From NCBI GenBank assembly GCA_902762355.1, contig CACWNR010000013.1, positions 1 through 64,000 on the forward strand: a stretch of 64,000 nucleotides of DNA, in the 5' to 3' direction. The position numbers and the translations under genes were made by a program. The notes beneath the pieces were generated by a model, which was given only the letters and a program-made list of their open reading frames with translations, was not told where the DNA came from and ran no database searches. Positions 1 to 64,000 of this stretch are shown here, one piece after another. The DNA is from an uncultured Bacteroidales bacterium (GTDB taxonomy: Bacteria; Bacteroidota; Bacteroidia; Bacteroidales; Paludibacteraceae). The first letter of the stretch is position 1, and each line of letters begins with the position of its first letter.

Positions 1-2
1 CT

Positions 3-62
3 ATTGTCACTAACAATCAACCTTATATAGAAGGATTTGTATCATCTTATGCGAAAAATTAA
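3..62 (+). CDS. possible 3' end of a gene entering from the left (partial)
   Basis: From base 3 one plus-strand frame stays open for 19 codons to a TAA at 60-62, while the other two plus frames stop quickly. The encoded tail ends in YIEGFVSSYAKN. It has no recognisable domain and is short enough to be open by chance. An inverted repeat at 123-155 could serve as its terminator. This is only a possibility; the sequence left of the window would settle it. Confidence 0.25.
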   Translation: MVTNNQPYIEGFVSSYAKN

Positions 63-122
63 TTTTTTTACTAAATTTTTATTATAGTTCGTTAATAATT
101 GTTGTTCGTAATAGGCATAAAC

Positions 123-155
123 GAGAAACAAAACCATCTGGTGGTTCTGTTTCTC
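123..155. terminator. inverted repeat, probable bidirectional terminator
   Basis: A stem of about 13 bp pairs GAGAAACAAAACCA with TGGTTCTGTTTCTC around a five-base loop. In the minus direction it immediately follows the stop codon of the 25-codon ORF at 155-232; in the plus direction it follows a possible gene end at 62. The T-run usual for a rho-independent terminator is poor in both directions, so the call rests on the stem alone. Confidence 0.5.
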
Positions 156-232
156 TAAAGTGTATATCTCCTATCCGCGGCCGTGAGACCGGTGGTAAAA
201 TACTGATATGTCGCTGTTTGCTTCATTCCCAT
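155..232 (-). CDS. candidate small ORF, 25 residues, with its own promoter
   Basis: ATG at 232 opens a 25-codon frame ending in TAG at 157-155. The peptide starts MGMKQTATYQY and ends AADRRYTL; I do not recognise it. A good promoter (TACCTTTG at 255-248 with a TTTGC -33 element) lies just upstream and gives a leader of about 10 bases, and a strong hairpin begins at the stop codon. Promoter, short ORF and hairpin together make a self-contained transcript of about 120 bases. It could encode a small protein or be a non-coding RNA in which the frame is incidental. There is no convincing purine-rich ribosome binding site, as is usual in this phylum. Confidence 0.4.
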   Translation of the reverse strand: MGMKQTATYQYFTTGLTAADRRYTL

Positions 233-247
233 TTTTGAATTCGTTTG

Positions 248-279
248 CAAAGGTACAACATTTTTTTGATACTGCAAAA
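248..279 (-). promoter_or_regulatory. promoter of the 155-232 small transcript
   Basis: On the minus strand TACCTTTG (255-248) is preceded by TTTGCAGTATC, with 22-23 bases from -33 to -7. It matches the pattern seen before most operons of this window. Confidence 0.6.
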
Positions 280-380
280 TTTTTCAGTAAAAAAATGCAA
301 AAAAATACACGTACGAAATACGCACGTGCATATATTTACAAAGTGTATCCTAAAAGGGTTAGAAATTTACGAATTGTTTC

Positions 381-1460
381 CTAATTAGATGATACTATCA
401 CTACATGCCATTTCCCGTTTCCGTCATTGGAACGTACGATATAGCCTTTCTTCTGCAATAAATCCAATTGCTTCTGGATTGCAGAACGATTAATGCCTAT
501 CTTATCGCACAGTTCATTGATGGTCGTATCCGGCTCTTCCATTAAGGTGCGTAGAATAGTAGGGGTGTTCGGACTGCGGAATGAGACTTTCTCGCCATCG
601 AACCACCATATATTATTATCGTGTTCTCGAACAAAAGCAATGTTCTGTTCTATCTCATCAGCCGTCAGTCGTTCGAAGTATTTCAAGAATGCATCAATCT
701 TATTCAGCGGAGCGTGCGCACCGATAGAAGGAGTGACTCCTACTTGCAAATCGCTCTTGTGTAAGGCTTCCAAATAATGTGACTTCTTTCGGCTACGAAC
801 CACGATCATAGGGTAGTTATGGCGAGAGAGGATGAAGTTAACCATCAGTCGTGCGATGCGTCCATTACCATCCTCAAAAGGGTGAATACGTATATAGCGA
901 TAATGGAACAGAGCCGCTAACTGTACCGGCGTATATTCGCTGCTTTGTTCGGCTTCATTGTACCATGCAATCAGGTCGTTCATCAGCGCCGGAGTCTCTT
1001 CCGGAGATGCATACTCGAAACGGTCGCCATAACGAGTGATAACGGAGTTCGGTCGGGTCTTATAACATCCGGCATGGATGGTGTAACTCGTCTGTACGCC
1101 TCCAGGTAAGTTACGGTAAACGGTATAGTCCTCTCGGAGCAGTATTTTATGAAGCTGTCGAATGAAGGTTTCCGTGAGTGGTTTCTGCATCTCACCTGCT
1201 TCCACCTGCATCATCTTCAAACCTACGTTGTGCGCTTTCATCTCTTCCAAGTCCTTCATCTCCGCTTCCGCAACCACCTTGCCAAAGAGCAACAATAACT
1301 CCGTTTGACCATACGTCAGGGTATTGCCCTCAATATGGTTGCTATTATAGTTAAAGTCAATGGTGAACTTGCGACTCAGCCGCTCCTTGTCGTGCTCGCT
1401 CAAAGGCTGTATTGCCTTCCAGTGCTCATAGGCCTCTACTAGATATTTCAGGTCTTGCAT
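381..1460 (-). CDS. Fic/DOC family protein (probable AMP transferase) with C-terminal winged helix
   Basis: This 359-residue protein carries the Fic active-site motif HPFEDGNGR at residues 193-201 (catalytic His193, metal-binding Asp197), so it should transfer AMP or a related nucleotide moiety to a hydroxyl side chain of a target protein. Residues 40-45 (S-NHI-EG) fit the S/T-xxx-E-G/N inhibitory helix motif, placed N-terminal to the Fic core, so autoinhibition within one chain is likely. The last 70 residues look like a winged helix-turn-helix (INELCDKIG then RSAIQKQLDLL), common in larger bacterial Fic proteins. It is monocistronic, with its own promoter at 1486-1516. No antitoxin gene lies next to it, which agrees with the built-in inhibitory motif. 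The target cannot be inferred. Confidence 0.9.
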   Translation of the reverse strand: MQDLKYLVEAYEHWKAIQPLSEHDKERLSRKFTIDFNYNSNHIEGNTLTYGQTELLLLFGKVVAEAEMKDLEEMKAHNVGLKMMQVEAGEMQKPLTETFIRQLHKILLREDYTVYRNLPGGVQTSYTIHAGCYKTRPNSVITRYGDRFEYASPEETPALMNDLIAWYNEAEQSSEYTPVQLAALFHYRYIRIHPFEDGNGRIARLMVNFILSRHNYPMIVVRSRKKSHYLEALHKSDLQVGVTPSIGAHAPLNKIDAFLKYFERLTADEIEQNIAFVREHDNNIWWFDGEKVSFRSPNTPTILRTLMEEPDTTINELCDKIGINRSAIQKQLDLLQKKGYIVRSNDGNGKWHVVIVSSN

Positions 1461-1485
1461 AATGGTGTATAATTAAAATCGACTG

Positions 1486-1516
1486 CAAAGTTACATCTTT
1501 TTTTTGATTTGTGCAA
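1486..1516 (-). promoter_or_regulatory. promoter of the Fic gene
   Basis: TTGCAC at 1516-1511 and TAACTTTG at 1493-1486 on the minus strand, 23 bases start to start, giving a leader of about 20 bases before the ATG at 1460. Confidence 0.7.
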
Positions 1517-1612
1517 GTTTTTATACAAAAAGGTGGTATTTTTTCACCTTTGAATGTATTTTTTGTTTCTTTGCATGCCAATTCACAACCTAAAATGGTA
1601 TCAATATACCAC

Positions 1613-2782
1613 TTATTGAGGGGTGTTTTGCGTGGACCACCACTCGCTGGGTGTTTGACCGGTTTCGCGGAGGAAAGTGCGATAGAAAGCTTGGCGAGAC
1701 GAGAAGCCACAACCACGTTCGGCGATATCCTGTGCCTTCCACTCGGGATGCTCCATTTTCAGACGCTTTGCCTCTTCGATACGCAGTCTGTTCACCCATT
1801 GATAGAAACTACAACCATATTCGCTATTGATGAACCGGCTCAGATAGGTGCGGTTGAGGGGAAGCACCTGACGTAAGTCCATTAACTGGAAATCGGGATT
1901 AAGATAGGGTTTGTCCTTTTCGAGCCAAGTTTCCAACGTCTCCTTGTATGCTGCATTAGGTTGTTCGGCTTCGGTTGGCTCCGCTTCCGGCTCTATCGTA
2001 CGCAAACGTTGCCACGGGTCCTTGCGGTAGAGAATCTGCTCCGTACTATAGACGAGCATGACGATGACGAACCACTGCTGCGTGAACCCACGCGTATGCC
2101 CGCTAGCAACGCATATATTGACATAATTGACACCGATGATGGCTAACATGATACAGTAGCGGATGATCCACTGCACATCCATATTGTCCAAAGTCGAGAA
2201 GTTATCCTCGCACCATTTTTGATACCGGCGTATATGCGTGAGCACCAAAGCAAGCAGCGCATACGGATAGAGCGCTATCAACAGCCGTAGACTGTAAGGA
2301 ATCACATAGTCCAAGGCCACCAGCGCAATCATCGGTAATAATTGCCACAGAACAGTCTTCCACGTCAGCCATCCCGGACGAAGGGTCTCGGTAGGATACA
2401 GCACCATCACCCATCCTAACAGATTACCGATCAGCAGTTCATACGTCGAGATACGCAGGGCACCCATGTTCATCACCTGCATCGGGGCGAGCACGTAACA
2501 GACAAAATAAGACAGATCGCCCAAGCCCCATATCAACAACGCATATCCCCACGCACGCCGAATACGCAAGTGCTCCACATGCCGGAACGTGATCCACGCG
2601 CAGGCAAAAGCTGCCGTGAACGTACCTACGTTGAATGTAGGCGTGAGAACACGATCGTATATATCGTCCGGTATGAACTGCGCCAGATAACTGCTCAGCA
2701 CCACCACCGCTACCATCACCACGCCGAAAATAACCTCCGACTTGTAATCAAACCATATGTTTTTGAATGTATTATTCTGCAT
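1613..2782 (-). CDS. AraC-family regulator with N-terminal membrane domain
   Basis: The 389-residue product begins with seven or eight hydrophobic segments (first at about 16-36, then 49-66 and 78-99, continuing to about 255), so it is anchored in the inner membrane. The last 100 residues form an AraC-type double helix-turn-helix, with RLRIEEAKRL and then GFSSRQAFYRTFLRETGQTPSEW, the usual second recognition helix and its tail. The layout recalls membrane-bound AraC regulators of Bacteroidales that sense signals at the envelope. It is the last gene of an operon, 15 bases after a secreted protein gene (2798-4225), so the two exported proteins may be its signal source or targets. That link is inferred from position only. 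Confidence 0.85.
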   Translation of the reverse strand: MQNNTFKNIWFDYKSEVIFGVVMVAVVVLSSYLAQFIPDDIYDRVLTPTFNVGTFTAAFACAWITFRHVEHLRIRRAWGYALLIWGLGDLSYFVCYVLAPMQVMNMGALRISTYELLIGNLLGWVMVLYPTETLRPGWLTWKTVLWQLLPMIALVALDYVIPYSLRLLIALYPYALLALVLTHIRRYQKWCEDNFSTLDNMDVQWIIRYCIMLAIIGVNYVNICVASGHTRGFTQQWFVIVMLVYSTEQILYRKDPWQRLRTIEPEAEPTEAEQPNAAYKETLETWLEKDKPYLNPDFQLMDLRQVLPLNRTYLSRFINSEYGCSFYQWVNRLRIEEAKRLKMEHPEWKAQDIAERGCGFSSRQAFYRTFLRETGQTPSEWWSTQNTPQ

Positions 2783-2797
2783 AATACACAGTTGGGA

Positions 2798-4225
2798 CTA
2801 TTGATCGTTGAGGCGTTTGCCGCTCATGTCATACAAATGACCGTTGATATGCAGGATCACCCGTCCGTCACGGAATAGTTTTTCGGCCTGTACGTTCAAT
2901 GGGGTGTTTTGGATGCCTGTAGCTCCTTCGCGCTCGCCGTCGATGTCCCACACCGTCTGCATGTTACGCCGGATAGGAGCCGCAGAGGGTGTACCGCCGG
3001 GTAGCGTATAGAAATGCGTACGGAAGCCTTTCATCTTCTTGGACGTATCCTCACCGTCCGTAGGCCAGTTGATGGCGTTGTTATTGCCTAAGAAAAAGTT
3101 ATAATGGGCTTCGGAAGGGGAAGCACTGCCGGTGATGTGGGTCTTGTAGTAGAAGCCGTGCATCTTGATGTTGGCATTTCCTACATCAGCTCCGGCAGAG
3201 GTGTTGGTATCCCAGTTCTCTACATTGTAGAAATAGAGACTGTCGAGTGTACCAGTCGCGTTCATCCAGCGAATCAGATAAGGCACACCTTGGCTCAGCC
3301 GTTGACCGGAGAGGCGGGTAAGGTTGAGATGCAGAATCTCCTGTCCTGTCGTTCCGCTCACCGTGCCGCCGTCGAACGTGTACACTTCTGCGCCCGCGAG
3401 CGGTGAGGCATCGATATTCGGCACGTCAAAAGGCAGACAGAGCGTATTTAAATAGCCGTTGCGCAGCAGGGTACGTTGCATGACGGCATAACTATAGTCA
3501 TCAGCCGCAGCCAACTTGGTGGCAAACGCCTCCGACTCATCATCCTCATCCAAGACGGTAAGAGTGGGTACGGTACGCACCAAACGAACGGAATAGTAGT
3601 TCGTCGTGGCATAGGCTGTATTGAGGTCATGGATCTCTCCCTCGTTAAAGCGCATACAAAAAGCTTGGTTCGTGAGGGTTGCGTGCTGGGTAGCCGACCA
3701 ATAGGCACCATGGTCAGTGGCATCAGTCGGGTCTCCGCCAGACGTCGAATAGCCACCACACGGCAGAAAGACAGCACCGGCAGCTTCCATAATCGCCCAT
3801 TCTGCGGTCGTATAAGCGTTGTTGGCATAAGCTATACCACTCGTAACCGGTTTAAAAACAGGTACTCCTGCCGGTTGTACCCATCTGTCCGGAAGGATGA
3901 CGAGTCCGTTCTGTCCGTTGACGCTTCCCAAGGCGTTCTTCGACATTCCATCTCCATCGCGCTTCACCAACAGATACGTCCACTCAGCCGCAGACAGCAC
4001 GTACCATTCGTTATGACCTTCCTCGTTCTTTTGCTCTTCCCGCCATTCATTGGCATAGCTCCATTGGAACAGGTCGTGCGTAGGACCGTTCACCTCATTC
4101 GCATCGGCGAACTGAATCATTTTTCCCGATCTGTTGACCGTGAATAAGCCTTTCGCCGCCGTGGTAGCATATGCCATCCCGCAGGCCACCAAAAGCATGC
4201 AGATTAGTAACGATTTGCGTTGCAT
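2798..4225 (-). CDS. secreted protein with DUF1566/formylglycine-enzyme-like domain
   Basis: A 475-residue exported protein with a signal peptide (MQRKSLLICMLLVACGMAYA). Residues about 25-220 have the pattern of Bacteroidales and Fibrobacter surface proteins with a sulfatase-modifying/C-type-lectin-like fold: FTVNRSGKMIQFA, then VNGQNGLVILPDRW, AGAVFLPCGGY and YWSATQ in order. The middle is unassigned beta-rich sequence. The C-terminus (DGRVILHINGHLYDMSGKR) matches a short ending I have seen on exported Bacteroidales proteins and may be a sorting or anchoring signal, though it lacks a clear type IX CTD. It lies between a lipoprotein gene (13-base gap) and the AraC regulator. Ligand and role are unknown. 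Confidence 0.6.
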   Translation of the reverse strand: MQRKSLLICMLLVACGMAYATTAAKGLFTVNRSGKMIQFADANEVNGPTHDLFQWSYANEWREEQKNEEGHNEWYVLSAAEWTYLLVKRDGDGMSKNALGSVNGQNGLVILPDRWVQPAGVPVFKPVTSGIAYANNAYTTAEWAIMEAAGAVFLPCGGYSTSGGDPTDATDHGAYWSATQHATLTNQAFCMRFNEGEIHDLNTAYATTNYYSVRLVRTVPTLTVLDEDDESEAFATKLAAADDYSYAVMQRTLLRNGYLNTLCLPFDVPNIDASPLAGAEVYTFDGGTVSGTTGQEILHLNLTRLSGQRLSQGVPYLIRWMNATGTLDSLYFYNVENWDTNTSAGADVGNANIKMHGFYYKTHITGSASPSEAHYNFFLGNNNAINWPTDGEDTSKKMKGFRTHFYTLPGGTPSAAPIRRNMQTVWDIDGEREGATGIQNTPLNVQAEKLFRDGRVILHINGHLYDMSGKRLNDQ

Positions 4226-4238
4226 AATTGGTTGAATA

Positions 4239-4709
4239 TTATTGTGTTACAGTCCACTTGGGATTATACGGCACATCCACCGTGCCGAGGTTAGAACCGT
4301 TGTTGTAAGGAATCGATTCCGACACGAACACATGCTTGAGCGATGCGCTGTAATGCTTGATCGTAATCGCATCCGCATTCTCCGGCGCAGCGATAAACAA
4401 CCAGTAGGCGCTGGCCTCATCTAACCATTTGCCCACACCCAGACAGGTCTCGCCTGCAAAAGCAGCCAGCAGGTCATCCGACGAACGCTGGTAGTTCACT
4501 GCAGCCAACTGCTCCGCCGTATAGACGGACGTCAGATCGATACCTACGATAGCCGTCATCGAAGAGGACATGTCATAACTCTCCGGAGCTACCCACGTCG
4601 GCTTCGATACATTACCGATGATCGACTCAGCTTGGTTCTTCTCATCCTTACAACCGGTTGCCAGCAGCATCGCTGCACATGCAACCAGCATCATAAATTT
4701 CGTTTTCAT
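4239..4709 (-). CDS. small surface lipoprotein
   Basis: A 156-residue protein with a type II signal peptide ending in the lipobox LLATGC (Cys20). The mature part contains the segment DDLLAAFAGETCLGVG, which resembles the 'AFVGDECRGVA' modules repeated in many Bacteroidota surface proteins. It ends in an aromatic PKWTVTQ tail. It sits 12 bases after recJ and 13 bases before the secreted protein at 2798-4225, so it is co-transcribed with both. The likely place is the periplasm or outer membrane. The molecular role is unknown. Confidence 0.6.
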   Translation of the reverse strand: MKTKFMMLVACAAMLLATGCKDEKNQAESIIGNVSKPTWVAPESYDMSSSMTAIVGIDLTSVYTAEQLAAVNYQRSSDDLLAAFAGETCLGVGKWLDEASAYWLFIAAPENADAITIKHYSASLKHVFVSESIPYNNGSNLGTVDVPYNPKWTVTQ

Positions 4710-4721
4710 ATGTTTTGTTTT

Positions 4722-6437
4722 TTATTCGTCCAGTTTGACGTCTTGGGCATTCATCTGAAGGGTCGTGCGACCGCGGTAGGAGTTCTCCTCGAGGTAGAAA
4801 CAGACATCCACGGCTTTGCCGTTCTGCAGATGGATGGCTTTGTCGCCTTGCCCGAACCCGATGCCGTCCATGGCAACCACGCAGTCGGTGAGATCCAGAT
4901 GCAGATGGCGGCCGTCACTTACCGCACGGGAGTTGCGGTTGTTAATCAGATGGCGGCAGAGGAAGAGCGGTCGCTCATTACCCGGGCCGAACGGCTCGAG
5001 GCATTGAAGGATCTTGTACATCTTCCAGTTCATATCGCTCAGCTCCACCTCCGCCTCTATATCCAGCGTCGGGCATTGTTGCTCGGGCTTGATATGTGCT
5101 GCCACGTATTGTTCAAAACGGCGTTGGAACTCCGGCAGGTCTTTGCGATGCATGCTGAGACCGGCGGCGAACTTATGTCCACCGAAATTAGTCAGCAGGT
5201 CGCGGCACGAATCGATAGCGGTGTATATATCAAAATCACTGACCGAACGGGCACTGCCGCTGATGATATCGTCGTCTCCGGCGGTGAGCACAATAGTGGG
5301 GCGGTAATAGGTCTCGGTGAGTCGGCTCGCAGCTATGCCTACGACACCTTTATGCCACTCGGGCGAGAAGACGACTGTCGTGAATCGGCTTGCATTGTTC
5401 GGGTCTTTGGCCAGTTGCTCAAGCGCCTCGTCGGTGGTCTTGGTATCGAAATCACGTCGATCCTGGTTATACGAATCGATATCCTGGGCAAAGCGCAAAG
5501 CCGCCTCGGCATCATCGGTGATGAGCAGACGTACTGCCTCTGCACCGGACTTGATACGCCCCGCCGCATTGATACGCGGACCGAACTTATAGACGAGATC
5601 GTTGATGGTGATGGTCTTGCCTTCGATACCCGCCACCTGCATGATGGCTTGCATGCCCACGGAGGGGAACGCATTGAGGGCACGGAGGCCATAGAAAGCG
5701 AGGATGCGGTTCTCTCCGGTCACCGGCACGATGTCCGAAGCGATGGACATAGCCAGCAGTGGTAAGAGGCGATAGACCTCCTGCGGATCGATGCCGCGCC
5801 GCTGGGCGTACGCTTGCGCCAGTTTGAAGCCCACGCCGCAGCCGCTCAGTTCCTTGAACGGATAGAGGCAATCCTTGCGTTTCATATTGAGCACCGCCAC
5901 CGCCTTCGGGATGGTGTCCCCGGGCGTATGGTGGTCACAGATGATGAAATCGACACCGAGCGAGTTGGCATACTCCATCTTATCGACCGCTTTGATACCG
6001 CAGTCGAGCGCGATGACGAGGGTACAGCCTTTCTCTTTGGCGGTGTCGATGCCCTTGGTGGAGATGCCGTATCCCTCGGTATAACGATCGGGGATGTAAT
6101 AGATGAGGTTGTCCGTCTGGGTCTTGAGGAAGGAGTACATGAGTGCCACCGCCGTCGTACCGTCCACGTCGTAGTCGCCATATACCATGATGCGCTCGTG
6201 ACTATCGATGGCCTTGCAGAGACGATCGACTGCCGCGCCCATGTCCTTCATGAGGAAGGGGTCGTGCAGACTATCCAAAGAGGGGCGTATGTACGCGCGC
6301 GCCTCAGCAGCCGTACGCAGACCGCGAGCCGCTAAGATGCGACCCGCTACCGGACTGATCTCCAGTTCGGTGGTCAGACGTTGTGCCGCTGCCTGCTCTT
6401 CAGACGTCAGTTCTTTTATTTTCCAATTGATATTCAT
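4722..6437 (-). CDS. recJ: single-stranded-DNA-specific exonuclease RecJ
   Basis: RecJ degrades single-stranded DNA 5' to 3' in RecF-pathway recombination and repair. The 571-residue product has the DHH-family metal ligands in order: YGDYDVDG (residues 86-93), ALDCG, and ICDHHTP near 165. The DHHA1 domain shows GGHKFAAGLSM, and an OB-like C-terminal part ends the protein; the length is normal for the family. The gene starts 38 bases inside the 3' end of the carbon-nitrogen hydrolase gene, so translation is probably coupled. Its position inside an operon that starts at the NfeD gene is unusual in functional terms but common in packed Bacteroidales chromosomes. Confidence 0.95.
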   Translation of the reverse strand: MNINWKIKELTSEEQAAAQRLTTELEISPVAGRILAARGLRTAAEARAYIRPSLDSLHDPFLMKDMGAAVDRLCKAIDSHERIMVYGDYDVDGTTAVALMYSFLKTQTDNLIYYIPDRYTEGYGISTKGIDTAKEKGCTLVIALDCGIKAVDKMEYANSLGVDFIICDHHTPGDTIPKAVAVLNMKRKDCLYPFKELSGCGVGFKLAQAYAQRRGIDPQEVYRLLPLLAMSIASDIVPVTGENRILAFYGLRALNAFPSVGMQAIMQVAGIEGKTITINDLVYKFGPRINAAGRIKSGAEAVRLLITDDAEAALRFAQDIDSYNQDRRDFDTKTTDEALEQLAKDPNNASRFTTVVFSPEWHKGVVGIAASRLTETYYRPTIVLTAGDDDIISGSARSVSDFDIYTAIDSCRDLLTNFGGHKFAAGLSMHRKDLPEFQRRFEQYVAAHIKPEQQCPTLDIEAEVELSDMNWKMYKILQCLEPFGPGNERPLFLCRHLINNRNSRAVSDGRHLHLDLTDCVVAMDGIGFGQGDKAIHLQNGKAVDVCFYLEENSYRGRTTLQMNAQDVKLDE

Positions 6438-7194
6438 CTGCTTCTTGCCATTGCGGCAACACCTCGCGGAAATGCCGCAGTTTCTCTATAGACAGATCCA
6501 CTATCTTGGTGGTCGCCTCGTAGTCTTCAAATCCCGCTACATCCTTAAGCCAGGTGTCGTACGCCACGGAGTGACCGTTATAATCGAGTTGCAGCCCATC
6601 CGTCCCGACCATGTTGACACCGATACCGTAACAGTGGTTCTCTGCCGCCCGGGCGGGTAACAAAGCGTCCCAGTACTGAATCCGGACGGTAGGCCAGCAG
6701 GCCACCACAATGAGGATGTCGTACAGGTTGTGCTTGTCCTGCCTCAGCCACACCGGGAAACGCAGGTCATAGCAGACCGCCAGACGTATCTTGACTCCGC
6801 GGTACTCAAAGATCGGTCGCTCATTGCCGGGCGTGAAGAACTCCGCTTCGCCTCCGCTCGCATACAGATGATGCTTGTCGTAGTGTTGCGGTGCAACACC
6901 CGGCGCAAAGAGGAATCCCCGGTTATAGAGTTTGCCATTGTCCCTCGCCATCATCGAACCGACAATGGCGATGTGGTAGTCATCGGCCATGCGCTGGAGC
7001 GCCTGACAGGTAGGACCCGCTCCCCACTGTTCCGCCAGCCCGGGACGATCGGTACAGAAACCCGTACTGAACATCTCCGGCACAACGGCCATATCCGCCT
7101 GTCCGGCGATGGCTCGCAGGCGTTCATCCAGCAGGCCTATGTTCGCCTGCGGATCTGCCCATTCGATAGGATATTGGAGGAGCGCTACGCGCAT
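6400..7194 (-). CDS. carbon-nitrogen hydrolase (omega-amidase/nitrilase family)
   Basis: This 264-residue enzyme has the Glu-Lys-Cys triad of the nitrilase superfamily: the Glu in VPEMFSTGF, the Lys in YDKHHLY and the Cys in AVCYDLRFPVW. Length and motifs fit the Nit2/YafV branch, which hydrolyses alpha-ketoglutaramate and related omega-amides and is regarded as metabolite repair. It is cytosolic, with no signal peptide. The 28-base spacer to the preceding floA gene is filled entirely by a 7-base repeat (7194-7228) that also provides the floA stop codon. The 3' end overlaps recJ by 38 bases. Substrate choice within the family is not certain from sequence. Confidence 0.88.
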   Translation of the reverse strand: MRVALLQYPIEWADPQANIGLLDERLRAIAGQADMAVVPEMFSTGFCTDRPGLAEQWGAGPTCQALQRMADDYHIAIVGSMMARDNGKLYNRGFLFAPGVAPQHYDKHHLYASGGEAEFFTPGNERPIFEYRGVKIRLAVCYDLRFPVWLRQDKHNLYDILIVVACWPTVRIQYWDALLPARAAENHCYGIGVNMVGTDGLQLDYNGHSVAYDTWLKDVAGFEDYEATTKIVDLSIEKLRHFREVLPQWQEADEYQLENKRTDV

Positions 7195-7228
7195 TTATGA
7201 TTTCAAATTTTTGATTTTTGATTTATTT
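7194..7228. repeat. heptamer tandem repeat between floA and the hydrolase gene
   Basis: Five consecutive 7-base units read TTTATGA, TTTCAAA, TTTTTGA, TTTTTGA, TTTATTT on the plus strand. The array covers the floA stop codon (7225-7223) and reaches the ATG of the next gene (7194-7192). Confidence 0.75.
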
Positions 7229-8212
7229 CTTAGCCTTTTTAGCCTCGCCTCCGTTAGCGATATTCTCGCGCATAGCGGTGTCGGCCTGGATATTCTGCAT
7301 GCGGTAGTAATCCATGATGCCGAGGTTACCGTTACGGAAGGCCTCCGCCATAGCCTGCGGTACGAGTGCCTCTGCCTCAATCACTTTGGCGCGGGCTTCC
7401 TGTGCTTTGGCTTTCATCTCCTGCTCCGAAGCGATAGCCATTGAGCGACGCTCCTCGGCTTTAGCCTGGGCGATGTTCTTATCCGCCTCCGCCTGATCCA
7501 TCTGCAGTTGGGCACCGATATTCTTACCTACGTCGATGTCCGCTATATCGATGGAGAGGATCTCGAAGGCTGTACCGTCATCGAGGCCTTTGGAGAGCAC
7601 GAGTTTACTGATGGAATCGGGGTTTTCGAGCACCATCTTATGGCTCTCGGCGCTACCGATCGAGCTGACTATACCTTCACCTACACGGGCAAGGATCGTG
7701 TCTTCACCGGCACCTCCGACGAGCTGTTTGATGTTCGCACGCACGGTCACACGGGCTTTGGCAATCAACTGAATACCATCCTTCGCCACAGCCGTTACCG
7801 GCGGGGTATCAATGACACGGGGGTTCACGGACATCTGCACGGCCTCGAACACGTCACGTCCGGCGAGGTCGATGGCCGTAGCCATCTGGAAAGGCAGGTT
7901 GATACCAGCCTTCGAAGCCGACACGAGGGCATGCACCACGCGCTCTATATGTCCTCCGGCGAGATAGTGCGCCTCCAGACCGTCGCGCTTGACATCCGTC
8001 AGACCGGCCTTGTGCGCCTCGATCATACAATTGACGATCTTTGCGGGCGGTACCTTACGGATACGCATGAGGAATAACTGTACCAGACTGATATGTACAC
8101 CGCTCACTACGGCATTGATCCAGAGCATGAAGGGTACATAATACAAGAAAATGATGATGCAGACACCTATCAAGGCATACAGCACAACAGAGAGAGCACT
8201 AAGGTCTTCCAT
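7223..8212 (-). CDS. floA: flotillin-like protein FloA
   Basis: FloA is a bacterial flotillin that organises functional membrane microdomains. The 329-residue protein has an N-terminal membrane hairpin (residues about 8-45), a PHB/SPFH-like domain containing the very conserved [22 protein letters not shown]-type segment, and an Ala/Glu-rich coiled coil near 230-290 ([12 protein letters not shown]). Size and order match the FloA (YqfA, UPF0365) family. The gene directly upstream encodes a short NfeD-like membrane protein; NfeD and flotillin genes are paired in many bacteria, which supports both assignments. Confidence 0.95.
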
Positions 8213-8223
8213 AGGACGATAAA

Positions 8224-8265
8224 TTTATGATTTATGATTTATGATTTTTGGTTTTTGATTGGTGG
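8224..8265. repeat. heptamer tandem repeat at the 3' end of the NfeD-like gene
   Basis: Six 7-base units on the plus strand: three exact TTTATGA copies, then TTTTTGG, TTTTTGA and TTGGTGG. The array encodes the last dozen residues and the stop codon of the NfeD-like gene on the minus strand. Confidence 0.8.
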
Positions 8266-8572
8266 TTTCCTCTTTCTTGAGTTTGTTATCCGCCAACTCG
8301 ACGTGGCTGTCTATCTTGGTATCCAGCGCCATCTTATCCAGCGCATTGCTACGCACAAAGCCCCAGATAGCGAGACCCGTCAAGAGCACGCAGGCACCGA
8401 GCGTAATCAGACCCGCTACATGACCGATCCATATCCATGCTACCACTACTGCGCCAACCAGCGCAAGAAAACCACTCACGCCCGCAATGCCGAAACCCGG
8501 CAGAAGGAACATCTCCATTAATAATAACGCGACGCCCGCGAGCACTAATAATACGACTAAAAAAATGTTCAT
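8225..8572 (-). CDS. NfeD-like membrane protein (short form)
   Basis: A 115-residue integral membrane protein with about three hydrophobic segments (residues 2-24, 30-52 and 57-75) followed by a short hydrophilic tail. It resembles the membrane part of NfeD, the partner of flotillin-like proteins, and sits 12 bases before floA. The soluble OB-fold domain of longer NfeD proteins is absent. The final residues (TTNQKPKIINHKS) are translated from the 7-base repeat at 8224-8265, so the original C-terminus was probably replaced or extended by the repeat. It is the first gene of the seven-gene operon. Confidence 0.75.
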   Translation of the reverse strand: MNIFLVVLLVLAGVALLLMEMFLLPGFGIAGVSGFLALVGAVVVAWIWIGHVAGLITLGACVLLTGLAIWGFVRSNALDKMALDTKIDSHVELADNKLKKEETTNQKPKIINHKS

Positions 8573-8620
8573 GCAAGTATTTCGATAAAAAAATTCAAAC
8601 TATTTTTTCTAAATCGGCTG

Positions 8621-8651
8621 CAAAGATACTAAATATCTTTGATATACGCAA
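8621..8651 (-). promoter_or_regulatory. promoter of the nfeD-floA-recJ-AraC operon
   Basis: Minus strand TTGCGTATAT (8651-8642) and TATCTTTG (8628-8621), 23 bases start to start. It lies back to back with the topA promoter. Confidence 0.75.
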
Positions 8652-8666
8652 GCAAACAAAAAAAAA

Positions 8667-8698
8667 TTTGCATAAATAAATTAATTATACTACTTTTG
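8667..8698 (+). promoter_or_regulatory. promoter of topA
   Basis: TTTGCATAA (from 8667) and TACTTTTG (8691-8698), 23 bases from TTGC to TA. The leader to the topA ATG at 8738 is about 35 bases. Confidence 0.75.
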
Positions 8699-8737
8699 CA
8701 GCCGTTTTTGGAGATCACTCCTTATTTATATACGAGT

Positions 8738-11053
8738 ATGAGCAAAAATTTGGTTATAGTTGAGTCCCCGCACAAAGCGGACACCATCGGGAAGTTTCTC
8801 GGCAGTGATTACCACGTGCTTAGTAGCCAAGGTCACGTACGCGATATCGAACCTATCGGAAAGAACTCGCTGGGTATTGATTTTGAGAACGGTTATGCCC
8901 CTCATTATGCGATTGATGCCCATAAAGAGCATCTGATTGAGCAGCTGCAGCGCGAGGCCAAGAAAGCCGATACCGTTTGGTTGGCTTCCGATGAAGACCG
9001 CGAGGGAGAAGCGATCGCATGGCACCTGAAAGAGGTATTGGGTCTGGATAAGAAAGATACGAAGCGTATCGTCTTTCATGAGATCACCAAGCCGGCTATC
9101 TTAGAGGCTATCGAGCATCCGCGCGATATCGATTATAATCTGGTGAATGCCCAACAGGCGCGCCGTGTGCTCGACCGCATCGTGGGATTCGAGTTATCTC
9201 CGGTGCTTTGGAAGAAAGTGACGACAGGTCTGTCGGCCGGTCGTGTACAGAGTGTAGCTGTTCGTCTGATTGTAGAGAAAGAGCGCGAGATAGAAAGTTT
9301 CCGTGCATCGTCCTCCTATCGCATTTTTGCCGATTTCATCGGAATAAATCCGGGTGATGCCTCGGTGCTCAAGTGCGAACTGAACCATCGTTTTTCGCAT
9401 AAGAAAGATGCGATTGAGTTCTTGGAGAGTCTCAACACGGCTCAGTTCATCGTACGCGATGTACAGCGTAAGCCGGTGAAGCATATGCCGGCGCCGCCGT
9501 TCACCACGTCATCGCTCCAACAGGAAGCCGCACGTAAGCTCAAGTTCACCGTGTCCAAGACGATGCGTCTGGCGCAGTCCTTGTACGAGAGCGGAAAGAT
9601 CACGTATATGCGTACGGACTCCGTTAACCTCTCTACCCTCGCCTTGGCGACTTCGAAGGATGTCATCACCGAGCAGTACGGTAAGGAGTACGTGCACACC
9701 CGTCAGTTCCACACCAAAGCCAAGGGTGCACAGGAAGCGCACGAAGCCATCCGTCCGACGTATATGAGTACGCTCAGTGCAGGTGTTAACAAAGACGAGC
9801 AACGCTTGTATGAGTTAATCTGGAAGCGTACGATCGCTTCGCAGATGTCGGAGGCAGAGAGCGAGAAAACGACCATTGAGGTGTCCGTTCACGGCTCGAA
9901 GTATGCGTTTGTGGCTACGGGTGAGGTGATCCTCTTTGACGGTTTCACCCGCGTGTATGTTCAATCGACGGATGAGGAAGCGGAAGAGCGCCGTATATTG
10001 CCGGCTATGTCGCAACGCGAGCGCCTGAAGTTAGTGAACGCCGAGGCCATTCAGACCTACGCCAAACCGCCTTTCCGCTATAATGATGCGACGCTTGTCA
10101 AACGGATGGAGGAACTCGGTATCGGTCGTCCTTCCACCTACGCTACTATCATCGAGACGATTCAGAAAGTGAAGTACGTAGAGAAAGGCTCGGTAGCCGG
10201 ACAGAAACGCGATATCGCCGTGCTGAGTCTCAAGAACGGGATGGTTCAAGAGAAACAGAAGAGCGAGTTATACGGCGCAGAGAGTCAGCGCTTCATGCCG
10301 ACGGATCTCGGACGCATGACCAATGATTTTCTGGTGGCGCATTTTCCGGAGATCCTCAGTTATGACTTCACGGCGCACGAGGAAGAACAGTTCGATAAGA
10401 TCGCTGTCGGTCGTGCCGATTGGACGAAGACGGTAGATGCGTTCTATAAGACCTTCAAACCCTTACTTTCTTCGATTCCATCGGGAAAAGTAGAAGGTCG
10501 CTTACTGGGTCAAGACCCGGCTACGGGACTACCCGTGATTGCCAAGATCAGCAAGATCGGTCCGTGCGTACAGTTAGGGGATGCCGTCCATGACAAGCCT
10601 AAGTTCGCCAGCCTCAAGAAAGGCCAGTCGATCTACTCGATCACGCTGAACGAAGCACTTGATCTGTTCAAGAACTCATTGCCTATTTCTCTCGGTGAAT
10701 ACGAAGGAAAAGAGGTAGTTATCGGCGAAGGTAAGTACGGCCCGTACGTGCATTATGATAAGCTCTTCATCTCCATCCCGCGCGGCAAAGACCCGCTGAC
10801 GATGAAGATGGACGATGCGATCGCTTTGATCAACGAGAAACAGCAGAGTGCTACTCCGATACATGAGTGGGGCAACATACAGGTACTGCGCAGTAAGTTC
10901 GGCGCGTACATCCACACGCCGGAAGGCAATTATCGCTTGCCGAAGAGTACGAACGCAGAGGCATTGACGGAGGCCGAAGTGAAGCAAATCATGGCACAAT
11001 CGGAGCCTTTAAAGCCCGGAAAACGCACTTTTAAGCGAAAAAGTGCAAAATAA
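8738..11053 (+). CDS. topA: DNA topoisomerase I
   Basis: Type IA topoisomerase that relaxes negative supercoils. The start at 8738 gives MSKNLVIVESPHKADTIG, the normal Toprim beginning; an upstream in-frame ATG at 8639 lies before the promoter and is excluded. The 771-residue product has the Toprim acidic motif (SDEDREGEAIAWHL) and the active-site tyrosine in GKITYMRTDS. The C-terminal part has two glycine-rich repeats (GPCVQLGD and GPYVHYDK) instead of Cys4 zinc fingers, as in other Bacteroidota. It is followed by tRNA-Pro, which has its own promoter. Confidence 0.97.
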   Translation: MSKNLVIVESPHKADTIGKFLGSDYHVLSSQGHVRDIEPIGKNSLGIDFENGYAPHYAIDAHKEHLIEQLQREAKKADTVWLASDEDREGEAIAWHLKEVLGLDKKDTKRIVFHEITKPAILEAIEHPRDIDYNLVNAQQARRVLDRIVGFELSPVLWKKVTTGLSAGRVQSVAVRLIVEKEREIESFRASSSYRIFADFIGINPGDASVLKCELNHRFSHKKDAIEFLESLNTAQFIVRDVQRKPVKHMPAPPFTTSSLQQEAARKLKFTVSKTMRLAQSLYESGKITYMRTDSVNLSTLALATSKDVITEQYGKEYVHTRQFHTKAKGAQEAHEAIRPTYMSTLSAGVNKDEQRLYELIWKRTIASQMSEAESEKTTIEVSVHGSKYAFVATGEVILFDGFTRVYVQSTDEEAEERRILPAMSQRERLKLVNAEAIQTYAKPPFRYNDATLVKRMEELGIGRPSTYATIIETIQKVKYVEKGSVAGQKRDIAVLSLKNGMVQEKQKSELYGAESQRFMPTDLGRMTNDFLVAHFPEILSYDFTAHEEEQFDKIAVGRADWTKTVDAFYKTFKPLLSSIPSGKVEGRLLGQDPATGLPVIAKISKIGPCVQLGDAVHDKPKFASLKKGQSIYSITLNEALDLFKNSLPISLGEYEGKEVVIGEGKYGPYVHYDKLFISIPRGKDPLTMKMDDAIALINEKQQSATPIHEWGNIQVLRSKFGAYIHTPEGNYRLPKSTNAEALTEAEVKQIMAQSEPLKPGKRTFKRKSAK

Positions 11054-11064
11054 TTGCAGAAAAA

Positions 11065-11096
11065 TTTGCACAATTCAAAAAAAAGCAGTACTTTTG
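11065..11096 (+). promoter_or_regulatory. promoter of tRNA-Pro
   Basis: TTTGCACAAT from 11065 and TACTTTTG at 11089-11096, with 23 bases between TTGC and TA. It overlaps the tail region just after the topA stop codon. Confidence 0.7.
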
Positions 11097-11172
11097 CAGC
11101 CGCTTTTGAAAGAAAGCGTGTAGAGCGAGAAAATTTTGCCTCGGCAAAATAATCGAGAAATGCTCTGCATTT

Positions 11173-11245
11173 CGAGAAGTAGCGCAGTTGGTAGCGCACT
11201 ACGTTCGGGACGTAGGGGTCGGGTGTTCGAGTCACCTCTTCTCGA
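11173..11245 (+). tRNA. tRNA-Pro (anticodon CGG)
   Basis: A complete cloverleaf of 73 bases. The acceptor stem CGAGAAG pairs perfectly with CTTCTCG (11238-11244), followed by discriminator A. The D arm is GCGC-AGTTGGTA-GCGC, and the anticodon arm CTACG-TTCGGGA-CGTAG places CGG at positions 34-36. The T arm has the canonical TTCGAGT loop. The 3' CCA is not encoded. A rho-independent terminator follows two bases later. Confidence 0.95.
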
Positions 11246-11246
11246 C

Positions 11247-11276
11247 AAAAAGGATGGTCTTTCGGCCATCCTTTTT
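11247..11276. terminator. rho-independent terminator after tRNA-Pro
   Basis: An 11-bp stem, AAAAAGGATGG pairing with CCATCCTTTTT, around an eight-base loop with a T-run at the end. The A-run on the other side lets it also stop minus-strand transcription from the CoA-transferase operon ending at 11316. Confidence 0.9.
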
Positions 11277-11315
11277 GAGTTATATACGTCTTGTCGACAA
11301 GAAGCGACTCGAACG

Positions 11316-12812
11316 TCACCTCTTATAGTTTTCCCACTTCGTATTCCGCATGTCACCGGACTTGAGGAACTCCTCGTGCATAGCGAAAGCGCATGAGAGT
11401 TCGTGCTGGGTCTGTCCATGACGCGCGATCTTAAGGTAGTCACGCAGCATCTGGCGGTACTCCGGAGCGACGCAGTTGTTAATGATCTCTTCGGCACGCT
11501 GACGCGGACTCTTGCCACGCAGATCAGCTACACCTTGTTCGGTCACCAGCACTTTGACACTGTGCTCGGAGTGATCGAGGTGGGTCACCATCGGCACGAT
11601 GGACGAGATAGCGCCGTTCTTGGCCGTGGAGGCGGTGGTGAAGATAGAGAGGTAGGAGTTGCGGGCGAAATCGCCGGAACCGCCGATACCGTTCATCATC
11701 TTGACGCCGCATACATGGGTCGAGTTGACGTTACCGTATATATCTGCCTCGAGGGCTGTGTTGATCGCGATGATACCCAGACGGCGTGCTATCTCGGGGC
11801 TGTTCGAGGTCTCCTGCGGACGGAGCAAGAGCTTGTCGCGGTAGAAATCGAGGTCAGCGAGTACTTCGGCCATCTTGGACTCGACGAGCCTCAGCGAGCA
11901 ACCCGAAGCGAACTTACAATGTCCGGCTTTGATGAGATCGACTACGGAGTCTTGGATAACTTCGGAGTACATCTCAAACGGCGGGATATTGGGGTTCTTG
12001 CCGAGTTCACCGAGCACGGCGTTAGCCACGTTACCTACTCCACTCTGGATGGGCAGGAAAGAAGCCGGGATACGTCCCGCTTTCATCTCTGCCTCGAGGA
12101 AAGCCGCTACATTAGCACCGATCTTAGCCGTCGTCTCATCCACCGGCGTGAAGGCCGGGATCTCGTTGGGACGGTTGGTCTTAACGACCGCAGCAATCTT
12201 CGCCGGATCGACCTTGATATGATCGGAACCGCAGCGATCGGAGGGCTTGTAGATAGGAATCTCGCGGCGTTGAGGCGGGTCGAGGGGCTCGTAGAGATCG
12301 TGCATGCCACGCATGGAAGCGGGGAACATCTCATTGAGCTCGACGATGATCTTATCCGCCATGCGGCAGATAGTCGGCATGATACCGATACCGGCAGCCG
12401 GCACGATGGTACCGTCTTCGCCTACATAGGAAGCCTCGATGATCGCCCATTTGGGCTTGGGAAGGAAGCCGTAACGGATGTCCTGCGGCATGTGGCTGAG
12501 GTGCATGTCGAAATAGTGGGTACCTTCGGCATTGATCTCCTCGCGCATCGACTTATTCGATTGATACGGGGTACGGAACTCTACAGCGTGCGCGCGTGCC
12601 AGCGCACCGTCACAGCTGTCGCCCATCGACGCACCGGTCTCGAGTCCTACGCGGAAGGGGATTCCCTGCTCATGCAGTTTCTCAGCACGTTGTGCGAGCG
12701 CAAAAGGAACCGCCTTGGGCACTCCGGTGGCGGTAAAACCACCCATGCCCAAGACGTCACCATGTTGTATCAATTCAGCCGCTTGTTCGGCTGTCATGAA
12801 AGGTAAAGCCAT
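11316..12812 (-). CDS. acetyl-CoA hydrolase/transferase (acetate:succinate CoA-transferase type)
   Basis: A 498-residue family I CoA-transferase of the Cat1/AarC/SCACT group. These enzymes move CoA between acetyl-CoA and succinate, or hydrolyse acetyl-CoA; in fermenting Bacteroidales they release acetate and recycle succinyl-CoA. Visible features are the N-terminal GMGGFTATGVPKAVP, the SGVGNVANAVLG segment before the active-site glutamate in MYSEVIQDSVVDL, and the conserved GGSGDFARNS and EQGVADLRGKSPR stretches. Length is normal. It is the last gene of a four-gene operon, 22 bases after fructose-bisphosphate aldolase, so glycolysis and acetate formation appear co-regulated here. Confidence 0.92.
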   Translation of the reverse strand: MALPFMTAEQAAELIQHGDVLGMGGFTATGVPKAVPFALAQRAEKLHEQGIPFRVGLETGASMGDSCDGALARAHAVEFRTPYQSNKSMREEINAEGTHYFDMHLSHMPQDIRYGFLPKPKWAIIEASYVGEDGTIVPAAGIGIMPTICRMADKIIVELNEMFPASMRGMHDLYEPLDPPQRREIPIYKPSDRCGSDHIKVDPAKIAAVVKTNRPNEIPAFTPVDETTAKIGANVAAFLEAEMKAGRIPASFLPIQSGVGNVANAVLGELGKNPNIPPFEMYSEVIQDSVVDLIKAGHCKFASGCSLRLVESKMAEVLADLDFYRDKLLLRPQETSNSPEIARRLGIIAINTALEADIYGNVNSTHVCGVKMMNGIGGSGDFARNSYLSIFTTASTAKNGAISSIVPMVTHLDHSEHSVKVLVTEQGVADLRGKSPRQRAEEIINNCVAPEYRQMLRDYLKIARHGQTQHELSCAFAMHEEFLKSGDMRNTKWENYKR

Positions 12813-12834
12813 TGTTGTCTGCCTTTAGATGACC

Positions 12835-13836
12835 TTACTCTGCTTTGCCGTCGGAACCCAGCACGTCGATGATCTTGTGCTTGTAGAGCTCCTCCATGAA
12901 GTCGCGTGCTACGCCGCAGTATTTACGCGGATCGAACTCACCCGGTTTCTCGGTGAGGACTTTACGTACAGCAGCAGTGAAAGCCAGACGGCTGTCGGAG
13001 TCAATATTGATCTTGCAGACAGCGCTCTTGGCAGCCTTACGGAGTTGCTCCTCCGGAATACCGATGGCATCAGGCAGCTTGCCGCCGAGCGAGTTGATCA
13101 TGTCTACATACTCCTGCGGAACGGAAGACGAACCGTGCAGTACAATCGGGAAGCCCGGGAGTTGCTCCATCACAGCGTCGAGAACGTCGAATGCCAAGGG
13201 GGGCGGAACGAGTTTACCGGTCTTCGGGTCACGGGTGCACTGCTCCGGTGTGAACTTGTATGCACCATGGCTGGTACCGATGGAGATAGCGAGGGAGTCG
13301 CAGCCCGTACGGGTAGCGAAATCAACTACCTCTTCCGGCTTGGTATAGTGGCTGACTGCAGACGAAACCTCGTCCTCTACACCTGCCAATACACCGAGTT
13401 CCGCCTCAACAGTAACATCGTACTGGTGAGCGTACTCAACGACTTTCTTGGTGAGGGCGATATTCTCTTCGTACGGAAGGGACGAAGCATCGATCATGAC
13501 GCTCGAGAAACCGAAGTCCACGCAGCTCTTGCAGAGCTCGAAGCTATCACCGTGGTCGAGGTGCAGCACGATCTGCGGATGCTCCCAACCGAGCTCTTTA
13601 GCGTACTCTACAGCGCCCTGAGCCATATAACGAAGCAGGGTCTGGTTAGCGTAGTTACGTGCACCTTTCGATACCTGGAGGATTACCGGGCTCTTGGTCT
13701 CAGCAGCTGCTTTGATGATTGCCTGGAGTTGCTCCATGTTGTTGAAGTTAAATGCCGGGATAGCATAGCCACCCTTGATAGCCTTTGCAAACATCTCACG
13801 GGTGTTAACAAGGCCTAATTCTTTGTAAGATACCAT
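12835..13836 (-). CDS. fba: class II fructose-bisphosphate aldolase
   Basis: Zinc-dependent aldolase that splits fructose 1,6-bisphosphate into dihydroxyacetone phosphate and glyceraldehyde 3-phosphate. The ATG at 13836 gives MVSYKELGLVNTREMF, the standard start of the 333-residue form common in Bacteroidota; an upstream in-frame ATG falls within the preceding gene's end and repeat. Metal-binding motifs are clear: VLHLDHGD, EAELGVLAG, SHGAYKF and VLHGSSS. It follows two fucose-isomerase-like genes and precedes a CoA-transferase on the same strand. Confidence 0.95.
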   Translation of the reverse strand: MVSYKELGLVNTREMFAKAIKGGYAIPAFNFNNMEQLQAIIKAAAETKSPVILQVSKGARNYANQTLLRYMAQGAVEYAKELGWEHPQIVLHLDHGDSFELCKSCVDFGFSSVMIDASSLPYEENIALTKKVVEYAHQYDVTVEAELGVLAGVEDEVSSAVSHYTKPEEVVDFATRTGCDSLAISIGTSHGAYKFTPEQCTRDPKTGKLVPPPLAFDVLDAVMEQLPGFPIVLHGSSSVPQEYVDMINSLGGKLPDAIGIPEEQLRKAAKSAVCKINIDSDSRLAFTAAVRKVLTEKPGEFDPRKYCGVARDFMEELYKHKIIDVLGSDGKAE

Positions 13837-13854
13837 AATAAAATAGATTTTATA

Positions 13855-13882
13855 TTTGTGATTTGTGATTGTTGATTTATTT
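13855..13882. repeat. heptamer tandem repeat between isomerase-like gene and fba
   Basis: Four 7-base units on the plus strand: TTTGTGA twice, then TTGTTGA and TTTATTT. The last unit contains the stop codon (13879-13877) of the isomerase-like gene on the minus strand. Confidence 0.7.
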
Positions 13883-14965
13883 TCTAAATTCCTCGGCATG
13901 ATGACCACGGATGAGAATGTGGTGGTTATGGATCGGAGCGGTCAGGAAATACTGACTTACCAGCGGGTTCGCTTTGATCCACACCTGCGTACGGCAGAGG
14001 TTCTGCTCGAACTGACACCGCTCGAGTTCTACATCGACCGCTAAGAGGCGCTTCATGTCACCGCTCATCTTGACGAGCGTGTAGTCGCCGGTCGGCAGGT
14101 CACCATGGATGGCTACACCGATACCCGACTCGAAGTGGGTGGTGAACTCATGCTTCTCGGTCATCTTGAGCGGCAACGTACAATGTGCAAAGAGCATCTC
14201 GCCGTTGGCTTGGATACGTGCGGGGTTGACCTGGAAGCACGGTTCGCCGGTGATCTTCTTGCAGAGCATCATCGTGAGCAGCGTCGGTATATCGCCTTCG
14301 CAGGAAGCCGGGATACCCTCGTCATTCAGTTTGCTCAGCGCAATACAACCGGTGTTCTTAACGGTGGTAAGCAGATCGAAGCAACGGAGCGTGATACCTT
14401 GGAGGTTATTCTTGACCACGATTTCTTTGAGTCGCTGGTAGATCGCCTCTGCGCCCGGCATACCCGGGTGCACGATACCGATCGACTTGACTTCCTCGAT
14501 GTCGATATCCACCAGTTCGATATTCATGCGGCGGAGTACCTCTTTGTAGTCCACGGCGGAAGAGATAAGCCAATCGGAAGGTTTGCCTACCACACCGAGG
14601 CGGAGCGGCTGGGAATGATGCAAGAGTGCCTCTGTCGGAGCAGCTGTCAACGCAGCGGTCTCTACCACTTCGGGTATCTCTGTATCCTCGGCGGACATCA
14701 TCACTTTGCCTACACCGTTATGCTGACGGATATAGCTCAGGATCTCCAGCGAAGCAGCCAGCGAGTTGCTCTGTCCGCTAACCATCAGATAAACGGGTTT
14801 ATGCAGATCAATCAGGCCGTCTTCTACCAGATGAACGAATTTGGCCTCCGTACCACCGGTCAGGACAGCCACTACTTGATGGGACGTAAGAAAAGCCGGA
14901 TCCAGCTCAAACGGCAGATCCAGTTTTTCTTTATGCATCTCAGATGATAAGATATTCAGTAGCAT
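13877..14965 (-). CDS. L-fucose/arabinose isomerase-like protein, copy B
   Basis: A 362-residue cytosolic protein, a tandem paralogue of the gene at 14967-16055; both products have exactly the same length and align end to end. The second half holds the features of the FucI/AraA fold: GITLRCFDLL, then KLNDEGIPASCEGDIPTLLTMM with two acidic residues that could bind metal, FAHCTLPLKM, and a C-terminal NHHILIRGHH His cluster. It may isomerise an aldose/ketose or a phosphorylated sugar, but the substrate is unknown. It starts one base after copy A ends and is followed by fba, which suggests that the ketose product feeds aldol cleavage. That is inference from gene order. Confidence 0.7.
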   Translation of the reverse strand: MLLNILSSEMHKEKLDLPFELDPAFLTSHQVVAVLTGGTEAKFVHLVEDGLIDLHKPVYLMVSGQSNSLAASLEILSYIRQHNGVGKVMMSAEDTEIPEVVETAALTAAPTEALLHHSQPLRLGVVGKPSDWLISSAVDYKEVLRRMNIELVDIDIEEVKSIGIVHPGMPGAEAIYQRLKEIVVKNNLQGITLRCFDLLTTVKNTGCIALSKLNDEGIPASCEGDIPTLLTMMLCKKITGEPCFQVNPARIQANGEMLFAHCTLPLKMTEKHEFTTHFESGIGVAIHGDLPTGDYTLVKMSGDMKRLLAVDVELERCQFEQNLCRTQVWIKANPLVSQYFLTAPIHNHHILIRGHHAEEFRK

Positions 14966-14966
14966 G

Positions 14967-16055
14967 TTATGCCCTCCAGAATTTAGCAGCGTGATGGCCC
15001 TTGATGAGTATATGGTGGTTCGAGAGCGGCGAGGTCAGCAGGTATTGGCTGACGATCGGGGTCGATTGGATCCAAACCTGCGTACGGCAGAGGTTCTGCT
15101 CGTACTGGCAACCCGTTACGGTGACGTTCACTGCCAAGAGGCGCTTGAGGTCATTGCTCAGCTTGACGAGCGTGTATTCACCCGGAGCCACTTCACCGTG
15201 GATAGCCACACCGATGCCCGACTCGAAATGATTGGTGAACTCATGCTTCTCGGTCATCTTAAGGGCAATCGTACATTTAGCGAGCAGGATCTTACCTTCC
15301 GCAGTGATACGTGCGGGGTTCGCCATCCAACCCGGTTCGCCCGTCAGACGCTTGCAGGCCATGAGGGTCAGCAGCACAGGAATATCGCTTTCGCAACCGG
15401 CAGGGATGCCTTCGTCATTGAGTTTGGAAACAGCCAGACAGCCGGTGTTCTTGCAAACCTTGAATAACTCGAAGCAACGGAGGGTGATACCGTCCAGTTT
15501 GTACTTATCGATGATCACTTTGAGGCGGATATAGATATCCTCTGCGCCCTTCATACCCGGATCAACCTCACCTAAGGAAGCCAGTTCATCAAAGGGGATA
15601 TCCACCAGTTCGGAGTTCGTTTTCTCCAGGATCTCTTTGTAGTTCACCTGCGAAGCGATGAGCCAATCGGAAGGTTTGCCGATCACACCGAGGCGCACTT
15701 TCTTATCACTCCTCAGCACTTTCTCCAGCGGCGTGCGGGTGAGCGACTCGGTCTCCGATACATCGGGGAAGATGATATCTTTCGCGTGCTGCATGATCTT
15801 TGCCATACCATTACGCTGACGGATGAAACTGAGGATCTCGAGGGCTGCAGGCAGGGAGTTACTATATTCACTCACCATCAGATAAACAGGACGCTTGAGA
15901 TCGATCTTTTTCGCTTTTACGAGATCTACAAACTGTGCCTCTGTACCTCCGGAAAGAACGGCTATCACTTGATTCTCTTCGATAAACGAATCAGACACCT
16001 TAAACGGCATGTCTGATACCTCCGTGTGGAGTTGTGAACATAGAACGTGTAACAT
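14967..16055 (-). CDS. L-fucose/arabinose isomerase-like protein, copy A
   Basis: First gene of the isomerase-isomerase-aldolase-CoA-transferase operon. The 362-residue product shares with copy B the GKPSDWLI segment near the middle, the LRCFELF and KLNDEGIPAGCESDIP motifs, KMTEKHEFTNHFESGIG and the C-terminal HHILIKGHH. Differences cluster in the N-terminal half (residues about 80-140), where the two copies have diverged, so they may form a hetero-oligomer or accept different sugars. Classical fucose isomerase is much longer, so this is a compact relative. A strong promoter lies 50 bases upstream. Confidence 0.7.
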   Translation of the reverse strand: MLHVLCSQLHTEVSDMPFKVSDSFIEENQVIAVLSGGTEAQFVDLVKAKKIDLKRPVYLMVSEYSNSLPAALEILSFIRQRNGMAKIMQHAKDIIFPDVSETESLTRTPLEKVLRSDKKVRLGVIGKPSDWLIASQVNYKEILEKTNSELVDIPFDELASLGEVDPGMKGAEDIYIRLKVIIDKYKLDGITLRCFELFKVCKNTGCLAVSKLNDEGIPAGCESDIPVLLTLMACKRLTGEPGWMANPARITAEGKILLAKCTIALKMTEKHEFTNHFESGIGVAIHGEVAPGEYTLVKLSNDLKRLLAVNVTVTGCQYEQNLCRTQVWIQSTPIVSQYLLTSPLSNHHILIKGHHAAKFWRA

Positions 16056-16106
16056 GGTTGTATTGTTTTTATGGTTATTTTATTGCATAGTTTTCAATTT
16101 CCGCTG

Positions 16107-16137
16107 CAAAATTAGCAAAAAAAAATGATATATGCAA
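16107..16137 (-). promoter_or_regulatory. promoter of the isomerase-like/fba/CoA-transferase operon
   Basis: Minus strand TTGCATATAT (16137-16128) and TAATTTTG (16114-16107), exactly 23 bases apart. Confidence 0.75.
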
Positions 16138-16163
16138 GCATATACCATTATTTTCCGTGATTT

Positions 16164-16679
16164 TTATTCTTTATGTACTCGAAAAGTGTAGTATTTCTGT
16201 CCGAGATAACTGATAACGACCGTGATGAGGGTGATGAGCATCTTGGACGGCGTGGGGTACCAACCGAAGGTCTCTACACAGAGCTTGAGGCCGAAATAGT
16301 TGATTGCCAGATTGAGGGCTACGATGAGTATATAGCGCGATAGTTGTTTCCAACCGTTGAGCCGCGAGGTAGTGAACGTGACATATTTCTGCAGCCAGAA
16401 ACCGGTTAAGAGCGTTATCGGAAAGACTATGCACAGCGTCGCGATGTGCGGCGTTAGGCATAAAGAGCCTACCCCCATCCCCTCCCTGAAGGGAAGGGTA
16501 AGATACACCAGATCGTGACCTATAACAAAGTTATAAATGAGGAAATAGAGTATCCAATCGAGCACGAGATTACCCCCTCCGCAGGCAGCGTACCGGAACA
16601 GTTGTTCCGACATCACAGGACGGAAAGGCGGATAGAAAAAATCGATGATTTTCGTAATTATCTGTGCTACTTTTCGCAT
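16164..16679 (-). CDS. GtrA-family membrane protein
   Basis: GtrA-like proteins are four-helix membrane proteins linked to transfer of lipid-linked sugars or to cell-surface polysaccharide synthesis. The ATG at 16679 gives MRKVAQIITKIIDFFYPPF, the usual start of Bacteroidales GtrA; longer in-frame starts lie upstream of the promoter (-7 at 16695-16688), so they are excluded. This leaves a leader of only a few bases, so the transcript may be nearly leaderless. Of the 171 residues, about ten (around PFREGMGVGS, in the loop between helices 1 and 2) derive from a palindromic GC-rich repeat at 16465-16500 inserted in frame. No glycosyltransferase gene is adjacent. Confidence 0.88.
   Translation of the reverse strand: MRKVAQIITKIIDFFYPPFRPVMSEQLFRYAACGGGNLVLDWILYFLIYNFVIGHDLVYLTLPFREGMGVGSLCLTPHIATLCIVFPITLLTGFWLQKYVTFTTSRLNGWKQLSRYILIVALNLAINYFGLKLCVETFGWYPTPSKMLITLITVVISYLGQKYYTFRVHKE
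16465..16500. repeat. G/C-rich palindromic repeat inside gtrA
   Basis: The run CCCCCATCCCCTCCCTGAAG followed by GGAAGGG forms an imperfect palindrome centred on CTGAAG. It differs in composition from the surrounding gene and codes for a loop segment. It has the look of a dispersed intergenic repeat that landed in frame. Confidence 0.5.
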
Positions 16680-16687
16680 ATCGGGTG

Positions 16688-16718
16688 CAAAGGTACTACA
16701 AAAATTGCATATACGCAA
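16688..16718 (-). promoter_or_regulatory. promoter of gtrA
   Basis: Minus strand TTGCGTATAT (from 16718) and TACCTTTG (16695-16688), 23 bases apart, about nine bases before the chosen ATG. Confidence 0.7.
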
Positions 16719-16734
16719 GTTTTTGAGCATTTTT

Positions 16735-17631
16735 TTAGAGACAATTGCAGGAATGGGAACTGCGGCGATGAGGATTGTAGGGAGCGATGGCATAGGAGAT
16801 TTTGATTCCTACGTCAAAGAGTGCGCCATCGGTGACCAGTTTGCGGCCTTGACGATTCGCTTCCATGACCGGTGTTAAGATACGTTGGAGCGGAAAGCCG
16901 TCTCGGGTGTCGGTGAGCATGATCAGACTTTCAGATTGGCTCTGAGAAGGCGTGTATTTGGTAAAACAATAGTCAAAATAGGCACCAACGATGATATAGG
17001 AATGCGAGTTACGTGACCAAGTATGGAGCGGGATGACATAACTCAGTTCCAGCGCCAACCACCATTGCACTTTCGGGAGGTTCAGTTTGCCGCCTTGGGA
17101 CATCGTAAAATCCCGCGAAGCGGCTAAGGGGTAGGATTCATAAACGCGGTTGTCGTAAGTCGGGAAATAGACCGAGAGCGCGGCATTTTCTACTTTTTGC
17201 TCCCAGGTAGTACTCAAGGGAAACACCGCTTTAACGCCCGCTAAAAACAAGATGTTTTTCTTGGAAAGCGCCAATTGCAGTGGTACACCGACCGACCAGG
17301 TTGTATAACGTTCGCTGAGTTTGCCGATCGTGTAATCGATTTCCATCGGTTGGTCTTCTACATCGATGGTAGAATAATGATCTTCGTAATTGGTCTTACC
17401 AAAACCTGCATTGTGAATATCAAGCGTGAGACCCGTTCGGAAGCCCACTACGTACGGCGAGAGGTAGTTATAATAGAGTTGTGCACCGCCGTTAAAACCT
17501 ACTCGTTTATCGACATAGATCGGTTGAGACGATAAGCCTGCCAGACCACCGTGAACACCCATCTCGAACAGGTGTTCCGCGTGCGCCAAGAGCGGCAAAA
17601 GCAATACTATGGATAGAATGGTTCGTCTCAT
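16735..17631 (-). CDS. outer-membrane beta-barrel protein, partner of the 1085-residue surface protein
   Basis: A 298-residue protein with a signal peptide (MRRTILSIVLLLPLLAHA) followed by alternating, aromatic-rich strands such as GGAQLYYNYLSPYVVGF and VQWWLALELSYVIPLHTW, typical of a small outer-membrane barrel. I do not recognise a specific family; a PorP/SprF-like role is possible because such barrels are often encoded next to large secreted adhesins. Its ATG overlaps the stop codon of the upstream gene (ATGA), so the two proteins are made together. Confidence 0.65.
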   Translation of the reverse strand: MRRTILSIVLLLPLLAHAEHLFEMGVHGGLAGLSSQPIYVDKRVGFNGGAQLYYNYLSPYVVGFRTGLTLDIHNAGFGKTNYEDHYSTIDVEDQPMEIDYTIGKLSERYTTWSVGVPLQLALSKKNILFLAGVKAVFPLSTTWEQKVENAALSVYFPTYDNRVYESYPLAASRDFTMSQGGKLNLPKVQWWLALELSYVIPLHTWSRNSHSYIIVGAYFDYCFTKYTPSQSQSESLIMLTDTRDGFPLQRILTPVMEANRQGRKLVTDGALFDVGIKISYAIAPYNPHRRSSHSCNCL

Positions 17632-20600
17632 TGAACTAACTTCTTTTCAGTCCATTGCTTATCTCCCTGCTCATAGCGATAGAGATAGATGCCGCGTGTG
17701 ATTTGGTTTTCGGAAACAGGCATGCCATGGCTATTGAAAATACGAACTTGGATGGGTTGTTCCGCGTGCTGTTCTATATTGATTTCAAGGATATTAGAAC
17801 ATATATCTTCATCGCCATCAAGTTTCAAAATTATCTGGAACTCACCATGTAATTCGTCATGCTCCGAATAATCGTCTTCGTTAGCGCCCGGGATAAGTTC
17901 TCCATTTTTGTACCACTGGTAGGCCTGAACCGTACGATTCGGAAACAACTTTTGTACTGCTACATTATCCACGAGCAACACCCAATTATATTTATTAACA
18001 ATAATCGGATAACACTCCGGCTCGGGTGGTGTTGGTGGATCGGGTGGTGTTGGTGGATCAGGTCGCTCACAATGCTCCGTTGATAAGGTCAATATATAGA
18101 GCAAACTGTCACAATCACGCTGGTCTTTATACAGAATTTCGTAGGTAGCCGGCTCCGTGAATAACGTATCTCGCCAGCGATAAGGCATCAAGGTATCGCA
18201 AACGGTGGTGTCTGCATAGATGGTAATTAGGTCAGGGCATGGCGGTATAGGCGGTTCACAGTGCTCTGTTTCTACCTTCATGACATAATAGATACTATCA
18301 AAGCCGCAACTACTACGTAGTGTATCGCGTAGGGTATCGGCCATAGTGAATGACTTTTCACGCCATGTGATTTGCGGTAGGGTATCACAGACGAGGGTGT
18401 CTGTCCGTATCGTGTCCGGTGTCATGCAAAGGTGTATCTCAATATCGTCAAGGGCGAAGTCGTTGCCGTTGCCGTTGGTAACGTTATTGTATATCGACAG
18501 GCGGATAGCATCGACGCCAACAGGCACGGTGAAATTCATACCGACCAGGTGCCATGCCGATGAATACTGCCAATCTGTCTTAGCGGGCAGATTGTTGTCG
18601 AACGGTATCTCTTGTGTGTTTTGTTCCGCTAATTTTTGACCTGTCTGTGGGTTGGTAAGAACAAATTTTAGACATGGGCTAACCACAGGTCCACGATTCT
18701 TGGTATACCAATCGTATTGGAACCACGTGAACACATTTGCTACGTATGCGCTGAATGTCAGTTCTATGCCTTCGCACAGACCGCTTATTTCCGTTTGATA
18801 GAATTGTTGGGTTCCGCCGCTTCCGTCTATTTCCAAGAAATAGCCGCGTGTATAATCATTTGGGTACGTGTGATCGTCTTGAATATACCACTGCGAGCGT
18901 TTAGTGGACAAGTCTGCGCCGGGTATGGTCCAACCGGTTGTATCTCCGTTGCAGTAACCGGATTTGGTTACCATGTACATGCCGGATCCCATCCCATGCG
19001 TAGACTGCCTATAACTCATTCCAGGAACAGGTGTTGAACTCACCCGCGGATCATTCACATCATTTCCGCCAAAATCTTCGCGGAAGAGGAGGATACCATC
19101 CGTACAGAGTACCGGTTCCGGTTCTTCGCAATGCTCCGTTTGGATGTTCAAAACATAGTAGATACTATCAAACCCGCAGCTACTACGGAGTGTATCGCGT
19201 AGGGTATCGGCCATAACGAATGCCTTTTCGCGCCATTGGATTTTACTAATGGTGTCGCAAAGGAGAGTGTCTGTTACGACGGTATCCGGTGTCATGCAAA
19301 GGTGTATCTCAATGTCATCTATGGCGAAGTCGTTGCCGGTAGAACCGGTTGTATTGTTATAGATAGTCAATTGGATTTGGTCCACGCCATTAGGAACGGT
19401 GAAGTTCATACCTACCAATTGCCATTCGACGGATTGTTGCCAGCACATGTTATCGCCAATAAAGGCAGAGTCAAAAGGTATATCACCCGTATCGTAGGTG
19501 GCTAATTCCGAATTATCCAGAGGATTGGTAAGCACGAACTTTAATCGCGGATAGGCGTACATGCCGGGACGACGCATATACATACCCCAAGTCATTACAT
19601 TCGCCACATAAGCAGAGAAAGTTAATCCTATTCCTTCGCAGAGTCCGTCTATGGTTGTTGAATAGAACGCAGAGTGATCACCTCGTCCGTCTATCTCCAG
19701 GAAATAGCCGCGTGTCAAGTCACCAAAATACGTGTGGTCGTCTTGTAAGTGCCATTGAGAAGTGCCATTCCCATTACAGTATCCCTGCTTGGTTACCAGA
19801 TATTTGCCGGATCCCATGCTTCCGAGTGCATCGTTCGTCACTTGCCTATAACTCATTCCCGGAACAGGAGTCGTACTGATTTTAGGGTCTTCTGGTTTAT
19901 TGCCGCCGAAGTCTTCTCGGAAGAGGAGGATACCGGAGGTGCAAAGCGGTTCCTTGCAATGTTCCGTTTGGACACTAAGCAGGTAATACACGCTATCTAA
20001 ACCACAGGAGTTAAAGATCGTATCACGCAAAGTATCAGCGATCTGGTATAGGCTGTCTCGCCATAAAATTCGGCTGGTGGTATCGCAGACAAGGGTGTCT
20101 GTTAATATCGTATCCGGCGTCAAACAAAGACGAATTTCAATGTCGTCCAATGCAAAATCATTACCGGTAGAAGAACCGCTGGCGTTATTACGAATACTCA
20201 GCCTTACGGAATCGATGCCTTCCGGCACGGTGAAGTTCATACCAATCAACTGCCAATCTGCCGTCTCTCGCCATGACTTGGGATAATTGCTCCAATCGTG
20301 CGAGATCGTATCCGTATTATATCGTGCTAATTCTGCACCGGTTTCCGGATGCGTGAGGACAAACGACAATTTGGGATGCACATAGTTTCTGTTACGCCAA
20401 CCGTTATATTGTCCGGCGGTGGTGAGATTCGCTACATAGGCAGAGAAAGTTAACCTTGAACCTTCGCATAGACCATCTATCACAGTGCTATAGAATACAT
20501 CGTTACCGCTTCCTTTACCGTCAATTTCCAAGAAATACCCACGCGTGGTGTCGCCGAAATACGTGTGGTCGTCCATGATATGCCACACGGAGTAGGTCGG

Positions 20601-20885
20601 AATTGAAGAATTGCGGTATCCTCGTTTGGCTACCAGATAACATCCTGCTCCAAAATTGGTTCCCGGATCGCTGGTCTGCAATTTATAAATCTGACTGTAC
20701 CCGCTACTCATACCCGGCACGGCTGTCCTACTTACAGCCGGATCATTCGGATCATTACCTCCGAAATCCTCACGGAACAACAGAATCCCATCCGTACAGA
20801 GTTCATCTTGCGCGTATAAAACATTACATACGCTCAAGAGAATGAGCAAAAAAAGAGGTATTTTATATAAGAAATGTGTATTCAT
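17628..20885 (-). CDS. large exported repeat protein, probable type IX secretion cargo
   Basis: A 1085-residue protein with a signal peptide ending in LYAQ. Three tandem modules of about 280 residues start at residues 28, 313 and 592, each beginning with CT.GILLFREDFGGN and continuing through HTYFGD.TRGYFLEIDG, LCEG..LTFSAYVAN and GNDFA.DDIEI, a jelly-roll-like lectin or carbohydrate-binding appearance. Each is followed by a Cys-containing 50-residue unit (TDTLVCDT ... CG.DS.YY). A fourth such unit, a Pro-rich linker (PDPPTPPDPPTPPEP) and a last domain with a short type IX-like C-terminus (VRIFNSHGMPV ... GIYLYRYEQGDKQW) complete it. A surface adhesin or glycan-binding role is likely; the ligand is unknown. 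Confidence 0.75.
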   Translation of the reverse strand: MNTHFLYKIPLFLLILLSVCNVLYAQDELCTDGILLFREDFGGNDPNDPAVSRTAVPGMSSGYSQIYKLQTSDPGTNFGAGCYLVAKRGYRNSSIPTYSVWHIMDDHTYFGDTTRGYFLEIDGKGSGNDVFYSTVIDGLCEGSRLTFSAYVANLTTAGQYNGWRNRNYVHPKLSFVLTHPETGAELARYNTDTISHDWSNYPKSWRETADWQLIGMNFTVPEGIDSVRLSIRNNASGSSTGNDFALDDIEIRLCLTPDTILTDTLVCDTTSRILWRDSLYQIADTLRDTIFNSCGLDSVYYLLSVQTEHCKEPLCTSGILLFREDFGGNKPEDPKISTTPVPGMSYRQVTNDALGSMGSGKYLVTKQGYCNGNGTSQWHLQDDHTYFGDLTRGYFLEIDGRGDHSAFYSTTIDGLCEGIGLTFSAYVANVMTWGMYMRRPGMYAYPRLKFVLTNPLDNSELATYDTGDIPFDSAFIGDNMCWQQSVEWQLVGMNFTVPNGVDQIQLTIYNNTTGSTGNDFAIDDIEIHLCMTPDTVVTDTLLCDTISKIQWREKAFVMADTLRDTLRSSCGFDSIYYVLNIQTEHCEEPEPVLCTDGILLFREDFGGNDVNDPRVSSTPVPGMSYRQSTHGMGSGMYMVTKSGYCNGDTTGWTIPGADLSTKRSQWYIQDDHTYPNDYTRGYFLEIDGSGGTQQFYQTEISGLCEGIELTFSAYVANVFTWFQYDWYTKNRGPVVSPCLKFVLTNPQTGQKLAEQNTQEIPFDNNLPAKTDWQYSSAWHLVGMNFTVPVGVDAIRLSIYNNVTNGNGNDFALDDIEIHLCMTPDTIRTDTLVCDTLPQITWREKSFTMADTLRDTLRSSCGFDSIYYVMKVETEHCEPPIPPCPDLITIYADTTVCDTLMPYRWRDTLFTEPATYEILYKDQRDCDSLLYILTLSTEHCERPDPPTPPDPPTPPEPECYPIIVNKYNWVLLVDNVAVQKLFPNRTVQAYQWYKNGELIPGANEDDYSEHDELHGEFQIILKLDGDEDICSNILEINIEQHAEQPIQVRIFNSHGMPVSENQITRGIYLYRYEQGDKQWTEKKLVQ

Positions 20886-20901
20886 TCCGCAAAATCGAGT
20901 A

Positions 20902-20932
20902 CAAAATTACTATAAAATATCCATATATACAA
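20902..20932 (-). promoter_or_regulatory. promoter of the 1085-residue surface protein operon
   Basis: Minus strand TTGTATATAT (from 20932) and TAATTTTG (20909-20902), 23 bases apart; the leader is short. Confidence 0.65.
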
Positions 20933-20950
20933 ATATTTTTTATAAAAAAC

Positions 20951-21050
20951 TTGCGTATATGAAAAAAATAACAAATATTTGGTACTTTCGGCACGCCCTT
21001 ATTGACGAGCCAACAAGGAATCCTCCGAAAGTACGGTCGCACATTTGTGC
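20951..21050 (+). other. structured region upstream of rsmA
   Basis: This is part of the 305-base gap between the divergent surface-protein and rsmA operons. TTGCGTATAT at 20951 lies exactly 23 bases before AATATTTG (20974), a one-mismatch -7 element, so a second start site may exist here. Downstream are nested inverted repeats: TACTTTCGG (20983-20991) with CCGAAAGTA (21024-21032), inside it CCTTATTG with CAACAAGG, and then GCACA-TT-TGTGC (21039-21050). It could be a structured leader or small RNA. No protein is visible here. Confidence 0.35.
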
Positions 21051-21145
21051 AAATAACAAGAATTTTGCGCTAAAAATTCAAATAAATTCGATTTTTATCG
21101 TCAAATCCTTGCATATTTCAAATATTTGTAGTACTTTTGCAGTCG
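21039..21145 (+). repeat. promoter module, copy 1 (similar to 49222-49332)
   Basis: From GCACATTTGTGC to the end of the -7 region this stretch aligns with 49222-49332 over its whole length with few gaps. Shared landmarks are the GCACATTTGTGC palindrome, AATAACAA/AGTAACAA, ATTCGATTTTT/ATTTGATTTTT, CAAATATTTGTAGTA and the -7 element. Confidence 0.6.
21109..21139 (+). promoter_or_regulatory. promoter of rsmA-corA
   Basis: TTGCATATTT (21109-21118) and TACTTTTG (21132-21139), 23 bases apart. It places the transcription start before the ATG at 21191 and excludes an in-frame ATG at 21137. Confidence 0.75.
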
Positions 21146-21190
21146 CAAAAGCAAAACGGAGTAAGAATATGGACGATTATCACGCGGAGA

Positions 21191-21973
21191 ATGCAGCAAG
21201 TACGTGCCAAAAAGTTTTTGGGACAGCACTTCTTGACGGACTTAACAGTCGCCCGGAGAATAGCTGAAACCCTCACCTCGGGCCGAACGATAGAGATCGG
21301 GCCGGGCATGGGTGTTCTTACTCAATATCTTCTCAAAAATCCCAATATCCACCTTACTGCGATAGAGATTGACCGTGAGTCAGTCGCTTACCTGCGTGAG
21401 TGGTATCCGGAGTTGGATATGGTAGAAGGTGATTTCCTCAAACTGGATCTGGATACCTTGATACCGGAAGGGGAGTTTAACGTGATAGGTAATTATCCAT
21501 ACAACATCAGCAGTCAGATCTTCTTTAAGGTATTGGACTACAAAGACCGTATTCCTGTTTGCTCGGGTATGATTCAGAAGGAAGTAGCCGAGCGACTGGC
21601 GTCCAAACCGGGCAAGAAAGCGTACGGTATATTATCCGTTCTTTTGCAAGCATATTATGATATAGAATATCTGTTCACGGTAGATGAACATGTGTTTAAT
21701 CCGCCGCCTAAGGTGAAGTCAGCGGTGATCCGCATGACGCGCAACAAACGACGACGGTTGGACTGCGATGAGGCACTCTTTAAGACAATTGTCAAGACTG
21801 CCTTTAACCAGCGACGAAAACAGATGCGCAATTCTCTTCAGCAGCTGGTAGGAAAGGGAAATCCCATCCTGGAAGAGAAAATATTTACAATGCGCCCCGA
21901 ACAGCTGTCCGTAGAACAATTTGTTGAACTTACAAAACTGATTGAAAATGAGCGAAATCAAGATATTCTATAA
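21191..21973 (+). CDS. rsmA: 16S rRNA dimethyladenosine transferase KsgA/RsmA
   Basis: Dimethylates the two adjacent adenines in the 3'-terminal helix of 16S rRNA during small-subunit maturation. The start at 21191 gives MQQVRAKKFLGQHFLTD, the family's normal beginning. The 260-residue product has the SAM-binding motif IEIGPGMGVLTQYL and the catalytic NYPYNIS. The 3' end overlaps the corA start codon by 26 bases, so the two are coupled. Confidence 0.95.
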   Translation: MQQVRAKKFLGQHFLTDLTVARRIAETLTSGRTIEIGPGMGVLTQYLLKNPNIHLTAIEIDRESVAYLREWYPELDMVEGDFLKLDLDTLIPEGEFNVIGNYPYNISSQIFFKVLDYKDRIPVCSGMIQKEVAERLASKPGKKAYGILSVLLQAYYDIEYLFTVDEHVFNPPPKVKSAVIRMTRNKRRRLDCDEALFKTIVKTAFNQRRKQMRNSLQQLVGKGNPILEEKIFTMRPEQLSVEQFVELTKLIENERNQDIL

Positions 21974-22818
21974 AGATAAGGAGAAGCGACAAGACCGAGG
22001 ACACGCTCGAGGGCTTCCTGAAGATTGACATCCAGGAAGATGAAGAGATGGAGGAGATCGAGTTCTCCAGCCGTTATATCCAGACGGATGATTCGATTGT
22101 GGCCAACAGTAACTTCTTGAAGTCCAACTTCGAGATGGAGCCGGTTAACTTCATTTTGAAAAACTCCATCTTGGTGTCCATCCGCGATAACGAGTTGGAT
22201 ACGTTCAATGAGACCTTCAAGAAACTCTTTGTTAACACTCGCAGTTTCCCGACGGGCTTTCACGTTTTGGTAGCGCTGATGGAGACGCGAGTAGAGAAAG
22301 ATGCCGATATGATCGAGGATACAACGGATCTCATTACCGCACTCTCCCAACAGATCAACGCGGAGTCTGATCACGTAGATGAAGACTTGCTGGTACAGAT
22401 CAAGGACTTGCAAGAAAAAGTGACCATCATCCGACAGAACATCATGGATAAGCAGCGCGTTATCAGTAACCTGCTCAAGTGCGATTTCTTCCCCGAAGAA
22501 CTCTATCCGCGCCTGACGATGATTATCAAGGATATCAACTCACTGTTCGATTATACGAAGTTCGGTTTTGATCGTCTGGACTACCTCCAGGATACGTTCC
22601 TCGGTCTCGTTAACATCGAGCAGAACAAGATCATTAAGATCTTCACGGTCATCAATATCATCTTCCTGCCGCCTACGTTGATCGGTAGTTTGTATGGAAT
22701 GAACTTTACTAACATGCCTGAATTAAATTGGCAATTAGGTTATCCGTTTGCCCTCGGCTTGATGGTACTCTCGGTAGTACTTATCTTGCTTATTTTCAGG
22801 ATGAAAAAATGGTTATAA
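21948..22818 (+). CDS. corA: CorA-family Mg2+ transporter with an apparent frameshift near codon 14
   Basis: The C-terminal part is a standard CorA: a long helical domain, then YGMNFTNMPE (the GMN selectivity motif) between two membrane helices, ending IFRMKKWL. The frame from the ATG at 21948 reads MSEIKIFYKDKEKR, the expected start for the family, but then stops after 26 codons. The rest (TEDTLEGFLKID onward) is in the +1 frame, joined near 21990. The main frame has no start codon before an internal ATG at 22048, which would give 256 residues lacking the N-terminus. The cause could be a sequencing or assembly error, a true mutation, or frameshifting. The overlap of the ATG with rsmA supports 21948 as the original start. 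Confidence 0.8.
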
Positions 22819-22977
22819 ACAAATTGTTGACATTCTATTGTTCCGCAGTTTAAAAATTGTTCCACATTGCAAATATAAAAAAATATAACAATTATCTTAC
22901 ATCTATTATTGATTATAATCCGTTGAAATCGAGCGTATTTGAAAGTTTATTAACATTATCAACATCCTATTATTATC

Positions 22978-23925
22978 ATGGATTTAAAAGATAAAAAAGA
23001 ATATATTGATAAAATAAGAAGTTTAGCGAAAGCGAAGAATGCTGTTATCTTTGCGCATTATTATACTCGTCCGGAGATACAAGAGTGTGCCGATTTCATC
23101 GGAGATTCTTTGGCATTAGCCCAACAGGCTACGCGCGTGGACGCGGATATATTAGTAATGTGCGGCGTGCATTTCATGGGTGAGACGATGAAGATTCTGT
23201 GTCCGGAGAAGAAGGTGCTGATACCGGATATGCAAGCCGGTTGTTCGTTGGCTGATAGCTGTAAAGCAGAAGACTTGGCAGCATTTAAAGCACAGCATCC
23301 GGATCATATGGTTGTTTCGTACGTGAATACGAGTGCGGATGTGAAAGCGCTGACGGATGTGGTAGTGACGTCGTCTAATGCCAAGAAGATAGTGGATCAG
23401 TTACCGAAGGATGCCAAGATCATCTTTGGGCCCGATCATAACTTAGGCTCGTATATTAATTCTGTTACCGGACGTGAGATGTTGCTTTGGAACGGAGCGT
23501 GCCATGTACACAGCCGTTTTTCGCTGGAATCCCTTTTGCAATTAAAGAAAGAGAATCCGGGTGTAGAAGTATTGGCGCATCCGGAATGCAAAGCACCTAT
23601 TTTGGCGCAGAGCGACGTGATAGGTTCGACAAAGGCATTGTTAGAGCACACCATTCAATCGTCCGCTAAACGCTTTATAATTGCCACAGAAAGCGGTATA
23701 TTGTTTGAGATGCAGCGTGCTTGTCCGGATAAGGAGTTTATACCGGTACCTCCGGAGGTGACAGAAGGTGTAGGATGCAGTTGCAACGAGTGCGAGTATA
23801 TGCGGATGAACACCTTGGAGAAGTTGTATGATTGTCTGTTTAATGAAAGTCCGGAGATGGTTGTAAAAAAAGAGACAGCCGAGAAGGCTATCTCTTCGAT
23901 CCAACGGATGTTACAGATGAGTTAA
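22978..23925 (+). CDS. nadA: quinolinate synthase NadA
   Basis: Makes quinolinate from iminoaspartate and dihydroxyacetone phosphate in NAD synthesis, using a [4Fe-4S] cluster. The 315-residue protein shows the family segments FAHYYTRPEIQECADFIGDSL, CGVHFMGETMKIL, GPDHNLGSYI and HPEC, and the C-terminal VGCSCNECEYMRMNTLEKL. The three cluster cysteines expected for NadA are present (in CGVHF, in GACHVH and in the C-terminal CSCNEC group). An AT-rich 159-base gap separates it from corA, with no promoter of the common type visible. It overlaps the convergent esterase gene by 15 bases. No nadB or nadC gene is adjacent. Confidence 0.95.
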   Translation: MDLKDKKEYIDKIRSLAKAKNAVIFAHYYTRPEIQECADFIGDSLALAQQATRVDADILVMCGVHFMGETMKILCPEKKVLIPDMQAGCSLADSCKAEDLAAFKAQHPDHMVVSYVNTSADVKALTDVVVTSSNAKKIVDQLPKDAKIIFGPDHNLGSYINSVTGREMLLWNGACHVHSRFSLESLLQLKKENPGVEVLAHPECKAPILAQSDVIGSTKALLEHTIQSSAKRFIIATESGILFEMQRACPDKEFIPVPPEVTEGVGCSCNECEYMRMNTLEKLYDCLFNESPEMVVKKETAEKAISSIQRMLQMS

Positions 23926-24696
23926 GAAGTCCGCCAAGCATTTACGCCAAACCGGCCAATCGTGGCTACCTTGTATCTCGATGAACTGATGCGGATAATC
24001 GGCTTTTGTAAGGCGCTTGTGAAAACGTTTTCCGTTCGCTTTGAATAGATCACTCTTTCCTACATATATATAATAGGAAACACCATATGACTGCGCGGTT
24101 TGGCCGGGCAGTTGTTTTTTATGTAAAACCGGCGAGAAGAGTCCGACTGTATGAATTTTCTCGGGGCGGATATTGGCTATATTAGCTGCTATCCGTGCGC
24201 CGTCTGACAATCCTGCCACCGCACATTGATCTGTCACCTGATAGGTAGTATCTATCATCGTCATCAAATCGCTTATAGCGTACTCGAGTTTATGCTCGTG
24301 ACTCAGTTCCACATAGCGAATCACACATTTCCAGCGATTACCGTGCGTGATAGGGCGTTTCTTTACAATCCATTTATTACAATCGGGCATAACGAGGATC
24401 ATGGGTTGGCAGCGACCATCTTTCATCATCTGAATCAAGGTATCCACTGCCCCACCCTTCTTTTGCCAATCGCCTTCGTAGCCGTTGATACCATGTAACA
24501 AATAGAGCACAGGAAGGGGATTGGTGATTTGTGATTGGTCATTGGTGGGAGGCACATAGATATCTACGCGTCGCTCTGTTTGCTCGTAGTGGCTGAACCA
24601 GGTTGTATGAATGATATCAGGCTGAGTGCTTGTAGGTTCGGACGGCCTTGCTGTTAAGGGCAGTATGCTTAGGAGTATGAAGAGGATACGTTTCAT
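23911..24696 (-). CDS. exported esterase (esterase D/feruloyl-esterase-like alpha/beta hydrolase)
   Basis: The start at 24696 gives MKRILFILLSILPLTARPS, a signal peptide; a longer in-frame start lacks one and is not preferred. The 261-residue product has the alpha/beta-hydrolase features of the putative esterase family: LYLLHGINGYEGDW (oxyanion region), the nucleophile elbow GLSDGAR, and the catalytic His in GSHDWPVWR. It probably acts on acyl or feruloyl esters, or on glycans, in the periplasm. The segment NDQSQITNP is translated from a 7-base repeat at 24520-24547. The 5' end lies within the last 80 bases of the glycosyltransferase gene. Confidence 0.82.
   Translation of the reverse strand: MKRILFILLSILPLTARPSEPTSTQPDIIHTTWFSHYEQTERRVDIYVPPTNDQSQITNPLPVLYLLHGINGYEGDWQKKGGAVDTLIQMMKDGRCQPMILVMPDCNKWIVKKRPITHGNRWKCVIRYVELSHEHKLEYAISDLMTMIDTTYQVTDQCAVAGLSDGARIAANIANIRPEKIHTVGLFSPVLHKKQLPGQTAQSYGVSYYIYVGKSDLFKANGKRFHKRLTKADYPHQFIEIQGSHDWPVWRKCLADFLTHL
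24520..24547. repeat. heptamer tandem repeat inside the esterase gene
   Basis: Four 7-base units on the plus strand: ATTGGTG, ATTTGTG, ATTGGTC, ATTGGTG. It is translated in frame on the minus strand into a hydrophilic loop before the LLHG motif. At 28 bases it is not a multiple of three, so flanking bases must compensate. Confidence 0.65.
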
Positions 24697-25864
24697 TCTT
24701 CTTTTCTTTGATAGCTTGTTGGAACATACGGATGAGTGCTTGTGCACATTTGGCTATATCATACTGCTTCATTGATTCGGCATATTGGAATCCAGTCTCC
24801 CAACGCTCTTGCGGATGATCAAACCAATAATCGATGCGCTCAGCCAGTGCTTTAGCATCGCCGGCAGGATAGGTGCTCCGTTCGTCCAAGGCATACGTAG
24901 CCGTTCCGGAATAGCGTGCGGTAGCAATAACCGGCACAACGGCTTGCTGCAGGGCTTCAGTGATACTCATTCCTTCCACTTCGACAAAGGCACAATGCAC
25001 TGCTAAGTCGGCTTTGGCAGCCAGCTGACGCAGTTGCTCGCGGTTATAGAAACAAACCGTAGGTTGATAAGCAACGACGCCGTCTTCGTAGAGTTGATTA
25101 GCCATCTTGGTATAAGCCTCCAGTTTGGGTCCGCGACCGGCGATGTGAAGACGAATACGCTTGGCATATTTGCTGAGGCGGATGGCTTTATAGAGCGTCG
25201 GTTGATCTTTCTCTATGGCCGTACGACCGATATAGATAATATCCAACGGACGGTTCTCATCCAAGTAGTCTGCAGGGGGCACTGTAGGACGGATACACCG
25301 ATCGGGAATGACACCGTTGGAGAGGGTGAAGCATTTGGCCTTTACATGATGGCGTTCGAGACGTTCACGCACATTATCCGTCGGGCACTGGAGGTAGGCA
25401 TAGTTATCATAGAAAACGCGACACCAATAGCGATAGAGGATCTGGCAAATCAAATTGCCGCCTGGGAAACCTAAACAGTTATAAACGATATTCTCCGGGT
25501 GTACGTGATACGTGCCTGTGACGGGTTTACCGAGTTTGCGGGCGATGTTCATCGCTGCATGATGTAAAAAGAACGTCTCTTCCAGATGAACCACATCTGC
25601 CCAATGGATTGCTTCTTCTATGATAGCACCATGCCAGTCGGCATAGGCATAACCGAACGAATCCAACATCGGTTGCATGAGCGGAAAATGAAATTTCTCC
25701 ATGGGGTATTCCGGTTGGGGACCATTCGGATTTTCAAAATTCTTTCCGGATAAGACACGTACTTCCTGACCTGCTGCACGCAGTGCTTCTACCGTTCTTC
25801 TTGCTGACTCGTCCAGTCCGTTTCCCTGACTGAAATAACTGTTCACTACAAATAAAATTCGCAT
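24617..25864 (-). CDS. family 4 glycosyltransferase
   Basis: A 415-residue GT-B enzyme. The N-terminus MRILFVVNSYFSQGNGLDESARRTVEAL and VHLEETFFLHHAAMNIARKLGKPVTGTYH are typical of GT4 enzymes that glycosylate diacylglycerol or build surface glycans. The C-terminal half has DIIYIGRTAIEKDQPTL, VQPT-like and the donor-binding E in HCAFVEVEGMSITEALQ. A lipid or cell-envelope substrate is likely but unproven. The last 30 or so residues run into the signal-peptide region of the esterase gene, an 80-base overlap that is unusually long. The gene has its own promoter. Confidence 0.85.
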   Translation of the reverse strand: MRILFVVNSYFSQGNGLDESARRTVEALRAAGQEVRVLSGKNFENPNGPQPEYPMEKFHFPLMQPMLDSFGYAYADWHGAIIEEAIHWADVVHLEETFFLHHAAMNIARKLGKPVTGTYHVHPENIVYNCLGFPGGNLICQILYRYWCRVFYDNYAYLQCPTDNVRERLERHHVKAKCFTLSNGVIPDRCIRPTVPPADYLDENRPLDIIYIGRTAIEKDQPTLYKAIRLSKYAKRIRLHIAGRGPKLEAYTKMANQLYEDGVVAYQPTVCFYNREQLRQLAAKADLAVHCAFVEVEGMSITEALQQAVVPVIATARYSGTATYALDERSTYPAGDAKALAERIDYWFDHPQERWETGFQYAESMKQYDIAKCAQALIRMFQQAIKEKKNETYPLHTPKHTALNSKAVRTYKHSA

Positions 25865-25895
25865 ACTTTTACAATCTTTTTTGTTAAATCGACTG

Positions 25896-25926
25896 CAAAA
25901 GTACTGCTTTTCGATGGATTGAACAA
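25896..25926 (-). promoter_or_regulatory. promoter of the glycosyltransferase-esterase pair
   Basis: Minus strand TTTGTTC (TTGT starts at 25926) and TACTTTTG (25903-25896), 23 bases apart. Confidence 0.65.
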
Positions 25927-25949
25927 ATCCTTAATAGAAATCGTAAATA

Positions 25950-25992
25950 AAATACTAAAATATGTCGTTAAATATGACTTATAGTAGTATTT
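25950..25992 (-). terminator. possible terminator at the end of the mreB-prmA gene run
   Basis: AAATACTA (25950-25957) pairs with TAGTATTT (25985-25992), enclosing smaller complementary parts. The stem is AT-rich and begins at the prmA stop codon; the following minus-strand sequence is T-rich. The call is weak. Confidence 0.35.
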
Positions 25993-26758
25993 ATCTTAAT
26001 AATCGTACTAATCTCCATTCTCCGTTAGAAAGGATATCTATGGGATGGAGACCATATAGAGCGGCTTCGTGGGTAAGTGCTTCGATATCGGATTCATAGA
26101 ATCCGCTGAGCCATAACTCGCCACCTTGAGCAAGACAATTGGCATAGGCATGCATATTGGCCAATAGAATATTCCGATGAATATTAGCGAGAATTAGGTC
26201 GAAGGTGCGGTTGGTATCTAAGATGGACTTACAGATTTCCACTTCGATATCTTCGTTATTAAGCGCGGCATTTTCTTGGGCGTTAAGTACACTCTTATCG
26301 TCGATATCCAAGGCCAGTACTTCGGACGCACCGAGTCGTTTAGCAAAGATAGCCAAAACGCCTGTGCCGGTGCCGTGATCCAGAACGCGCTTACCGTGTA
26401 GTTCGTTCGCCATGAGGGCATTGATCATCATGGAGGTGGTCTCGTGGTAACCTGCTCCGAACGCACAATGCGGGATGATACGGATACCTAAAGGCAGTTC
26501 TTGAACGGGATGCTCCGCTTCCCACGTGGCGTTCCAGTTCTCATCGGGACAGGCTTCTATACTGACTAAATTCGCCTTTTCTTCCCCGGCAAACAGCGCC
26601 TCTATCGCGTTTTGGTTAGTTTCCCAAACTTCGGAAGGAATATACGCATCATGTCCGTCAAAGGTGTCAAAACCGGCATCAAAGAGGGACTGAATAAACA
26701 GATCCTCTTGCCATTGTTCATCGAAATGCAGGTCAATATGCGCTACGTGATATTTCAT
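25991..26758 (-). CDS. prmA: ribosomal protein L11 methyltransferase PrmA
   Basis: Trimethylates amino groups of ribosomal protein L11. The 255-residue protein has the N-terminal substrate-recognition domain followed by the SAM-binding core VLDHGTGTGVLAIFAKRLGA and the post-I motif LALDID. The usual NPP(F/Y)-type position is replaced by ILANIHRNIL, as in other PrmA proteins. It is the last gene of the long mreB-led run and overlaps the previous stop codon by ATGA. Confidence 0.9.
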   Translation of the reverse strand: MKYHVAHIDLHFDEQWQEDLFIQSLFDAGFDTFDGHDAYIPSEVWETNQNAIEALFAGEEKANLVSIEACPDENWNATWEAEHPVQELPLGIRIIPHCAFGAGYHETTSMMINALMANELHGKRVLDHGTGTGVLAIFAKRLGASEVLALDIDDKSVLNAQENAALNNEDIEVEICKSILDTNRTFDLILANIHRNILLANMHAYANCLAQGGELWLSGFYESDIEALTHEAALYGLHPIDILSNGEWRLVRLLR

Positions 26759-27636
26759 AAGTTGATGTGTAAAACGATGGGTAAATGATCCGAAAAACCA
26801 TTCTGATAATGGTATCCGTTATAGGTTCGTTTGGGTTTGAGTCCCAAGTATTTATCATCCGTTTCCATGATCCACTCCGCGTCGTATACATGTGCTTGCG
26901 ACAGGCTGTCGATGGAAGGAGACACATAGAAATGATCCAAAAACGTCCATCTTCCTTGGTACTTGTGGGTACCTTCTCCATTCATCCGTTCATCCTTTAA
27001 TCCCTTCAACTCTAAATCCTCGCTGTTCATATCACCCATGACGATAATCTTCGCCTCATCATGCAGATTAAAGACCGAATCGACAGCGTGTTGTAAAACC
27101 TCTTTGGCGGCCTTGCGTTTCCATTCGCTCTCTGCTTTTCCGCCGCGTTGAGAGGGAAAATGGCAAACAAAAAAATGAACGGTATCCCGTCTGTCCACTC
27201 GTGCGCAGACATAGAGTATATCACGCGTAGTCTGTTCTCCCAAATCCACCTGTATAGGCCTCGTACGAAGGGTATCTACCCTACTCTTTTTGTATATAAG
27301 CGCCACATCGATACCTCGTCTGTCCTGACTCTCGTAATGGACAAAATCGTATTCTCCGCGTCGCAAGGTATAGCACAAACGCTTGACACAAAGAGCGTTC
27401 TCCACCTCTTGTAATCCGACCACATCTACCCCATCCCACTCGCCGATATTCGTCAGCACACGGGCGATATTCTCTTCCTTTCGATAATAGCGCGTATAAC
27501 TCCAATGCCGCTCACCATCTGCCGTCCATTCCAAGTCCTCTTTCGGTTCACCCGCTACGCTGTCATGCTTCGGATGAAAGAGGTTCTCGACGTTGTAGTT
27601 AACGACTATAATCAAAAAGATACTGAGCAAACGCAT
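26755..27636 (-). CDS. endonuclease/exonuclease/phosphatase-family hydrolase
   Basis: A 293-residue EEP-fold enzyme. It starts with a short hydrophobic stretch (LLSIFLIIVV) and then NYNVENLFHP, the metal-site Asn motif. Later signatures are DVVGLQEVEN (Glu ligand), FVCHFPSQRGG, IVMGDMNSED (catalytic Asp/Asn) and the terminal FSDHLPIVLHI (Asp-His pair), so the active site is complete. Substrates in this fold range from nucleic acids to phospholipids and cannot be told apart here. The hydrophobic start suggests export or membrane attachment. It lies one base after sufS and overlaps prmA by four bases. Confidence 0.85.
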   Translation of the reverse strand: MRLLSIFLIIVVNYNVENLFHPKHDSVAGEPKEDLEWTADGERHWSYTRYYRKEENIARVLTNIGEWDGVDVVGLQEVENALCVKRLCYTLRRGEYDFVHYESQDRRGIDVALIYKKSRVDTLRTRPIQVDLGEQTTRDILYVCARVDRRDTVHFFVCHFPSQRGGKAESEWKRKAAKEVLQHAVDSVFNLHDEAKIIVMGDMNSEDLELKGLKDERMNGEGTHKYQGRWTFLDHFYVSPSIDSLSQAHVYDAEWIMETDDKYLGLKPKRTYNGYHYQNGFSDHLPIVLHINL

Positions 27637-27637
27637 C

Positions 27638-28855
27638 CTATCCCATCAGTATGTTTTGTGCGCGTCGGAGTGCCGCAATGCAGGCATCGACATCCTTTTT
27701 GTCGTTGTACAAACCGAACGAAACCCGCACCGTTCCAGGAACACCTATCGCATCGATCAAGGGTTCGGCACAATGGTGTCCCGTACGAACGGCTACCCCT
27801 TGCTGGTCGAGTAGGGTGCCGGTATCAAAGGGATGGATCAGTTCCTCGCCGTTATAGAGATTGAAACTGATAACACCGGCTTTGGGTTGGTTAGCAGCGT
27901 AGATACAAACGCCAGGCATGGCGTTTAGTTGCTGCTCGCAGTAGGTTGTCAGTTCTTGTTCGTGCGCCTCGATAGCTTCCCAACCGATCGATTGCATATA
28001 TTCCATTGCCTTTTGCAGGGCATATGACCCCACGAAATTTGGGGTACCGGCTTCGAACTTATACGGCAGATCATTGTACGTAGTACCGCTCCAGCGAACG
28101 TGGTTGATCATTTCACCTCCACCCTCGTGTGGCGGCAGTTTATCAAGCCATTCCCGCTTGCCGTAGAGAACTCCGATACCTGTCGGACCGTATAGCTTAT
28201 GACCGGAGAAAGCCAGAAAATCGCAATCCAAGGCCTGTACATCGACCCGCATATGCGGTACACTCTGTGCACCGTCGATACAAACGGGAATACCCTTTTC
28301 ATGTGCCAAACGAATGATCTCTTCGACGGGTTGAATCGTACCCAACACATTGCTCACATGGGCGACACTGACTAACTTCGTTCGTTCGTTCAGAAGACCC
28401 TTGAACGCCTCTATATCGAGCGATAAGTCGTCTTTTAACGGGATAGGTTTCAACACCGCTTTTTTGCGCGCGCAGAGCATCTGCCAAGGCACGATATTGG
28501 AGTGGTGCTCCAGTCCGCTGACGATGATCTCGTCGCCCTCATGGATATACGCCTCGCCGAAAGAGAACGCGAGGGCATTGAGGCTATCCGTTGTGCCTTT
28601 GGTGAAGATAATCTCATCGCTGCTCTTCGCGCCGATAAAGGCTGCAACAGCTTTGCGTGCCTCTTCGTGGTGCAGAGTAGCCACCTGACTGAGGTGGTGT
28701 ACGCCGCGGTGGATATTACTGTTCCACGTGGTATAAGCCTCCACGATGGCATCCAGCACTTGCTGCGGCTTCTGACTCGTGGCGGCATTATCGAGGTACA
28801 CCAACTCCCGTCCGTGCACCTGCTGGTTCAATATAGGAAAATCGTTTCTATTCAT
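27638..28855 (-). CDS. sufS: cysteine desulfurase SufS
   Basis: A PLP enzyme that takes sulfur from cysteine for Fe-S cluster assembly. The 405-residue product has YLDNAATSQKP at the start, the PLP lysine in FSGHKLYGP (Lys220) and the active-site cysteine in RTGHHCAEP (Cys362), the SufS-type (group II) signature. The sufBCD genes, often adjacent, are not in this window; here sufS lies between gldB and an EEP hydrolase. The start codon overlaps the gldB stop by four bases. Confidence 0.95.
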   Translation of the reverse strand: MNRNDFPILNQQVHGRELVYLDNAATSQKPQQVLDAIVEAYTTWNSNIHRGVHHLSQVATLHHEEARKAVAAFIGAKSSDEIIFTKGTTDSLNALAFSFGEAYIHEGDEIIVSGLEHHSNIVPWQMLCARKKAVLKPIPLKDDLSLDIEAFKGLLNERTKLVSVAHVSNVLGTIQPVEEIIRLAHEKGIPVCIDGAQSVPHMRVDVQALDCDFLAFSGHKLYGPTGIGVLYGKREWLDKLPPHEGGGEMINHVRWSGTTYNDLPYKFEAGTPNFVGSYALQKAMEYMQSIGWEAIEAHEQELTTYCEQQLNAMPGVCIYAANQPKAGVISFNLYNGEELIHPFDTGTLLDQQGVAVRTGHHCAEPLIDAIGVPGTVRVSFGLYNDKKDVDACIAALRRAQNILMG

Positions 28856-29856
28856 GGCTTATAATAACTCTCTTCTAAAATTTTCTGTGCGTCGGGTTCG
28901 GCCATCAGTTCTTGCAGCGTAACGTTTTCGTTATGCTCCATATAACTCTGCGCAATCCGCCATCCGAGCCATATACCCAACCGTCCCGGGGCGTCCTGCG
29001 AGATCTCCGAGGTAAAGGGGCCATCGTTCAGATAGCCCGTCAGAATAAGACTCTCAGTCTTGAACAGATCGCGTTTGTCCATCACCAGATGCCAGATAGC
29101 CCGTTCATGCTTTATGCACCAGTTCCACTGCTCTTTGGTCCAACCCATCACTTCCCAGGGTTCTGTATCATCGAAGATCTGCGCCACGAGGTACATGATC
29201 TTACCGCGGTAGAGCATCTGGTCCAGCAACCGACTTTTGGTGCTTGTGTAGGGTAGGGTGCGGAACAGGTATGCACTCACTACATCTACCGGAATACACT
29301 CCTTGCGCATGGTCTGTTTCTGGTAGTCATACACCACGCGGTTGTAGTACTCGTAATGGCTGCCCAGGTACATATCCGCCCCGATGCCGATCAGTTCGTC
29401 CCCAAAATAAATAGGCGTCTGAAAACCCGAAACGAACAGGTAAAAACTCGGCACTTCGGTCTCCGGGTACAGATAACTGATGCGTGCAAAAGCCTTCGCC
29501 AAGGACTTTTCCAGATCGCTTACATCCGCAAAGACTTCCTGCTCTTTAGCGTTGGTCAGTTGAAAACCATACAAGGTGTCGTTCAGGAACTCCGGGAGTG
29601 CCTTCTCCAGATAGGCTGTATCCGCACTCGGGATACCCAAGATGTCCTCCACCCACAGCGGCATAAACACCGGATACTCGTCGTAAAGCACTCGGATATC
29701 CTGCGCCACCGTTGCGTCGTGTACGTTCATCAACGCCTTGTCAAAACGCGCCAACTCGATCTCCTGCGGCGCGATGTCTTTTGCCCAATAAGTCCGTCCT
29801 TTATGGCATGCAGTCAGCGCCAACAAAGCGACTATTATAGTAAGGTATTTTTTCAT
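28852..29856 (-). CDS. gldB: gliding motility/type IX secretion lipoprotein GldB
   Basis: GldB is an envelope lipoprotein needed with GldD, GldH and GldJ for type IX secretion and gliding in Bacteroidota. The 334-residue protein has a lipobox (ALTAC, Cys17) and family segments: [36 protein letters not shown], and the KECIPVDVV...[11 protein letters not shown] stretch. It lies directly after an LolD-type ATPase gene with an ATGA overlap and directly before sufS. The presence of gldH and porX elsewhere in the window supports a working type IX system. Confidence 0.88.
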
Positions 29857-30503
29857 TCAATGATTCCGTCTTTGATTTCGATGATTCGGTCAGCAATACC
29901 CGCCAATTCCTTATCGTGCGTGACGAGTAAGATCGTTTGACCATACTCCTTGCGCAACTTCAGCAGCAGTTCACTCAACTCTTGCTTGTTCTGTGTATCG
30001 AGACTGCCCGTGGGTTCGTCCGCCAGGATGATATCCGGCGCCATCATCAACGCGCGGGCAGCGGCTACACGTTGTTTCTCACCGCCTGACAAAGCATTCG
30101 GCTTATGATTCAATCGGTCACCGAGTCCCAGGTCCGTTAATAACTGCGTTGCTCGTGCGCTATACTCGCTCTCTTTTTCTCGCGCGATCATGGCCGGGAT
30201 GCAGACGTTCTCCAACGCCGTGAACTCCGGTAATAACTGATGGAACTGGAAGATAAATCCGATATGTTGATTGCGGAATGCCGCCAGCTCTTTGTCCTTC
30301 ATCGCGAACACATCGGTGCCGTCAATGATCACTTGTCCTTTGGTAGGACGATCGAGTGTACCGATGATCTGGAGTAGGGTAGTCTTACCGGCACCGGACT
30401 TACCGATAATAGCTACGATCTCTCCTTTCTCCACTTGCAAATTGACCCCTTTCAGCACTTCCAATTCACCGAAAGACTTCCATATATTTTTTACTTCTAT
30501 CAT
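29853..30503 (-). CDS. lolD: ABC transporter ATP-binding protein, LolD/MacB type
   Basis: A 216-residue ATPase with Walker [12 protein letters not shown]-loop [16 protein letters not shown], signature [15 protein letters not shown], Walker [12 protein letters not shown] and the switch LLVTHD. The size and the ENV segment place it in the LolD/MacB group, which powers lipoprotein release from the inner membrane or MacB-type efflux. No permease gene is adjacent. The operon neighbours are an S41 lipoprotein peptidase and gldB, so a role in lipoprotein trafficking is plausible, but LolD and MacB cannot be separated by sequence alone. Confidence 0.88.
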
Positions 30504-30509
30504 AGGCTT

Positions 30510-31520
30510 TTATTTTGCTTTTTTTATCACTTGAATGGCTTTCTCGATGATGTCATCCTTGTCAGTACTGGTCATCGTAACCGTTATATCCGGTTTTATA
30601 CCCGGTTCTATATCCTTTTTATCGCGATCGTACATGCGCACGCTCGAGAAGCGAACCATCCAACCGATGGGTAGTTCATAACTCATCGGCATACCACCAC
30701 CGCCGCCGCTGGTGCCGCCTATGATCGTGGCATGCTCGGCATAACGCATCATGCTTACGAACAGATTGGCCGCGGAGTAGGTATGGCGGTTACATAGCAC
30801 CACCACTGGGCGGAGCCATTTGCATTGTTCCACCAACGAATGATCCAGGGTCATAGGCTCCAAGGCCGAGAATTCATTATGTCCCGGCCCGGTCTTATGT
30901 TGCCAGTATCCGATGGTTTGGTTCTCCGTGAAGAAAGGTGCTGCTAACTTATAGGCATTGGTGATGTCCCCACCACCGTTATTGCGCACGTCGATGATCA
31001 AGCCCTTGCAGTCCTTGAACGTCGTGAAGATCCAATAGAGATTACTTACCCCGATGGAATTCGAGAAACTGGAGTAATAGACATACCCGACCTTGCCATC
31101 GTCGATCGTGCAGTAATAGAGTCCTCCGGCGATGCGGTAATCTTTCAAATAGAGTTGCTGCAGTGCCGAGTTATAATTAGCCGGAAACGAGTCGTACCAG
31201 GCGGTGTTATAACTGCGGTCGAATTCCGAATACAGGTTGACATGTCCGTCACGAAGTGAATCCAACATGCTTGCGCACAGATCAAATAAGGCTATCCTGT
31301 CGTTCTTGTTCAGTGCAGCCGCTTTGGTAACATATTCATCATGGATCGCCTGCCAGTCGATACCTTTGGTATCGATGTAGCAGTATTTGGTGTCTATGAT
31401 CTGCCACAGCGCTTCGATATTATCCACCGGATCGGCGGAGTAATTCATCTCCTCTTTGGCGTGACAAGCACTCAAGAGAATCGCTATAGACAGCCATATG
31501 ATTCTATATCTCGACTTCAT
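30510..31520 (-). CDS. S41-family peptidase, lipoprotein
   Basis: A 336-residue protein with a lipobox (LLSAC, Cys19). The C-terminal-processing/tricorn-type peptidase core shows GLIIDVRNNGGGD, then VVLCNRHTYSAANLF with the likely catalytic Ser, GGTSGGGGG, and the closing EPGIKPDITV. A PDZ domain is not obvious, so it belongs to the shorter tricorn-like branch common in Bacteroidales. It should act in the periplasm or on the outer membrane, cleaving unstructured C-termini. The gene overlaps the preceding outer-membrane protein gene by ATGA. Confidence 0.88.
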   Translation of the reverse strand: MKSRYRIIWLSIAILLSACHAKEEMNYSADPVDNIEALWQIIDTKYCYIDTKGIDWQAIHDEYVTKAAALNKNDRIALFDLCASMLDSLRDGHVNLYSEFDRSYNTAWYDSFPANYNSALQQLYLKDYRIAGGLYYCTIDDGKVGYVYYSSFSNSIGVSNLYWIFTTFKDCKGLIIDVRNNGGGDITNAYKLAAPFFTENQTIGYWQHKTGPGHNEFSALEPMTLDHSLVEQCKWLRPVVVLCNRHTYSAANLFVSMMRYAEHATIIGGTSGGGGGMPMSYELPIGWMVRFSSVRMYDRDKKDIEPGIKPDITVTMTSTDKDDIIEKAIQVIKKAK

Positions 31521-32347
31521 AATTTTGCGTTCGCGCGTATTTTATATTTCCATAAACAACCCACTACGATCCCGAATTGGTGACGAACAAAATGCAAATT
31601 ATCCGTGCCGTAATTGATCAGTTCGTGCTCTGCACCGATGCGCCAAGTCGTATGCGGAAACTGCATGTCCAAGGCTAACTGATGCTTGAGCGTGTTGTGG
31701 TTCCAATGTCCCGAACAACGCGGTTGACCGGGAACACCTTGTGTGATCTCATAATACGACTCCCAGTACTGAGGGAGATAGTCAAAACCGATGAGGTTGG
31801 TGCGGAGCATATAACCGAGCCGGTAACTGGTCTTCTTGCCATAGAAAGACCAACTGATACCACCCATCGCCATCACATCGATCGCCACGTCAAACGACAC
31901 GATCTTATTGACGTTATTTGCCTGTTCACGCACCATGAAATCCACATCCAGATACGGTCCTACAAACACTTTCAGACGATCATCAATCCATCTCCATTCG
32001 TAGAATGCACCCCATCCTGCAGCCACCTGCACTCCCATGTATTTATTCGTGCGCGCCTTGCTGTAGTAATCCGACAGAGCGATGTCCACCCGCCCCATAT
32101 GTGCCCAATGATCCAGTTTGCCGGCTTTGCCCAACTTCGTGTCTTTGCGGAACGGTTGCCACCACTCGTTGCCCAACCCGTACACCATACCCGTGTACCC
32201 CAACGGACTGAGATACGTGTCCAACTGGTAACCGGTCCCTACCTTCACCTTCAGTATATTGTCATGCTCCACGCTTTCCTGCGCTAGCAGCAGCACAGGA
32301 AAACACCATAACACTATGAGCAATATCTTTTTCAAATCATCAATCAT
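31517..32347 (-). CDS. outer-membrane protein, DUF3316-like
   Basis: A 276-residue exported protein: signal peptide (LLIVLWCFPVLLLAQ) then beta-rich sequence with aromatic girdle residues (GYTGMVYGLGNEWWQPF, GVQVAAGWGAFYEWRW, GGISWSFYGKKTSYRLGYML), consistent with an outer-membrane barrel of the DUF3316 type, an assignment made from memory. The start is set at the ATG 32347; a TTG one codon upstream is possible. The first codons and the tsaE stop fall inside the 7-base repeat 32335-32369, which thus supplies the junction. Its function is unknown. Confidence 0.7.
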   Translation of the reverse strand: MIDDLKKILLIVLWCFPVLLLAQESVEHDNILKVKVGTGYQLDTYLSPLGYTGMVYGLGNEWWQPFRKDTKLGKAGKLDHWAHMGRVDIALSDYYSKARTNKYMGVQVAAGWGAFYEWRWIDDRLKVFVGPYLDVDFMVREQANNVNKIVSFDVAIDVMAMGGISWSFYGKKTSYRLGYMLRTNLIGFDYLPQYWESYYEITQGVPGQPRCSGHWNHNTLKHQLALDMQFPHTTWRIGAEHELINYGTDNLHFVRHQFGIVVGCLWKYKIRANAKL

Positions 32348-32369
32348 CAATCTCCAATCTCCTATCTCC
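32335..32369. repeat. heptamer tandem repeat at the tsaE/outer-membrane-protein junction
   Basis: Five 7-base units on the plus strand: AATCATC twice, AATCTCC twice, TATCTCC. It contains the tsaE stop (32342-32340), the next gene's ATG (32347-32345) and the last codons of tsaE. Confidence 0.75.
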
Positions 32370-32810
32370 GTTCTCTTGCGGAACGATTCGGATATACACC
32401 GTGTCGTCCGGCAGCAGCGGTTCGATCATCTCCGGCCATTCGATGAAACAGTAGTTACCTGAATACAGATATTCTTCTACACCGAAATCCATGGCCTCAC
32501 GAATGTCCTTCAGTCGATAGCAATCGAAATGATAGACCTCACCCTTATACGGTTGTTCCACATCGTACACGTTCACGATGGCAAAAGTAGGACTGTTCAC
32601 CACATCCATCGTTCCCATCTGTTCGCATAGTTTTTTGATGAACGTGGTCTTACCCGCACCCATCTGGCCATCGAACGCAAAAACACGATGCGGTTCGCAG
32701 GTCTTCAAAATATCCAGCGCATTCACTTCCTCATTCTGCTCATTGAGCAACAAAAGTTCGGAATTGGCCCCTTTTTTTATCGTATAAGTTCTCATGTTCT
32801 TGGTTTTCAT
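32340..32810 (-). CDS. tsaE: tRNA threonylcarbamoyladenosine synthesis ATPase TsaE
   Basis: TsaE drives turnover of the TsaB-TsaD complex that makes t6A37 in tRNAs. The 156-residue protein has the P-loop FDGQMGAGKTTFIK, the switch region VNSPTFAIVNVY, HFDCYRL and the conserved FIEWPEM. The start at 32810 lies seven bases after uvrC; an in-frame ATG at 32795 is an alternative. The last codons are built from the 7-base repeat. Confidence 0.93.
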   Translation of the reverse strand: MKTKNMRTYTIKKGANSELLLLNEQNEEVNALDILKTCEPHRVFAFDGQMGAGKTTFIKKLCEQMGTMDVVNSPTFAIVNVYDVEQPYKGEVYHFDCYRLKDIREAMDFGVEEYLYSGNYCFIEWPEMIEPLLPDDTVYIRIVPQENGDRRLEIDD

Positions 32811-32817
32811 TCAATTC

Positions 32818-34635
32818 TCAGCGCGTTATTTTGGACTGAAAATACGCGTAAACCGTTGATCCTAAGCGTTTTCCGAGCAAATCAACCATCTCTTGTTCAC
32901 TGGCCGTTCTAGCGCGTTTGACCGAACCAAAATGCGTTAAAATTTTTTGTTTGGAAGCCTCTCCAACGCCTTTTATCTCATCTAACTCGCTGATAATAAG
33001 CGATTTACGTCTTTTTTGCTTGTGATACGTGATCGCAAAACGGTGTACTTCATCTTGGATGCTCGTCAAAAGCCGAAACACTTCACTCGTAACCGGCATA
33101 CTGATCTCCATCGGAGGAAATCCATACAGCAAGGTCTGCGTGCGGTGTTTGTCATTTTTCTTCAATCCGGCAATCGGAATCTGTAATCCGAGTTGATCTT
33201 CGACAGCTTCCCGAATCGCATGCATCTGACCGATTCCACCATCGGCGATAATCAAGTCCGGCATCTGTCCGTTTTCATCGAGCAAATGTTGGTATCTTCT
33301 TCTAACTACTTCACGCATACTCGCGTAGTCGTCCGCACCGTCCACCGTCTTGATCTCGAATCGTTTGTAGTCACTCTTACTCGGTTTGGCCATTCGATAT
33401 ACCACACATCCTGCCACTGCATTCGTGCCTTGTATGTTCGAATTATCGAAGCAATCAATCCATTTCGGTAGCGTAGGAAGTCCCATCATCTTCTGCAGTT
33501 CCTTCAAAATACGCACACCCCGTTGCTCCGGATTGAGTTTGTCTTCCTGTTTGAGTCGGTCGAGTTTATATTGCCGTACATTTTGCATCGCCAGATCCAG
33601 CAACTTTTTTCTATCCCCGCTTACGGCGATATGCACATGCAGCGTATCATCAAATACATCCGGAATGAACGGAACAATCACGTCTTGTGTCGTGCTCTCC
33701 AGTTGCTGTCTTAACTCCATCATTCCCATCGCCAGCAGCTCTTCTTTTTCTTCCTCCATCTTCCGCCGATACTCGATCGTCTGGCCTTGAACGACACATC
33801 CGCTATGCACATGCAGCATCGATATATACACCCGGTCGTCCTGCTCATCGTACCCGAACACATCCACATCTTTTGCCGATGAATTCGTGATAATTGTCTT
33901 ACTCTTGAACTGCTCCAACAGCTCTATTTTGTGTTTCAGATCAGCAGCTTCTTCGTATTTCATCTCCGCCGCTTTGCGCATCATCTCATCCTCCAACTGT
34001 CTACCTATCTCATGCGCGTCGCCTTTAATCAACTTGCGCGCTTGGTCTATCCACTGCTGATAATCTTCTTCTCCTTTTCCCTCGCATATACCGCAGCAAT
34101 TCTTCAGGTGGTATTTGAGGCATACCTTTATTTTCTTTTTCTCGATGGAATCGGCTGTTATAGGCAGGTTGCAGGTACGGATCGGATAGAGTTTATGAAT
34201 CAAATCCAGTACGGTCTCAACCGTATAACTGAAACTATAGGGTCCGTAATACTCACCTGCTTTCTTATTGATGGTACGTGTTTTAAAGATCCGGGGGTAG
34301 GGTTCTTTGGTGATGCAAATGGATGGATAACTTTTTCCGTCCTTGAGCAGAATATTGTAATGCGGTTGGTATTGCTTAATGAGGTTGTTCTCTAATAGAA
34401 ACGCATCCTGTTCACTCTCCACTACCACATACCGAATGTCTGCGATATGCGCCACCAGTTGTCGCGTCTTCGAGGATGGATGATCTTTGTTGAAGTAACT
34501 ATTAACCCGCCGATGAAGATTCTTGGCTTTACCGACATAGATAATCTGCCCGTCCTTGTTGAAGTACTGGTATACGCCCGGACTCTCCGGGATGCGCTTT
34601 AACAACAGGGCAATATGATTATCTTTATCACTCAT
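32818..34635 (-). CDS. uvrC: excinuclease ABC subunit C
   Basis: Makes both incisions in nucleotide excision repair. The 605-residue protein has the GIY-YIG domain at the start (PGVYQYFNKDGQIIYVGKA), a UVR/UvrB-binding part (EMKYEEAADLKHKIELL), the RNase H-like domain (DCFDNSNIQG and DLIIADGGIGQ) and C-terminal helix-hairpin-helix motifs (ELDEIKGVGEASKQKIL). It overlaps apt by eight bases. Confidence 0.96.
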   Translation of the reverse strand: MSDKDNHIALLLKRIPESPGVYQYFNKDGQIIYVGKAKNLHRRVNSYFNKDHPSSKTRQLVAHIADIRYVVVESEQDAFLLENNLIKQYQPHYNILLKDGKSYPSICITKEPYPRIFKTRTINKKAGEYYGPYSFSYTVETVLDLIHKLYPIRTCNLPITADSIEKKKIKVCLKYHLKNCCGICEGKGEEDYQQWIDQARKLIKGDAHEIGRQLEDEMMRKAAEMKYEEAADLKHKIELLEQFKSKTIITNSSAKDVDVFGYDEQDDRVYISMLHVHSGCVVQGQTIEYRRKMEEEKEELLAMGMMELRQQLESTTQDVIVPFIPDVFDDTLHVHIAVSGDRKKLLDLAMQNVRQYKLDRLKQEDKLNPEQRGVRILKELQKMMGLPTLPKWIDCFDNSNIQGTNAVAGCVVYRMAKPSKSDYKRFEIKTVDGADDYASMREVVRRRYQHLLDENGQMPDLIIADGGIGQMHAIREAVEDQLGLQIPIAGLKKNDKHRTQTLLYGFPPMEISMPVTSEVFRLLTSIQDEVHRFAITYHKQKRRKSLIISELDEIKGVGEASKQKILTHFGSVKRARTASEQEMVDLLGKRLGSTVYAYFQSKITR

Positions 34636-35167
34636 CTACCTCAATCCCGAACAGGCAATTGATATCGTCTGCTTTACCTTCCAGATACTTACGACCGTTC
34701 AGTCCTTCGAGTTCAATGATACAGTTCACGTAGATTTTCTTAACGCCTAATTTCTTCACCAGATTGATAGCTGCTTCCATTGAGCCTCCGGTTGCAAGAA
34801 TGTCATCGTGGATAAGCACTACATCATTCTCGTTTAGCGCATCTTTATGAATCTGGATGGTATCATCCCCGTATTCTTTAGCGTACGTAACAGATACCGT
34901 CTCTGCGGGTAACTTGTTATGCTTGCGGATGGGTACAAATCCTGCACCGATCTCCATAGCCACAGCAGGAGCTAAAATGAATCCGCGTGATTCAATACCA
35001 ACCACCTGCGTGATACCCAAGTCTTTGTAGCGTTTGACGATCTCATCCCTCATCCAGCACAAGCAGTCATGTCTTGCCAGTGCGGTAGTGATGTCCTTGA
35101 ACTGTATGCCCTTGATCGGAAAATCAGGCACGTTACGAATCGCTTTTTTAACGTCTTCTACTGTCAT
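34628..35167 (-). CDS. apt: adenine phosphoribosyltransferase
   Basis: Salvages adenine to AMP with PRPP. The 179-residue product shows FPIKGIQFKDITT at the start, GIESRGFILAPAVA, the KHNKLPAET flexible-loop region and the PRPP-binding VVLIHDDILATGGSMEAA. Length is normal. A 69-base gap separates it from mnmG and holds a hairpin and a parS site, so apt may also be transcribed or regulated separately. Confidence 0.95.
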   Translation of the reverse strand: MTVEDVKKAIRNVPDFPIKGIQFKDITTALARHDCLCWMRDEIVKRYKDLGITQVVGIESRGFILAPAVAMEIGAGFVPIRKHNKLPAETVSVTYAKEYGDDTIQIHKDALNENDVVLIHDDILATGGSMEAAINLVKKLGVKKIYVNCIIELEGLNGRKYLEGKADDINCLFGIEVDE

Positions 35168-35187
35168 ACTATTTGTTTTTTTAGATG

Positions 35188-35203
35188 TGTTCCACGTGAA
35201 ACA
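35188..35203. promoter_or_regulatory. parS site (ParB/Spo0J binding)
   Basis: TGTTCCACGTGAAACA matches the bacterial parS consensus TGTTNCACGTGAAACA at every fixed position. It lies between genes mnmG and apt, and parS sites cluster near the replication origin, often close to mnmG (gidA) and parAB. Read as a ParB-loading site for chromosome segregation; the rest of the par locus is not in the window. Confidence 0.85.
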
Positions 35204-35210
35204 TTTTTAG

Positions 35211-35231
35211 TTAGTTTGCTTTGCAAACTAA
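35211..35231. terminator. hairpin after mnmG
   Basis: TTAGTTTGC pairs perfectly with GCAAACTAA around a three-base loop, just after the mnmG stop codon and eight bases from parS. No strong T-run follows, so termination would be partial at best. Confidence 0.45.
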
Positions 35232-35236
35232 AATCG

Positions 35237-37108
35237 TTATCTTCCCATCAAAACCAGTAATACACTGATATCATTCGGACTGACGCCCGGTATACGTTGG
35301 GCTTCTCCGATGGACTTGGGCCGGATACGACTTAACTTCTGTCGGGCCTCCGTGCTCAGACTTTGTACTTCGTCATAATGAAATCCATCCGGTATACGTA
35401 TTTGATCCAGGCGTTGCAGTTTGGCCGCCTCTATCTTTTCGCGTTTGATATAGCCGGCGTACTTGATTTGGATCTCGCAACTCTCTACGATCTCATCAGA
35501 GATATTCTCTATTTTTTCTTTCAATTCCGGAAGCACTTCGGCTAGCGTCTTGATGTTCACTTGCGGGCGCAGGATCAACTCGCTGATCTTGCATCCTTCA
35601 TGCAATGCCGTGCTGCCAATCTGTTCCAACCATCCGTCCACTTCTCCTTTATGCACGATCGTGTTTTGCATATACTCGATGAAATCGGCGCAGGCTGATT
35701 GTTTTTGGCATAATAAGTCATATCGATCGCCAGCTGCCAACCCTATCTCATAGCTGCGTCGGGTGAGTCGCTCATCCGCATTATCCTGTCGTAATAGAAT
35801 ACGGTACTCGGCTCGGGAGGTGAACATACGGTAGGGTTCGTCTACGCCTTTATTGACCAGATCGTCGATCAGTACACCGATATAACTCTCGTCTCTACCC
35901 ATGGTGAACGGTGTGCCTCCATGCACGTTGATATGTGCATTCACGCCGGCAACCAGTCCTTGACCTGCCGCCTCTTCATAACCCGTGGTGCCGTTGATCT
36001 GTCCGGCAAAAAACAGATTTCTAATCTGTTTGGTCTCTAAAGTGTGATGCAGTTGGGTGGGATCGAAGAAGTCATACTCGATGGCGTATCCCGGTCTGTA
36101 GAGCACCACATCCTCCAGTCCTTTGATGGTCTTCAGACCCGCTAACTGCACCTGCCATGGCAGGCTACTGGAGAATCCGTTTACGTAATATTCATTACTG
36201 TCCACACCTTCGGGTTCCAGGAAAATCTGGTGTGCTTCTTTGTCTGCAAACGTGACAATCTTGGTTTCGATGCTCGGGCAATAACGCGGACCGATACTCT
36301 GGATTTGTCCGTTGAAAAGGGGTGAATCTTTTAGTCCGGCACGTAGTGCCTCGTGTGTCTGCGGGTTGGTGTAGGTGATCCAGCACGGCATCTGTTTGAG
36401 TTCACGGTGAACCGTATTCAGATAACTGAACTGATGCCAGTCATGATCACCGTCCTGACGGGTCATCTCATCGAAATGAATAGAGCGTGCATCGATACGT
36501 GCCGGTGTGCCGGTTTTCATACGGTCGGCTCTGAAACCTAACTCAACCAACTGCTCCGTGATACCGTAGGAGGCGGGTTCGGAGATACGTCCGCCTTTGA
36601 CCTGTGTCTTGCCGCAATGCATCAGTCCGTTAAGGAAAGTACCGTTGGTGAGAACCACCGCTTGCGCCTTCATCTCGATGCCTAACATCGTCTTCACACC
36701 GCATACCTTATTATCTATGATAATAAGACTCACGACGATATCTTGCCAAATAGTGAGATTGTCGGTGTGACTAAGCACCTTGATCCATTCTTCAATGAAG
36801 CGTTTGCGGTCGCTCTGACTGCGTGGACTCCACATTGCGGCTCCTTTGCTTTGATTGAGCATACGGAACTGGATAGCACTCCTATCCGTCACGATACCCA
36901 TCTGACCGCCTAACGCATCGATCTCCCGTACAATCTGACCCTTGGCGATACCGCCTACGGCCGGATTGCAACTCATCTGGGCAATCTTATTCATGTCCAT
37001 CGTGATCAGCAGTGTCTTACTACCCATGCGCGCAGCAGCACTCGCCGCCTCGCATCCGGCATGACCTGCGCCGACAACAATCACATCGTATGTAAAATCC
37101 GTATTCAT
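35237..37108 (-). CDS. mnmG: tRNA uridine-5-carboxymethylaminomethyl enzyme MnmG (GidA)
   Basis: With MnmE, MnmG installs the cmnm5 group on wobble U34. The ATG at 37108 gives MNTDFTYDVIVVGAGHAGCEAA, the standard FAD-binding start; a longer in-frame start lies inside yraN. The 623-residue length is typical. Clear motifs are MSCNPAVGGIAKGQIVREIDALGG, GRISEPASYG, PGYAIEYDFFDP and the C-terminal helical domain. The start overlaps the yraN stop (TAATG). Confidence 0.97.
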   Translation of the reverse strand: MNTDFTYDVIVVGAGHAGCEAASAAARMGSKTLLITMDMNKIAQMSCNPAVGGIAKGQIVREIDALGGQMGIVTDRSAIQFRMLNQSKGAAMWSPRSQSDRKRFIEEWIKVLSHTDNLTIWQDIVVSLIIIDNKVCGVKTMLGIEMKAQAVVLTNGTFLNGLMHCGKTQVKGGRISEPASYGITEQLVELGFRADRMKTGTPARIDARSIHFDEMTRQDGDHDWHQFSYLNTVHRELKQMPCWITYTNPQTHEALRAGLKDSPLFNGQIQSIGPRYCPSIETKIVTFADKEAHQIFLEPEGVDSNEYYVNGFSSSLPWQVQLAGLKTIKGLEDVVLYRPGYAIEYDFFDPTQLHHTLETKQIRNLFFAGQINGTTGYEEAAGQGLVAGVNAHINVHGGTPFTMGRDESYIGVLIDDLVNKGVDEPYRMFTSRAEYRILLRQDNADERLTRRSYEIGLAAGDRYDLLCQKQSACADFIEYMQNTIVHKGEVDGWLEQIGSTALHEGCKISELILRPQVNIKTLAEVLPELKEKIENISDEIVESCEIQIKYAGYIKREKIEAAKLQRLDQIRIPDGFHYDEVQSLSTEARQKLSRIRPKSIGEAQRIPGVSPNDISVLLVLMGR

Positions 37109-37560
37109 TATTTCTTTCTGCCTATCGTATGTCCGCGATGATGCCATCCTAACTGACCGCTATAACTATTGGTATAGATCGTCCTTGCTGTGGGATGAAA
37201 GGCATTCTCCACATGGCATCGGTACGTGATCTCGTTCGTGTCTCGAGCGACTAATAAACCAATGACATCAAAGCGCGGTTTCTTCTCTATCTTGTGGTAT
37301 TTGATATATGCGTTTGCGGCTGCAACAACCCGTTTCCGTTTCGTCTCATCTACGTTTTCTTCTGGCATTTTGCCATTCAAAATACAGGTGCGTGCTTTCA
37401 CTTCCACAAACACGATCTCTTTCTTGTTCTCTGCGATCAGATCCACTTCCAGATGGCCCATACGCCAGTTGTGCTCCAGGACCTTAAACCCTTTGGCCTC
37501 CAGCATCTTGGTGGCCTCCGCTTCACCGATGATTCCTATGGGGTCGGTAACAAAAGCCAT
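37108..37560 (-). CDS. UPF0102 family protein YraN
   Basis: A 150-residue protein of the YraN family, a predicted nuclease of the Holliday-resolvase-like fold. The active-site pattern is visible: an early GEAEATKML, then MGHLEVDLIAENKKEIVFVEVKAR (the E-D-ExK catalytic residues). It lies one base after rodA. The function in cells is not established for the family; a role in DNA recombination or uptake is often assumed. Confidence 0.88.
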   Translation of the reverse strand: MAFVTDPIGIIGEAEATKMLEAKGFKVLEHNWRMGHLEVDLIAENKKEIVFVEVKARTCILNGKMPEENVDETKRKRVVAAANAYIKYHKIEKKPRFDVIGLLVARDTNEITYRCHVENAFHPTARTIYTNSYSGQLGWHHRGHTIGRKK

Positions 37561-37561
37561 C

Positions 37562-39025
37562 TTATCTCAATTGCTCCATACGCGCTGCATCCAGTCGTAA
37601 TAAGATGAATAGCAGCATGGTGAAACCCCATAACGAACTACCGCCGTAACTGAAGAACGGTAGCGGAATACCGATTACCGGCAGCAGTCCCAAGACCATT
37701 CCTACATTGATGGTAAGGTGGAAAAGGAAGATGCTGGCGACGGCATAGGCGTATATCTGCGTGGAGATGTTTCGTTGTCGTTCAGCGATCTCTATCAGGC
37801 GTAGAATAAAAATCAGATATACCAATAACACGCCGATGGATCCGACAAAACCCCATTCTTCTCCGACGGTACAGAAGATGAAATCCGTATCTTGTTCGGG
37901 CACGAACTGCAGTTTGGTTTGCGTGCCTTTCAGGTAGCCCTTTCCGAAGAATCGTCCCGAACCGATGGCGATGCGTGCCTGGTTGACGTTGTACCCTGCG
38001 CCGGCCGGGTCTTCTTTCATACCGAGCAACACCTCGATACGGGTGCGTTGGTGCGGTTGGAGCACTTTCGTGAACACAAAATCACATGCTTGGGTGTAGG
38101 CGATACAACCCAGACTGAAGACCGTAACGAGTAGCAGGATATACTTGCGCCAATAAAGACTGATGAAAACGGTGTATAATGCCAAGGCAATCACCACGCC
38201 CATCGAAATCCAATTGAAAGGAACGGTTACCCAGATATTGACCAACAGACAGATGCCGTATACTGCCATCACGCTGCCGATCAGGATCAGCGCCTGCCAA
38301 CGCAAACGGTGTTCTTTGCAAATGAAATAGATCTCAATGGCGGTGAGTAGCAGCATACATGTCAACATACCGACACTTCCACTACCTAAGGGCAGTTCGT
38401 TTCCTCCCCATCGGATACTGATGATGAATAATGCCACGGCAGCCACTCCAGTCCATAGCACATACCCACTCATGCCTTGGCGGTAGAAGACCAGTAAGAA
38501 AGCGGCAAAGACGAGAGCCGAACCGGTCTCTTTCTGCAGGATCATGATGATCAGTGCCGGCACACCGATGAGCGCAAAAGGTACGATCAGATTGCGCCAT
38601 GTACGCACTTTATAGTCATAGCGCCCCATGTATTTGGCGACAGCCAACGCTACGATACACTTGGCGAACTCAGCCGGCTGCAGACTGACAGGACCGAGTG
38701 AGATCCAGGACATAGATCCTTTGATGTCGTGCGCTAAGAACGGTGTAGCCAACAGGAGCAGCAGCATCGCTCCGTAAGCAATGTACGCCAGCACATCGTA
38801 GGTCTTGTAGTCAATGAGCAATAGCACTCCGCCCAGCACGAGCGAACCCATGATCCAGGCAAACTGCTTACCGGCGCGGTTGGAGAAATCGAAGATACTC
38901 GTTTGGTCGAACGTATAACTCGCACCATAGATATTGAGCCAGCCGAAGAAGACCATCAAGAGAAAAATACCGATGGTTATCCAATCGACGTTTTGCAATA
39001 TGTTACCACTTCTTGACGCTCTCAT
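37562..39025 (-). CDS. rodA: rod-shape-determining protein RodA (SEDS glycosyltransferase)
   Basis: RodA polymerises peptidoglycan strands in the elongasome together with PBP2. The 487-residue membrane protein has about ten membrane segments and the SEDS signatures SWISLGPVSLQPAEFAK and, near the end, GIPLPFFSYGGSSLWG, with the conserved EQDTDFIFCTVGEEWGFVG loop. It is longer than E. coli RodA because of an insertion between helices in the middle (residues about 215-310), normal for Bacteroidota. It overlaps mrdA by 23 bases. Confidence 0.95.
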   Translation of the reverse strand: MRASRSGNILQNVDWITIGIFLLMVFFGWLNIYGASYTFDQTSIFDFSNRAGKQFAWIMGSLVLGGVLLLIDYKTYDVLAYIAYGAMLLLLLATPFLAHDIKGSMSWISLGPVSLQPAEFAKCIVALAVAKYMGRYDYKVRTWRNLIVPFALIGVPALIIMILQKETGSALVFAAFLLVFYRQGMSGYVLWTGVAAVALFIISIRWGGNELPLGSGSVGMLTCMLLLTAIEIYFICKEHRLRWQALILIGSVMAVYGICLLVNIWVTVPFNWISMGVVIALALYTVFISLYWRKYILLLVTVFSLGCIAYTQACDFVFTKVLQPHQRTRIEVLLGMKEDPAGAGYNVNQARIAIGSGRFFGKGYLKGTQTKLQFVPEQDTDFIFCTVGEEWGFVGSIGVLLVYLIFILRLIEIAERQRNISTQIYAYAVASIFLFHLTINVGMVLGLLPVIGIPLPFFSYGGSSLWGFTMLLFILLRLDAARMEQLR

Positions 39026-40841
39026 TCAATACAGTTTCTCCGATACGTTTTCTTAAATCTTTTCGTTTAACCTCTCCGGTCAGGTATTGCTCTATCATCA
39101 TCGTGGCTACAGGACAAGCCCAGGTAGCACCGAAACCGGCATTCTCTACGACTACTGCTACTGCAATCTGCGGATCTTCCACGGGAGCAAAACCGATGAA
39201 GATAGCGTGATCGCGTCCGTGCGGGTTCTGTACCGTACCGGTCTTACCCGCCATATGCAGTGTGTCGACGGCATAATGACGTCCGGTACCGTAGATCATC
39301 ACGCGGTGCATACCCTCTTTGACCACGTCGAAATGACGTTGGTCTATATCCAGATTATGCCGATGAATCCGCATGGAATCGTCCTTATTTAAGTGCGGCG
39401 ATATATAGTACCCGCCATTAGCAATCGTAGCGGCCTGATTGGCCAGTTGTAGCGGCGTCACGAGTATCTCTCCTTGACCGATACTGAGCGAGCGGATCGT
39501 GATGGCTTTCCATCCGGTCTTGCCATATGCACGATCGAAATACTTGAGACTCGGGATACTACCGGACGATTGTTCTCCCAAGTCGGTGTCTGTGAATTTC
39601 TGTCCCAGACCGAACTGCATCACCGCATCCCGCCATAACTCATACCGATGACGGAAATCTTCATTATCTTTGCCATACCCGTCTTTCTGCAACAGATCGC
39701 GGAAAGCGCACCAGAAATAGGGGTTACAACTCTGCTCAATAGCCCGATCCAAAGCAACCGGCGAACCGTGATGGTGGGTGCACTTAATAGGCGTACTACT
39801 CGGACCTGAACAGGGGTATAGGGTGTTCGGCGTGATAGCACCTTGCTCCAGACAGACGAGCGATTGAATCGTTTTGAAGGTCGATCCGGGAGAATAGGTG
39901 GCTTGTGTGGCGCGGTTCAACAAGGGTTTCGTCTTGTCGTGCAGCAAGGCGTTGTAGTTCTTACTGCGCTCTTTGCCCACCAGCACTTTGGGGTTCCATC
40001 CCGGATTGGAGGCTAAGGCCAATATCTCTCCGGTTTTGGGTTCGATAGCAACCGCGCTACCGATCTTACCCGCCAATAACTCTTCTGCTAACAACTGCAA
40101 CCGGATATCCAGAGTGGTCTGCAGATCGGTACCTGCGATAGCAGTCCTGTCCAACTCGCCGTTCTGATAACTACCCTGCATACGTCCCCGTGAGTCGCGC
40201 ATCAGGATTTCCACACCTTTCTCTCCGCGGAGTTGTTTCTCGTACGTCCGCTCTAATCCGTCGCGACCGGAGTAGTCTCCGCGGGCATAGTAATCATCGC
40301 GATCGATATCGTTTTGATTGACCTCACCTACCGAACCCAACACATGCGCTGCGGCTTTATAGGTATAATCGCGTAAGGTGCGTTTCTGAATCTGAATACC
40401 GGGGAATAAGAATAACTCTTCCTGAAGCGTAGCGATGTCTTCTTTCTTGAGTTGACTCATAAAAACCTGCGGTGTCCATCGGGAATATCCGCGGTTCTTG
40501 CGCTTGTCTTTGATTTCTGCAATGCGTTCGTCAAACTCCGCCCGGGTGATCTGCAGACTGCGGCAGAAAGCGGTGGTGTCCCAGTCTTTGCCCATCTCGC
40601 GCATCACCATCGTGATCTCATAGATAGGTTGATTGAATACCAGCAACTCGCCGTTACGGTCGTAGATCAGTCCTCGGGAAGGGTAGACAGTCTGCTTGAC
40701 CAAGGCATTATTATCCGCCTGATCTTTGGTGGATTGGTCAATGACCTGCAGATAAAACAACCGGATAATAAACACCAATACGACACCAATGGCAATGCCA
40801 CTGATTGCATATCGACGTCTATAATACAGGTCGTTAATCAT
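39003..40841 (-). CDS. mrdA: penicillin-binding protein 2 (transpeptidase)
   Basis: The elongation-specific class B PBP that cross-links peptidoglycan with RodA. The 612-residue protein has one N-terminal membrane helix (ISGIAIGVVLVFIIRLFYL), the PBP dimer domain (YPSRGLIYDRNGELL, RGEKGVEILMRDSRGR) and the transpeptidase motifs SPGSTFK, SCN (in IEQSCNPYF) and KTGT. Its order after mreD and before rodA is that of the classical mre operon. Confidence 0.96.
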   Translation of the reverse strand: MINDLYYRRRYAISGIAIGVVLVFIIRLFYLQVIDQSTKDQADNNALVKQTVYPSRGLIYDRNGELLVFNQPIYEITMVMREMGKDWDTTAFCRSLQITRAEFDERIAEIKDKRKNRGYSRWTPQVFMSQLKKEDIATLQEELFLFPGIQIQKRTLRDYTYKAAAHVLGSVGEVNQNDIDRDDYYARGDYSGRDGLERTYEKQLRGEKGVEILMRDSRGRMQGSYQNGELDRTAIAGTDLQTTLDIRLQLLAEELLAGKIGSAVAIEPKTGEILALASNPGWNPKVLVGKERSKNYNALLHDKTKPLLNRATQATYSPGSTFKTIQSLVCLEQGAITPNTLYPCSGPSSTPIKCTHHHGSPVALDRAIEQSCNPYFWCAFRDLLQKDGYGKDNEDFRHRYELWRDAVMQFGLGQKFTDTDLGEQSSGSIPSLKYFDRAYGKTGWKAITIRSLSIGQGEILVTPLQLANQAATIANGGYYISPHLNKDDSMRIHRHNLDIDQRHFDVVKEGMHRVMIYGTGRHYAVDTLHMAGKTGTVQNPHGRDHAIFIGFAPVEDPQIAVAVVVENAGFGATWACPVATMMIEQYLTGEVKRKDLRKRIGETVLNESVKKW

Positions 40842-41332
40842 CTATATTTCAGTATGTTATATCCTATGATAACAAAGATAGTGATCACACTGCTCACTGC
40901 TGTTTCCAATAGCACAAATCCGATATGATACCAGCTCCATGCCGCCAGACTGAACACGGTCAAATGATGTATGAGGACTAATATCACCACGTATTTGATG
41001 AAGGCTTCCATGCCGATGGAGCGCAAACTGACTTGTTCGTTCAGACGGTCTTTGTCATTCAGAATAACGCCCAGCAGATACGGGCGCAGGAACATGATGA
41101 GGATGCAACTGGCCGTATGTACACCCAAGGAGTTGCAGAACATATCCATGATCAGACCGATGATGCCACCAATCAGCATGTCTGCGATAGGAGGCAAAGT
41201 GATCGGCATCATCAGTAGACAGAGCAAGTAGATATACGGATGGCATGCGCCCCATAGCTGCAATTGGTCAAACAACAGCACTTGTAATACCATCACGAGG
41301 ATATAGCGTCCTATTTGTTTAGTCCATTCCAT
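40838..41332 (-). CDS. mreD: rod-shape-determining protein MreD
   Basis: A 164-residue integral membrane protein of the elongasome with about five membrane segments. MreD sequences vary; the assignment rests on size, hydrophobicity, the CHPYIYLLCLLMMPITLPP region and position between mreC and mrdA. It overlaps mreC by 14 bases and mrdA by four (ATGA). Confidence 0.88.
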   Translation of the reverse strand: MEWTKQIGRYILVMVLQVLLFDQLQLWGACHPYIYLLCLLMMPITLPPIADMLIGGIIGLIMDMFCNSLGVHTASCILIMFLRPYLLGVILNDKDRLNEQVSLRSIGMEAFIKYVVILVLIHHLTVFSLAAWSWYHIGFVLLETAVSSVITIFVIIGYNILKYR

Positions 41333-42110
41333 TTGTCAACTCCTCCAATTCGTTTTGATCAGCGTTCTGTACTACCTCCACATATTTCAATCGCTTGAAA
41401 TTAGTGTGCAGCCGAACACGGATCGTATAATAGGACTCACCCTCCTTCAGTACACTACTTTCTACGATTCCAACGGGAATTCCTTCCGGGAAGACGGGAC
41501 TCAAACCACTCGTCACAATCGTATCACCGGGATTAACCACCATATGGGAAGCTACATCGGCCAGTTGGGCAAAACGACAGTCTTTGCCGTTCCACTGCAA
41601 CGTACCGATATAGTCGTTCTTGACGAACCGGCAACTGAGGTTGGTCTGCGTGTTGATGATCGGCATCACGACGCTGTAGTTACGTCCTACCGTACGCACG
41701 ATGCCTACCACACCATCTTCGTTTCGTATGCCTTGTCCACGACGGATACCGTCTTTGCTACCGCGATTGATCGTCAGGTAGTTATGTAACTGGTCGGTCG
41801 TCATCTGTACCACTTTGGCACTCTCGTAATGGATGGCAGCTCTGTTTTCTGCCGATTCCATCGAACTAATCTGATTGCGTAATGCGGTGTTCTCTGCCGC
41901 CAACTGTTCGTTCTGACTGCGCAAACCGAAGTACTCACCGACGGCGCTTATCTGTGCGTTCTGCCATGCAATCACATCATTGGCTGTACTCAGGATACTA
42001 CTCCGCGGATAGGCGCTGTTGTAACTGATAAGCATAAACGCAGCAACTTCCAGGGCGATGAAAACCAGGAAGTTGCTATAACGCAGCAGTATTTTTAGCA
42101 ATGTCTGCAT
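41319..42110 (-). CDS. mreC: rod-shape-determining protein MreC
   Basis: MreC links the cytoplasmic MreB filament to periplasmic enzymes. The 263-residue protein has one membrane helix near residues 12-30, a coiled coil (SQNEQLAAENTALRNQISSM) and the beta domain with INRGSKDGIRRGQGI, DGVVGIV and GDTIVTSGLSPVFPEGIPVG, all characteristic of the family. Confidence 0.95.
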   Translation of the reverse strand: MQTLLKILLRYSNFLVFIALEVAAFMLISYNSAYPRSSILSTANDVIAWQNAQISAVGEYFGLRSQNEQLAAENTALRNQISSMESAENRAAIHYESAKVVQMTTDQLHNYLTINRGSKDGIRRGQGIRNEDGVVGIVRTVGRNYSVVMPIINTQTNLSCRFVKNDYIGTLQWNGKDCRFAQLADVASHMVVNPGDTIVTSGLSPVFPEGIPVGIVESSVLKEGESYYTIRVRLHTNFKRLKYVEVVQNADQNELEELTNGMD

Positions 42111-42126
42111 ACGTTGTTACCCGTGT

Positions 42127-43146
42127 TTAGCGAAGAAGGAATCCGAAGTTATTCACATTCTTCAGCGCCACGCCTGTTCCGCGTGCTACGGAGTGCAGCG
42201 GATCGTCTGCGACGTGGAACGGAATAGTGATCTTATCCGTCAGACGTCTTGCCAAACCGTGCAGCAACGCACCACCACCGGTGATATAGATACCGCGTTT
42301 CACGATATCGGAGTACAACTCAGGCGGAGTGGACTCCAATGCTTGCAGGATAGCACCCTCGATCTTGCTTACACTCTTCTCCAGACAGTGTGCGATCTCC
42401 TGATAACTAACCGGAACGGACATCGGCAGCGCCGTCACTTTATTCGGACCTACTACGATGAAGTCCTCCGGCGCATCCTCCAATTCGGGCAGCGCCGAAC
42501 CTACCTGGATCTTAATACGCTCTGCCGTCGGCTCATCAATGCGCAGGTTATGCATACGACCCATGTACTCGATGATATCCTGGTTGAAATCATCACCGGC
42601 GATCTTGATCGACTTGTTGCTCACGATACCGCCCAGCGAGATAACAGCGATCTCCGTCGTACCACCACCTATATCCACGATCATACATCCTTCCGGACTC
42701 TCTACGTCCAGACCGATACCGATAGCAGCGGCCATAGGCTCATAGATCATATAAATGTCACGACCACCGGCATGCTCTGAACTATCGCGCACCGCACGGA
42801 TCTCCACCTCCGTTGAACCCGAAGGAATACATACCACCATACGGATCGACGGCGTAAACAGGCGAGCCTGCTTCGGAATCATCTTGATCATACCGCGGAT
42901 CATCATCTCGCATGCATAGAAGTCAGCGATCACACCGTCACGCAGCGGGCGCACCGTGCGAATCATGTTACCCCCCTTACCAATCATCTGTTGTGCCTTG
43001 CGGCCGACGGCAACCATCTTGTTGTCCGCCATCGAGATAGCCACTACCGACGGCTCATCTACCACGATCTTGTCATCGCACATGATGATCGTGTTCGCCG
43101 TTCCTAAATCGATGGCAATCTCTTGTGTAAAAGAAAAAAGTCCCAT
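42127..43146 (-). CDS. mreB: rod-shape-determining protein MreB
   Basis: Bacterial actin that positions cell-wall synthesis. The ATG at 43146 gives MGLFSFTQEIAIDLGTANT, the normal start; the upstream in-frame ATG at 43218 lies inside the promoter and is excluded. The 339-residue protein has phosphate motif 1 (DLGTANT), DIGGGTTE, and adenosine motif TGGGALLHGL. It begins the long minus-strand run that ends with prmA. Confidence 0.97.
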   Translation of the reverse strand: MGLFSFTQEIAIDLGTANTIIMCDDKIVVDEPSVVAISMADNKMVAVGRKAQQMIGKGGNMIRTVRPLRDGVIADFYACEMMIRGMIKMIPKQARLFTPSIRMVVCIPSGSTEVEIRAVRDSSEHAGGRDIYMIYEPMAAAIGIGLDVESPEGCMIVDIGGGTTEIAVISLGGIVSNKSIKIAGDDFNQDIIEYMGRMHNLRIDEPTAERIKIQVGSALPELEDAPEDFIVVGPNKVTALPMSVPVSYQEIAHCLEKSVSKIEGAILQALESTPPELYSDIVKRGIYITGGGALLHGLARRLTDKITIPFHVADDPLHSVARGTGVALKNVNNFGFLLR

Positions 43147-43215
43147 ATTGTATCTGTTTTTATCTAATTTCGCATCAAAAAGTGTCCGAAAAAGTGCATA
43201 TTTCGGAAAATTGCG

Positions 43216-43246
43216 CAAAGTTACAACTTTTTTTTCATATATGCAA
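43216..43246 (-). promoter_or_regulatory. promoter of the mre operon
   Basis: Minus strand TTGCATATAT (43246-43237) and TAACTTTG (43223-43216), 23 bases apart, with a leader of about 65 bases. Confidence 0.8.
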
Positions 43247-43304
43247 GCGCGCGCGTTTTTTTTTAAATTTTTTTATAAAAAAGTGCAACGCCGAAAATGA
43301 GCAT

Positions 43305-43338
43305 AAAAAAGGGTGACAACTTTTTATAGTTATCACCC
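43305..43338 (-). terminator. rho-independent terminator after tRNA-Asn
   Basis: On the minus strand GGGTGATAAC pairs with GTTGTCACCC (one G-U pair) around TATAAAAA and is followed by six T. Confidence 0.9.
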
Positions 43339-43342
43339 TCTG

Positions 43343-43416
43343 CGCTCCCTCTAGGACTTGAACCTAGGACCCCCTGATTAACAGTCAGATGCTCTAACCG
43401 ACTGAGCTAAGGAAGC
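43343..43416 (-). tRNA. tRNA-Asn (anticodon GTT)
   Basis: A complete 74-base cloverleaf. Acceptor GCTTCCT pairs with AGGGAGC (one G-U); D arm GCTC-AGTCGGTTA-GAGC; anticodon arm TCTGA-CTGTTAA-TCAGG gives GTT; T arm CTAGG-TTCAAGT-CCTAG. Discriminator G, no encoded CCA. It has its own promoter and terminator. Confidence 0.96.
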
Positions 43417-43438
43417 AACTTTTTTTCAAAAGCGGGTG

Positions 43439-43469
43439 CAAAAGTACTGCTTTTTTTTTATATATGCAA
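43439..43469 (-). promoter_or_regulatory. promoter of tRNA-Asn
   Basis: Minus strand TTGCATATAT (43469-43460) and TACTTTTG (43446-43439), 23 bases apart. Confidence 0.8.
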
Positions 43470-43490
43470 GTTTTTTTCAAAAAAAATGTG

Positions 43491-43498
43491 TATCTTTG
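43491..43498 (+). promoter_or_regulatory. -7 element of the pfkB-family gene
   Basis: TATCTTTG (43491-43498) fits TAnnTTTG, but the base 23 positions upstream (43468) lies inside the divergent tRNA-Asn -33 element and no TTGC/TTTG is present there in the plus direction. The two promoters probably interfere or share upstream contacts. Confidence 0.5.
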
Positions 43499-43546
43499 CA
43501 AAGTTTTTTGAAAATTAACCCGATTTTTGGCAAAAATAAACAAAAA

Positions 43547-44551
43547 ATGAAAAAAATTCTTGGTTTAGGTAATGCATTAACGGACATCCTGTTGCAGGTG
43601 AGCGAGGACGATCTGCGCGAGTTGGGATTCCCTAAAGGCAGTATGAACCTCATCTCCAGAGAGCAGGCGGAGCAGATCCAGTATCGTTTCCTATCAGTGC
43701 GCAAACGCATGGTAGCCGGTGGATCGGCCTCCAACACCATCAACTGTATCGCTTCGTTGGGCGGTAAAGCAGCGTTTATCGGTAAGATCGGTAACGATGA
43801 AGTGGGTGATTTTTACCGGGAGGACATGGTTAAGAACGGTGTCAAACCGATTCTGTTACTCTCGCAGACCACCATGTCCGGTTTCTCCATCGTGTTGGTC
43901 ACACCGGACGGCGAGCGTACCTTTGCTACCTATCTGGGCGCTGCGGCTGAGCTGTGTGCCGATGATATCCAGAAAGATGCGTTCAACGGCTATGACATCT
44001 TCCATATCGAGGGCTATCTGGTGCAGAATCATGAGTTGCTGGAGAAAGCTATTCGTTTGGCTAAAGAAGCCGGATGTATGGTATCGCTCGATCTGGCATC
44101 ATACAACGTGATCAACGAGAATCATGCTTTCCTCAAAGATCTCGTTAAGCAATATGTCGATATTGTCTTTGCCAACGAGGATGAGTCGTTTGCCTATACC
44201 CATCTCAATCCCGAGGAGTCGGTACAGATGATCGCCGAGCAGTGCGACATCGCCGTGGTCAAAGTAGGCAAGAACGGTTCGTACGTACAGCAGGGCAGCA
44301 AGCGTCATCATATCGGCGCGATCACTACCAGTTGTACCGATTCCACCGGAGCCGGTGACTATTTCGCAGGTGGTTTCCTGCATGCTTTAGCAGACGGATT
44401 CGACATCCGCCGTTGTGCAGAGATAGGTACGATTGCTGCCGGACGTGTCGTAGAGGTGATCGGAACCAAACTGCCGGATGACGCGTGGGAGGAGATACGC
44501 CGTATATGCGCCCTCTACCGCGGATTTATGCAGAAATACGATAAGGAATAA
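43547..44551 (+). CDS. PfkB-family carbohydrate/nucleoside kinase
   Basis: The ATG at 43547 gives MKKILGLGNALTDIL; the upstream in-frame ATG lies before the promoter and is excluded. The 334-residue protein has the PfkB signatures VAGGSASNTINCIASLGG and, near the end, DSTGAGDYFAGGF with catalytic Asp271. The sequence is closest in feel to the adenosine-kinase-like group that is universal in Bacteroidales; adenosine, ribose or another sugar could be the substrate. It is four bases before plsC. Confidence 0.88.
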   Translation: MKKILGLGNALTDILLQVSEDDLRELGFPKGSMNLISREQAEQIQYRFLSVRKRMVAGGSASNTINCIASLGGKAAFIGKIGNDEVGDFYREDMVKNGVKPILLLSQTTMSGFSIVLVTPDGERTFATYLGAAAELCADDIQKDAFNGYDIFHIEGYLVQNHELLEKAIRLAKEAGCMVSLDLASYNVINENHAFLKDLVKQYVDIVFANEDESFAYTHLNPEESVQMIAEQCDIAVVKVGKNGSYVQQGSKRHHIGAITTSCTDSTGAGDYFAGGFLHALADGFDIRRCAEIGTIAAGRVVEVIGTKLPDDAWEEIRRICALYRGFMQKYDKE

Positions 44552-44554
44552 GTT

Positions 44555-45268
44555 ATGAAATATCTTTATTACATCTATCAGTACCTGATCGCATGGCCGA
44601 TTTTGGTGGTCTTGACAGTTTTTACTGCCGTCTTCACGGTCTGCACGGTCGCATGGCGTAATGCGGAGTTTGTACACAAGGTACAACAGTTCTGGTCGCG
44701 CTCTTTCTTTGGGTTGATGTTTTTGCCCGTTTCTGTCGATGGAATCGAGCATATTAAGCCCGGACAGAGTTATGTTTTCGTAGCGAATCACCAGTCGATG
44801 TTCGACGTGTGGTTGGTCTATGGTTGGCTGCCCGTCATCTTCAAATGGTTGATGAAAGCGGAGCTGCGTAAGGTGCCTTTTGTGGGAACAGGTTGCAAGG
44901 CTGCCGGACATATCTTTATTGATCGCCGTAGTGCCAAGGCTGCCATGGAGAGTCTGCAAGAGGTGGAGAAACAGCTCGTCAACGGTGTCTGCACGGTCAT
45001 CTTCCCCGAGGGAACCCGTTCGCTCAATGGCGAGGTGGGACGTTTCAAACGCGGTGCGTTCCAGATCGCGTGGGATCTTGGGTTGCCTGTCATTCCGCTC
45101 TCTTTGGATGGATGTTTTGAGGTCTTACCCAAGGGCAAACCTTTCGTGCATCGTCACCCTGTCCACATGCATATCGGCGAAGCGATCGACCTCAAGCAAT
45201 TTGCCGATTCCAACGAGGCTATCGAGGCTGTCCGGAATGCCGTGATTAGTGGCAGAAAAGAGCAGTAA
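44555..45268 (+). CDS. plsC: 1-acyl-sn-glycerol-3-phosphate acyltransferase
   Basis: Adds the second acyl chain to make phosphatidic acid. The 237-residue membrane-associated protein has one N-terminal hydrophobic segment (IAWPILVVLTVFTAVFTVC), the catalytic NHQSMFDVW (NHxxxxD) motif and the substrate-binding FPEGTRS. No fatty-acid or phospholipid genes are adjacent. Confidence 0.93.
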   Translation: MKYLYYIYQYLIAWPILVVLTVFTAVFTVCTVAWRNAEFVHKVQQFWSRSFFGLMFLPVSVDGIEHIKPGQSYVFVANHQSMFDVWLVYGWLPVIFKWLMKAELRKVPFVGTGCKAAGHIFIDRRSAKAAMESLQEVEKQLVNGVCTVIFPEGTRSLNGEVGRFKRGAFQIAWDLGLPVIPLSLDGCFEVLPKGKPFVHRHPVHMHIGEAIDLKQFADSNEAIEAVRNAVISGRKEQ

Positions 45269-45269
45269 G

Positions 45270-45311
45270 AATCAACGAACAACAAACAAAGAACCAACAA
45301 ATAATTAACGA
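45270..45311. repeat. degenerate heptamer-like repeat before the HIT gene
   Basis: The 48-base plsC/HIT gap is almost entirely AAC-rich 7-base units: AATCAAC, GAACAAC, AAACAAA, GAACCAA, CAAATAA, TTAACGA. The period is less regular than in the other arrays. Confidence 0.4.
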
Positions 45312-45316
45312 TACCT

Positions 45317-45748
45317 ATGTATTCAGATCCTAAAGATTGTCTCTATTGCACCAACAATGAGACCTTACACAATTTGATGATAGAGATAGCGCATCTGCGT
45401 GTATCCCGTGCTTTCCTTTTCAAGGAGCAGACCTATCACGGTCGTTGCCTCGTGGCATATGATCATCACGTGAATGACCTCAATGAGTTGTCCGATGAGC
45501 AGCGCAACCTGTTCATGGCCGATGTAGCGGATGTGACGCGCGCTATGCAGAAACTGTTCAAGCCGGAGAAGATCAACTACGGCGCTTATTCGGATAAGTT
45601 GAGTCACCTTCATTTCCACTTGGCACCCAAGTATGTTGATGGACCGGACTACGGAGGTACGTTCCAGATGAACCCGGGTAAGGTTTATCTGTCCGATGCG
45701 GAGTATGCCGAGATGGTGGCTGCCCTGCGTGCGGAGTTGAAAGTTTAA
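45317..45748 (+). CDS. HIT-family nucleotide-binding protein
   Basis: A 143-residue histidine-triad protein. The triad is LSHLHFHLAPKY (His97, His99, His101), and an N-terminal CLYC pair could bind a metal. HIT proteins hydrolyse or transfer nucleotidyl groups. The last residues and stop codon (45746-45748) fall inside the 7-base repeat 45741-45768. Confidence 0.88.
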   Translation: MYSDPKDCLYCTNNETLHNLMIEIAHLRVSRAFLFKEQTYHGRCLVAYDHHVNDLNELSDEQRNLFMADVADVTRAMQKLFKPEKINYGAYSDKLSHLHFHLAPKYVDGPDYGGTFQMNPGKVYLSDAEYAEMVAALRAELKV

Positions 45749-45768
45749 GGCTTAAGGTTTAAAGTTGC
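45741..45768. repeat. heptamer tandem repeat at the HIT/holB junction
   Basis: Four 7-base units: AAGTTTA, AGGCTTA, AGGTTTA, AAGTTGC. The first contains the HIT stop codon and the last contains the probable TTG start of the next gene. Confidence 0.7.
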
Positions 45769-46916
45769 TTTTCAAAGATATCATAGGACAAGAGGCGACG
45801 AAGCGGCAGTTGCGTCAAGCGGTGCGTGAGGGACGGATTCCTCATGCCCAACTCTTTACCGGCATTTCCGGTATCGGCAAACTGCAGTTGGCTTTGGCGT
45901 ATGCCCAGTATCTCAATTGTCCCCATCGTACGGAGGAGGATAGTTGCGGTACCTGTCCGACCTGTCTGCAATATCAGCATCTGCAGCATCCGGATTTGCA
46001 TTTTGTTTTCCCGATTGTCGGTTCCGATGAGGTGTGCGATAACTTCCTCGAGCCGTGGCGTAAGATCATTCTCGAGCAGCATTATTTCGATCTGGATGAC
46101 TGGCATGAAGCCTTGGGAATAGAGAACAAACAATCGATGATCTATGAGAAAGAGAGTGGTGAGATTCTTCATAAACTCAGTCTCAAAGCTTATGGCGACG
46201 GCTATAAGATCATGATCATCTGGCAGCCTGAGAAGATGAATGCCTCCTCGGCTAATAAATTACTTAAGATATTGGAAGAACCGGCTCCGAAGACGGTCTT
46301 TATCCTTGTTTCCGAGCATCCCGAGAAACTGCTCTCCACCATCCAGTCGCGTGTGCAGACGATTCTCATACCCCGGTTGGAGACAGAGACTATCGCGGCG
46401 GCGTTGCAGCAGAAAGGTATCTCTTCATCTCAAGCCCATGACATCGCCCGTATCGCCAACGGCAGTTATCTGGCGGCACTCAAGAAGGCGAATGAGACCG
46501 CGGAGAACCAACAGGAATTGTCCGATTTCATCGCACTTTTCCGTGATGCCTATACCGTAGGAGTTCTCCAAGATCCGCAGAAGAAATATGACTCGCTCAA
46601 GCGCCTCAAGCAATGGAGTCTGGAGATGGCGGGTATAGGGCGTGAGAAACAGAAACATTTTCTCCAATATGCCCAGCAGCAAGTGCGCGAGAACTATATA
46701 CGGAATATGGCACAGCCGGAACTGAATTATCAGTTAGAGGCAGAGCGGGAATTCTCCGTTAAATTCGCGCCTTTTATACATAACGGCAACGTTGAGGCGA
46801 TCATGAATCAACTTGATCTTGCTGAACGACAAATAGAACAGAACGGCAATGCGAAGATGATCTTCTTCGATCTTTGCCTGCAAATGATCGTGTTAATTAA
46901 GAAACCCAAGATATAA
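45765..46916 (+). CDS. holB: DNA polymerase III delta'-type clamp-loader subunit
   Basis: A 383-residue AAA+ protein resembling delta'/gamma. It has FKDIIGQEATKRQL, the loop LFTGISGIGKLQLALAYA (a P-loop in which the usual Ser/Thr is Leu, as in delta' subunits that do not hydrolyse ATP), the zinc-type cysteines DSCGTCPTC, and the sensor LLKILEEP. No ATG exists near the expected start; the best choice is the TTG at 45765, which lies inside a 7-base repeat, so the original ATG and ribosome site may have been displaced. Confidence 0.87.
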   Translation: MLFKDIIGQEATKRQLRQAVREGRIPHAQLFTGISGIGKLQLALAYAQYLNCPHRTEEDSCGTCPTCLQYQHLQHPDLHFVFPIVGSDEVCDNFLEPWRKIILEQHYFDLDDWHEALGIENKQSMIYEKESGEILHKLSLKAYGDGYKIMIIWQPEKMNASSANKLLKILEEPAPKTVFILVSEHPEKLLSTIQSRVQTILIPRLETETIAAALQQKGISSSQAHDIARIANGSYLAALKKANETAENQQELSDFIALFRDAYTVGVLQDPQKKYDSLKRLKQWSLEMAGIGREKQKHFLQYAQQQVRENYIRNMAQPELNYQLEAEREFSVKFAPFIHNGNVEAIMNQLDLAERQIEQNGNAKMIFFDLCLQMIVLIKKPKI

Positions 46917-46926
46917 ATTTTAATAC

Positions 46927-48006
46927 ATGTCCAATATCAAATATACGACATCCAATGAGTTACCTGCTTCAGGTACGAAGCGTAACTCGGTGCATATGTT
47001 GCCTGTGAGCGACTGGCTTTCCGACCTGCCGGAGAATACGCAACTGACCGACCTTATTGAGGTGCAGTTTAAGAACACCCGCAAAGGCTATTTCCATAAC
47101 AGCCAACACCTGCCGCTGGAGAAAGGCGTGAAGGTGGTGGTGGAAGCTAACCCGGGTTATGACGTAGGCGAGGTTGTATTGACCGGTAAGCTTGTAGAGC
47201 TTCAGATCAAGAAAAATAAGATTGATGCTTCCCGTTATGAGATACGTCAAGTGCTGCGTGTGGCGACAGAGGACGATCTCGCGCGCGCCAAAGAGGCACA
47301 CGCGCGTGAGCACGCGACGATGATTAAGGCACGCGAGCTGGCCAAATCGTTAGGGCTGGAGATGAAGATCGGTGACGTGGAGTACCAGGGTGACGGTTCG
47401 AAGGCTATCTTCTTCTATATTGCCGACGGCCGTGTCGATTTCCGTCAACTGATCAAGGTGTATGCCGAAACTTTCCGCATCCGTGTGGAGATGAAGCAGA
47501 TAGGTGCGCGTCAGGAAGCAGGCCGTATCGGTGGAACAGGTCCCTGCGGACGTGAGTTATGCTGCTCCACCTGGATGATCAATTTCAGTTCCGTAGGAAC
47601 GGGTGCTGCACGTCTGCAGAATATATCCCCGAATCCGCAGAAACTCGCGGGTATGTGTGCCAAACTCAAATGCTGTCTCAACTACGAAGTGCCTGTTTAT
47701 GAGGATGCTTCTAAGTTGTTACCGGCACGGCATATCGAACTGGAGACCAAGGATGCCACCTGGTATTTCTTCTCTTCCGATCCGCTGGCAGGCACGGTGA
47801 CTTACTCATCCGATCCGCAGCATCCCGGCAATCTGACGACCCTCTCTGCCGCGCGGGCACATGAGATCATCGCCATGAACCGTCGGGGAGAGAAACCCGA
47901 TACACTCGAGGGCAACAAAGCCGCGGTGGCGGAGATCGGTTACCAGACAGGCCACGGCGATGTGACGCGTTTTGACCATAAAAAGAAAAAACACCATAGA
48001 AGATGA
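46927..48006 (+). CDS. ricT: RicT/YaaT-like PSP1-domain protein
   Basis: A 359-residue PSP1 C-terminal-domain protein. In Bacillus, RicT (YaaT) is part of the Fe-S-containing RicAFT complex that affects RNA cleavage. The core signature is GRIGGTGPCGRELCCSTWM followed by LAGMCAKLKCCLNYE, giving a cluster of cysteines for Fe-S binding. In Bacteroidales the gene is regularly followed by gldH, as here; the stop codon overlaps the gldH start by four bases. The role in this phylum is not known. Confidence 0.88.
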   Translation: MSNIKYTTSNELPASGTKRNSVHMLPVSDWLSDLPENTQLTDLIEVQFKNTRKGYFHNSQHLPLEKGVKVVVEANPGYDVGEVVLTGKLVELQIKKNKIDASRYEIRQVLRVATEDDLARAKEAHAREHATMIKARELAKSLGLEMKIGDVEYQGDGSKAIFFYIADGRVDFRQLIKVYAETFRIRVEMKQIGARQEAGRIGGTGPCGRELCCSTWMINFSSVGTGAARLQNISPNPQKLAGMCAKLKCCLNYEVPVYEDASKLLPARHIELETKDATWYFFSSDPLAGTVTYSSDPQHPGNLTTLSAARAHEIIAMNRRGEKPDTLEGNKAAVAEIGYQTGHGDVTRFDHKKKKHHRR

Positions 48007-48464
48007 GAATAAAGGTTATTGGTTATTGGTTAATGGTTATTGGCTGTTTGGCATTTACTTCCTGCCAAAAGGATATTGTGTTTAGTCAATTTGTCTCGAT
48101 TCCATCGGGAGAATGGGGCAACGAGGAGTTGGCGAATTTCGACTATACGATCTCCGATAAGGATGCCGACTATCGCATGCTGATCTATGTGCGGCATACG
48201 GAGCGTTACCCGTATCAGAACATGTGGCTCTTTGTGGATAACGGTGCCCGTCGGGATACGATAGAGTTCTATCTGGCAGATGACAGAGGCCAATGGTTAG
48301 GAGACAGACATCACGGATTTATTGAGATGCCGGTACTGTTCGAACAGAACTACCATTTCCCGGATACGGGCAGGTATTTCATGGCTATTCAGCATGGTAT
48401 GCGGGACAGCGTGTTGCGCGGCGTGACGGATATCGGACTGGAGATAGTGAAGAATGAAGAGTGA
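48003..48464 (+). CDS. gldH: gliding motility lipoprotein GldH
   Basis: A lipoprotein of the Gld group needed for gliding and type IX secretion in Flavobacterium. The 153-residue protein has a lipobox (LAFTSC, Cys21) and the family segments RYPYQNMWLFVDNG, DTIEFYLADDRGQWLG and FPDTGRYFMAIQHGMRDSVLRGVTDIGL. Its signal-peptide hydrophobic core (VIGYWLMVIGCLAF) is translated from the 7-base repeat 48014-48048, and its stop codon lies in another repeat (48449-48476). Confidence 0.9.
   Translation: MRIKVIGYWLMVIGCLAFTSCQKDIVFSQFVSIPSGEWGNEELANFDYTISDKDADYRMLIYVRHTERYPYQNMWLFVDNGARRDTIEFYLADDRGQWLGDRHHGFIEMPVLFEQNYHFPDTGRYFMAIQHGMRDSVLRGVTDIGLEIVKNEE
48014..48048. repeat. heptamer tandem repeat encoding the GldH signal peptide
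   Basis: Five 7-base units: GGTTATT twice, GGTTAAT, GGTTATT, GGCTGTT. Being 35 bases long, the array passes through all three reading frames yet yields an uninterrupted hydrophobic helix. Confidence 0.8.
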
Positions 48465-48476
48465 AGAGTGAATAAT
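48449..48476. repeat. heptamer tandem repeat at the gldH/trmB junction
   Basis: Four 7-base units: GAAGAAT, GAAGAGT, GAAGAGT, GAATAAT. It contains the gldH stop (48462-48464) and reaches the ATG of trmB (48475-48477). Confidence 0.8.
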
Positions 48477-49212
48477 GGGAAAGAATAAGCTCAAGAAATT
48501 TGCGGAGATGGAGACCTTCTCCAATGTTTTCCAACCTCCTTATAAGCCGATGGCAGGCCATTGGCGGGGGGAGTTTTTCCATAATGACCATCCGATTGTT
48601 TTGGAACTCGGTTGTGGTCGCGGGGAATATACCGTGGGTTTGGCGCGCAAGTATCCCGAAAAGAACTTTATAGGCGTAGATATAAAAGGAGCGCGCATGT
48701 GGGCGGGCGCGAAAGAGGCGGAACAGGAAGGTATTAAGAATGCAGCTTTCCTGCGCACGCAGATCGAGTTCATCACCGAGTTCTTTGCCGCCGACGAAGT
48801 GGATGAGATATGGATCACGTTCTGTGACCCGCAGATGAAAAAAGCCACCAAGCGACTGACGAGTACGTATTTCATGCAGCGTTATCACCGCATCGTCAAA
48901 CCCGACGGACTCATTCATCTCAAGACCGACAGCCCGTTCCTCTATACGTACACGACGGAGATGCTGCGGCTCAACCCGTATCCGGTCATTTGTTCGACGG
49001 ATGATCTGTATGCCCAAACGCTCGATTCCAACGAACTTTTTGCGGATGCCCGCGCGTTACAGACGCATTATGAGAAACAATGGCTCGATAGAGGACTAAG
49101 TATCAAGTATATCGAGTGGCAGTTGGCACCCCTGACGCAGTGGGAAGAACCGACTATTGAGATCGAAAAGGACACCTATCGCTCTTACGGTCGGAACTAT
49201 ACAAGCCCATAA
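48475..49212 (+). CDS. trmB: tRNA (guanine-N7-)-methyltransferase TrmB
   Basis: Methylates G46 of the tRNA variable loop. The 245-residue protein has the SAM motif [28 protein letters not shown], and the conserved [14 protein letters not shown] and LIHLKTDS segments. A purine-rich GAATAATGGG start region comes from the adjacent repeat. It ends the plus-strand run that starts at the PfkB gene. Confidence 0.94.
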
Positions 49213-49221
49213 TATCGTATC

Positions 49222-49332
49222 TTCGGCACATTTGTGCGAGTAACAAATATTTTAAGCAAAAACTCAAATACATTTGATTTTTCTCGTAAAAATCTTGTAT
49301 ATTCCAAATATTTGTAGTATCTTTGCACCCGA
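49222..49332 (+). repeat. promoter module, copy 2 (similar to 21039-21145)
   Basis: Starts GCACATTTGTGC and runs through the -33/-7 elements, aligning with copy 1 at most positions. Here it precedes no gene on the plus strand, only a palindrome and then the 3' end of the opposing CHAT gene. Confidence 0.6.
49295..49325 (+). promoter_or_regulatory. orphan promoter, possible small RNA start
   Basis: TTGTATATT (from 49295) and TATCTTTG (49318-49325), 23 bases apart. Downstream to 49427 there is no convincing reading frame. The transcript would contain the palindrome 49361-49406 and end near the T-run at 49420-49425. Confidence 0.5.
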
Positions 49333-49360
49333 ATTTGAAAACAACAGAAGTACCAACGGT

Positions 49361-49406
49361 GTAATGAACCCCAAAAGTTGAACAAAAAACTTTTGGGGTT
49401 CATTAC
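49361..49406. repeat. perfect palindrome with IS150-like terminal sequence
   Basis: Two 19-base arms, GTAATGAACCCCAAAAGTT and its exact complement, flank an eight-base loop. The arm resembles the ends of IS3-family IS150-group elements (TG..CTGA-CCCAAAAGTT-type, recalled from memory). It can be a terminator-like hairpin for the orphan promoter, a tiny MITE, or two IS ends left abutted. It lies 20 bases beyond the CHAT stop codon. Confidence 0.6.
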
Positions 49407-49426
49407 ATATGAGGTGACCCTCTTTT

Positions 49427-52400
49427 TTAGTCGAGCATGATGAAGCCTGCCCAGTAGATAGGTTCGCCATAAGCCTGGCGCACTTGGTTTTGGGCTTTGC
49501 GGAATGCTTCGCGTTTGGGAAGGCCGTTGGTTATCCAATAGCGGAAAAACTCCGTCATGAATAACTGCGTAGCCTGATCGCTCACAGGCCACAAGGACAT
49601 GATGATGGTACGAGCCCCCGCCATCTTAAAGGCACGTTGGAGTCCAAAGACGCCATCTCCGGTTATTTCTCCCTTACCTGTTTCGCAGGCAGAAAGAACG
49701 ACCAGATCTGCATCTCTAAGGTCGAGCAATGAAATCTCTTTAGCCGTCAAGATACCATCTTGTACTCCTTCAGGGAGATCGGCGCTATGTCCCTGCATCG
49801 CCAGGTTGGCGCCGGCAAAGAGCAAGCCGCAGCGGTTAAGCGGATCGATGGTCGGAGGAGCGGACATTGCATTATCCATACCAATCATTCGCTGTGAGAA
49901 ATAGTCCTTTTTCTGCGCCGTTGAATCCGTCCAGAAGAAGCCGTGTGTACCTATATGCAGGATGTTCTGATGCGTCCCGCTCAGAGCTTTGAACGACTCT
50001 TCGTTGGCGTTCGTGGAAGTGAACAACTGCACCTGCACATTACTCTTTTCGAGTATCTGTTGAATGCTATCCGCCTCTATTTTGGTGCCGGGCAGGTAGT
50101 CCACCGTACCACGATTGGTGGTATCGTTGTCTATTCCTCGCGAAGCGAGAAGACTCATGGTCGCGTATTGTTGACTTTGAGCGAGAAGCGTATCCGCTGT
50201 CACATCGTATTGGATTCCGCCGTACAGCACAGCCGTGGAGTTATCAGAATGGTCATGACGCGTCACGATCTCACGCGTAGAGGACACGCGCACAAGGTTG
50301 AACATATCTGCCATCGAATGGTTCTCATCGTACGGCAACGCCTCTATTGCCAACTGGTGCAATATACCGGTAGCTGCGAAATAAACCGTCTCGCCTTTCT
50401 TGAGATAGGGTAGGAGTTTGCTCCAGATGAGTTTAGAGAATTTCCGACCATTGGTGTCCTCGCTATACATATCGTTTGTACTCCAATCATCGGACATATC
50501 CCACATGGAAAGTGCCTCTTTTTCCTCAAACAGCGGAATCAGTTCGGGGTACTTACTATTTTTCCGCAGCAAGAGCGCACAATACATAGTGGAGTCTTCG
50601 CTCAAAGGAACAGACATAAATTCGATAGCAAGCTGATCTGATGTCAAATGATTGCGTACGCTGTCCCATGTTATGTTCCATTGCCTAATGTTATCGCGAT
50701 ACGTGGCACTGGCCTTGGTAATTTCCTTTTCTAATTGCTCAGCCTCCTGCTCGTATTGCGGCAAAGTGGTAGATAAAGGGTCTTTTTCTTGCAAAATCTC
50801 GATGGCTTGCTTTAAGGATGTTAGTTCGTTCCACCGCCCAATTAATGTGGTATCCTTACTTTCAAAGATAGATCGTTTGATGGCTTCTGTAGATTGTAAA
50901 AGCACGCCCTTCGCAAACAACTCGTTGTTATATGCAAAACTGGAAACAGATGGTCTATGAGAACAACATGTATAAGAGAACATGGGGGAAATCAATTGGA
51001 ATCTGTCTTTAATGGTAGCCCAATAGTGTTCGCGTTGTTTATCTGTCATGTAATTCAGCGTCTGAATATATCTGCTTTTTGAAATCTGGAGAACTTGAGT
51101 GAAGTAAAATTCAGCCTTTTCATCGTCTACTTGCTCGAAATACACCAATCCCAGACTGGTGAGAGTAATAGCATAATTCGGATGTGTTTCGCCATAAGCT
51201 GCTTTTGTCAATGTGCAGGCTTGCTTGAGATATGATTCGGCCTTGGCATAACTACGAATTCTACAATAAACGTTGCCTAAATTATGTAAGGTAGTAGCGC
51301 AATCAGGATGATCCTTTCCTAATACGGATCTTTTGATAGATAACGCCTGCAGAAAATAATATTCTGCTTGGGAATAATTTGCTCTATCATAATTCAGTTC
51401 TCCCAGCGCATTTAATGTGATGGCATAATCTATATGCTGTTTACCATATATTGCTTCTAGTGCATTCAATGCTTGCACGTAATATGATTCCGCTAGTGGA
51501 TAGTCTTCTTTTTGATTATAAAGGTTTCCTAAATTATGCAAACAAGTGGCGTATAACGGATGATTTTCGGTTAATGTATTTTTTGTGAGTGACAATGCTC
51601 GCAGGTAGTATGTCTCTGCTTGAGAAATATCTCCTATTGCAGAATATAATAGGCCTAAATTATTTAATGTATATGCATAACCGGAATGATTGCCTTCTAT
51701 AAGGCGTTGCCATATATCAGCAGATTGTAGAAGATATGTCTCTGCTTTGGCATATTCTCCCATTTCTATATATAGCCCTCCCAACACATTCAAACTCGTC
51801 GCATAGTCAAAATGCTCTTCACCTAATACCAACTTGCGGATAGCAACAGCATGTAATAGATAAGACTCCGCCTTGGCATAGTCTAACACCTTTATATAGA
51901 GTGTTCCTAAGTTATGTAAGGTTACCGCGTATTCGGGCGTATTCTCTCCGGACAGGTCATATTTGATATGTAGCGCTTGTAAATGGCAGGCTTCCGCTTT
52001 GGAGTATTCTCCGACATCCTGATAATGTGTGGCTAAGTTGCACAAAGTGATGGCATATTCTATACTATTTTCTCCATAATAACCCTTTTTTATTTCGAGT
52101 GATTGCAAATAGTATGCCTCTGCTTTTGAGAATTCTCCCAAGTCGTCATAAATGACACCAAAATCATTCAGTGATACGGCATAAGAAGGGTGGTTCTCTC
52201 CTAATATTCTTTTCTTAATATCTGCTGATAATTCAAGAAAATCCAATGCTAATGAATAATCTCCAATATAGCGCTGATAATACCATTGATCCTCACATTC
52301 TTTGGCAAAATATAGCATAAAACTATCCCGTAGAGATTCCTCTACGTTAAGCGAATCCAAGTAATGGTCAAAACCATAGGCTAACTCAATCTCATTGATA

Positions 52401-52576
52401 TAATCCGCTTCATTATCGGCATCGAAATACCAATCTTCTACGAATTGTATTTCTTGGGCGGCATCGGCAAATCGTCTCTGATTGACACTTTCAATCATTC
52501 TACGCCTGTAACTATCCTGTGCATAGATAACCTGACAAGCAAGCAACCAGAAACATATGATGATACCCCGCTTCAT
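49427..52576 (-). CDS. exported TPR-CHAT protein (caspase-like protease)
   Basis: A 1049-residue protein with a signal peptide (WLLACQVIYAQ). Residues 120-497 are nine near-perfect 42-residue TPRs of the kinesin-light-chain type, each with the IKK..LGENHP.YA.TLHNLG..Y...GDY.KAE.YYLQAL pattern. A helical linker (about 500-660) leads to a CHAT domain with both catalytic residues, His878 in ILHIGTHGFF and Cys964 in VLSACETGKGE, so it should be an active cysteine protease of the caspase/separase clan. The TPRs probably bind a partner. It is six bases after a trypsin-like protease gene, so the two form a dedicated operon. Substrate and trigger are unknown. Most CHAT-TPR proteins are cytosolic; the signal peptide makes this one periplasmic or secreted. 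Confidence 0.9.
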   Translation of the reverse strand: MKRGIIICFWLLACQVIYAQDSYRRRMIESVNQRRFADAAQEIQFVEDWYFDADNEADYINEIELAYGFDHYLDSLNVEESLRDSFMLYFAKECEDQWYYQRYIGDYSLALDFLELSADIKKRILGENHPSYAVSLNDFGVIYDDLGEFSKAEAYYLQSLEIKKGYYGENSIEYAITLCNLATHYQDVGEYSKAEACHLQALHIKYDLSGENTPEYAVTLHNLGTLYIKVLDYAKAESYLLHAVAIRKLVLGEEHFDYATSLNVLGGLYIEMGEYAKAETYLLQSADIWQRLIEGNHSGYAYTLNNLGLLYSAIGDISQAETYYLRALSLTKNTLTENHPLYATCLHNLGNLYNQKEDYPLAESYYVQALNALEAIYGKQHIDYAITLNALGELNYDRANYSQAEYYFLQALSIKRSVLGKDHPDCATTLHNLGNVYCRIRSYAKAESYLKQACTLTKAAYGETHPNYAITLTSLGLVYFEQVDDEKAEFYFTQVLQISKSRYIQTLNYMTDKQREHYWATIKDRFQLISPMFSYTCCSHRPSVSSFAYNNELFAKGVLLQSTEAIKRSIFESKDTTLIGRWNELTSLKQAIEILQEKDPLSTTLPQYEQEAEQLEKEITKASATYRDNIRQWNITWDSVRNHLTSDQLAIEFMSVPLSEDSTMYCALLLRKNSKYPELIPLFEEKEALSMWDMSDDWSTNDMYSEDTNGRKFSKLIWSKLLPYLKKGETVYFAATGILHQLAIEALPYDENHSMADMFNLVRVSSTREIVTRHDHSDNSTAVLYGGIQYDVTADTLLAQSQQYATMSLLASRGIDNDTTNRGTVDYLPGTKIEADSIQQILEKSNVQVQLFTSTNANEESFKALSGTHQNILHIGTHGFFWTDSTAQKKDYFSQRMIGMDNAMSAPPTIDPLNRCGLLFAGANLAMQGHSADLPEGVQDGILTAKEISLLDLRDADLVVLSACETGKGEITGDGVFGLQRAFKMAGARTIIMSLWPVSDQATQLFMTEFFRYWITNGLPKREAFRKAQNQVRQAYGEPIYWAGFIMLD

Positions 52577-52582
52577 GGATCC

Positions 52583-53995
52583 TTACATCTTATATCTGTA
52601 GCGGCCTTCTTTGTCGGCAAAGAAATAGGCTGAACCGGCTATTTTGATGCGATAGACATCGATATCGGTCTCGCGGAGACGGTCTCTCAATCCGTCGGGC
52701 ATCTCGCCGTAGAACTTATAGCCCTTCTCATAACAAGCTACCATTCCTTTTTCGGTCACACACGCTGCCCAAAGGACACCATATTCCTCCGCACCCTCTT
52801 TGAGCCAGTTCGTGATACGCGAATCGGACGAAGCATAGTGCTCCGTAGTGATGACAATCCAATCGCCGGCATCGTTGAAAGTGACGGAAGTGACCTCTTC
52901 ATTGCGTGCGTTGTAATCACGGATCTTGTTCTCCAACGACTTAGGAATACCCGACCAGCGGAAACCGTTATTACCGTACAGGATAATCCAGTTGCCGTTT
53001 TCCGTCAACTGCACATCCGAGATGTATTTGTCGTCTTCGTTGAGTTCATGCAGCGCATTGGATAACTCTTTGGGGAGGCCTGAACCAGCCCAACCGTTGC
53101 GGCCGTGCAGCGCCAAATCGCCGTTTCGCTCGGTGATAGCTACATTACGACACTCGCCCCATTGGGTGATACATTCGCGGATGTACGAACGTCCCTCACC
53201 GGTGACGGTAGTGCCGTTATTGTTAGAGCCCGAACCAGAACCGGGACGCGGCATGGTGACGTTTCGCTCGGTAGCTGTCTGCGGCCGCGCGGCAGAACGC
53301 ATAGAGCACTCCATGTAGCAAACGAGGTCTTTCACCTTTTTTACTTTCTCCGGCAGACTGAGCGACTGCAAGCGATTGACGGTCGGCAGCACACCGCTCG
53401 AGTTAGACAGACGGCGAACCAGCGAAGCAAGATACGATGCTTTCACCGCATAATTGGCGTTCTCGGCCTGCCTGTGTTTCGCACATACAACACCGATGAT
53501 ATTACCTCGGTCATCAAACAAAGGTCCACCGCTGTTACCCGGTTGAATAGGGGCAGATATCTGATAGAGTGAGGGATCGCCTCCGTATCCGGAATGGGCG
53601 GAAATGATACCGTTGGTTAACTTGATCTCATCGCCCATGGTGTCCGTGAGCGGATAGCCAAGCACGAAGACCGACTCGCCGACGTCTGCCAGAGAAGTCT
53701 TGACGGCATATGGCAGTTCGCCGAAACCGGGGAAGGAAGGAGAGGTGATTCGCACCAACGCCAAGTCATGTTCCTCATCCATCAATACCACTTCGGCATC
53801 GTATTCGAACAGTTTACCGTCACGCTGGAATTTACAAACGATAGAACGTGCGTTCTCAATGACATGGTGGTTGGTTACCACATATCCGCCATTCAACGCC
53901 CAACCTGTTCCTGACCAAGACTGCGCATAAGAAGTGAGTACGCAACAAAAAGAACCGAAAATGACCGCAAAGAGGGTCTGAAGTATCCTTTTCAT
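52583..53995 (-). CDS. exported trypsin-like serine protease with C-terminal repeats
   Basis: A 470-residue protein with a signal peptide ending in SYAQ. The S1C/DegP-like protease domain has an intact triad: His44 (VTNHHVI), Asp77 (EEHDLALVRI) and Ser155 (QPGNSGGPLF). No PDZ domain follows. Instead, after a Cys-containing and Ser/Gly-rich linker (about 220-265), residues 270-470 hold four or five repeats of roughly 50 residues around V.LTENGNWIILYG.NGF.WSGIPK, a beta-rich sensor or propeller-like part. It is first in the operon with the TPR-CHAT gene; one may cleave and activate the other. That is a hypothesis from gene pairing. Confidence 0.88.
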   Translation of the reverse strand: MKRILQTLFAVIFGSFCCVLTSYAQSWSGTGWALNGGYVVTNHHVIENARSIVCKFQRDGKLFEYDAEVVLMDEEHDLALVRITSPSFPGFGELPYAVKTSLADVGESVFVLGYPLTDTMGDEIKLTNGIISAHSGYGGDPSLYQISAPIQPGNSGGPLFDDRGNIIGVVCAKHRQAENANYAVKASYLASLVRRLSNSSGVLPTVNRLQSLSLPEKVKKVKDLVCYMECSMRSAARPQTATERNVTMPRPGSGSGSNNNGTTVTGEGRSYIRECITQWGECRNVAITERNGDLALHGRNGWAGSGLPKELSNALHELNEDDKYISDVQLTENGNWIILYGNNGFRWSGIPKSLENKIRDYNARNEEVTSVTFNDAGDWIVITTEHYASSDSRITNWLKEGAEEYGVLWAACVTEKGMVACYEKGYKFYGEMPDGLRDRLRETDIDVYRIKIAGSAYFFADKEGRYRYKM

Positions 53996-54019
53996 GGTTG
54001 TAGTTGTTTATTTCGGCGA

Positions 54020-54050
54020 CAAAAGTACTAAAAATAAATGATATATGCAA
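54020..54050 (-). promoter_or_regulatory. promoter of the trypsin-CHAT operon
   Basis: Minus strand TTGCATATAT (54050-54041) and TACTTTTG (54027-54020), 23 bases apart, about 25 bases before the ATG at 53995. Confidence 0.8.
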
Positions 54051-54065
54051 ATAAATAGCAATAAA

Positions 54066-54989
54066 TCATCCCATAGATCCTATTGCAAGGCAGATAAGGC
54101 CGGTTAGGATGCCGATCATGCAGAGCACTTTGTGCCAGGGATCGGGTTCTTTGAGGAAGATGAGTCCGTACGCAAAACCGATGACCGCCCCGCCCCGACG
54201 GATCGTGCTGACCACGGCGATGAGCGAATCCGGATCGCGTAGCGCAAGCATATAGACGTTGTCAGAGATAATCAGAAATAGGCTTATCATGGCGATAACG
54301 CCTATTTTTTTGATGGATTTCAAATTTATGATTTCAAATTTGAGATTTTTGCGATTGACAATCACCCATACGATGAGCATCATCAGCGCCTGATAGAAGG
54401 TATAATATACCTGCACAGCGTTATGGTCATAGCGGCGCATGAGGTATTTGTCGTACAATCCGGAACAGGCTCCGATCAGGATGGCTAAGGCTAAAGCGAT
54501 GTAATAACGAGTATTAATTTGTGATTTTTGATTTTTGATTTTTGATTTGTTTTTGAAAGAAAAAACAAAGACCGTACCGATGGCGAGGCAGACACCGATC
54601 CACTGCCATGTATTGAGTCGTTCGCCGAAGATGAGCAGTGCGCCTACGAGCGTCCACATCGGTCGTGTCGCCTGCATCGGGCTCACCACCGACAAGGGCA
54701 GATGCTTGAGCGATATATATGCAAAGACCCAACTGCTGAGCACAATGACCGATTTGAGAATGGTGTATAGATGTGCTTCCCCATCGAGTTGCGGCACGTA
54801 GAACGGTGTGCCGGTCATCACTTCCGGACAGAGCCGCGAGAGCGAGAGTGGGACGGATAACAAAAGAGCCGATAAACATACGCTGATGGTCAATACATCT
54901 ACGACCCTGTTTTCCCGCAGAGCTATCTTCTTGCTGATGTCATAAAAGCCCAGACACAGCGCCGATATGAAGGCTAAAATGGTCCACAT
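54066..54989 (-). CDS. DMT-superfamily (EamA) transporter
   Basis: A 307-residue membrane protein with ten predicted helices in two EamA halves (first half from MWTILAFISALCLGFYD, second from YYIALALAILIGACSGLYD). The ATG at 54989 lies just after the transcription start; a longer frame begins upstream of it and is rejected. Two cytosolic loops carry 7-base repeat sequence in frame: KSKIKNQKSQIN between the halves (54518-54552) and LKFEIINLKS (54318-54352). The substrate is unknown; EamA proteins export metabolites such as amino acids or carry nucleotide sugars. Confidence 0.85.
   Translation of the reverse strand: MWTILAFISALCLGFYDISKKIALRENRVVDVLTISVCLSALLLSVPLSLSRLCPEVMTGTPFYVPQLDGEAHLYTILKSVIVLSSWVFAYISLKHLPLSVVSPMQATRPMWTLVGALLIFGERLNTWQWIGVCLAIGTVFVFSFKNKSKIKNQKSQINTRYYIALALAILIGACSGLYDKYLMRRYDHNAVQVYYTFYQALMMLIVWVIVNRKNLKFEIINLKSIKKIGVIAMISLFLIISDNVYMLALRDPDSLIAVVSTIRRGGAVIGFAYGLIFLKEPDPWHKVLCMIGILTGLICLAIGSMG
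54318..54352. repeat. heptamer tandem repeat within the DMT transporter gene (second)
   Basis: Five 7-base units on the plus strand: TTTCAAA, TTTATGA, TTTCAAA, TTTGAGA, TTTTTGC. It is translated as a charged loop. Confidence 0.7.
54518..54552. repeat. heptamer tandem repeat within the DMT transporter gene (first)
   Basis: Five 7-base units on the plus strand: TTTGTGA, TTTTTGA three times, TTTGTTT. It is translated as the Lys/Gln/Asn-rich loop between the two EamA halves. Confidence 0.75.
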
Positions 54990-55004
54990 ACGCCAAAAAC
55001 GCCA

Positions 55005-55035
55005 CAAAATTACTACTTTTCTTGCACATATCAAA
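55005..55035 (-). promoter_or_regulatory. promoter of the DMT transporter
   Basis: Minus strand TTTGATATG (about 55035) and TAATTTTG (55012-55005). It overlaps the divergent DUF5606 promoter. Confidence 0.5.
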
Positions 55036-55052
55036 AAAAAATACTAATTTTG
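55022..55052 (+). promoter_or_regulatory. promoter of the DUF5606-nif3-zinc ribbon operon
   Basis: TTGCACATAT (55022-55031) and TAATTTTG (55045-55052), 23 bases apart. Confidence 0.75.
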
Positions 55053-55081
55053 CAGCCGATTTTAAAAGAAAGAAACGATTT

Positions 55082-55498
55082 ATGTTGAAAAATATCCTTG
55101 CTATCACCGGTAAACCGGGTTTGTACAAGTTAGTCAGTCGCGGTAATAACATGCTGATCGTGGAGTCGCTCGTGGACGGCAAACGTATGCCGACCTATGC
55201 GCGCGATAAGATCGTTGCGCTGAGCGATGTGTCGATGTTCACCGAGGCTGACGATATCGCGCTGAGCGAAGTACTGACCAATGCCGGAAAGAAAGAAGGA
55301 CTGAAGGCTGTTGCGATGGATGTGAAGAAAGCTTCGAACGCAGAGTTGCAGGCATGGTTCGACGAGGTACTGCCGAACTGGGACCGTGACCGCGTTTATC
55401 CATCCGACATCCGCAAACTCATCCAATGGTACAACATCCTCATCCACGCCGGCATCACGGACTTCACCGTGAAAGACGAGGAAGAGGAAGCAAAATAA
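55082..55498 (+). CDS. DUF5606 family protein
   Basis: A 138-residue cytosolic protein. The ATG at 55082 gives MLKNILAITGKPGLYKLVSRG, the characteristic start of the Bacteroidota DUF5606/DUF6852 family. The first half looks like a small SH3-like barrel (MLIVESLVDGKRMPTYARDKIVAL); the second half is helical (VYPSDIRKLIQWYNILIHAGI); the tail is acidic. The function is unknown. The next gene starts at the base after its stop codon. Confidence 0.85.
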   Translation: MLKNILAITGKPGLYKLVSRGNNMLIVESLVDGKRMPTYARDKIVALSDVSMFTEADDIALSEVLTNAGKKEGLKAVAMDVKKASNAELQAWFDEVLPNWDRDRVYPSDIRKLIQWYNILIHAGITDFTVKDEEEEAK

Positions 55499-56290
55499 GT
55501 GCTCCTTAGGGAGATTATCAATAGCATAGAATCTGTAGCGCCACGGAGTGCCCAGGAAGAATGGGATAACTCGGGAATGCAGGTAGGTGACACAGGACGC
55601 GACATTCAGTCCGTTCTCTTGACCACAGACGTTACGACAGATGTGGTCAGTGAGGCTATTGAACTCGGTTGCCAACTCATCATCAGTCATCATCCGCTCT
55701 TATTCCACGGACTCAAACAAGTCTGCGGACAAACGCCGCAAGCCCGCATCGTGGAGACGGCTATCAAACACGATATTGCGATTTATTCTGCGCATACGAA
55801 TCTGGATAGCGTTGTAGGCGGCATCAATACGCGTCTCGCAGAGAAAATAGGGGTTATGGAGCAGCGGATACTCATACCGAGCGATACCAGTGAACCCAGG
55901 GGCCTAGGGGTTCTAGGGATCCTAAGAGGTCCTATGCGTTATACCGAATTCATCGAGCATGTACGCGATATTTTAGGATGTACGTACGTGCGTTATACGC
56001 AGCCAAAAAAGGAGCAGATACAGACGATCGCATTATGCGGAGGAAGCGGAGCGGAGTTTATCGAAGAAGCGATTGCACAAGGTGCCGATGTGTATATCAC
56101 CGCCGACTGCAAGTATCATGAGTTTCAGGATGCCGATGGCCGTATCGGACTGATCGATATAGACCATTGGATCAGTGAGCGGCACGCCCGCGAGATATTC
56201 GCAGATATACTCAAACCGCTCGATGTGAACGTACTAATCAGCAAAAAAGATAAAACACCAATACAAGTATGGCAAGAACAAAAGAACTGA
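55499..56290 (+). CDS. Nif3-like dinuclear metal-centre protein
   Basis: A 263-residue member of the Nif3/DUF34/YbgI family, hexameric metal-binding proteins proposed to repair or hydrolyse metabolites. Metal-site motifs are ISHHPLLFHG, HTNLDSVVGGIN and, near the end, DCKYHEFQDA and IDIDHWISERH, where the usual HY-S-E is changed to HWISE. It begins with GTG directly after the preceding TAA. It is the compact form without the central PII-like insertion. The segment EPRGLGVLGILRGP uses rare CTA, AGG and AGA codons. Confidence 0.88.
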   Translation: MLLREIINSIESVAPRSAQEEWDNSGMQVGDTGRDIQSVLLTTDVTTDVVSEAIELGCQLIISHHPLLFHGLKQVCGQTPQARIVETAIKHDIAIYSAHTNLDSVVGGINTRLAEKIGVMEQRILIPSDTSEPRGLGVLGILRGPMRYTEFIEHVRDILGCTYVRYTQPKKEQIQTIALCGGSGAEFIEEAIAQGADVYITADCKYHEFQDADGRIGLIDIDHWISERHAREIFADILKPLDVNVLISKKDKTPIQVWQEQKN

Positions 56291-57003
56291 CCGTAGAGGA
56301 TAAACTGAAATACCTCTACGAGCTGCAGCAGGTAGATTCGAAAATCGACAACCTGCGCACGTTGGCAGGTGAGCTGCCGCAAGAAGTAAAGGATATGGCC
56401 GACGAAGTGGAAGGTCTGAAGACCCGTCTGGCTAATATCGAGAATGACATCAAAGAGTGCGAGACCCAGATCTCGGATCACCGCGTACGTACGGAGAACG
56501 CAAACGCATCTATCTCGCGTTACAAAGAGCAACAGAACAGCGTACGTAACAACCGTGAGTTCGATAACCTCAACAAGGAAATCGAGTATCAGGAGTTGGA
56601 GATCGAGGCTTCGCAGCGTAAGATCAAGCACTACAGCGCTGAACTCGAGGCGCGTCTGGCAGACAAGGCCAAGACGACCAAGGACATTGAGGAGCGTACG
56701 GTGGATCTGAATCAGAAACGTTCGGAACTGGATCAGATTCTGGCAGAGACCAAAGCGGAGACCGAGGCATTGGTTCTGAAGGCCAGTGAGTTGGAGAAAA
56801 AACTGGACGAGCGTCTGTTGGCCGGTTTCAAGCGTATCCGTAAGAGCGCACGCAACGGCTTAGCCGTTGTGAAAGTAGAGCGTGACTCGTGCGGCGGTTG
56901 CCACGCGAAGATCCCTGCTCAGTTGCAGCTCGACATCCGCACACGCAAGAAGATCATCGTGTGTGAGTTCTGCGGTAGAATATTAGTAGACCCAGAGATG
57001 TAA
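56269..57003 (+). CDS. C4-type zinc ribbon, coiled-coil protein (zf-RING_7/DUF164)
   Basis: A 244-residue protein: residues 10-180 form a long antiparallel coiled coil, and the C-terminus is a zinc ribbon with CGGCHAKIP and CEFCGRIL (four cysteines). This family is found next to Nif3-like genes in many bacteria, as here, with a 22-base overlap. It is thought to bind nucleic acid or assist translation-linked processes; no precise role is known. Its 3' end overlaps the convergent CPBP gene by 50 bases. Confidence 0.9.
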   Translation: MARTKELTVEDKLKYLYELQQVDSKIDNLRTLAGELPQEVKDMADEVEGLKTRLANIENDIKECETQISDHRVRTENANASISRYKEQQNSVRNNREFDNLNKEIEYQELEIEASQRKIKHYSAELEARLADKAKTTKDIEERTVDLNQKRSELDQILAETKAETEALVLKASELEKKLDERLLAGFKRIRKSARNGLAVVKVERDSCGGCHAKIPAQLQLDIRTRKKIIVCEFCGRILVDPEM

Positions 57004-57781
57004 GAATGAGGCTTAACACGCCTAACCACCACGTTGCGCCGGCACCTATCGTGTCGGCGTAACTGTTTTCTGAACCGAAGATATAATAGGCGATCACGGC
57101 CAAGCTGTTGTTGGTAAAGTGCATCACGATCGGTATCCAGAGACAGCCCGACCACACGAAGACATAGCCGAACATCGCCCCCATCAGCATACGCGGGATA
57201 AACCCGTAGAACTGCATGTGAATGGCCGAGAAAACGATGGCGGTTACCCAGATAGCGATGTGTTTGTTACCCAAAATCTGCTGCAAGGTACCCCGGAAAG
57301 AGAGTTCTTCCGCCAGCGCCGGCAGTAACGCCATCAGGCCTATATTGAGGAGTACCTGCCAGCTATTATCCGCTTGCAAAAAGCGCTCTATCAACGCCGC
57401 CGCTTCATCTTCGTAGGCTTTCAGTTTTTGTTCGATGGAATCGAGCCATTCCGGTAAATCGACACGACTATTGAGGTCAGCCAACAGATTGATGGCCGGA
57501 ATGGCGCAAATCATGATTCCGATGGCTAATAGGAATAACTTCCAGTCAGCTCCTCTATCCATTTGCAGCAAGCGAAACGGCTTATGATCCGCGTCCCATA
57601 TCCACGCGCAGCAAATCGGAGGCAAGAGAAAAGTACCGACCGTTTGGAAGAGTTGTAGCCATTTCAAGCCTTCTGTCGATTGATCATTCCCCAGCACTGC
57701 ATACCAAAGCGCTGCGGCCACTAAGGTCAACACGGCCATGATGCCGAGCCATACGAAAATTTGCGTAAAAATCCTTTTCAT
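56954..57781 (-). CDS. CPBP-family intramembrane metalloprotease
   Basis: A 275-residue membrane protein of the CAAX-prenyl-protease-like/Abi family. Catalytic motifs are EELSFRG (EExxxR), FSAIHMQFYGFIPRML (His of FxxxH) and HFTNNS (HxxxN). The ATG at 57781 is chosen because the promoter (-7 at 57793-57786) lies just upstream; a longer frame would start before it. Family members cleave membrane proteins or process peptides. The 3' end overlaps the zinc-ribbon gene by 50 bases on the other strand. Confidence 0.9.
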   Translation of the reverse strand: MKRIFTQIFVWLGIMAVLTLVAAALWYAVLGNDQSTEGLKWLQLFQTVGTFLLPPICCAWIWDADHKPFRLLQMDRGADWKLFLLAIGIMICAIPAINLLADLNSRVDLPEWLDSIEQKLKAYEDEAAALIERFLQADNSWQVLLNIGLMALLPALAEELSFRGTLQQILGNKHIAIWVTAIVFSAIHMQFYGFIPRMLMGAMFGYVFVWSGCLWIPIVMHFTNNSLAVIAYYIFGSENSYADTIGAGATWWLGVLSLILTSLGLLIFYRRTHTR

Positions 57782-57785
57782 GCTG

Positions 57786-57816
57786 CAAAAGTACAACAAT
57801 TTTTGCACATACGCAA
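57786..57816 (-). promoter_or_regulatory. promoter of the CPBP protease gene
   Basis: Minus strand TTGCGTATG (from 57816) and TACTTTTG (57793-57786), 23 bases apart; the leader is only a few bases. Confidence 0.7.
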
Positions 57817-57855
57817 ATAAAGTAACGGAAAAATTACGAAAAGAATGGCATACGC

Positions 57856-57886
57856 TTGCGTATGTCATTTTTTTGTTGTACCTTTG
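57856..57886 (+). promoter_or_regulatory. promoter of the CNNM-smpB-gpmI operon
   Basis: TTGCGTATG (from 57856) and TACCTTTG (57879-57886), 23 bases apart, 17 bases before the ATG at 57903. Confidence 0.75.
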
Positions 57887-57902
57887 CAGGCAATTTAGAA
57901 TT

Positions 57903-59027
57903 ATGGGACTACTATTATTGTTTTTATTCGGGGCGATGGGCATCAGTTTTGTGTGCTCCGTACTGGAGTCGGTTCTGATGACGACGTCGCTCAGTTATAT
58001 CAATCTGCGTGAGGAGGAGGGTTATGCGCCCGCCAAATTGATGAGTAAGTACAAGGACGACACGAGTCGTCCGTTAGCGGCTATTCTGTCGCTGAATACG
58101 ATTGCCAATACGATAGGAGCAGCCGGTGTCGGGATGCAAGTGACTGCGGTCTTTGGCTCGAAATGGTTCGGACTCATGTCTGCCCTTACGACCATCCTCA
58201 TTCTCGTTTTCTCGGAGATCATCCCGAAGGTCATCGGCACCACCTATTGGCGCGGGTTGATGGGGTTTACCGCCCGCACGATTCATTTTCTTATTTATGC
58301 ACTCTATCCTTTCGTTATCCTCGTTGAGTTGATTACGAAAGCTTTCCCGAATAATGAAGATGATCCTTCTGTATCGCGCGAAGAGGTACTGGCGATGGTG
58401 AACGTGGGTGAAGAAGAAGGTGTGGTGGATGAGGATGAGAATAAGATCTTCACGAACCTGATGCGTTTGGATTCGATCCATGCGTACGATGTGATGACGC
58501 CGCGTGTGGTAGCGAAGACCGCGCCGGAAAACATGACGCTTCGGGCGTATTACGACAACGATGAATACGACCATTTTTCGCGTATTCCGCTCTATAAACC
58601 CGAGGCACCGGAATATATCACCGGTTATGTACTCCGCAACGATGCCCTTGAAGATCTGACGGAGGATCATTTCCGGAAGACCTTGGGCAGTATCAAACGT
58701 CCGTTGCCGGCTTTTGATCAGGATTTGACCTTGGGTACGATCTTCGATTCGATGCTGAAGCAGAAGAGCCAGATCGCGCAGATCATTGATGAGTACGGAA
58801 TGTTCGTCGGTATTCTGACGCTCGAGGATATCATCGAGACAATTTTCGGTCTGGAGATCATCGACGAGAGCGACACCGTCATCGACATGCAGCAGTACGC
58901 CCGCGAACGTTGGGAGCAAAGACAGAAGAAGTACCAGAAGGTAACGGTTAAAGGTGAGAGCTTAGAGGTAAAAGAAAGTGAGAACGAAATCGGACATACG
59001 AATACTGAACAAGAAAGCGAAGTTTGA
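57903..59027 (+). CDS. CNNM/CorC-type hemolysin-family protein with CBS pair
   Basis: A 374-residue membrane protein: a DUF21/CNNM membrane domain with about four helices (residues 1-160), then VMTPRVV and two CBS domains (about 195-320), ending [11 protein letters not shown]. Such proteins are linked to divalent-cation (Mg2+) export or, in Bacteroidota, to GldE-like functions. The C-terminal CorC/HlyC transporter-associated domain is absent. The ATG at 57903 starts right after the promoter. The last residues include a degenerate 7-base repeat that also contains the smpB start. Confidence 0.87.
58947..58981. repeat. degenerate heptamer repeat at the CNNM/smpB junction
   Basis: Units GTTAAAG, GTGAGAG, CTTAGAG, GTAAAAG, AAAGTGA. 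It codes for the C-terminal tail of the CNNM protein and contains the GTG start of smpB. Confidence 0.45.
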
Positions 59028-59442
59028 GTACATCATCCTCGACCGTTATACGGCGGGTATTCAACTCTTCGGCACCGAGATCAAGTCCATCCGCGAGGGA
59101 AAGGCGTCGTTGATTGACAGTTATTGTGCGGTGGAGCATGGGGAGCTGTATGTCAAGCAGATGCATATAGCCGAGTATCGTTTCGGTTCTTATGCCAACC
59201 ACGAGGCGAAGCGTGACCGCAAACTGTTGCTGCAACGGCGTGAGATACGCAAACTCGAGAAAGCAACCAAGGACACGGGAAAGACCATCATCCCCTTGGA
59301 ACTGTTTATCAATGAGAAAGGGTTGGCGAAGATGGAGATAGCGCTCTGCCAGGGCAAACACACCTACGACAAGCGGCAGAGTTTGCGAGAAGCGGATGAT
59401 AAAAGACAAATGGATCAATTAAAAAGACGAATATATGAGTAA
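58978..59442 (+). CDS. smpB: SsrA-binding protein SmpB
   Basis: Binds tmRNA and brings it to stalled ribosomes. The 154-residue product has [33 protein letters not shown] and [11 protein letters not shown], and the basic C-terminal tail [22 protein letters not shown]. It starts with GTG at 58978, 50 bases inside the upstream gene; no ATG is available before the conserved core. It overlaps gpmI by eight bases. Confidence 0.95.
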
Positions 59443-60967
59443 AGCATTATTAATGATTTTGGATGGCTGGGGAATCGGTAACAAGTCTAAAGCCGATGTC
59501 ATCAGCGTGACTCCGACTCCGAATTGGGATGCGTTGTTGGCCAAATACCCGCATTCGCAGTTGCAGGCCAGTGGTGAGAATGTAGGTCTTCCCGATGGTC
59601 AGATGGGTAACTCGGAGGTCGGTCACCTCAATATCGGTGCCGGTCGTGTGGTTTATCAGGATCTGGTGAAGATCAACCGCTCTATCCGCGACAACTCGAT
59701 CATGGAGAACCCGGAGATTATGGCTGCTTACAAAGCCGCTCAGGCAGCAGGTAAAAAGCTGCATATCATGGGTTTATGCTCCAACGGAGGTGTACACTCG
59801 AGCCTTGATCACCTGTTCAAACTGGTGGAGATCGCCAAGGAATACGGTGTAGCTGACCGCACGTTCGTTCACTGCTTCATGGATGGCCGTGATACCGATC
59901 CGCGCAGTGGTAAAGGATTCATTGAGGAGTTACAGGGAGTATGTGATAAGACCGGCGCACACATCGCTTCTATCATCGGTCGTTTCTATGCAATGGACCG
60001 TGACAAACGTTGGGAGCGTATCAAAGTGGCGTATGACCAACTGGTGAATGGCGAGGGTCGCAAAGAGACTGATATGGTAGCAGCCGTACAGGGTTGCTAT
60101 GACCGCCACACGGAAGAGCATAAAGACACGGACGAGTTCATGGAACCGCTCGTAAATGCCAATTGCGACGGACGTATTGCAGAAGGGGATGTAGTAATCT
60201 TCTTCAACTACCGCAACGATCGCGCGAAAGAGATCACAATCGTGCTCACGCAGCAGGACATGCCGGAGCAGGGCATGAAGACCATCCCCGGTTTGCATTA
60301 CTGCTGTATGACGCCGTACGACTCTTCGTTCCAAGGTCTGCATATTCTCTTCCCGAAAGAGAACGTGGAGAACACCTTAGGTGAGGTAGTCAGCCGTTTG
60401 GGACTCAAACAACTGCGTATAGCCGAGACGGAAAAGTTCGCACACGTGACCTTCTTCTTTAATGGTGGCCGCGAAGCCGAATACCCTGGTGAAGAGCGTA
60501 TACTCATCCCTTCGCCGAAGGTGCCGACTTACGATATGAAGCCGGAGATGAGTGCACCCGAAGTGACCGAAGCGCTGGTAGAGGCTATCAAGACGCAGAA
60601 GTTCGATTATATCACATTGAACTTTGCCAACGGCGACATGGTAGGTCATACCGGTGTGTATGAGGCTATCGTGAAAGCGGTGAAGACGATTGACGAGTGT
60701 TCGCATAAGGTGATTGAAGCCGCTCTGGCCAATGGCTATGAGATCATCGTCATTGCTGATCACGGTAACTGCGACAACGCTATCAATGCGGATGGTACGC
60801 CGAACACAGCCCACTCGCTCAATCCGGTTCCGTTCATTTATATCAGTAAGGAACACACGGGCGCGCACGTGGATGACGGCATCTTGGCCGACGTGGCTCC
60901 TTCGCTCTGCCACATCATGGGCATCGAGCAACCGAAAGAGATGACGGGTAAAAACCTGATACATTAA
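59435..60967 (+). CDS. gpmI: 2,3-bisphosphoglycerate-independent phosphoglycerate mutase
   Basis: Interconverts 3- and 2-phosphoglycerate in glycolysis, using two Mn2+ and a phosphoserine. The 510-residue protein has [10 protein letters not shown] (metal Asp), the nucleophile in [15 protein letters not shown] (Ser60), [21 protein letters not shown] and the C-terminal IADHGNCDN. Length matches the family. A strong terminator follows. Confidence 0.97.
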
Positions 60968-60974
60968 AAAAAAA

Positions 60975-61003
60975 AAGCGGCGCTTAAGCGTCGCTTCTTT
61001 TTT
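60975..61003. terminator. bidirectional rho-independent terminator
   Basis: AAGCGGCGC pairs with GCGTCGCTT (one mismatch) around TTAA, with an A-run before and T-run after. It ends gpmI on the plus strand and the Cys-rich lipoprotein gene on the minus strand. Confidence 0.9.
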
Positions 61004-61033
61004 CAGGTCTAATACCTAAAATTGAGCAAAAAA

Positions 61034-61186
61034 TTACTCTGCAGCAACCTCAACTGCCTCAGCAGCCTCAACAACCTCAACGGTGTCCTGGCAGCAGGTG
61101 TCCTGGCAGCATTTTTTGTCGCAGCACTTTTTGCCGCAGCTCATTGCAACGAAAGCAACAGCTACGATAAGAAGCATCTTCTTCAT
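61034..61186 (-). CDS. 50-residue cysteine-rich lipoprotein
   Basis: A small gene between gpmI and the PASTA gene. ATG at 61186 opens 50 codons to TAA at 61036-61034. The peptide begins MKKMLLIVAVAFVAMSC, a type II signal peptide with lipobox VAMSC (Cys17). The mature part has Cys pairs at residues 21-22, 26-27 and 31-32 spaced by three residues, in a Lys/Asp-rich setting (KKCCDKKCCQDTCC), then an acidic Val/Glu/Ala tail. This is a likely metal- or thiol-binding lipoprotein. It has a good promoter (61364-61334), a leader of about 140 bases with a stable hairpin, and a terminator, so it is a complete gene. I do not know a named family. Confidence 0.75.
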   Translation of the reverse strand: MKKMLLIVAVAFVAMSCGKKCCDKKCCQDTCCQDTVEVVEAAEAVEVAAE

Positions 61187-61225
61187 GTTTTTAAAAAATT
61201 TTTAAAACCATGGAACTTTGGCTTC

Positions 61226-61256
61226 GTCGAATTGCGTAAGCAAGCTTACATTCGAC
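61226..61256 (-). promoter_or_regulatory. leader hairpin of the Cys-rich lipoprotein mRNA
   Basis: GTCGAAT pairs with ATTCGAC and, inside, GTAAG with CTTAC, enclosing a short loop. It lies about 40 bases before the ATG in a 140-base leader, long for this genome, so post-transcriptional control is plausible. Confidence 0.45.
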
Positions 61257-61333
61257 TTGCACAAACTTTCATAATTTTGGGTTAATAAAGCTTTATTTTA
61301 CATTTGTTCTTCGTATTTTTACGAAAAACGCTG

Positions 61334-61364
61334 CAAAAGTACTGCTTTTTTTGCATATGTGCAA
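61334..61364 (-). promoter_or_regulatory. promoter of the Cys-rich lipoprotein gene
   Basis: Minus strand TTGCACATAT (61364-61355) and TACTTTTG (61341-61334), 23 bases apart. The -33 element overlaps that of the divergent PASTA promoter. Confidence 0.75.
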
Positions 61365-61381
61365 ATATTTTTGTAATTTTG
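61351..61381 (+). promoter_or_regulatory. promoter of the PASTA-rluD-porX operon
   Basis: TTGCATATGT (from 61351) and TAATTTTG (61374-61381), 23 bases apart, 20 bases before the ATG at 61402. Confidence 0.75.
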
Positions 61382-61401
61382 CGCACTAAATTTTACATTT
61401 T

Positions 61402-62220
61402 ATGGCAAAAAAGGGCATTTTTGACAAGTCGGACCTTAAATTTATAGGTTCAAACCTGGTTTTGGCGCTTTTGATCGGAATAGGTATTCTGATTGTGTTG
61501 ATTGCTTACCTGCGCCGTTATACGGAGCACGGTGTAGAAGTGGAAGTGGCCGATGTACGCGGAATGGTAGAGGCTGAGGCACAGCCGATTCTGGCCGCAC
61601 AGGACTTGGTGTTGGTAGTTATTGACTCCACTTTTTCGGATAAAGTACCGTTTGGCACGATTGTTGAGCAGAATCCACAGCCGGGTAGTCATGCCAAGCA
61701 TGGCCGCGAGGTGTACGTGACGATTAACGCAACGATGAAGCGTCAAGTGACGATGCCGAACCTACAAGATATGAGTTACCGTCAAGCGGAGACGACCTTA
61801 CGAGGCATGGGTCTGGTGGTGGATAGCGTGTATGACTACGAACCCTCGGCTTATAGAGACCTCGTATTGGATGTCAAAGCGAATAACGAGAGTCTTTTAC
61901 CCGGGCAGAAAGTGCCTGTAGGAACGAAGGTTCGTTTGGTAGTCGGTTTCGGTCGTGGAACGGAGCAGGTAGAGGTGCCGTCTGTCATCGGTTTGACCCT
62001 GCAAGAGGCACGCAGTCTACTGCTGAGCCATCGACTGACGGTAGGAGCCGTGAACTACGATGAGGAGGTAGAAGAGGGAGTGAAGCAGTACGTTTATAAA
62101 CAAGTACCGGCAGCCGGAGCGCAATTAGTAGAGGGCGAAACGGTTTCGCTGAGACTATCCAAAGATATCGAAAAGACCGCTACCAATAGCAGTCCGGCAG
62201 TGGAAGAGGAGTGGTTTTAA
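61402..62220 (+). CDS. PASTA-domain membrane protein
   Basis: A 272-residue protein with one membrane helix (about 19-39) and three extracytoplasmic PASTA domains (about 45-115, 116-190 and 191-262), each ending in a V..G..V.L-type strand (REVYVTIN, TKVRLVVG, ETVSLRLS). PASTA domains bind muropeptides or uncross-linked peptidoglycan. There is no kinase or transpeptidase domain, as is usual for the Bacteroidota form. It lies three bases before rluD. Confidence 0.88.
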   Translation: MAKKGIFDKSDLKFIGSNLVLALLIGIGILIVLIAYLRRYTEHGVEVEVADVRGMVEAEAQPILAAQDLVLVVIDSTFSDKVPFGTIVEQNPQPGSHAKHGREVYVTINATMKRQVTMPNLQDMSYRQAETTLRGMGLVVDSVYDYEPSAYRDLVLDVKANNESLLPGQKVPVGTKVRLVVGFGRGTEQVEVPSVIGLTLQEARSLLLSHRLTVGAVNYDEEVEEGVKQYVYKQVPAAGAQLVEGETVSLRLSKDIEKTATNSSPAVEEEWF

Positions 62221-62223
62221 ACC

Positions 62224-63252
62224 ATGAATGAGATAAACGACATAGAGAACGAAGAGGTCTTTGAGCGCTGGCGCTGCGAAGTGGACAAAGGTCAAGGCAA
62301 GGAACGCATTGACAAGTACCTCGCAGAGCACATGACCAACACGAGCCGCAACCGTATCCAAACGGCAGCGGACGCCGGGAACGTGTGGGCAAACGGCAAA
62401 CCAGTGGCCTCTAATTACCGTGTCAAACCGGGTGATATCATTCAGGTGTTGCTCGATCATGAACCGCATGACTACACCATCACGCCGGAGAATATACCTC
62501 TTGATATCGTATATGAGGATGAGGATTTGTTGGTGGTCAATAAACCGGCAGGTTTGGTGGTTCATCCCGGGCATGGCAATTATGAACATACCTTGCTTAA
62601 TGCTTTAGCCTATTATTTCGGAGAGAAGCTGGATATGAACGACCCTTCCATCGGCTTAGTGCATCGGATAGATAAGGACACCAGCGGTTTATTGTTGATC
62701 GCCAAAACGCCTGAAGCGAAGGCGCATTTGGCGCGCCAGTTCTTCGATCATACCACTGAACGCACCTATAATGCGCTTGTGTGGGGCACTTTCAAAGAAC
62801 AAAGCGGTACGATAGAAGGTGCATTGGCACGAGACAACAGAGACCGTACCATCTATAGAGTCTGGGATTTGGAGGAATGTCCGCAGGCCAAAGAGGCGGT
62901 GACACACTGGCGAGTGCTGGAGCAGTTCCCGTATGTGACACTGGTGGAGTGTCGATTGGAGACAGGACGAACTCACCAGATACGTGTACACATGAAGCAT
63001 ATCGGTCATCCGCTTTTTTGTGATGAGAAGTATGGTGGCTGCGAAATTCTAAAGGGTCTTCGTACTCAAAAATACCGGCAGTATATAGAGAATTGCTTTG
63101 CCCTTTGTCCGCGACAGGTATTGCACGCGCGTACCTTGGGTTTCACGCATCCGAGAACAAGGGAACGTATGTTCTTCGACAGCCAGTGGCCGGAGGATAT
63201 GACTAAACTTATCAATAAATGGAGGAATTATGAGCCAAATACTTTGGGTTGA
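62224..63252 (+). CDS. rluD: 23S rRNA pseudouridine synthase, RluD type
   Basis: The 342-residue protein has an N-terminal S4 domain (RIDKYLAEHM...GNVWANGKPV) and the RluA-family catalytic motif GLVHRIDKDTSGLLL with Asp150, plus the conserved LETGRTHQIRVHMKHIGHPL. It should modify U1911/1915/1917 or equivalent positions of 23S rRNA. The 3' end overlaps the next gene's start by 23 bases. Confidence 0.93.
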   Translation: MNEINDIENEEVFERWRCEVDKGQGKERIDKYLAEHMTNTSRNRIQTAADAGNVWANGKPVASNYRVKPGDIIQVLLDHEPHDYTITPENIPLDIVYEDEDLLVVNKPAGLVVHPGHGNYEHTLLNALAYYFGEKLDMNDPSIGLVHRIDKDTSGLLLIAKTPEAKAHLARQFFDHTTERTYNALVWGTFKEQSGTIEGALARDNRDRTIYRVWDLEECPQAKEAVTHWRVLEQFPYVTLVECRLETGRTHQIRVHMKHIGHPLFCDEKYGGCEILKGLRTQKYRQYIENCFALCPRQVLHARTLGFTHPRTRERMFFDSQWPEDMTKLINKWRNYEPNTLG

Positions 63253-64000
63253 TGACGAGATAGATTTGCTGCAACCGTATATCATTTACCTAAAAGGTAA
63301 AAACTACGAGGTCATGACAGCCAGCAACGGGGATGATGCGTTGGACGCATTAGACCGGATGGTGCCGGATATCGTGTTCTTAGACGAGAACATGCCCGGT
63401 ATGACAGGCCTCGAGACGCTGCAGGAGATCAAGCGGTTGCATCCGGAGGTGCCCGTGGTGATGATCACTAAGAGCGAAGAGGAGCATATTATGGAGCAGG
63501 CCATCGGCGAGAAGATAGCGGACTATCTGATCAAACCGGTAAACCCCAGCCAGATCTTGCTCTGTCTCAAGAAGCATATTCACCAGCAAGAGATCGTTGC
63601 GGAGCAGACCCAGCAGAACTACCGACAGGAGTGGAGCGACATCTCGTATATGATTGATACAGCGACAACCATTGAGGAATGGCAGGCTATCGAACGTACT
63701 CTTAGCAAATGGGATATTGAGTTGGAGAACAGTCCCATGCGGAGCCTTATTGAGGATCAACGCACACAGGCTAATGCCGCCTTCGCCAAGTGGATTGCCA
63801 AAAACTACGAGAATTGGTTTGTTGCAGAGCGTCCGATCATGTCGCAAGATGTCATGAAGCATAGCGTTTTCCCTCTCCTTGACAAGGGTGAAAAGGTGAT
63901 GCTGTGCGTAATAGATAATTTCCGTTACGACCAATGGAAGACGATTCAACCGCTCATCAGTGAGTTCTATGCGATACGTACAGAGGAGCAATATACCTCT
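63230..64000 (+). CDS. porX: PorX-like response regulator of type IX secretion (3' end beyond window)
   Basis: A start with a clear GGAGGAATT ribosome site gives MSQILWVDDEIDLLQPYI. Residues 1-120 are a receiver domain with Asp8, Asp9, the phospho-acceptor Asp52 (FLDENMPGMTG), Thr80 and Lys102 (LIKPVN). A helical linker (KKHIHQQEIVAEQTQQNY, EQTQANAAFAKW) leads into the alkaline-phosphatase/PglZ-like part (VMLCVIDNFRYDQWKTIQP) where the window ends after 257 codons. This order is that of PorX, which with PorY controls type IX secretion genes and hydrolyses oligonucleotides. Confidence 0.92.
   Translation, partial: MSQILWVDDEIDLLQPYIIYLKGKNYEVMTASNGDDALDALDRMVPDIVFLDENMPGMTGLETLQEIKRLHPEVPVVMITKSEEEHIMEQAIGEKIADYLIKPVNPSQILLCLKKHIHQQEIVAEQTQQNYRQEWSDISYMIDTATTIEEWQAIERTLSKWDIELENSPMRSLIEDQRTQANAAFAKWIAKNYENWFVAERPIMSQDVMKHSVFPLLDKGEKVMLCVIDNFRYDQWKTIQPLISEFYAIRTEEQYTS

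Follow-up and report, generated by a model that had tools for sequence, protein, structure and literature searches.

An exported trypsin-like and TPR-CHAT protease pair from a Bacteroidales bacterium and its possible link to ECF sigma factor switches

Background

Among the described systems closest to the locus analysed here, that of the protease Csx29 is cytosolic, and in the DegS-RseA-sigmaE pathway a periplasmic S1 protease, DegS, itself membrane-anchored, acts on a transmembrane (TM) anti-sigma factor. In type III-E CRISPR (Craspase) loci, the TPR-CHAT protein Csx29 is encoded with the ECF-like sigma factor CASP sigma and the inhibitor Csx30, whose cleavage is proposed to free the sigma factor (PMC10028731, in the sections used here). 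RsgI9 of Clostridium thermocellum is an anti-sigma factor with an S1C protease-like periplasmic domain, for which autocleavage is cited (excerpts of PMC12203970). In Myxococcus and other bacteria, C14 proteases (metacaspases) are encoded in operons with sigma-70 genes (excerpts of PMC3501461), while EACC2/caspase systems combine a caspase, an ECF sigma factor and a TPR neighbour (excerpts of PMC8195603).

Results

A predicted two-gene operon of exported proteases

The window (the whole stretch of 64,000 nucleotides analysed here) carries two minus-strand genes separated by 6 bp, the arrangement that an earlier note had described as an operon of a trypsin-like and a TPR-CHAT protease. The first gene (52583..53995, minus strand) encodes P0002, a predicted exported S1 protease of 470 aa (Pfam Trypsin_2, 2.8e-27). 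Its signal peptide (residues ~1-24) is followed by the protease domain (29-169) and a C-terminal repeat domain (~273-470). The second (49427..52576, minus strand) encodes P0001, a predicted exported TPR-CHAT protease of 1049 aa. It is composed of a signal peptide (~1-19), TPR units of 42 residues (~109-500) that give a regular 126-bp spacing in the DNA, a linker (~500-700) and a CHAT domain (711-1047; Pfam, 8.7e-51). The catalytic sites announced by the earlier note are complete in both proteins: H44/D77/S155 of P0002 lie in TNHHV, HDLAL and GNSGG contexts, and H878 and C964 of P0001 in GTHG and LSACETG. Its nine TPRs were recovered as nine TPR_12 stretches (Pfam), and both N-termini are signal-peptide-like by sequence and pass a crude hydropathy rule, which also underlies the signal-peptide counts below. 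The repeated C-terminus of the trypsin-like protein stands for one clear repeat (units 0 and 1, score 77, equalled by 0 of 1000 shuffles), the remaining unit pairs being weaker or at chance level.

A single predicted housekeeping-type promoter motif, TTG-N20-TACTTTTG, precedes the trypsin gene (54020..54050, minus strand; -55 to -25 from the ATG, with its end 24 bases before it), in line with the one promoter proposed earlier. We take motifs of this type to be the Bacteroidota housekeeping promoter consensus. A palindrome with 18-bp arms (49362..49405, fold z-score -6.89) lies between trmB (plus strand) and the CHAT gene (minus strand) and is likely a two-way terminator. A small RNA at 49330-49420 was rejected, since the Rfam matches there are to microRNA hairpins and score well under the gathering cut-offs; the hairpin is read as the terminator. 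Scanning eight neighbours in the window gave housekeeping-type genes throughout, with no gasdermin, nuclease, conflict-type NTPase or Cas7-11 (gRAMP) gene among them; no CRISPR-type array was detected among 20 of the 22 repeat families at 44-60 kb of the window.

By sequence, P0002 resembles DegP/DegS and RsgI9. It matches DegS models and chains as well as RsgI9 chain 7sjy (3.6e-14), and shares with the HtrA/DegS enzymes an S1 (Trypsin_2) domain with its triad. No PDZ domain was found in a Pfam scan (E<=1), and its subfamily is separated from the HtrA rows of the tree by a branch with support 98/99. PADLOC matches consist of TPR models for P0001 and, for P0002, of the protease-domain parts of the RT-Protease_XI, LmuA, Avs1b, PDC-M35A and HamA models.

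Co-location of the protease classes

Neighbourhoods were defined as 8 kb in 101 genomes of the genus, and compared with random placement of the genes, which ignores kinship. Five of the 20 related trypsins lie near a CHAT gene (random mean 0.26) and six near a C14 caspase (0.07), while 14 of 21 C14 genes lie near CHAT (0.35). Ten of these 21 C14 genes were search seeds and two C14 pieces (G142) were merged; for CHAT, four small fragments were dropped and two pieces merged (G021), and genes cut by contig ends may be missed. The earlier note had named in advance, as evidence against its reading, a lack of conservation of the trypsin-CHAT pair or CHAT homologues encoded without a protease partner: such a trypsin is missing from the 8 kb around 58 of the 64 CHAT genes. 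The strict pair was therefore rejected as a conserved unit, on this basis and because CHAT adjoins trmB only at the window's own locus among 30 trmB loci (~1.5 kb per side, the best of 55 matching genomes from 61 searched). Besides the window's, only one of the five repeat-type trypsins is in an operon with CHAT (G132, L207), and this CHAT branches elsewhere in the CHAT tree. A scan of named genomes, which possibly left out records very near the window, gave 80 loci (best identity 53-54%) where, of CHAT, C14, PPC and the sigma factor family described below (SIG), only SIG was found, in L110. Outside the genus signal peptides are less widespread, with 13 of 19 CHAT proteins carrying one by the crude rule.

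The absence of an adjacent effector, also put forward earlier, is borne out by the eight neighbours scanned in the window. In relatives, however, third neighbours do recur, namely a C14 caspase, an ECF sigma/anti-sigma-like gene pair and a PPC lipoprotein, which suggest signalling as much as defence. The window pair represents the S1 and CHAT members of an exported protease family. Since both proteins look exported and belong to a set that co-locates beyond random, the proteolytic cascade proposed by the earlier note, in which one enzyme might activate the other, is a reasonable idea, and the note's interpretation as a whole is partly supported.

Sigma and anti-sigma-like genes in relatives

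The ECF sigma factor family (SIG) is rare, with 18 genes in 18 of the 101 genus genomes (E<=1e-6), seven of which were search seeds. An anti-sigma-like gene (ANTI) adjoins SIG in 17 cases, and for 15 SIG genes a trypsin, CHAT or C14 protease is encoded within 8 kb (8 of the 11 non-seed genes). C14 is found within this distance of 13 (random mean 0.12, maximum 2 in 2000 trials) and CHAT of 9 (0.24, maximum 3 in 2000 trials). The same-strand gene order varies: C14>SIG>ANTI>PPC>TRYP>CHAT in G026, SIG>ANTI>TRYP>C14>PPC>CHAT in G071, where the CHAT gene is one of those cut by a contig end, and TRYP>SIG>ANTI>PPC>C14>CHAT in G005. The gene-order listing missed SIG in G142 and G049 and ANTI in G046, all three recovered by the searches. 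Next to one of the C14-SIG-ANTI loci (L200) there is an additional C14 as well as an FGE-sulfatase-type gene, and a TPR-aspartyl protease is encoded nearby in L071.

Other families show similar associations, such as C14>SIG>ANTI>CHAT in G102 and SIG>ANTI>CHAT in G101. SIG or ANTI occurs in 7 of 25 other-family CHAT loci versus 0 of 20 arbitrary loci from the same genomes (Fisher p 0.011), both sets being hand-picked; the CHAT loci include four from G098, two each from G118 and G094, and one (L222) where the CHAT model finds nothing. In four other-family loci the sigma gene is on the strand opposite CHAT, outside its operon. SIG of L195 and L110 score above the Pfam Sigma70_r2 cut-off; for SIG of L073, the match to the ECF family TIGR02937 reaches 7.5e-10 with 38.7 bits against a cut-off of 42.9.

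All nine ANTI proteins listed have one TM, located between residues 67 and 114. Five of seven match the NCBIfam anti-sigma model NF052375 (best 7.7e-5, listed at E<=0.1; 17.8 bits for L110 against a cut-off of 100), and Pfam called no anti-sigma domain in them; these matches hint weakly that ANTI may be an anti-sigma factor.

The ECF sigma and TM anti-sigma-like genes present in relatives are absent from the window locus. In the window's own genome, neither SIG (E<=1e-6) nor ANTI (E<=1e-4) was found, and since this genome is 76% complete their absence is not proven. SIG is present within 8 kb of only 3 of the 20 trypsins and was not found in six genomes that encode a module-type trypsin (G000, G022, G043, G044, G132 and G140), indicating that the proteases also occur as a set where the switch is missing. 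Sigma-linked CHATs do not form a supported single clade (3 changes on the tree versus the CHASE2-linked and window rows; 42 of the 64 rows in no group), but are nonetheless clustered (1 of 500 shuffles as low).

Fusion proteins and operon leaders

Among 296 Bacteroidota genomes, 20 encode a single protein in which an anti-sigma-like N-terminal region and one TM precede a trypsin of this subfamily (19 near-full-length matches and G396, match 90-371). At each of the 20 loci fetched, the fusion gene comes immediately after an ECF sigma gene of the same orientation. The His, Asp and Ser residues do not vary across the 20 rows of alignment A6, which leaves out G396 (L243) and includes L110. NF052375 matches 6 of the 20 fusions (best 2.9e-6) and zf-HC2 one (Pfam, 0.0026), and only 4 of the 20 N-termini are picked up by the ANTI profile. 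The fusions form a clade of their own, and a direct sister relationship with the window's trypsin is unsupported.

The housekeeping-type motif TTG-N18-24-TAnnTTTG occurs in 15 of 24 operon leaders, including the window's (0.37 expected from shuffles), a count over hand-picked leaders that lacks a control set of other genes. Operons that include a sigma gene contribute 8 of the 15 (from 11 leaders), and protease operons lacking one contribute 7 (from 13). No shared ECF-type promoter was visible by eye, though a second promoter of this type may accompany the motif. The motifs hint that the proteases feed into the switch and are not themselves under sigma control.

Comparison with described systems

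Like Csx29, P0001 combines TPRs with a CHAT domain bearing a His/Cys dyad, and some of its relatives are encoded with an ECF sigma factor and an anti-sigma-like gene. However, Csx29 is RNA-activated and associated with Cas7-11, whereas the window pair carries signal peptides, the P0001 N-terminus arguing against a cytosolic location, and the anti-sigma-like protein of its relatives is a TM protein. P0002 differs from DegS in having no PDZ domain and in being accompanied, in the module, by CHAT and a caspase. RsgI9 belongs to a Firmicute Sigma-I system and its sigma partner is not known according to the sections used (PMC12203970), while in Bacteroidota the fusion genes come right after an ECF sigma gene. 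The metacaspase-sigma70 operons belong to other phyla, and CHAT, trypsin and a TM anti-sigma factor are not described in the excerpts used (PMC3501461); the EACC2 systems are built on EACC/EAD adaptors, without an exported TPR-CHAT in the excerpts considered (PMC8195603). The adjacent gasdermin gene of gasdermin-linked proteases is likewise absent among the eight window neighbours scanned.

Discussion

Taken together, these observations suggest that the pair belongs to a modular set of exported Bacteroidales proteases (S1 trypsin-like, CHAT often with TPRs, C14 caspase and PPC lipoprotein) that would sense an envelope signal and relay it by proteolysis. The TPRs would sense the signal and one protease may act first. 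Where the module is complete, the periplasmic proteases would cut the periplasmic part of the one-TM ANTI (site-1 step), general proteases would finish its degradation and the ECF sigma factor would be freed as output. The window's orphan pair would act on some unlinked or unassembled partner. We give this reading, in which periplasmic proteases feed an ECF sigma switch by regulated proteolysis of the anti-sigma-like protein, much as in the DegS-RseA or Csx29-Csx30-sigma systems, a probability of about 0.4.

The direction of control could be the reverse, with the ECF sigma factor, where present, turning on S1, CHAT and C14 as effectors that process or destroy periplasmic or surface proteins under envelope stress. 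In autoregulated ECF operons the sigma and anti-sigma genes are usually co-directional with their targets, as SIG and ANTI are with the proteases in most genus loci, and the several protease classes, together with the TPR-aspartyl protease of L071, would fit a degradation battery. We nevertheless hold it unlikely: the housekeeping-type motif in 15 of 24 leaders, the window's among them, points the other way, and the anti-sigma-like-trypsin fusion places the protease in the sensing arm. The strict pair not being conserved and the S1 domain resembling HtrA-type quality-control enzymes would also suit two unrelated exported proteases brought together by chance, for quality control or feeding, but the missing PDZ domain, the separation of the subfamily from the HtrA rows and the co-location with CHAT and C14 above random placement make this quite improbable.

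Least credible to us is an exported relative of the trypsin/caspase cascades known from bacterial immunity, where TPRs would sense an attacker and CHAT or caspase would cut a death effector. Such cascades are mostly cytosolic, whereas the proteins studied here look exported, although one secreted sensor is mentioned among them (excerpts of PMC10907252). Caspase, CHAT and trypsin domains do co-occur in described conflict systems (PMC8195603, PMC10907252, in the parts used), and the patchy distribution, the shuffled gene order and the FGE-sulfatase-type gene and second C14 of L200 would be consistent with conflict. Against it stand the eight scanned neighbours, free of gasdermin, nuclease and conflict-type NTPase genes, and the PADLOC matches limited to TPR and protease-domain models.

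A wider and rather doubtful reading is that caspase-fold (CHAT, C14) and DegS-like periplasmic proteases are dedicated ECF sigma triggers in Bacteroidota, an "outside" counterpart of Craspase, and that in other Bacteroidota orders the switch has been condensed into a single protein made of anti-sigma, TM helix and trypsin parts. In one survey, only 6% of Bacteroidetes ECFs had a class I anti-sigma domain encoded next to them (PMC7406223, in the sections used). The present observations bear on the control of most Bacteroidota ECF sigma factors and on the role of bacterial caspases and CHAT proteases, and the operons and fusions listed are small defined gene sets that allow a direct test of both questions. 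Protein cutting outside the cell membrane may turn genes on inside.

Organization of the trypsin and TPR-CHAT gene pair

The two genes lie on the minus strand and encode, according to ORF and Pfam analysis, a Trypsin_2 protein of 470 aa (52583-53995) and a TPR-CHAT protein of 1049 aa (49427-52576). The six-base spacing between them was confirmed on this strand. The catalytic residues named in the earlier note are present in both proteins, with Pfam scores well past chance level. A 126-bp DNA period in the TPR-CHAT gene corresponds to the TPR units. The C-terminal half of the trypsin-like protein had been described as repeated, which holds for two strong units, while further units are weak or absent. 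This repeat domain also occurs in genome G036 as a stand-alone exported-type protein of 228 aa (L077:5324-6010), which matches no Pfam or NCBIfam model at E<=0.01.

On one side the pair is bordered by a trmB-type gene, which forms a plus-strand tandem with GldH- and PSP1-type genes, and on the other by an EamA transporter gene. A TTG-N20-TACTTTTG motif is located upstream of the trypsin gene and a hairpin with 18-bp arms 3' of the CHAT gene. A promoter-like TTG-N20-TATCTTTG motif was also seen by eye at 49295-49325 (plus strand), in the gap preceding the palindrome; the first plus-strand ORF after it (101 aa, at 49599) is antisense to the CHAT gene.

Distribution and partners within the genus

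The source assembly measures 1.94 Mb and is 76% complete. In a sample of 101 genomes of the genus, the window's own among them, 64 CHAT genes were counted in 29 genomes (leaving out four small fragments and joining two pieces in G021), together with 20 trypsins of the subfamily spread over 18 genomes, 21 exported-type C14 caspases over 20 (joining two pieces in G142) and 18 sigma genes over 18. The strict trypsin-CHAT pair is not a conserved unit, since only 5 of the 20 trypsins have a CHAT gene within 8 kb. The trmB-type protein has matches in 55 of 61 genomes and, among the best 30 of these 55, only the window's locus carries CHAT in the 1.5 kb flanks.

The trypsins closest to that of the window (G043, G044, G132 and G140; clade support 100/98) share its repeat C-terminus. 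That of G132 forms an operon with CHAT and C14 genes, its CHAT belonging to a different part of the CHAT tree from the window's, and that of G043 is followed by C14 and then a PPC lipoprotein gene. Neither arrangement was found on the contigs that carry the other two trypsins, those of G044 and G140; these contigs measure 4.9 and 13.5 kb. The partners are therefore exchanged rather than fixed. The window's own genome carries a second protease locus (contig C6, L084:9350-13008) composed of C14, a 173-aa ORF and CHAT. The surrounding ORFs, which we take from their motifs to be FtsE-, shikimate kinase- and IspF-like, resemble those found, for instance in G043 and G140, next to repeat-type trypsin genes.

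Within the genus, a crude hydropathy rule recognizes signal-peptide-like starts in 38 of 42 CHAT, 13 of 13 trypsin, 21 of 23 C14 and 9 of 9 lipoprotein ORFs; both proteins of the pair pass this rule. The same rule identified none among 16 sigma and 16 anti-sigma-like proteins, and 13 among 19 CHAT ORFs of other families.

Association with an ECF sigma gene

Annotation of 80 fetched neighbourhoods (four sets of 20) revealed several candidates for the third recurring neighbour that the earlier note had proposed to look for: C14, the PPC lipoprotein, an ECF sigma gene (SIG) and a one-TM anti-sigma-like protein (ANTI), which adjoins 17 of 18 sigma genes. Gene order on a single strand varies among genomes: TRYP>SIG>ANTI>PPC>C14>CHAT (G005), C14>SIG>ANTI>PPC>TRYP>CHAT (G026), SIG>ANTI>TRYP>C14>PPC>CHAT (G071), SIG>ANTI>C14>CHAT (G014, G021, G124, and G061 with a stop within C14), C14>SIG>ANTI>CHAT (G063) and SIG>ANTI>CHAT (G057, G040). 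Co-location within 8 kb is strong for SIG-C14 (13/18), SIG-CHAT (9/18) and C14-CHAT (14/21), against random-placement means below 0.4. No trypsin, CHAT or C14 lies within 8 kb of the sigma genes of G048, adjoining ANTI and the lipoprotein gene, G046, adjoining ANTI, or G050. Four loci (L199-L202) carry C14, SIG and ANTI without CHAT, then a run of exported genes; in L200 a second C14 and a protein of FGE-sulfatase type belong to this run.

In other families the operon orders C14>SIG>ANTI>CHAT (G102) and SIG>ANTI>CHAT (G101) are also found, and the sigma gene is opposite in strand to CHAT at four more loci. SIG or ANTI accompanies 7 of 25 such CHAT loci versus 0 of 20 arbitrary loci of the same genomes (Fisher p 0.011). 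In a second kind of neighbourhood (L072, L074, L094, L212), CHAT is accompanied by genes for a CHASE2 sensor and for an exported protein of ~280 aa; no sigma gene was found in the stretches fetched. One family of exported TPR proteins lies near trypsin or CHAT genes (L071:2502-4538, L064:2555-4603, L074:15119, L091:17126). In the single member scanned with Pfam, that of L071, an aspartyl protease domain of retropepsin-like type was identified, and the family might add a fourth class of protease to the set.

Fusions of anti-sigma-like and trypsin domains

A scan of named genomes identified in Sphingobacterium detergens (L110) a single protein, encoded behind an ECF sigma gene, in which an anti-sigma-like N-terminus and a TM precede trypsin. 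Searching 296 Bacteroidota genomes with it retrieved the fusion in 20. At all 20 fetched loci, trypsin is preceded by one TM and the fusion gene directly follows an ECF sigma gene of the same orientation; the His/Asp/Ser triad is invariant in 20 aligned rows. This family (L236-L255, L110) is spread over several Bacteroidota families. With the NCBIfam anti-sigma model NF052375, 6 of the 20 fusions give a match at E<=0.01 and 5 of 7 ANTI proteins one at E<=0.1, the single score listed being well under the model's cut-off; the ANTI profile built here matches 4 of 20 fusion N-termini. In the trypsin tree the fusions group together with support of 96/89, and the window's trypsin falls in a separate module clade of nine rows (96/99); both clades lie within one Bacteroidota subfamily set apart from HtrA rows.

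Possible role of the exported proteases

PMC10028731 reports that Csx29, a TPR-CHAT protein, cuts Csx30, an inhibitor of an ECF-like sigma, and that the S1 protease DegS acts on an anti-sigma factor; other papers describe the S1C-type anti-sigma RsgI9 (PMC12203970), metacaspase operons with sigma-70 genes in Myxococcus and others in 2012 (PMC3501461) and caspase systems with ECF sigma (PMC8195603). In a limited full-text search, no description was found of Bacteroidales modules that combine exported CHAT/caspase/trypsin proteins with an ECF sigma, nor of the trypsin-anti-sigma fusion of Bacteroidota.

The proteases could be effectors switched on by the ECF sigma, an unlikely arrangement in our estimate, or, quite improbably, exported relatives of immunity protease cascades. 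The sequences show the components and their gene neighbourhoods, from which the mode of action is inferred: the exported proteases may feed into an ECF switch that spans the membrane (probability about 0.4). Among readings that draw on the operons, the fusion and the motif of housekeeping type present in 15 of 24 operon leaders, this is the simplest. Its main weakness is that the protease set may have a role of its own. No sigma/anti-sigma switch for the window's pair was found in its 76% complete assembly: it may be encoded in the quarter of the genome that the assembly lacks, or another anti-sigma may be the target, or the set may have its own role. In the switch model, the TPR arms or C-terminal repeats would be engaged by an envelope signal; CHAT, caspase and trypsin would then be activated, perhaps in series, and the periplasmic portion of the anti-sigma would be cut.
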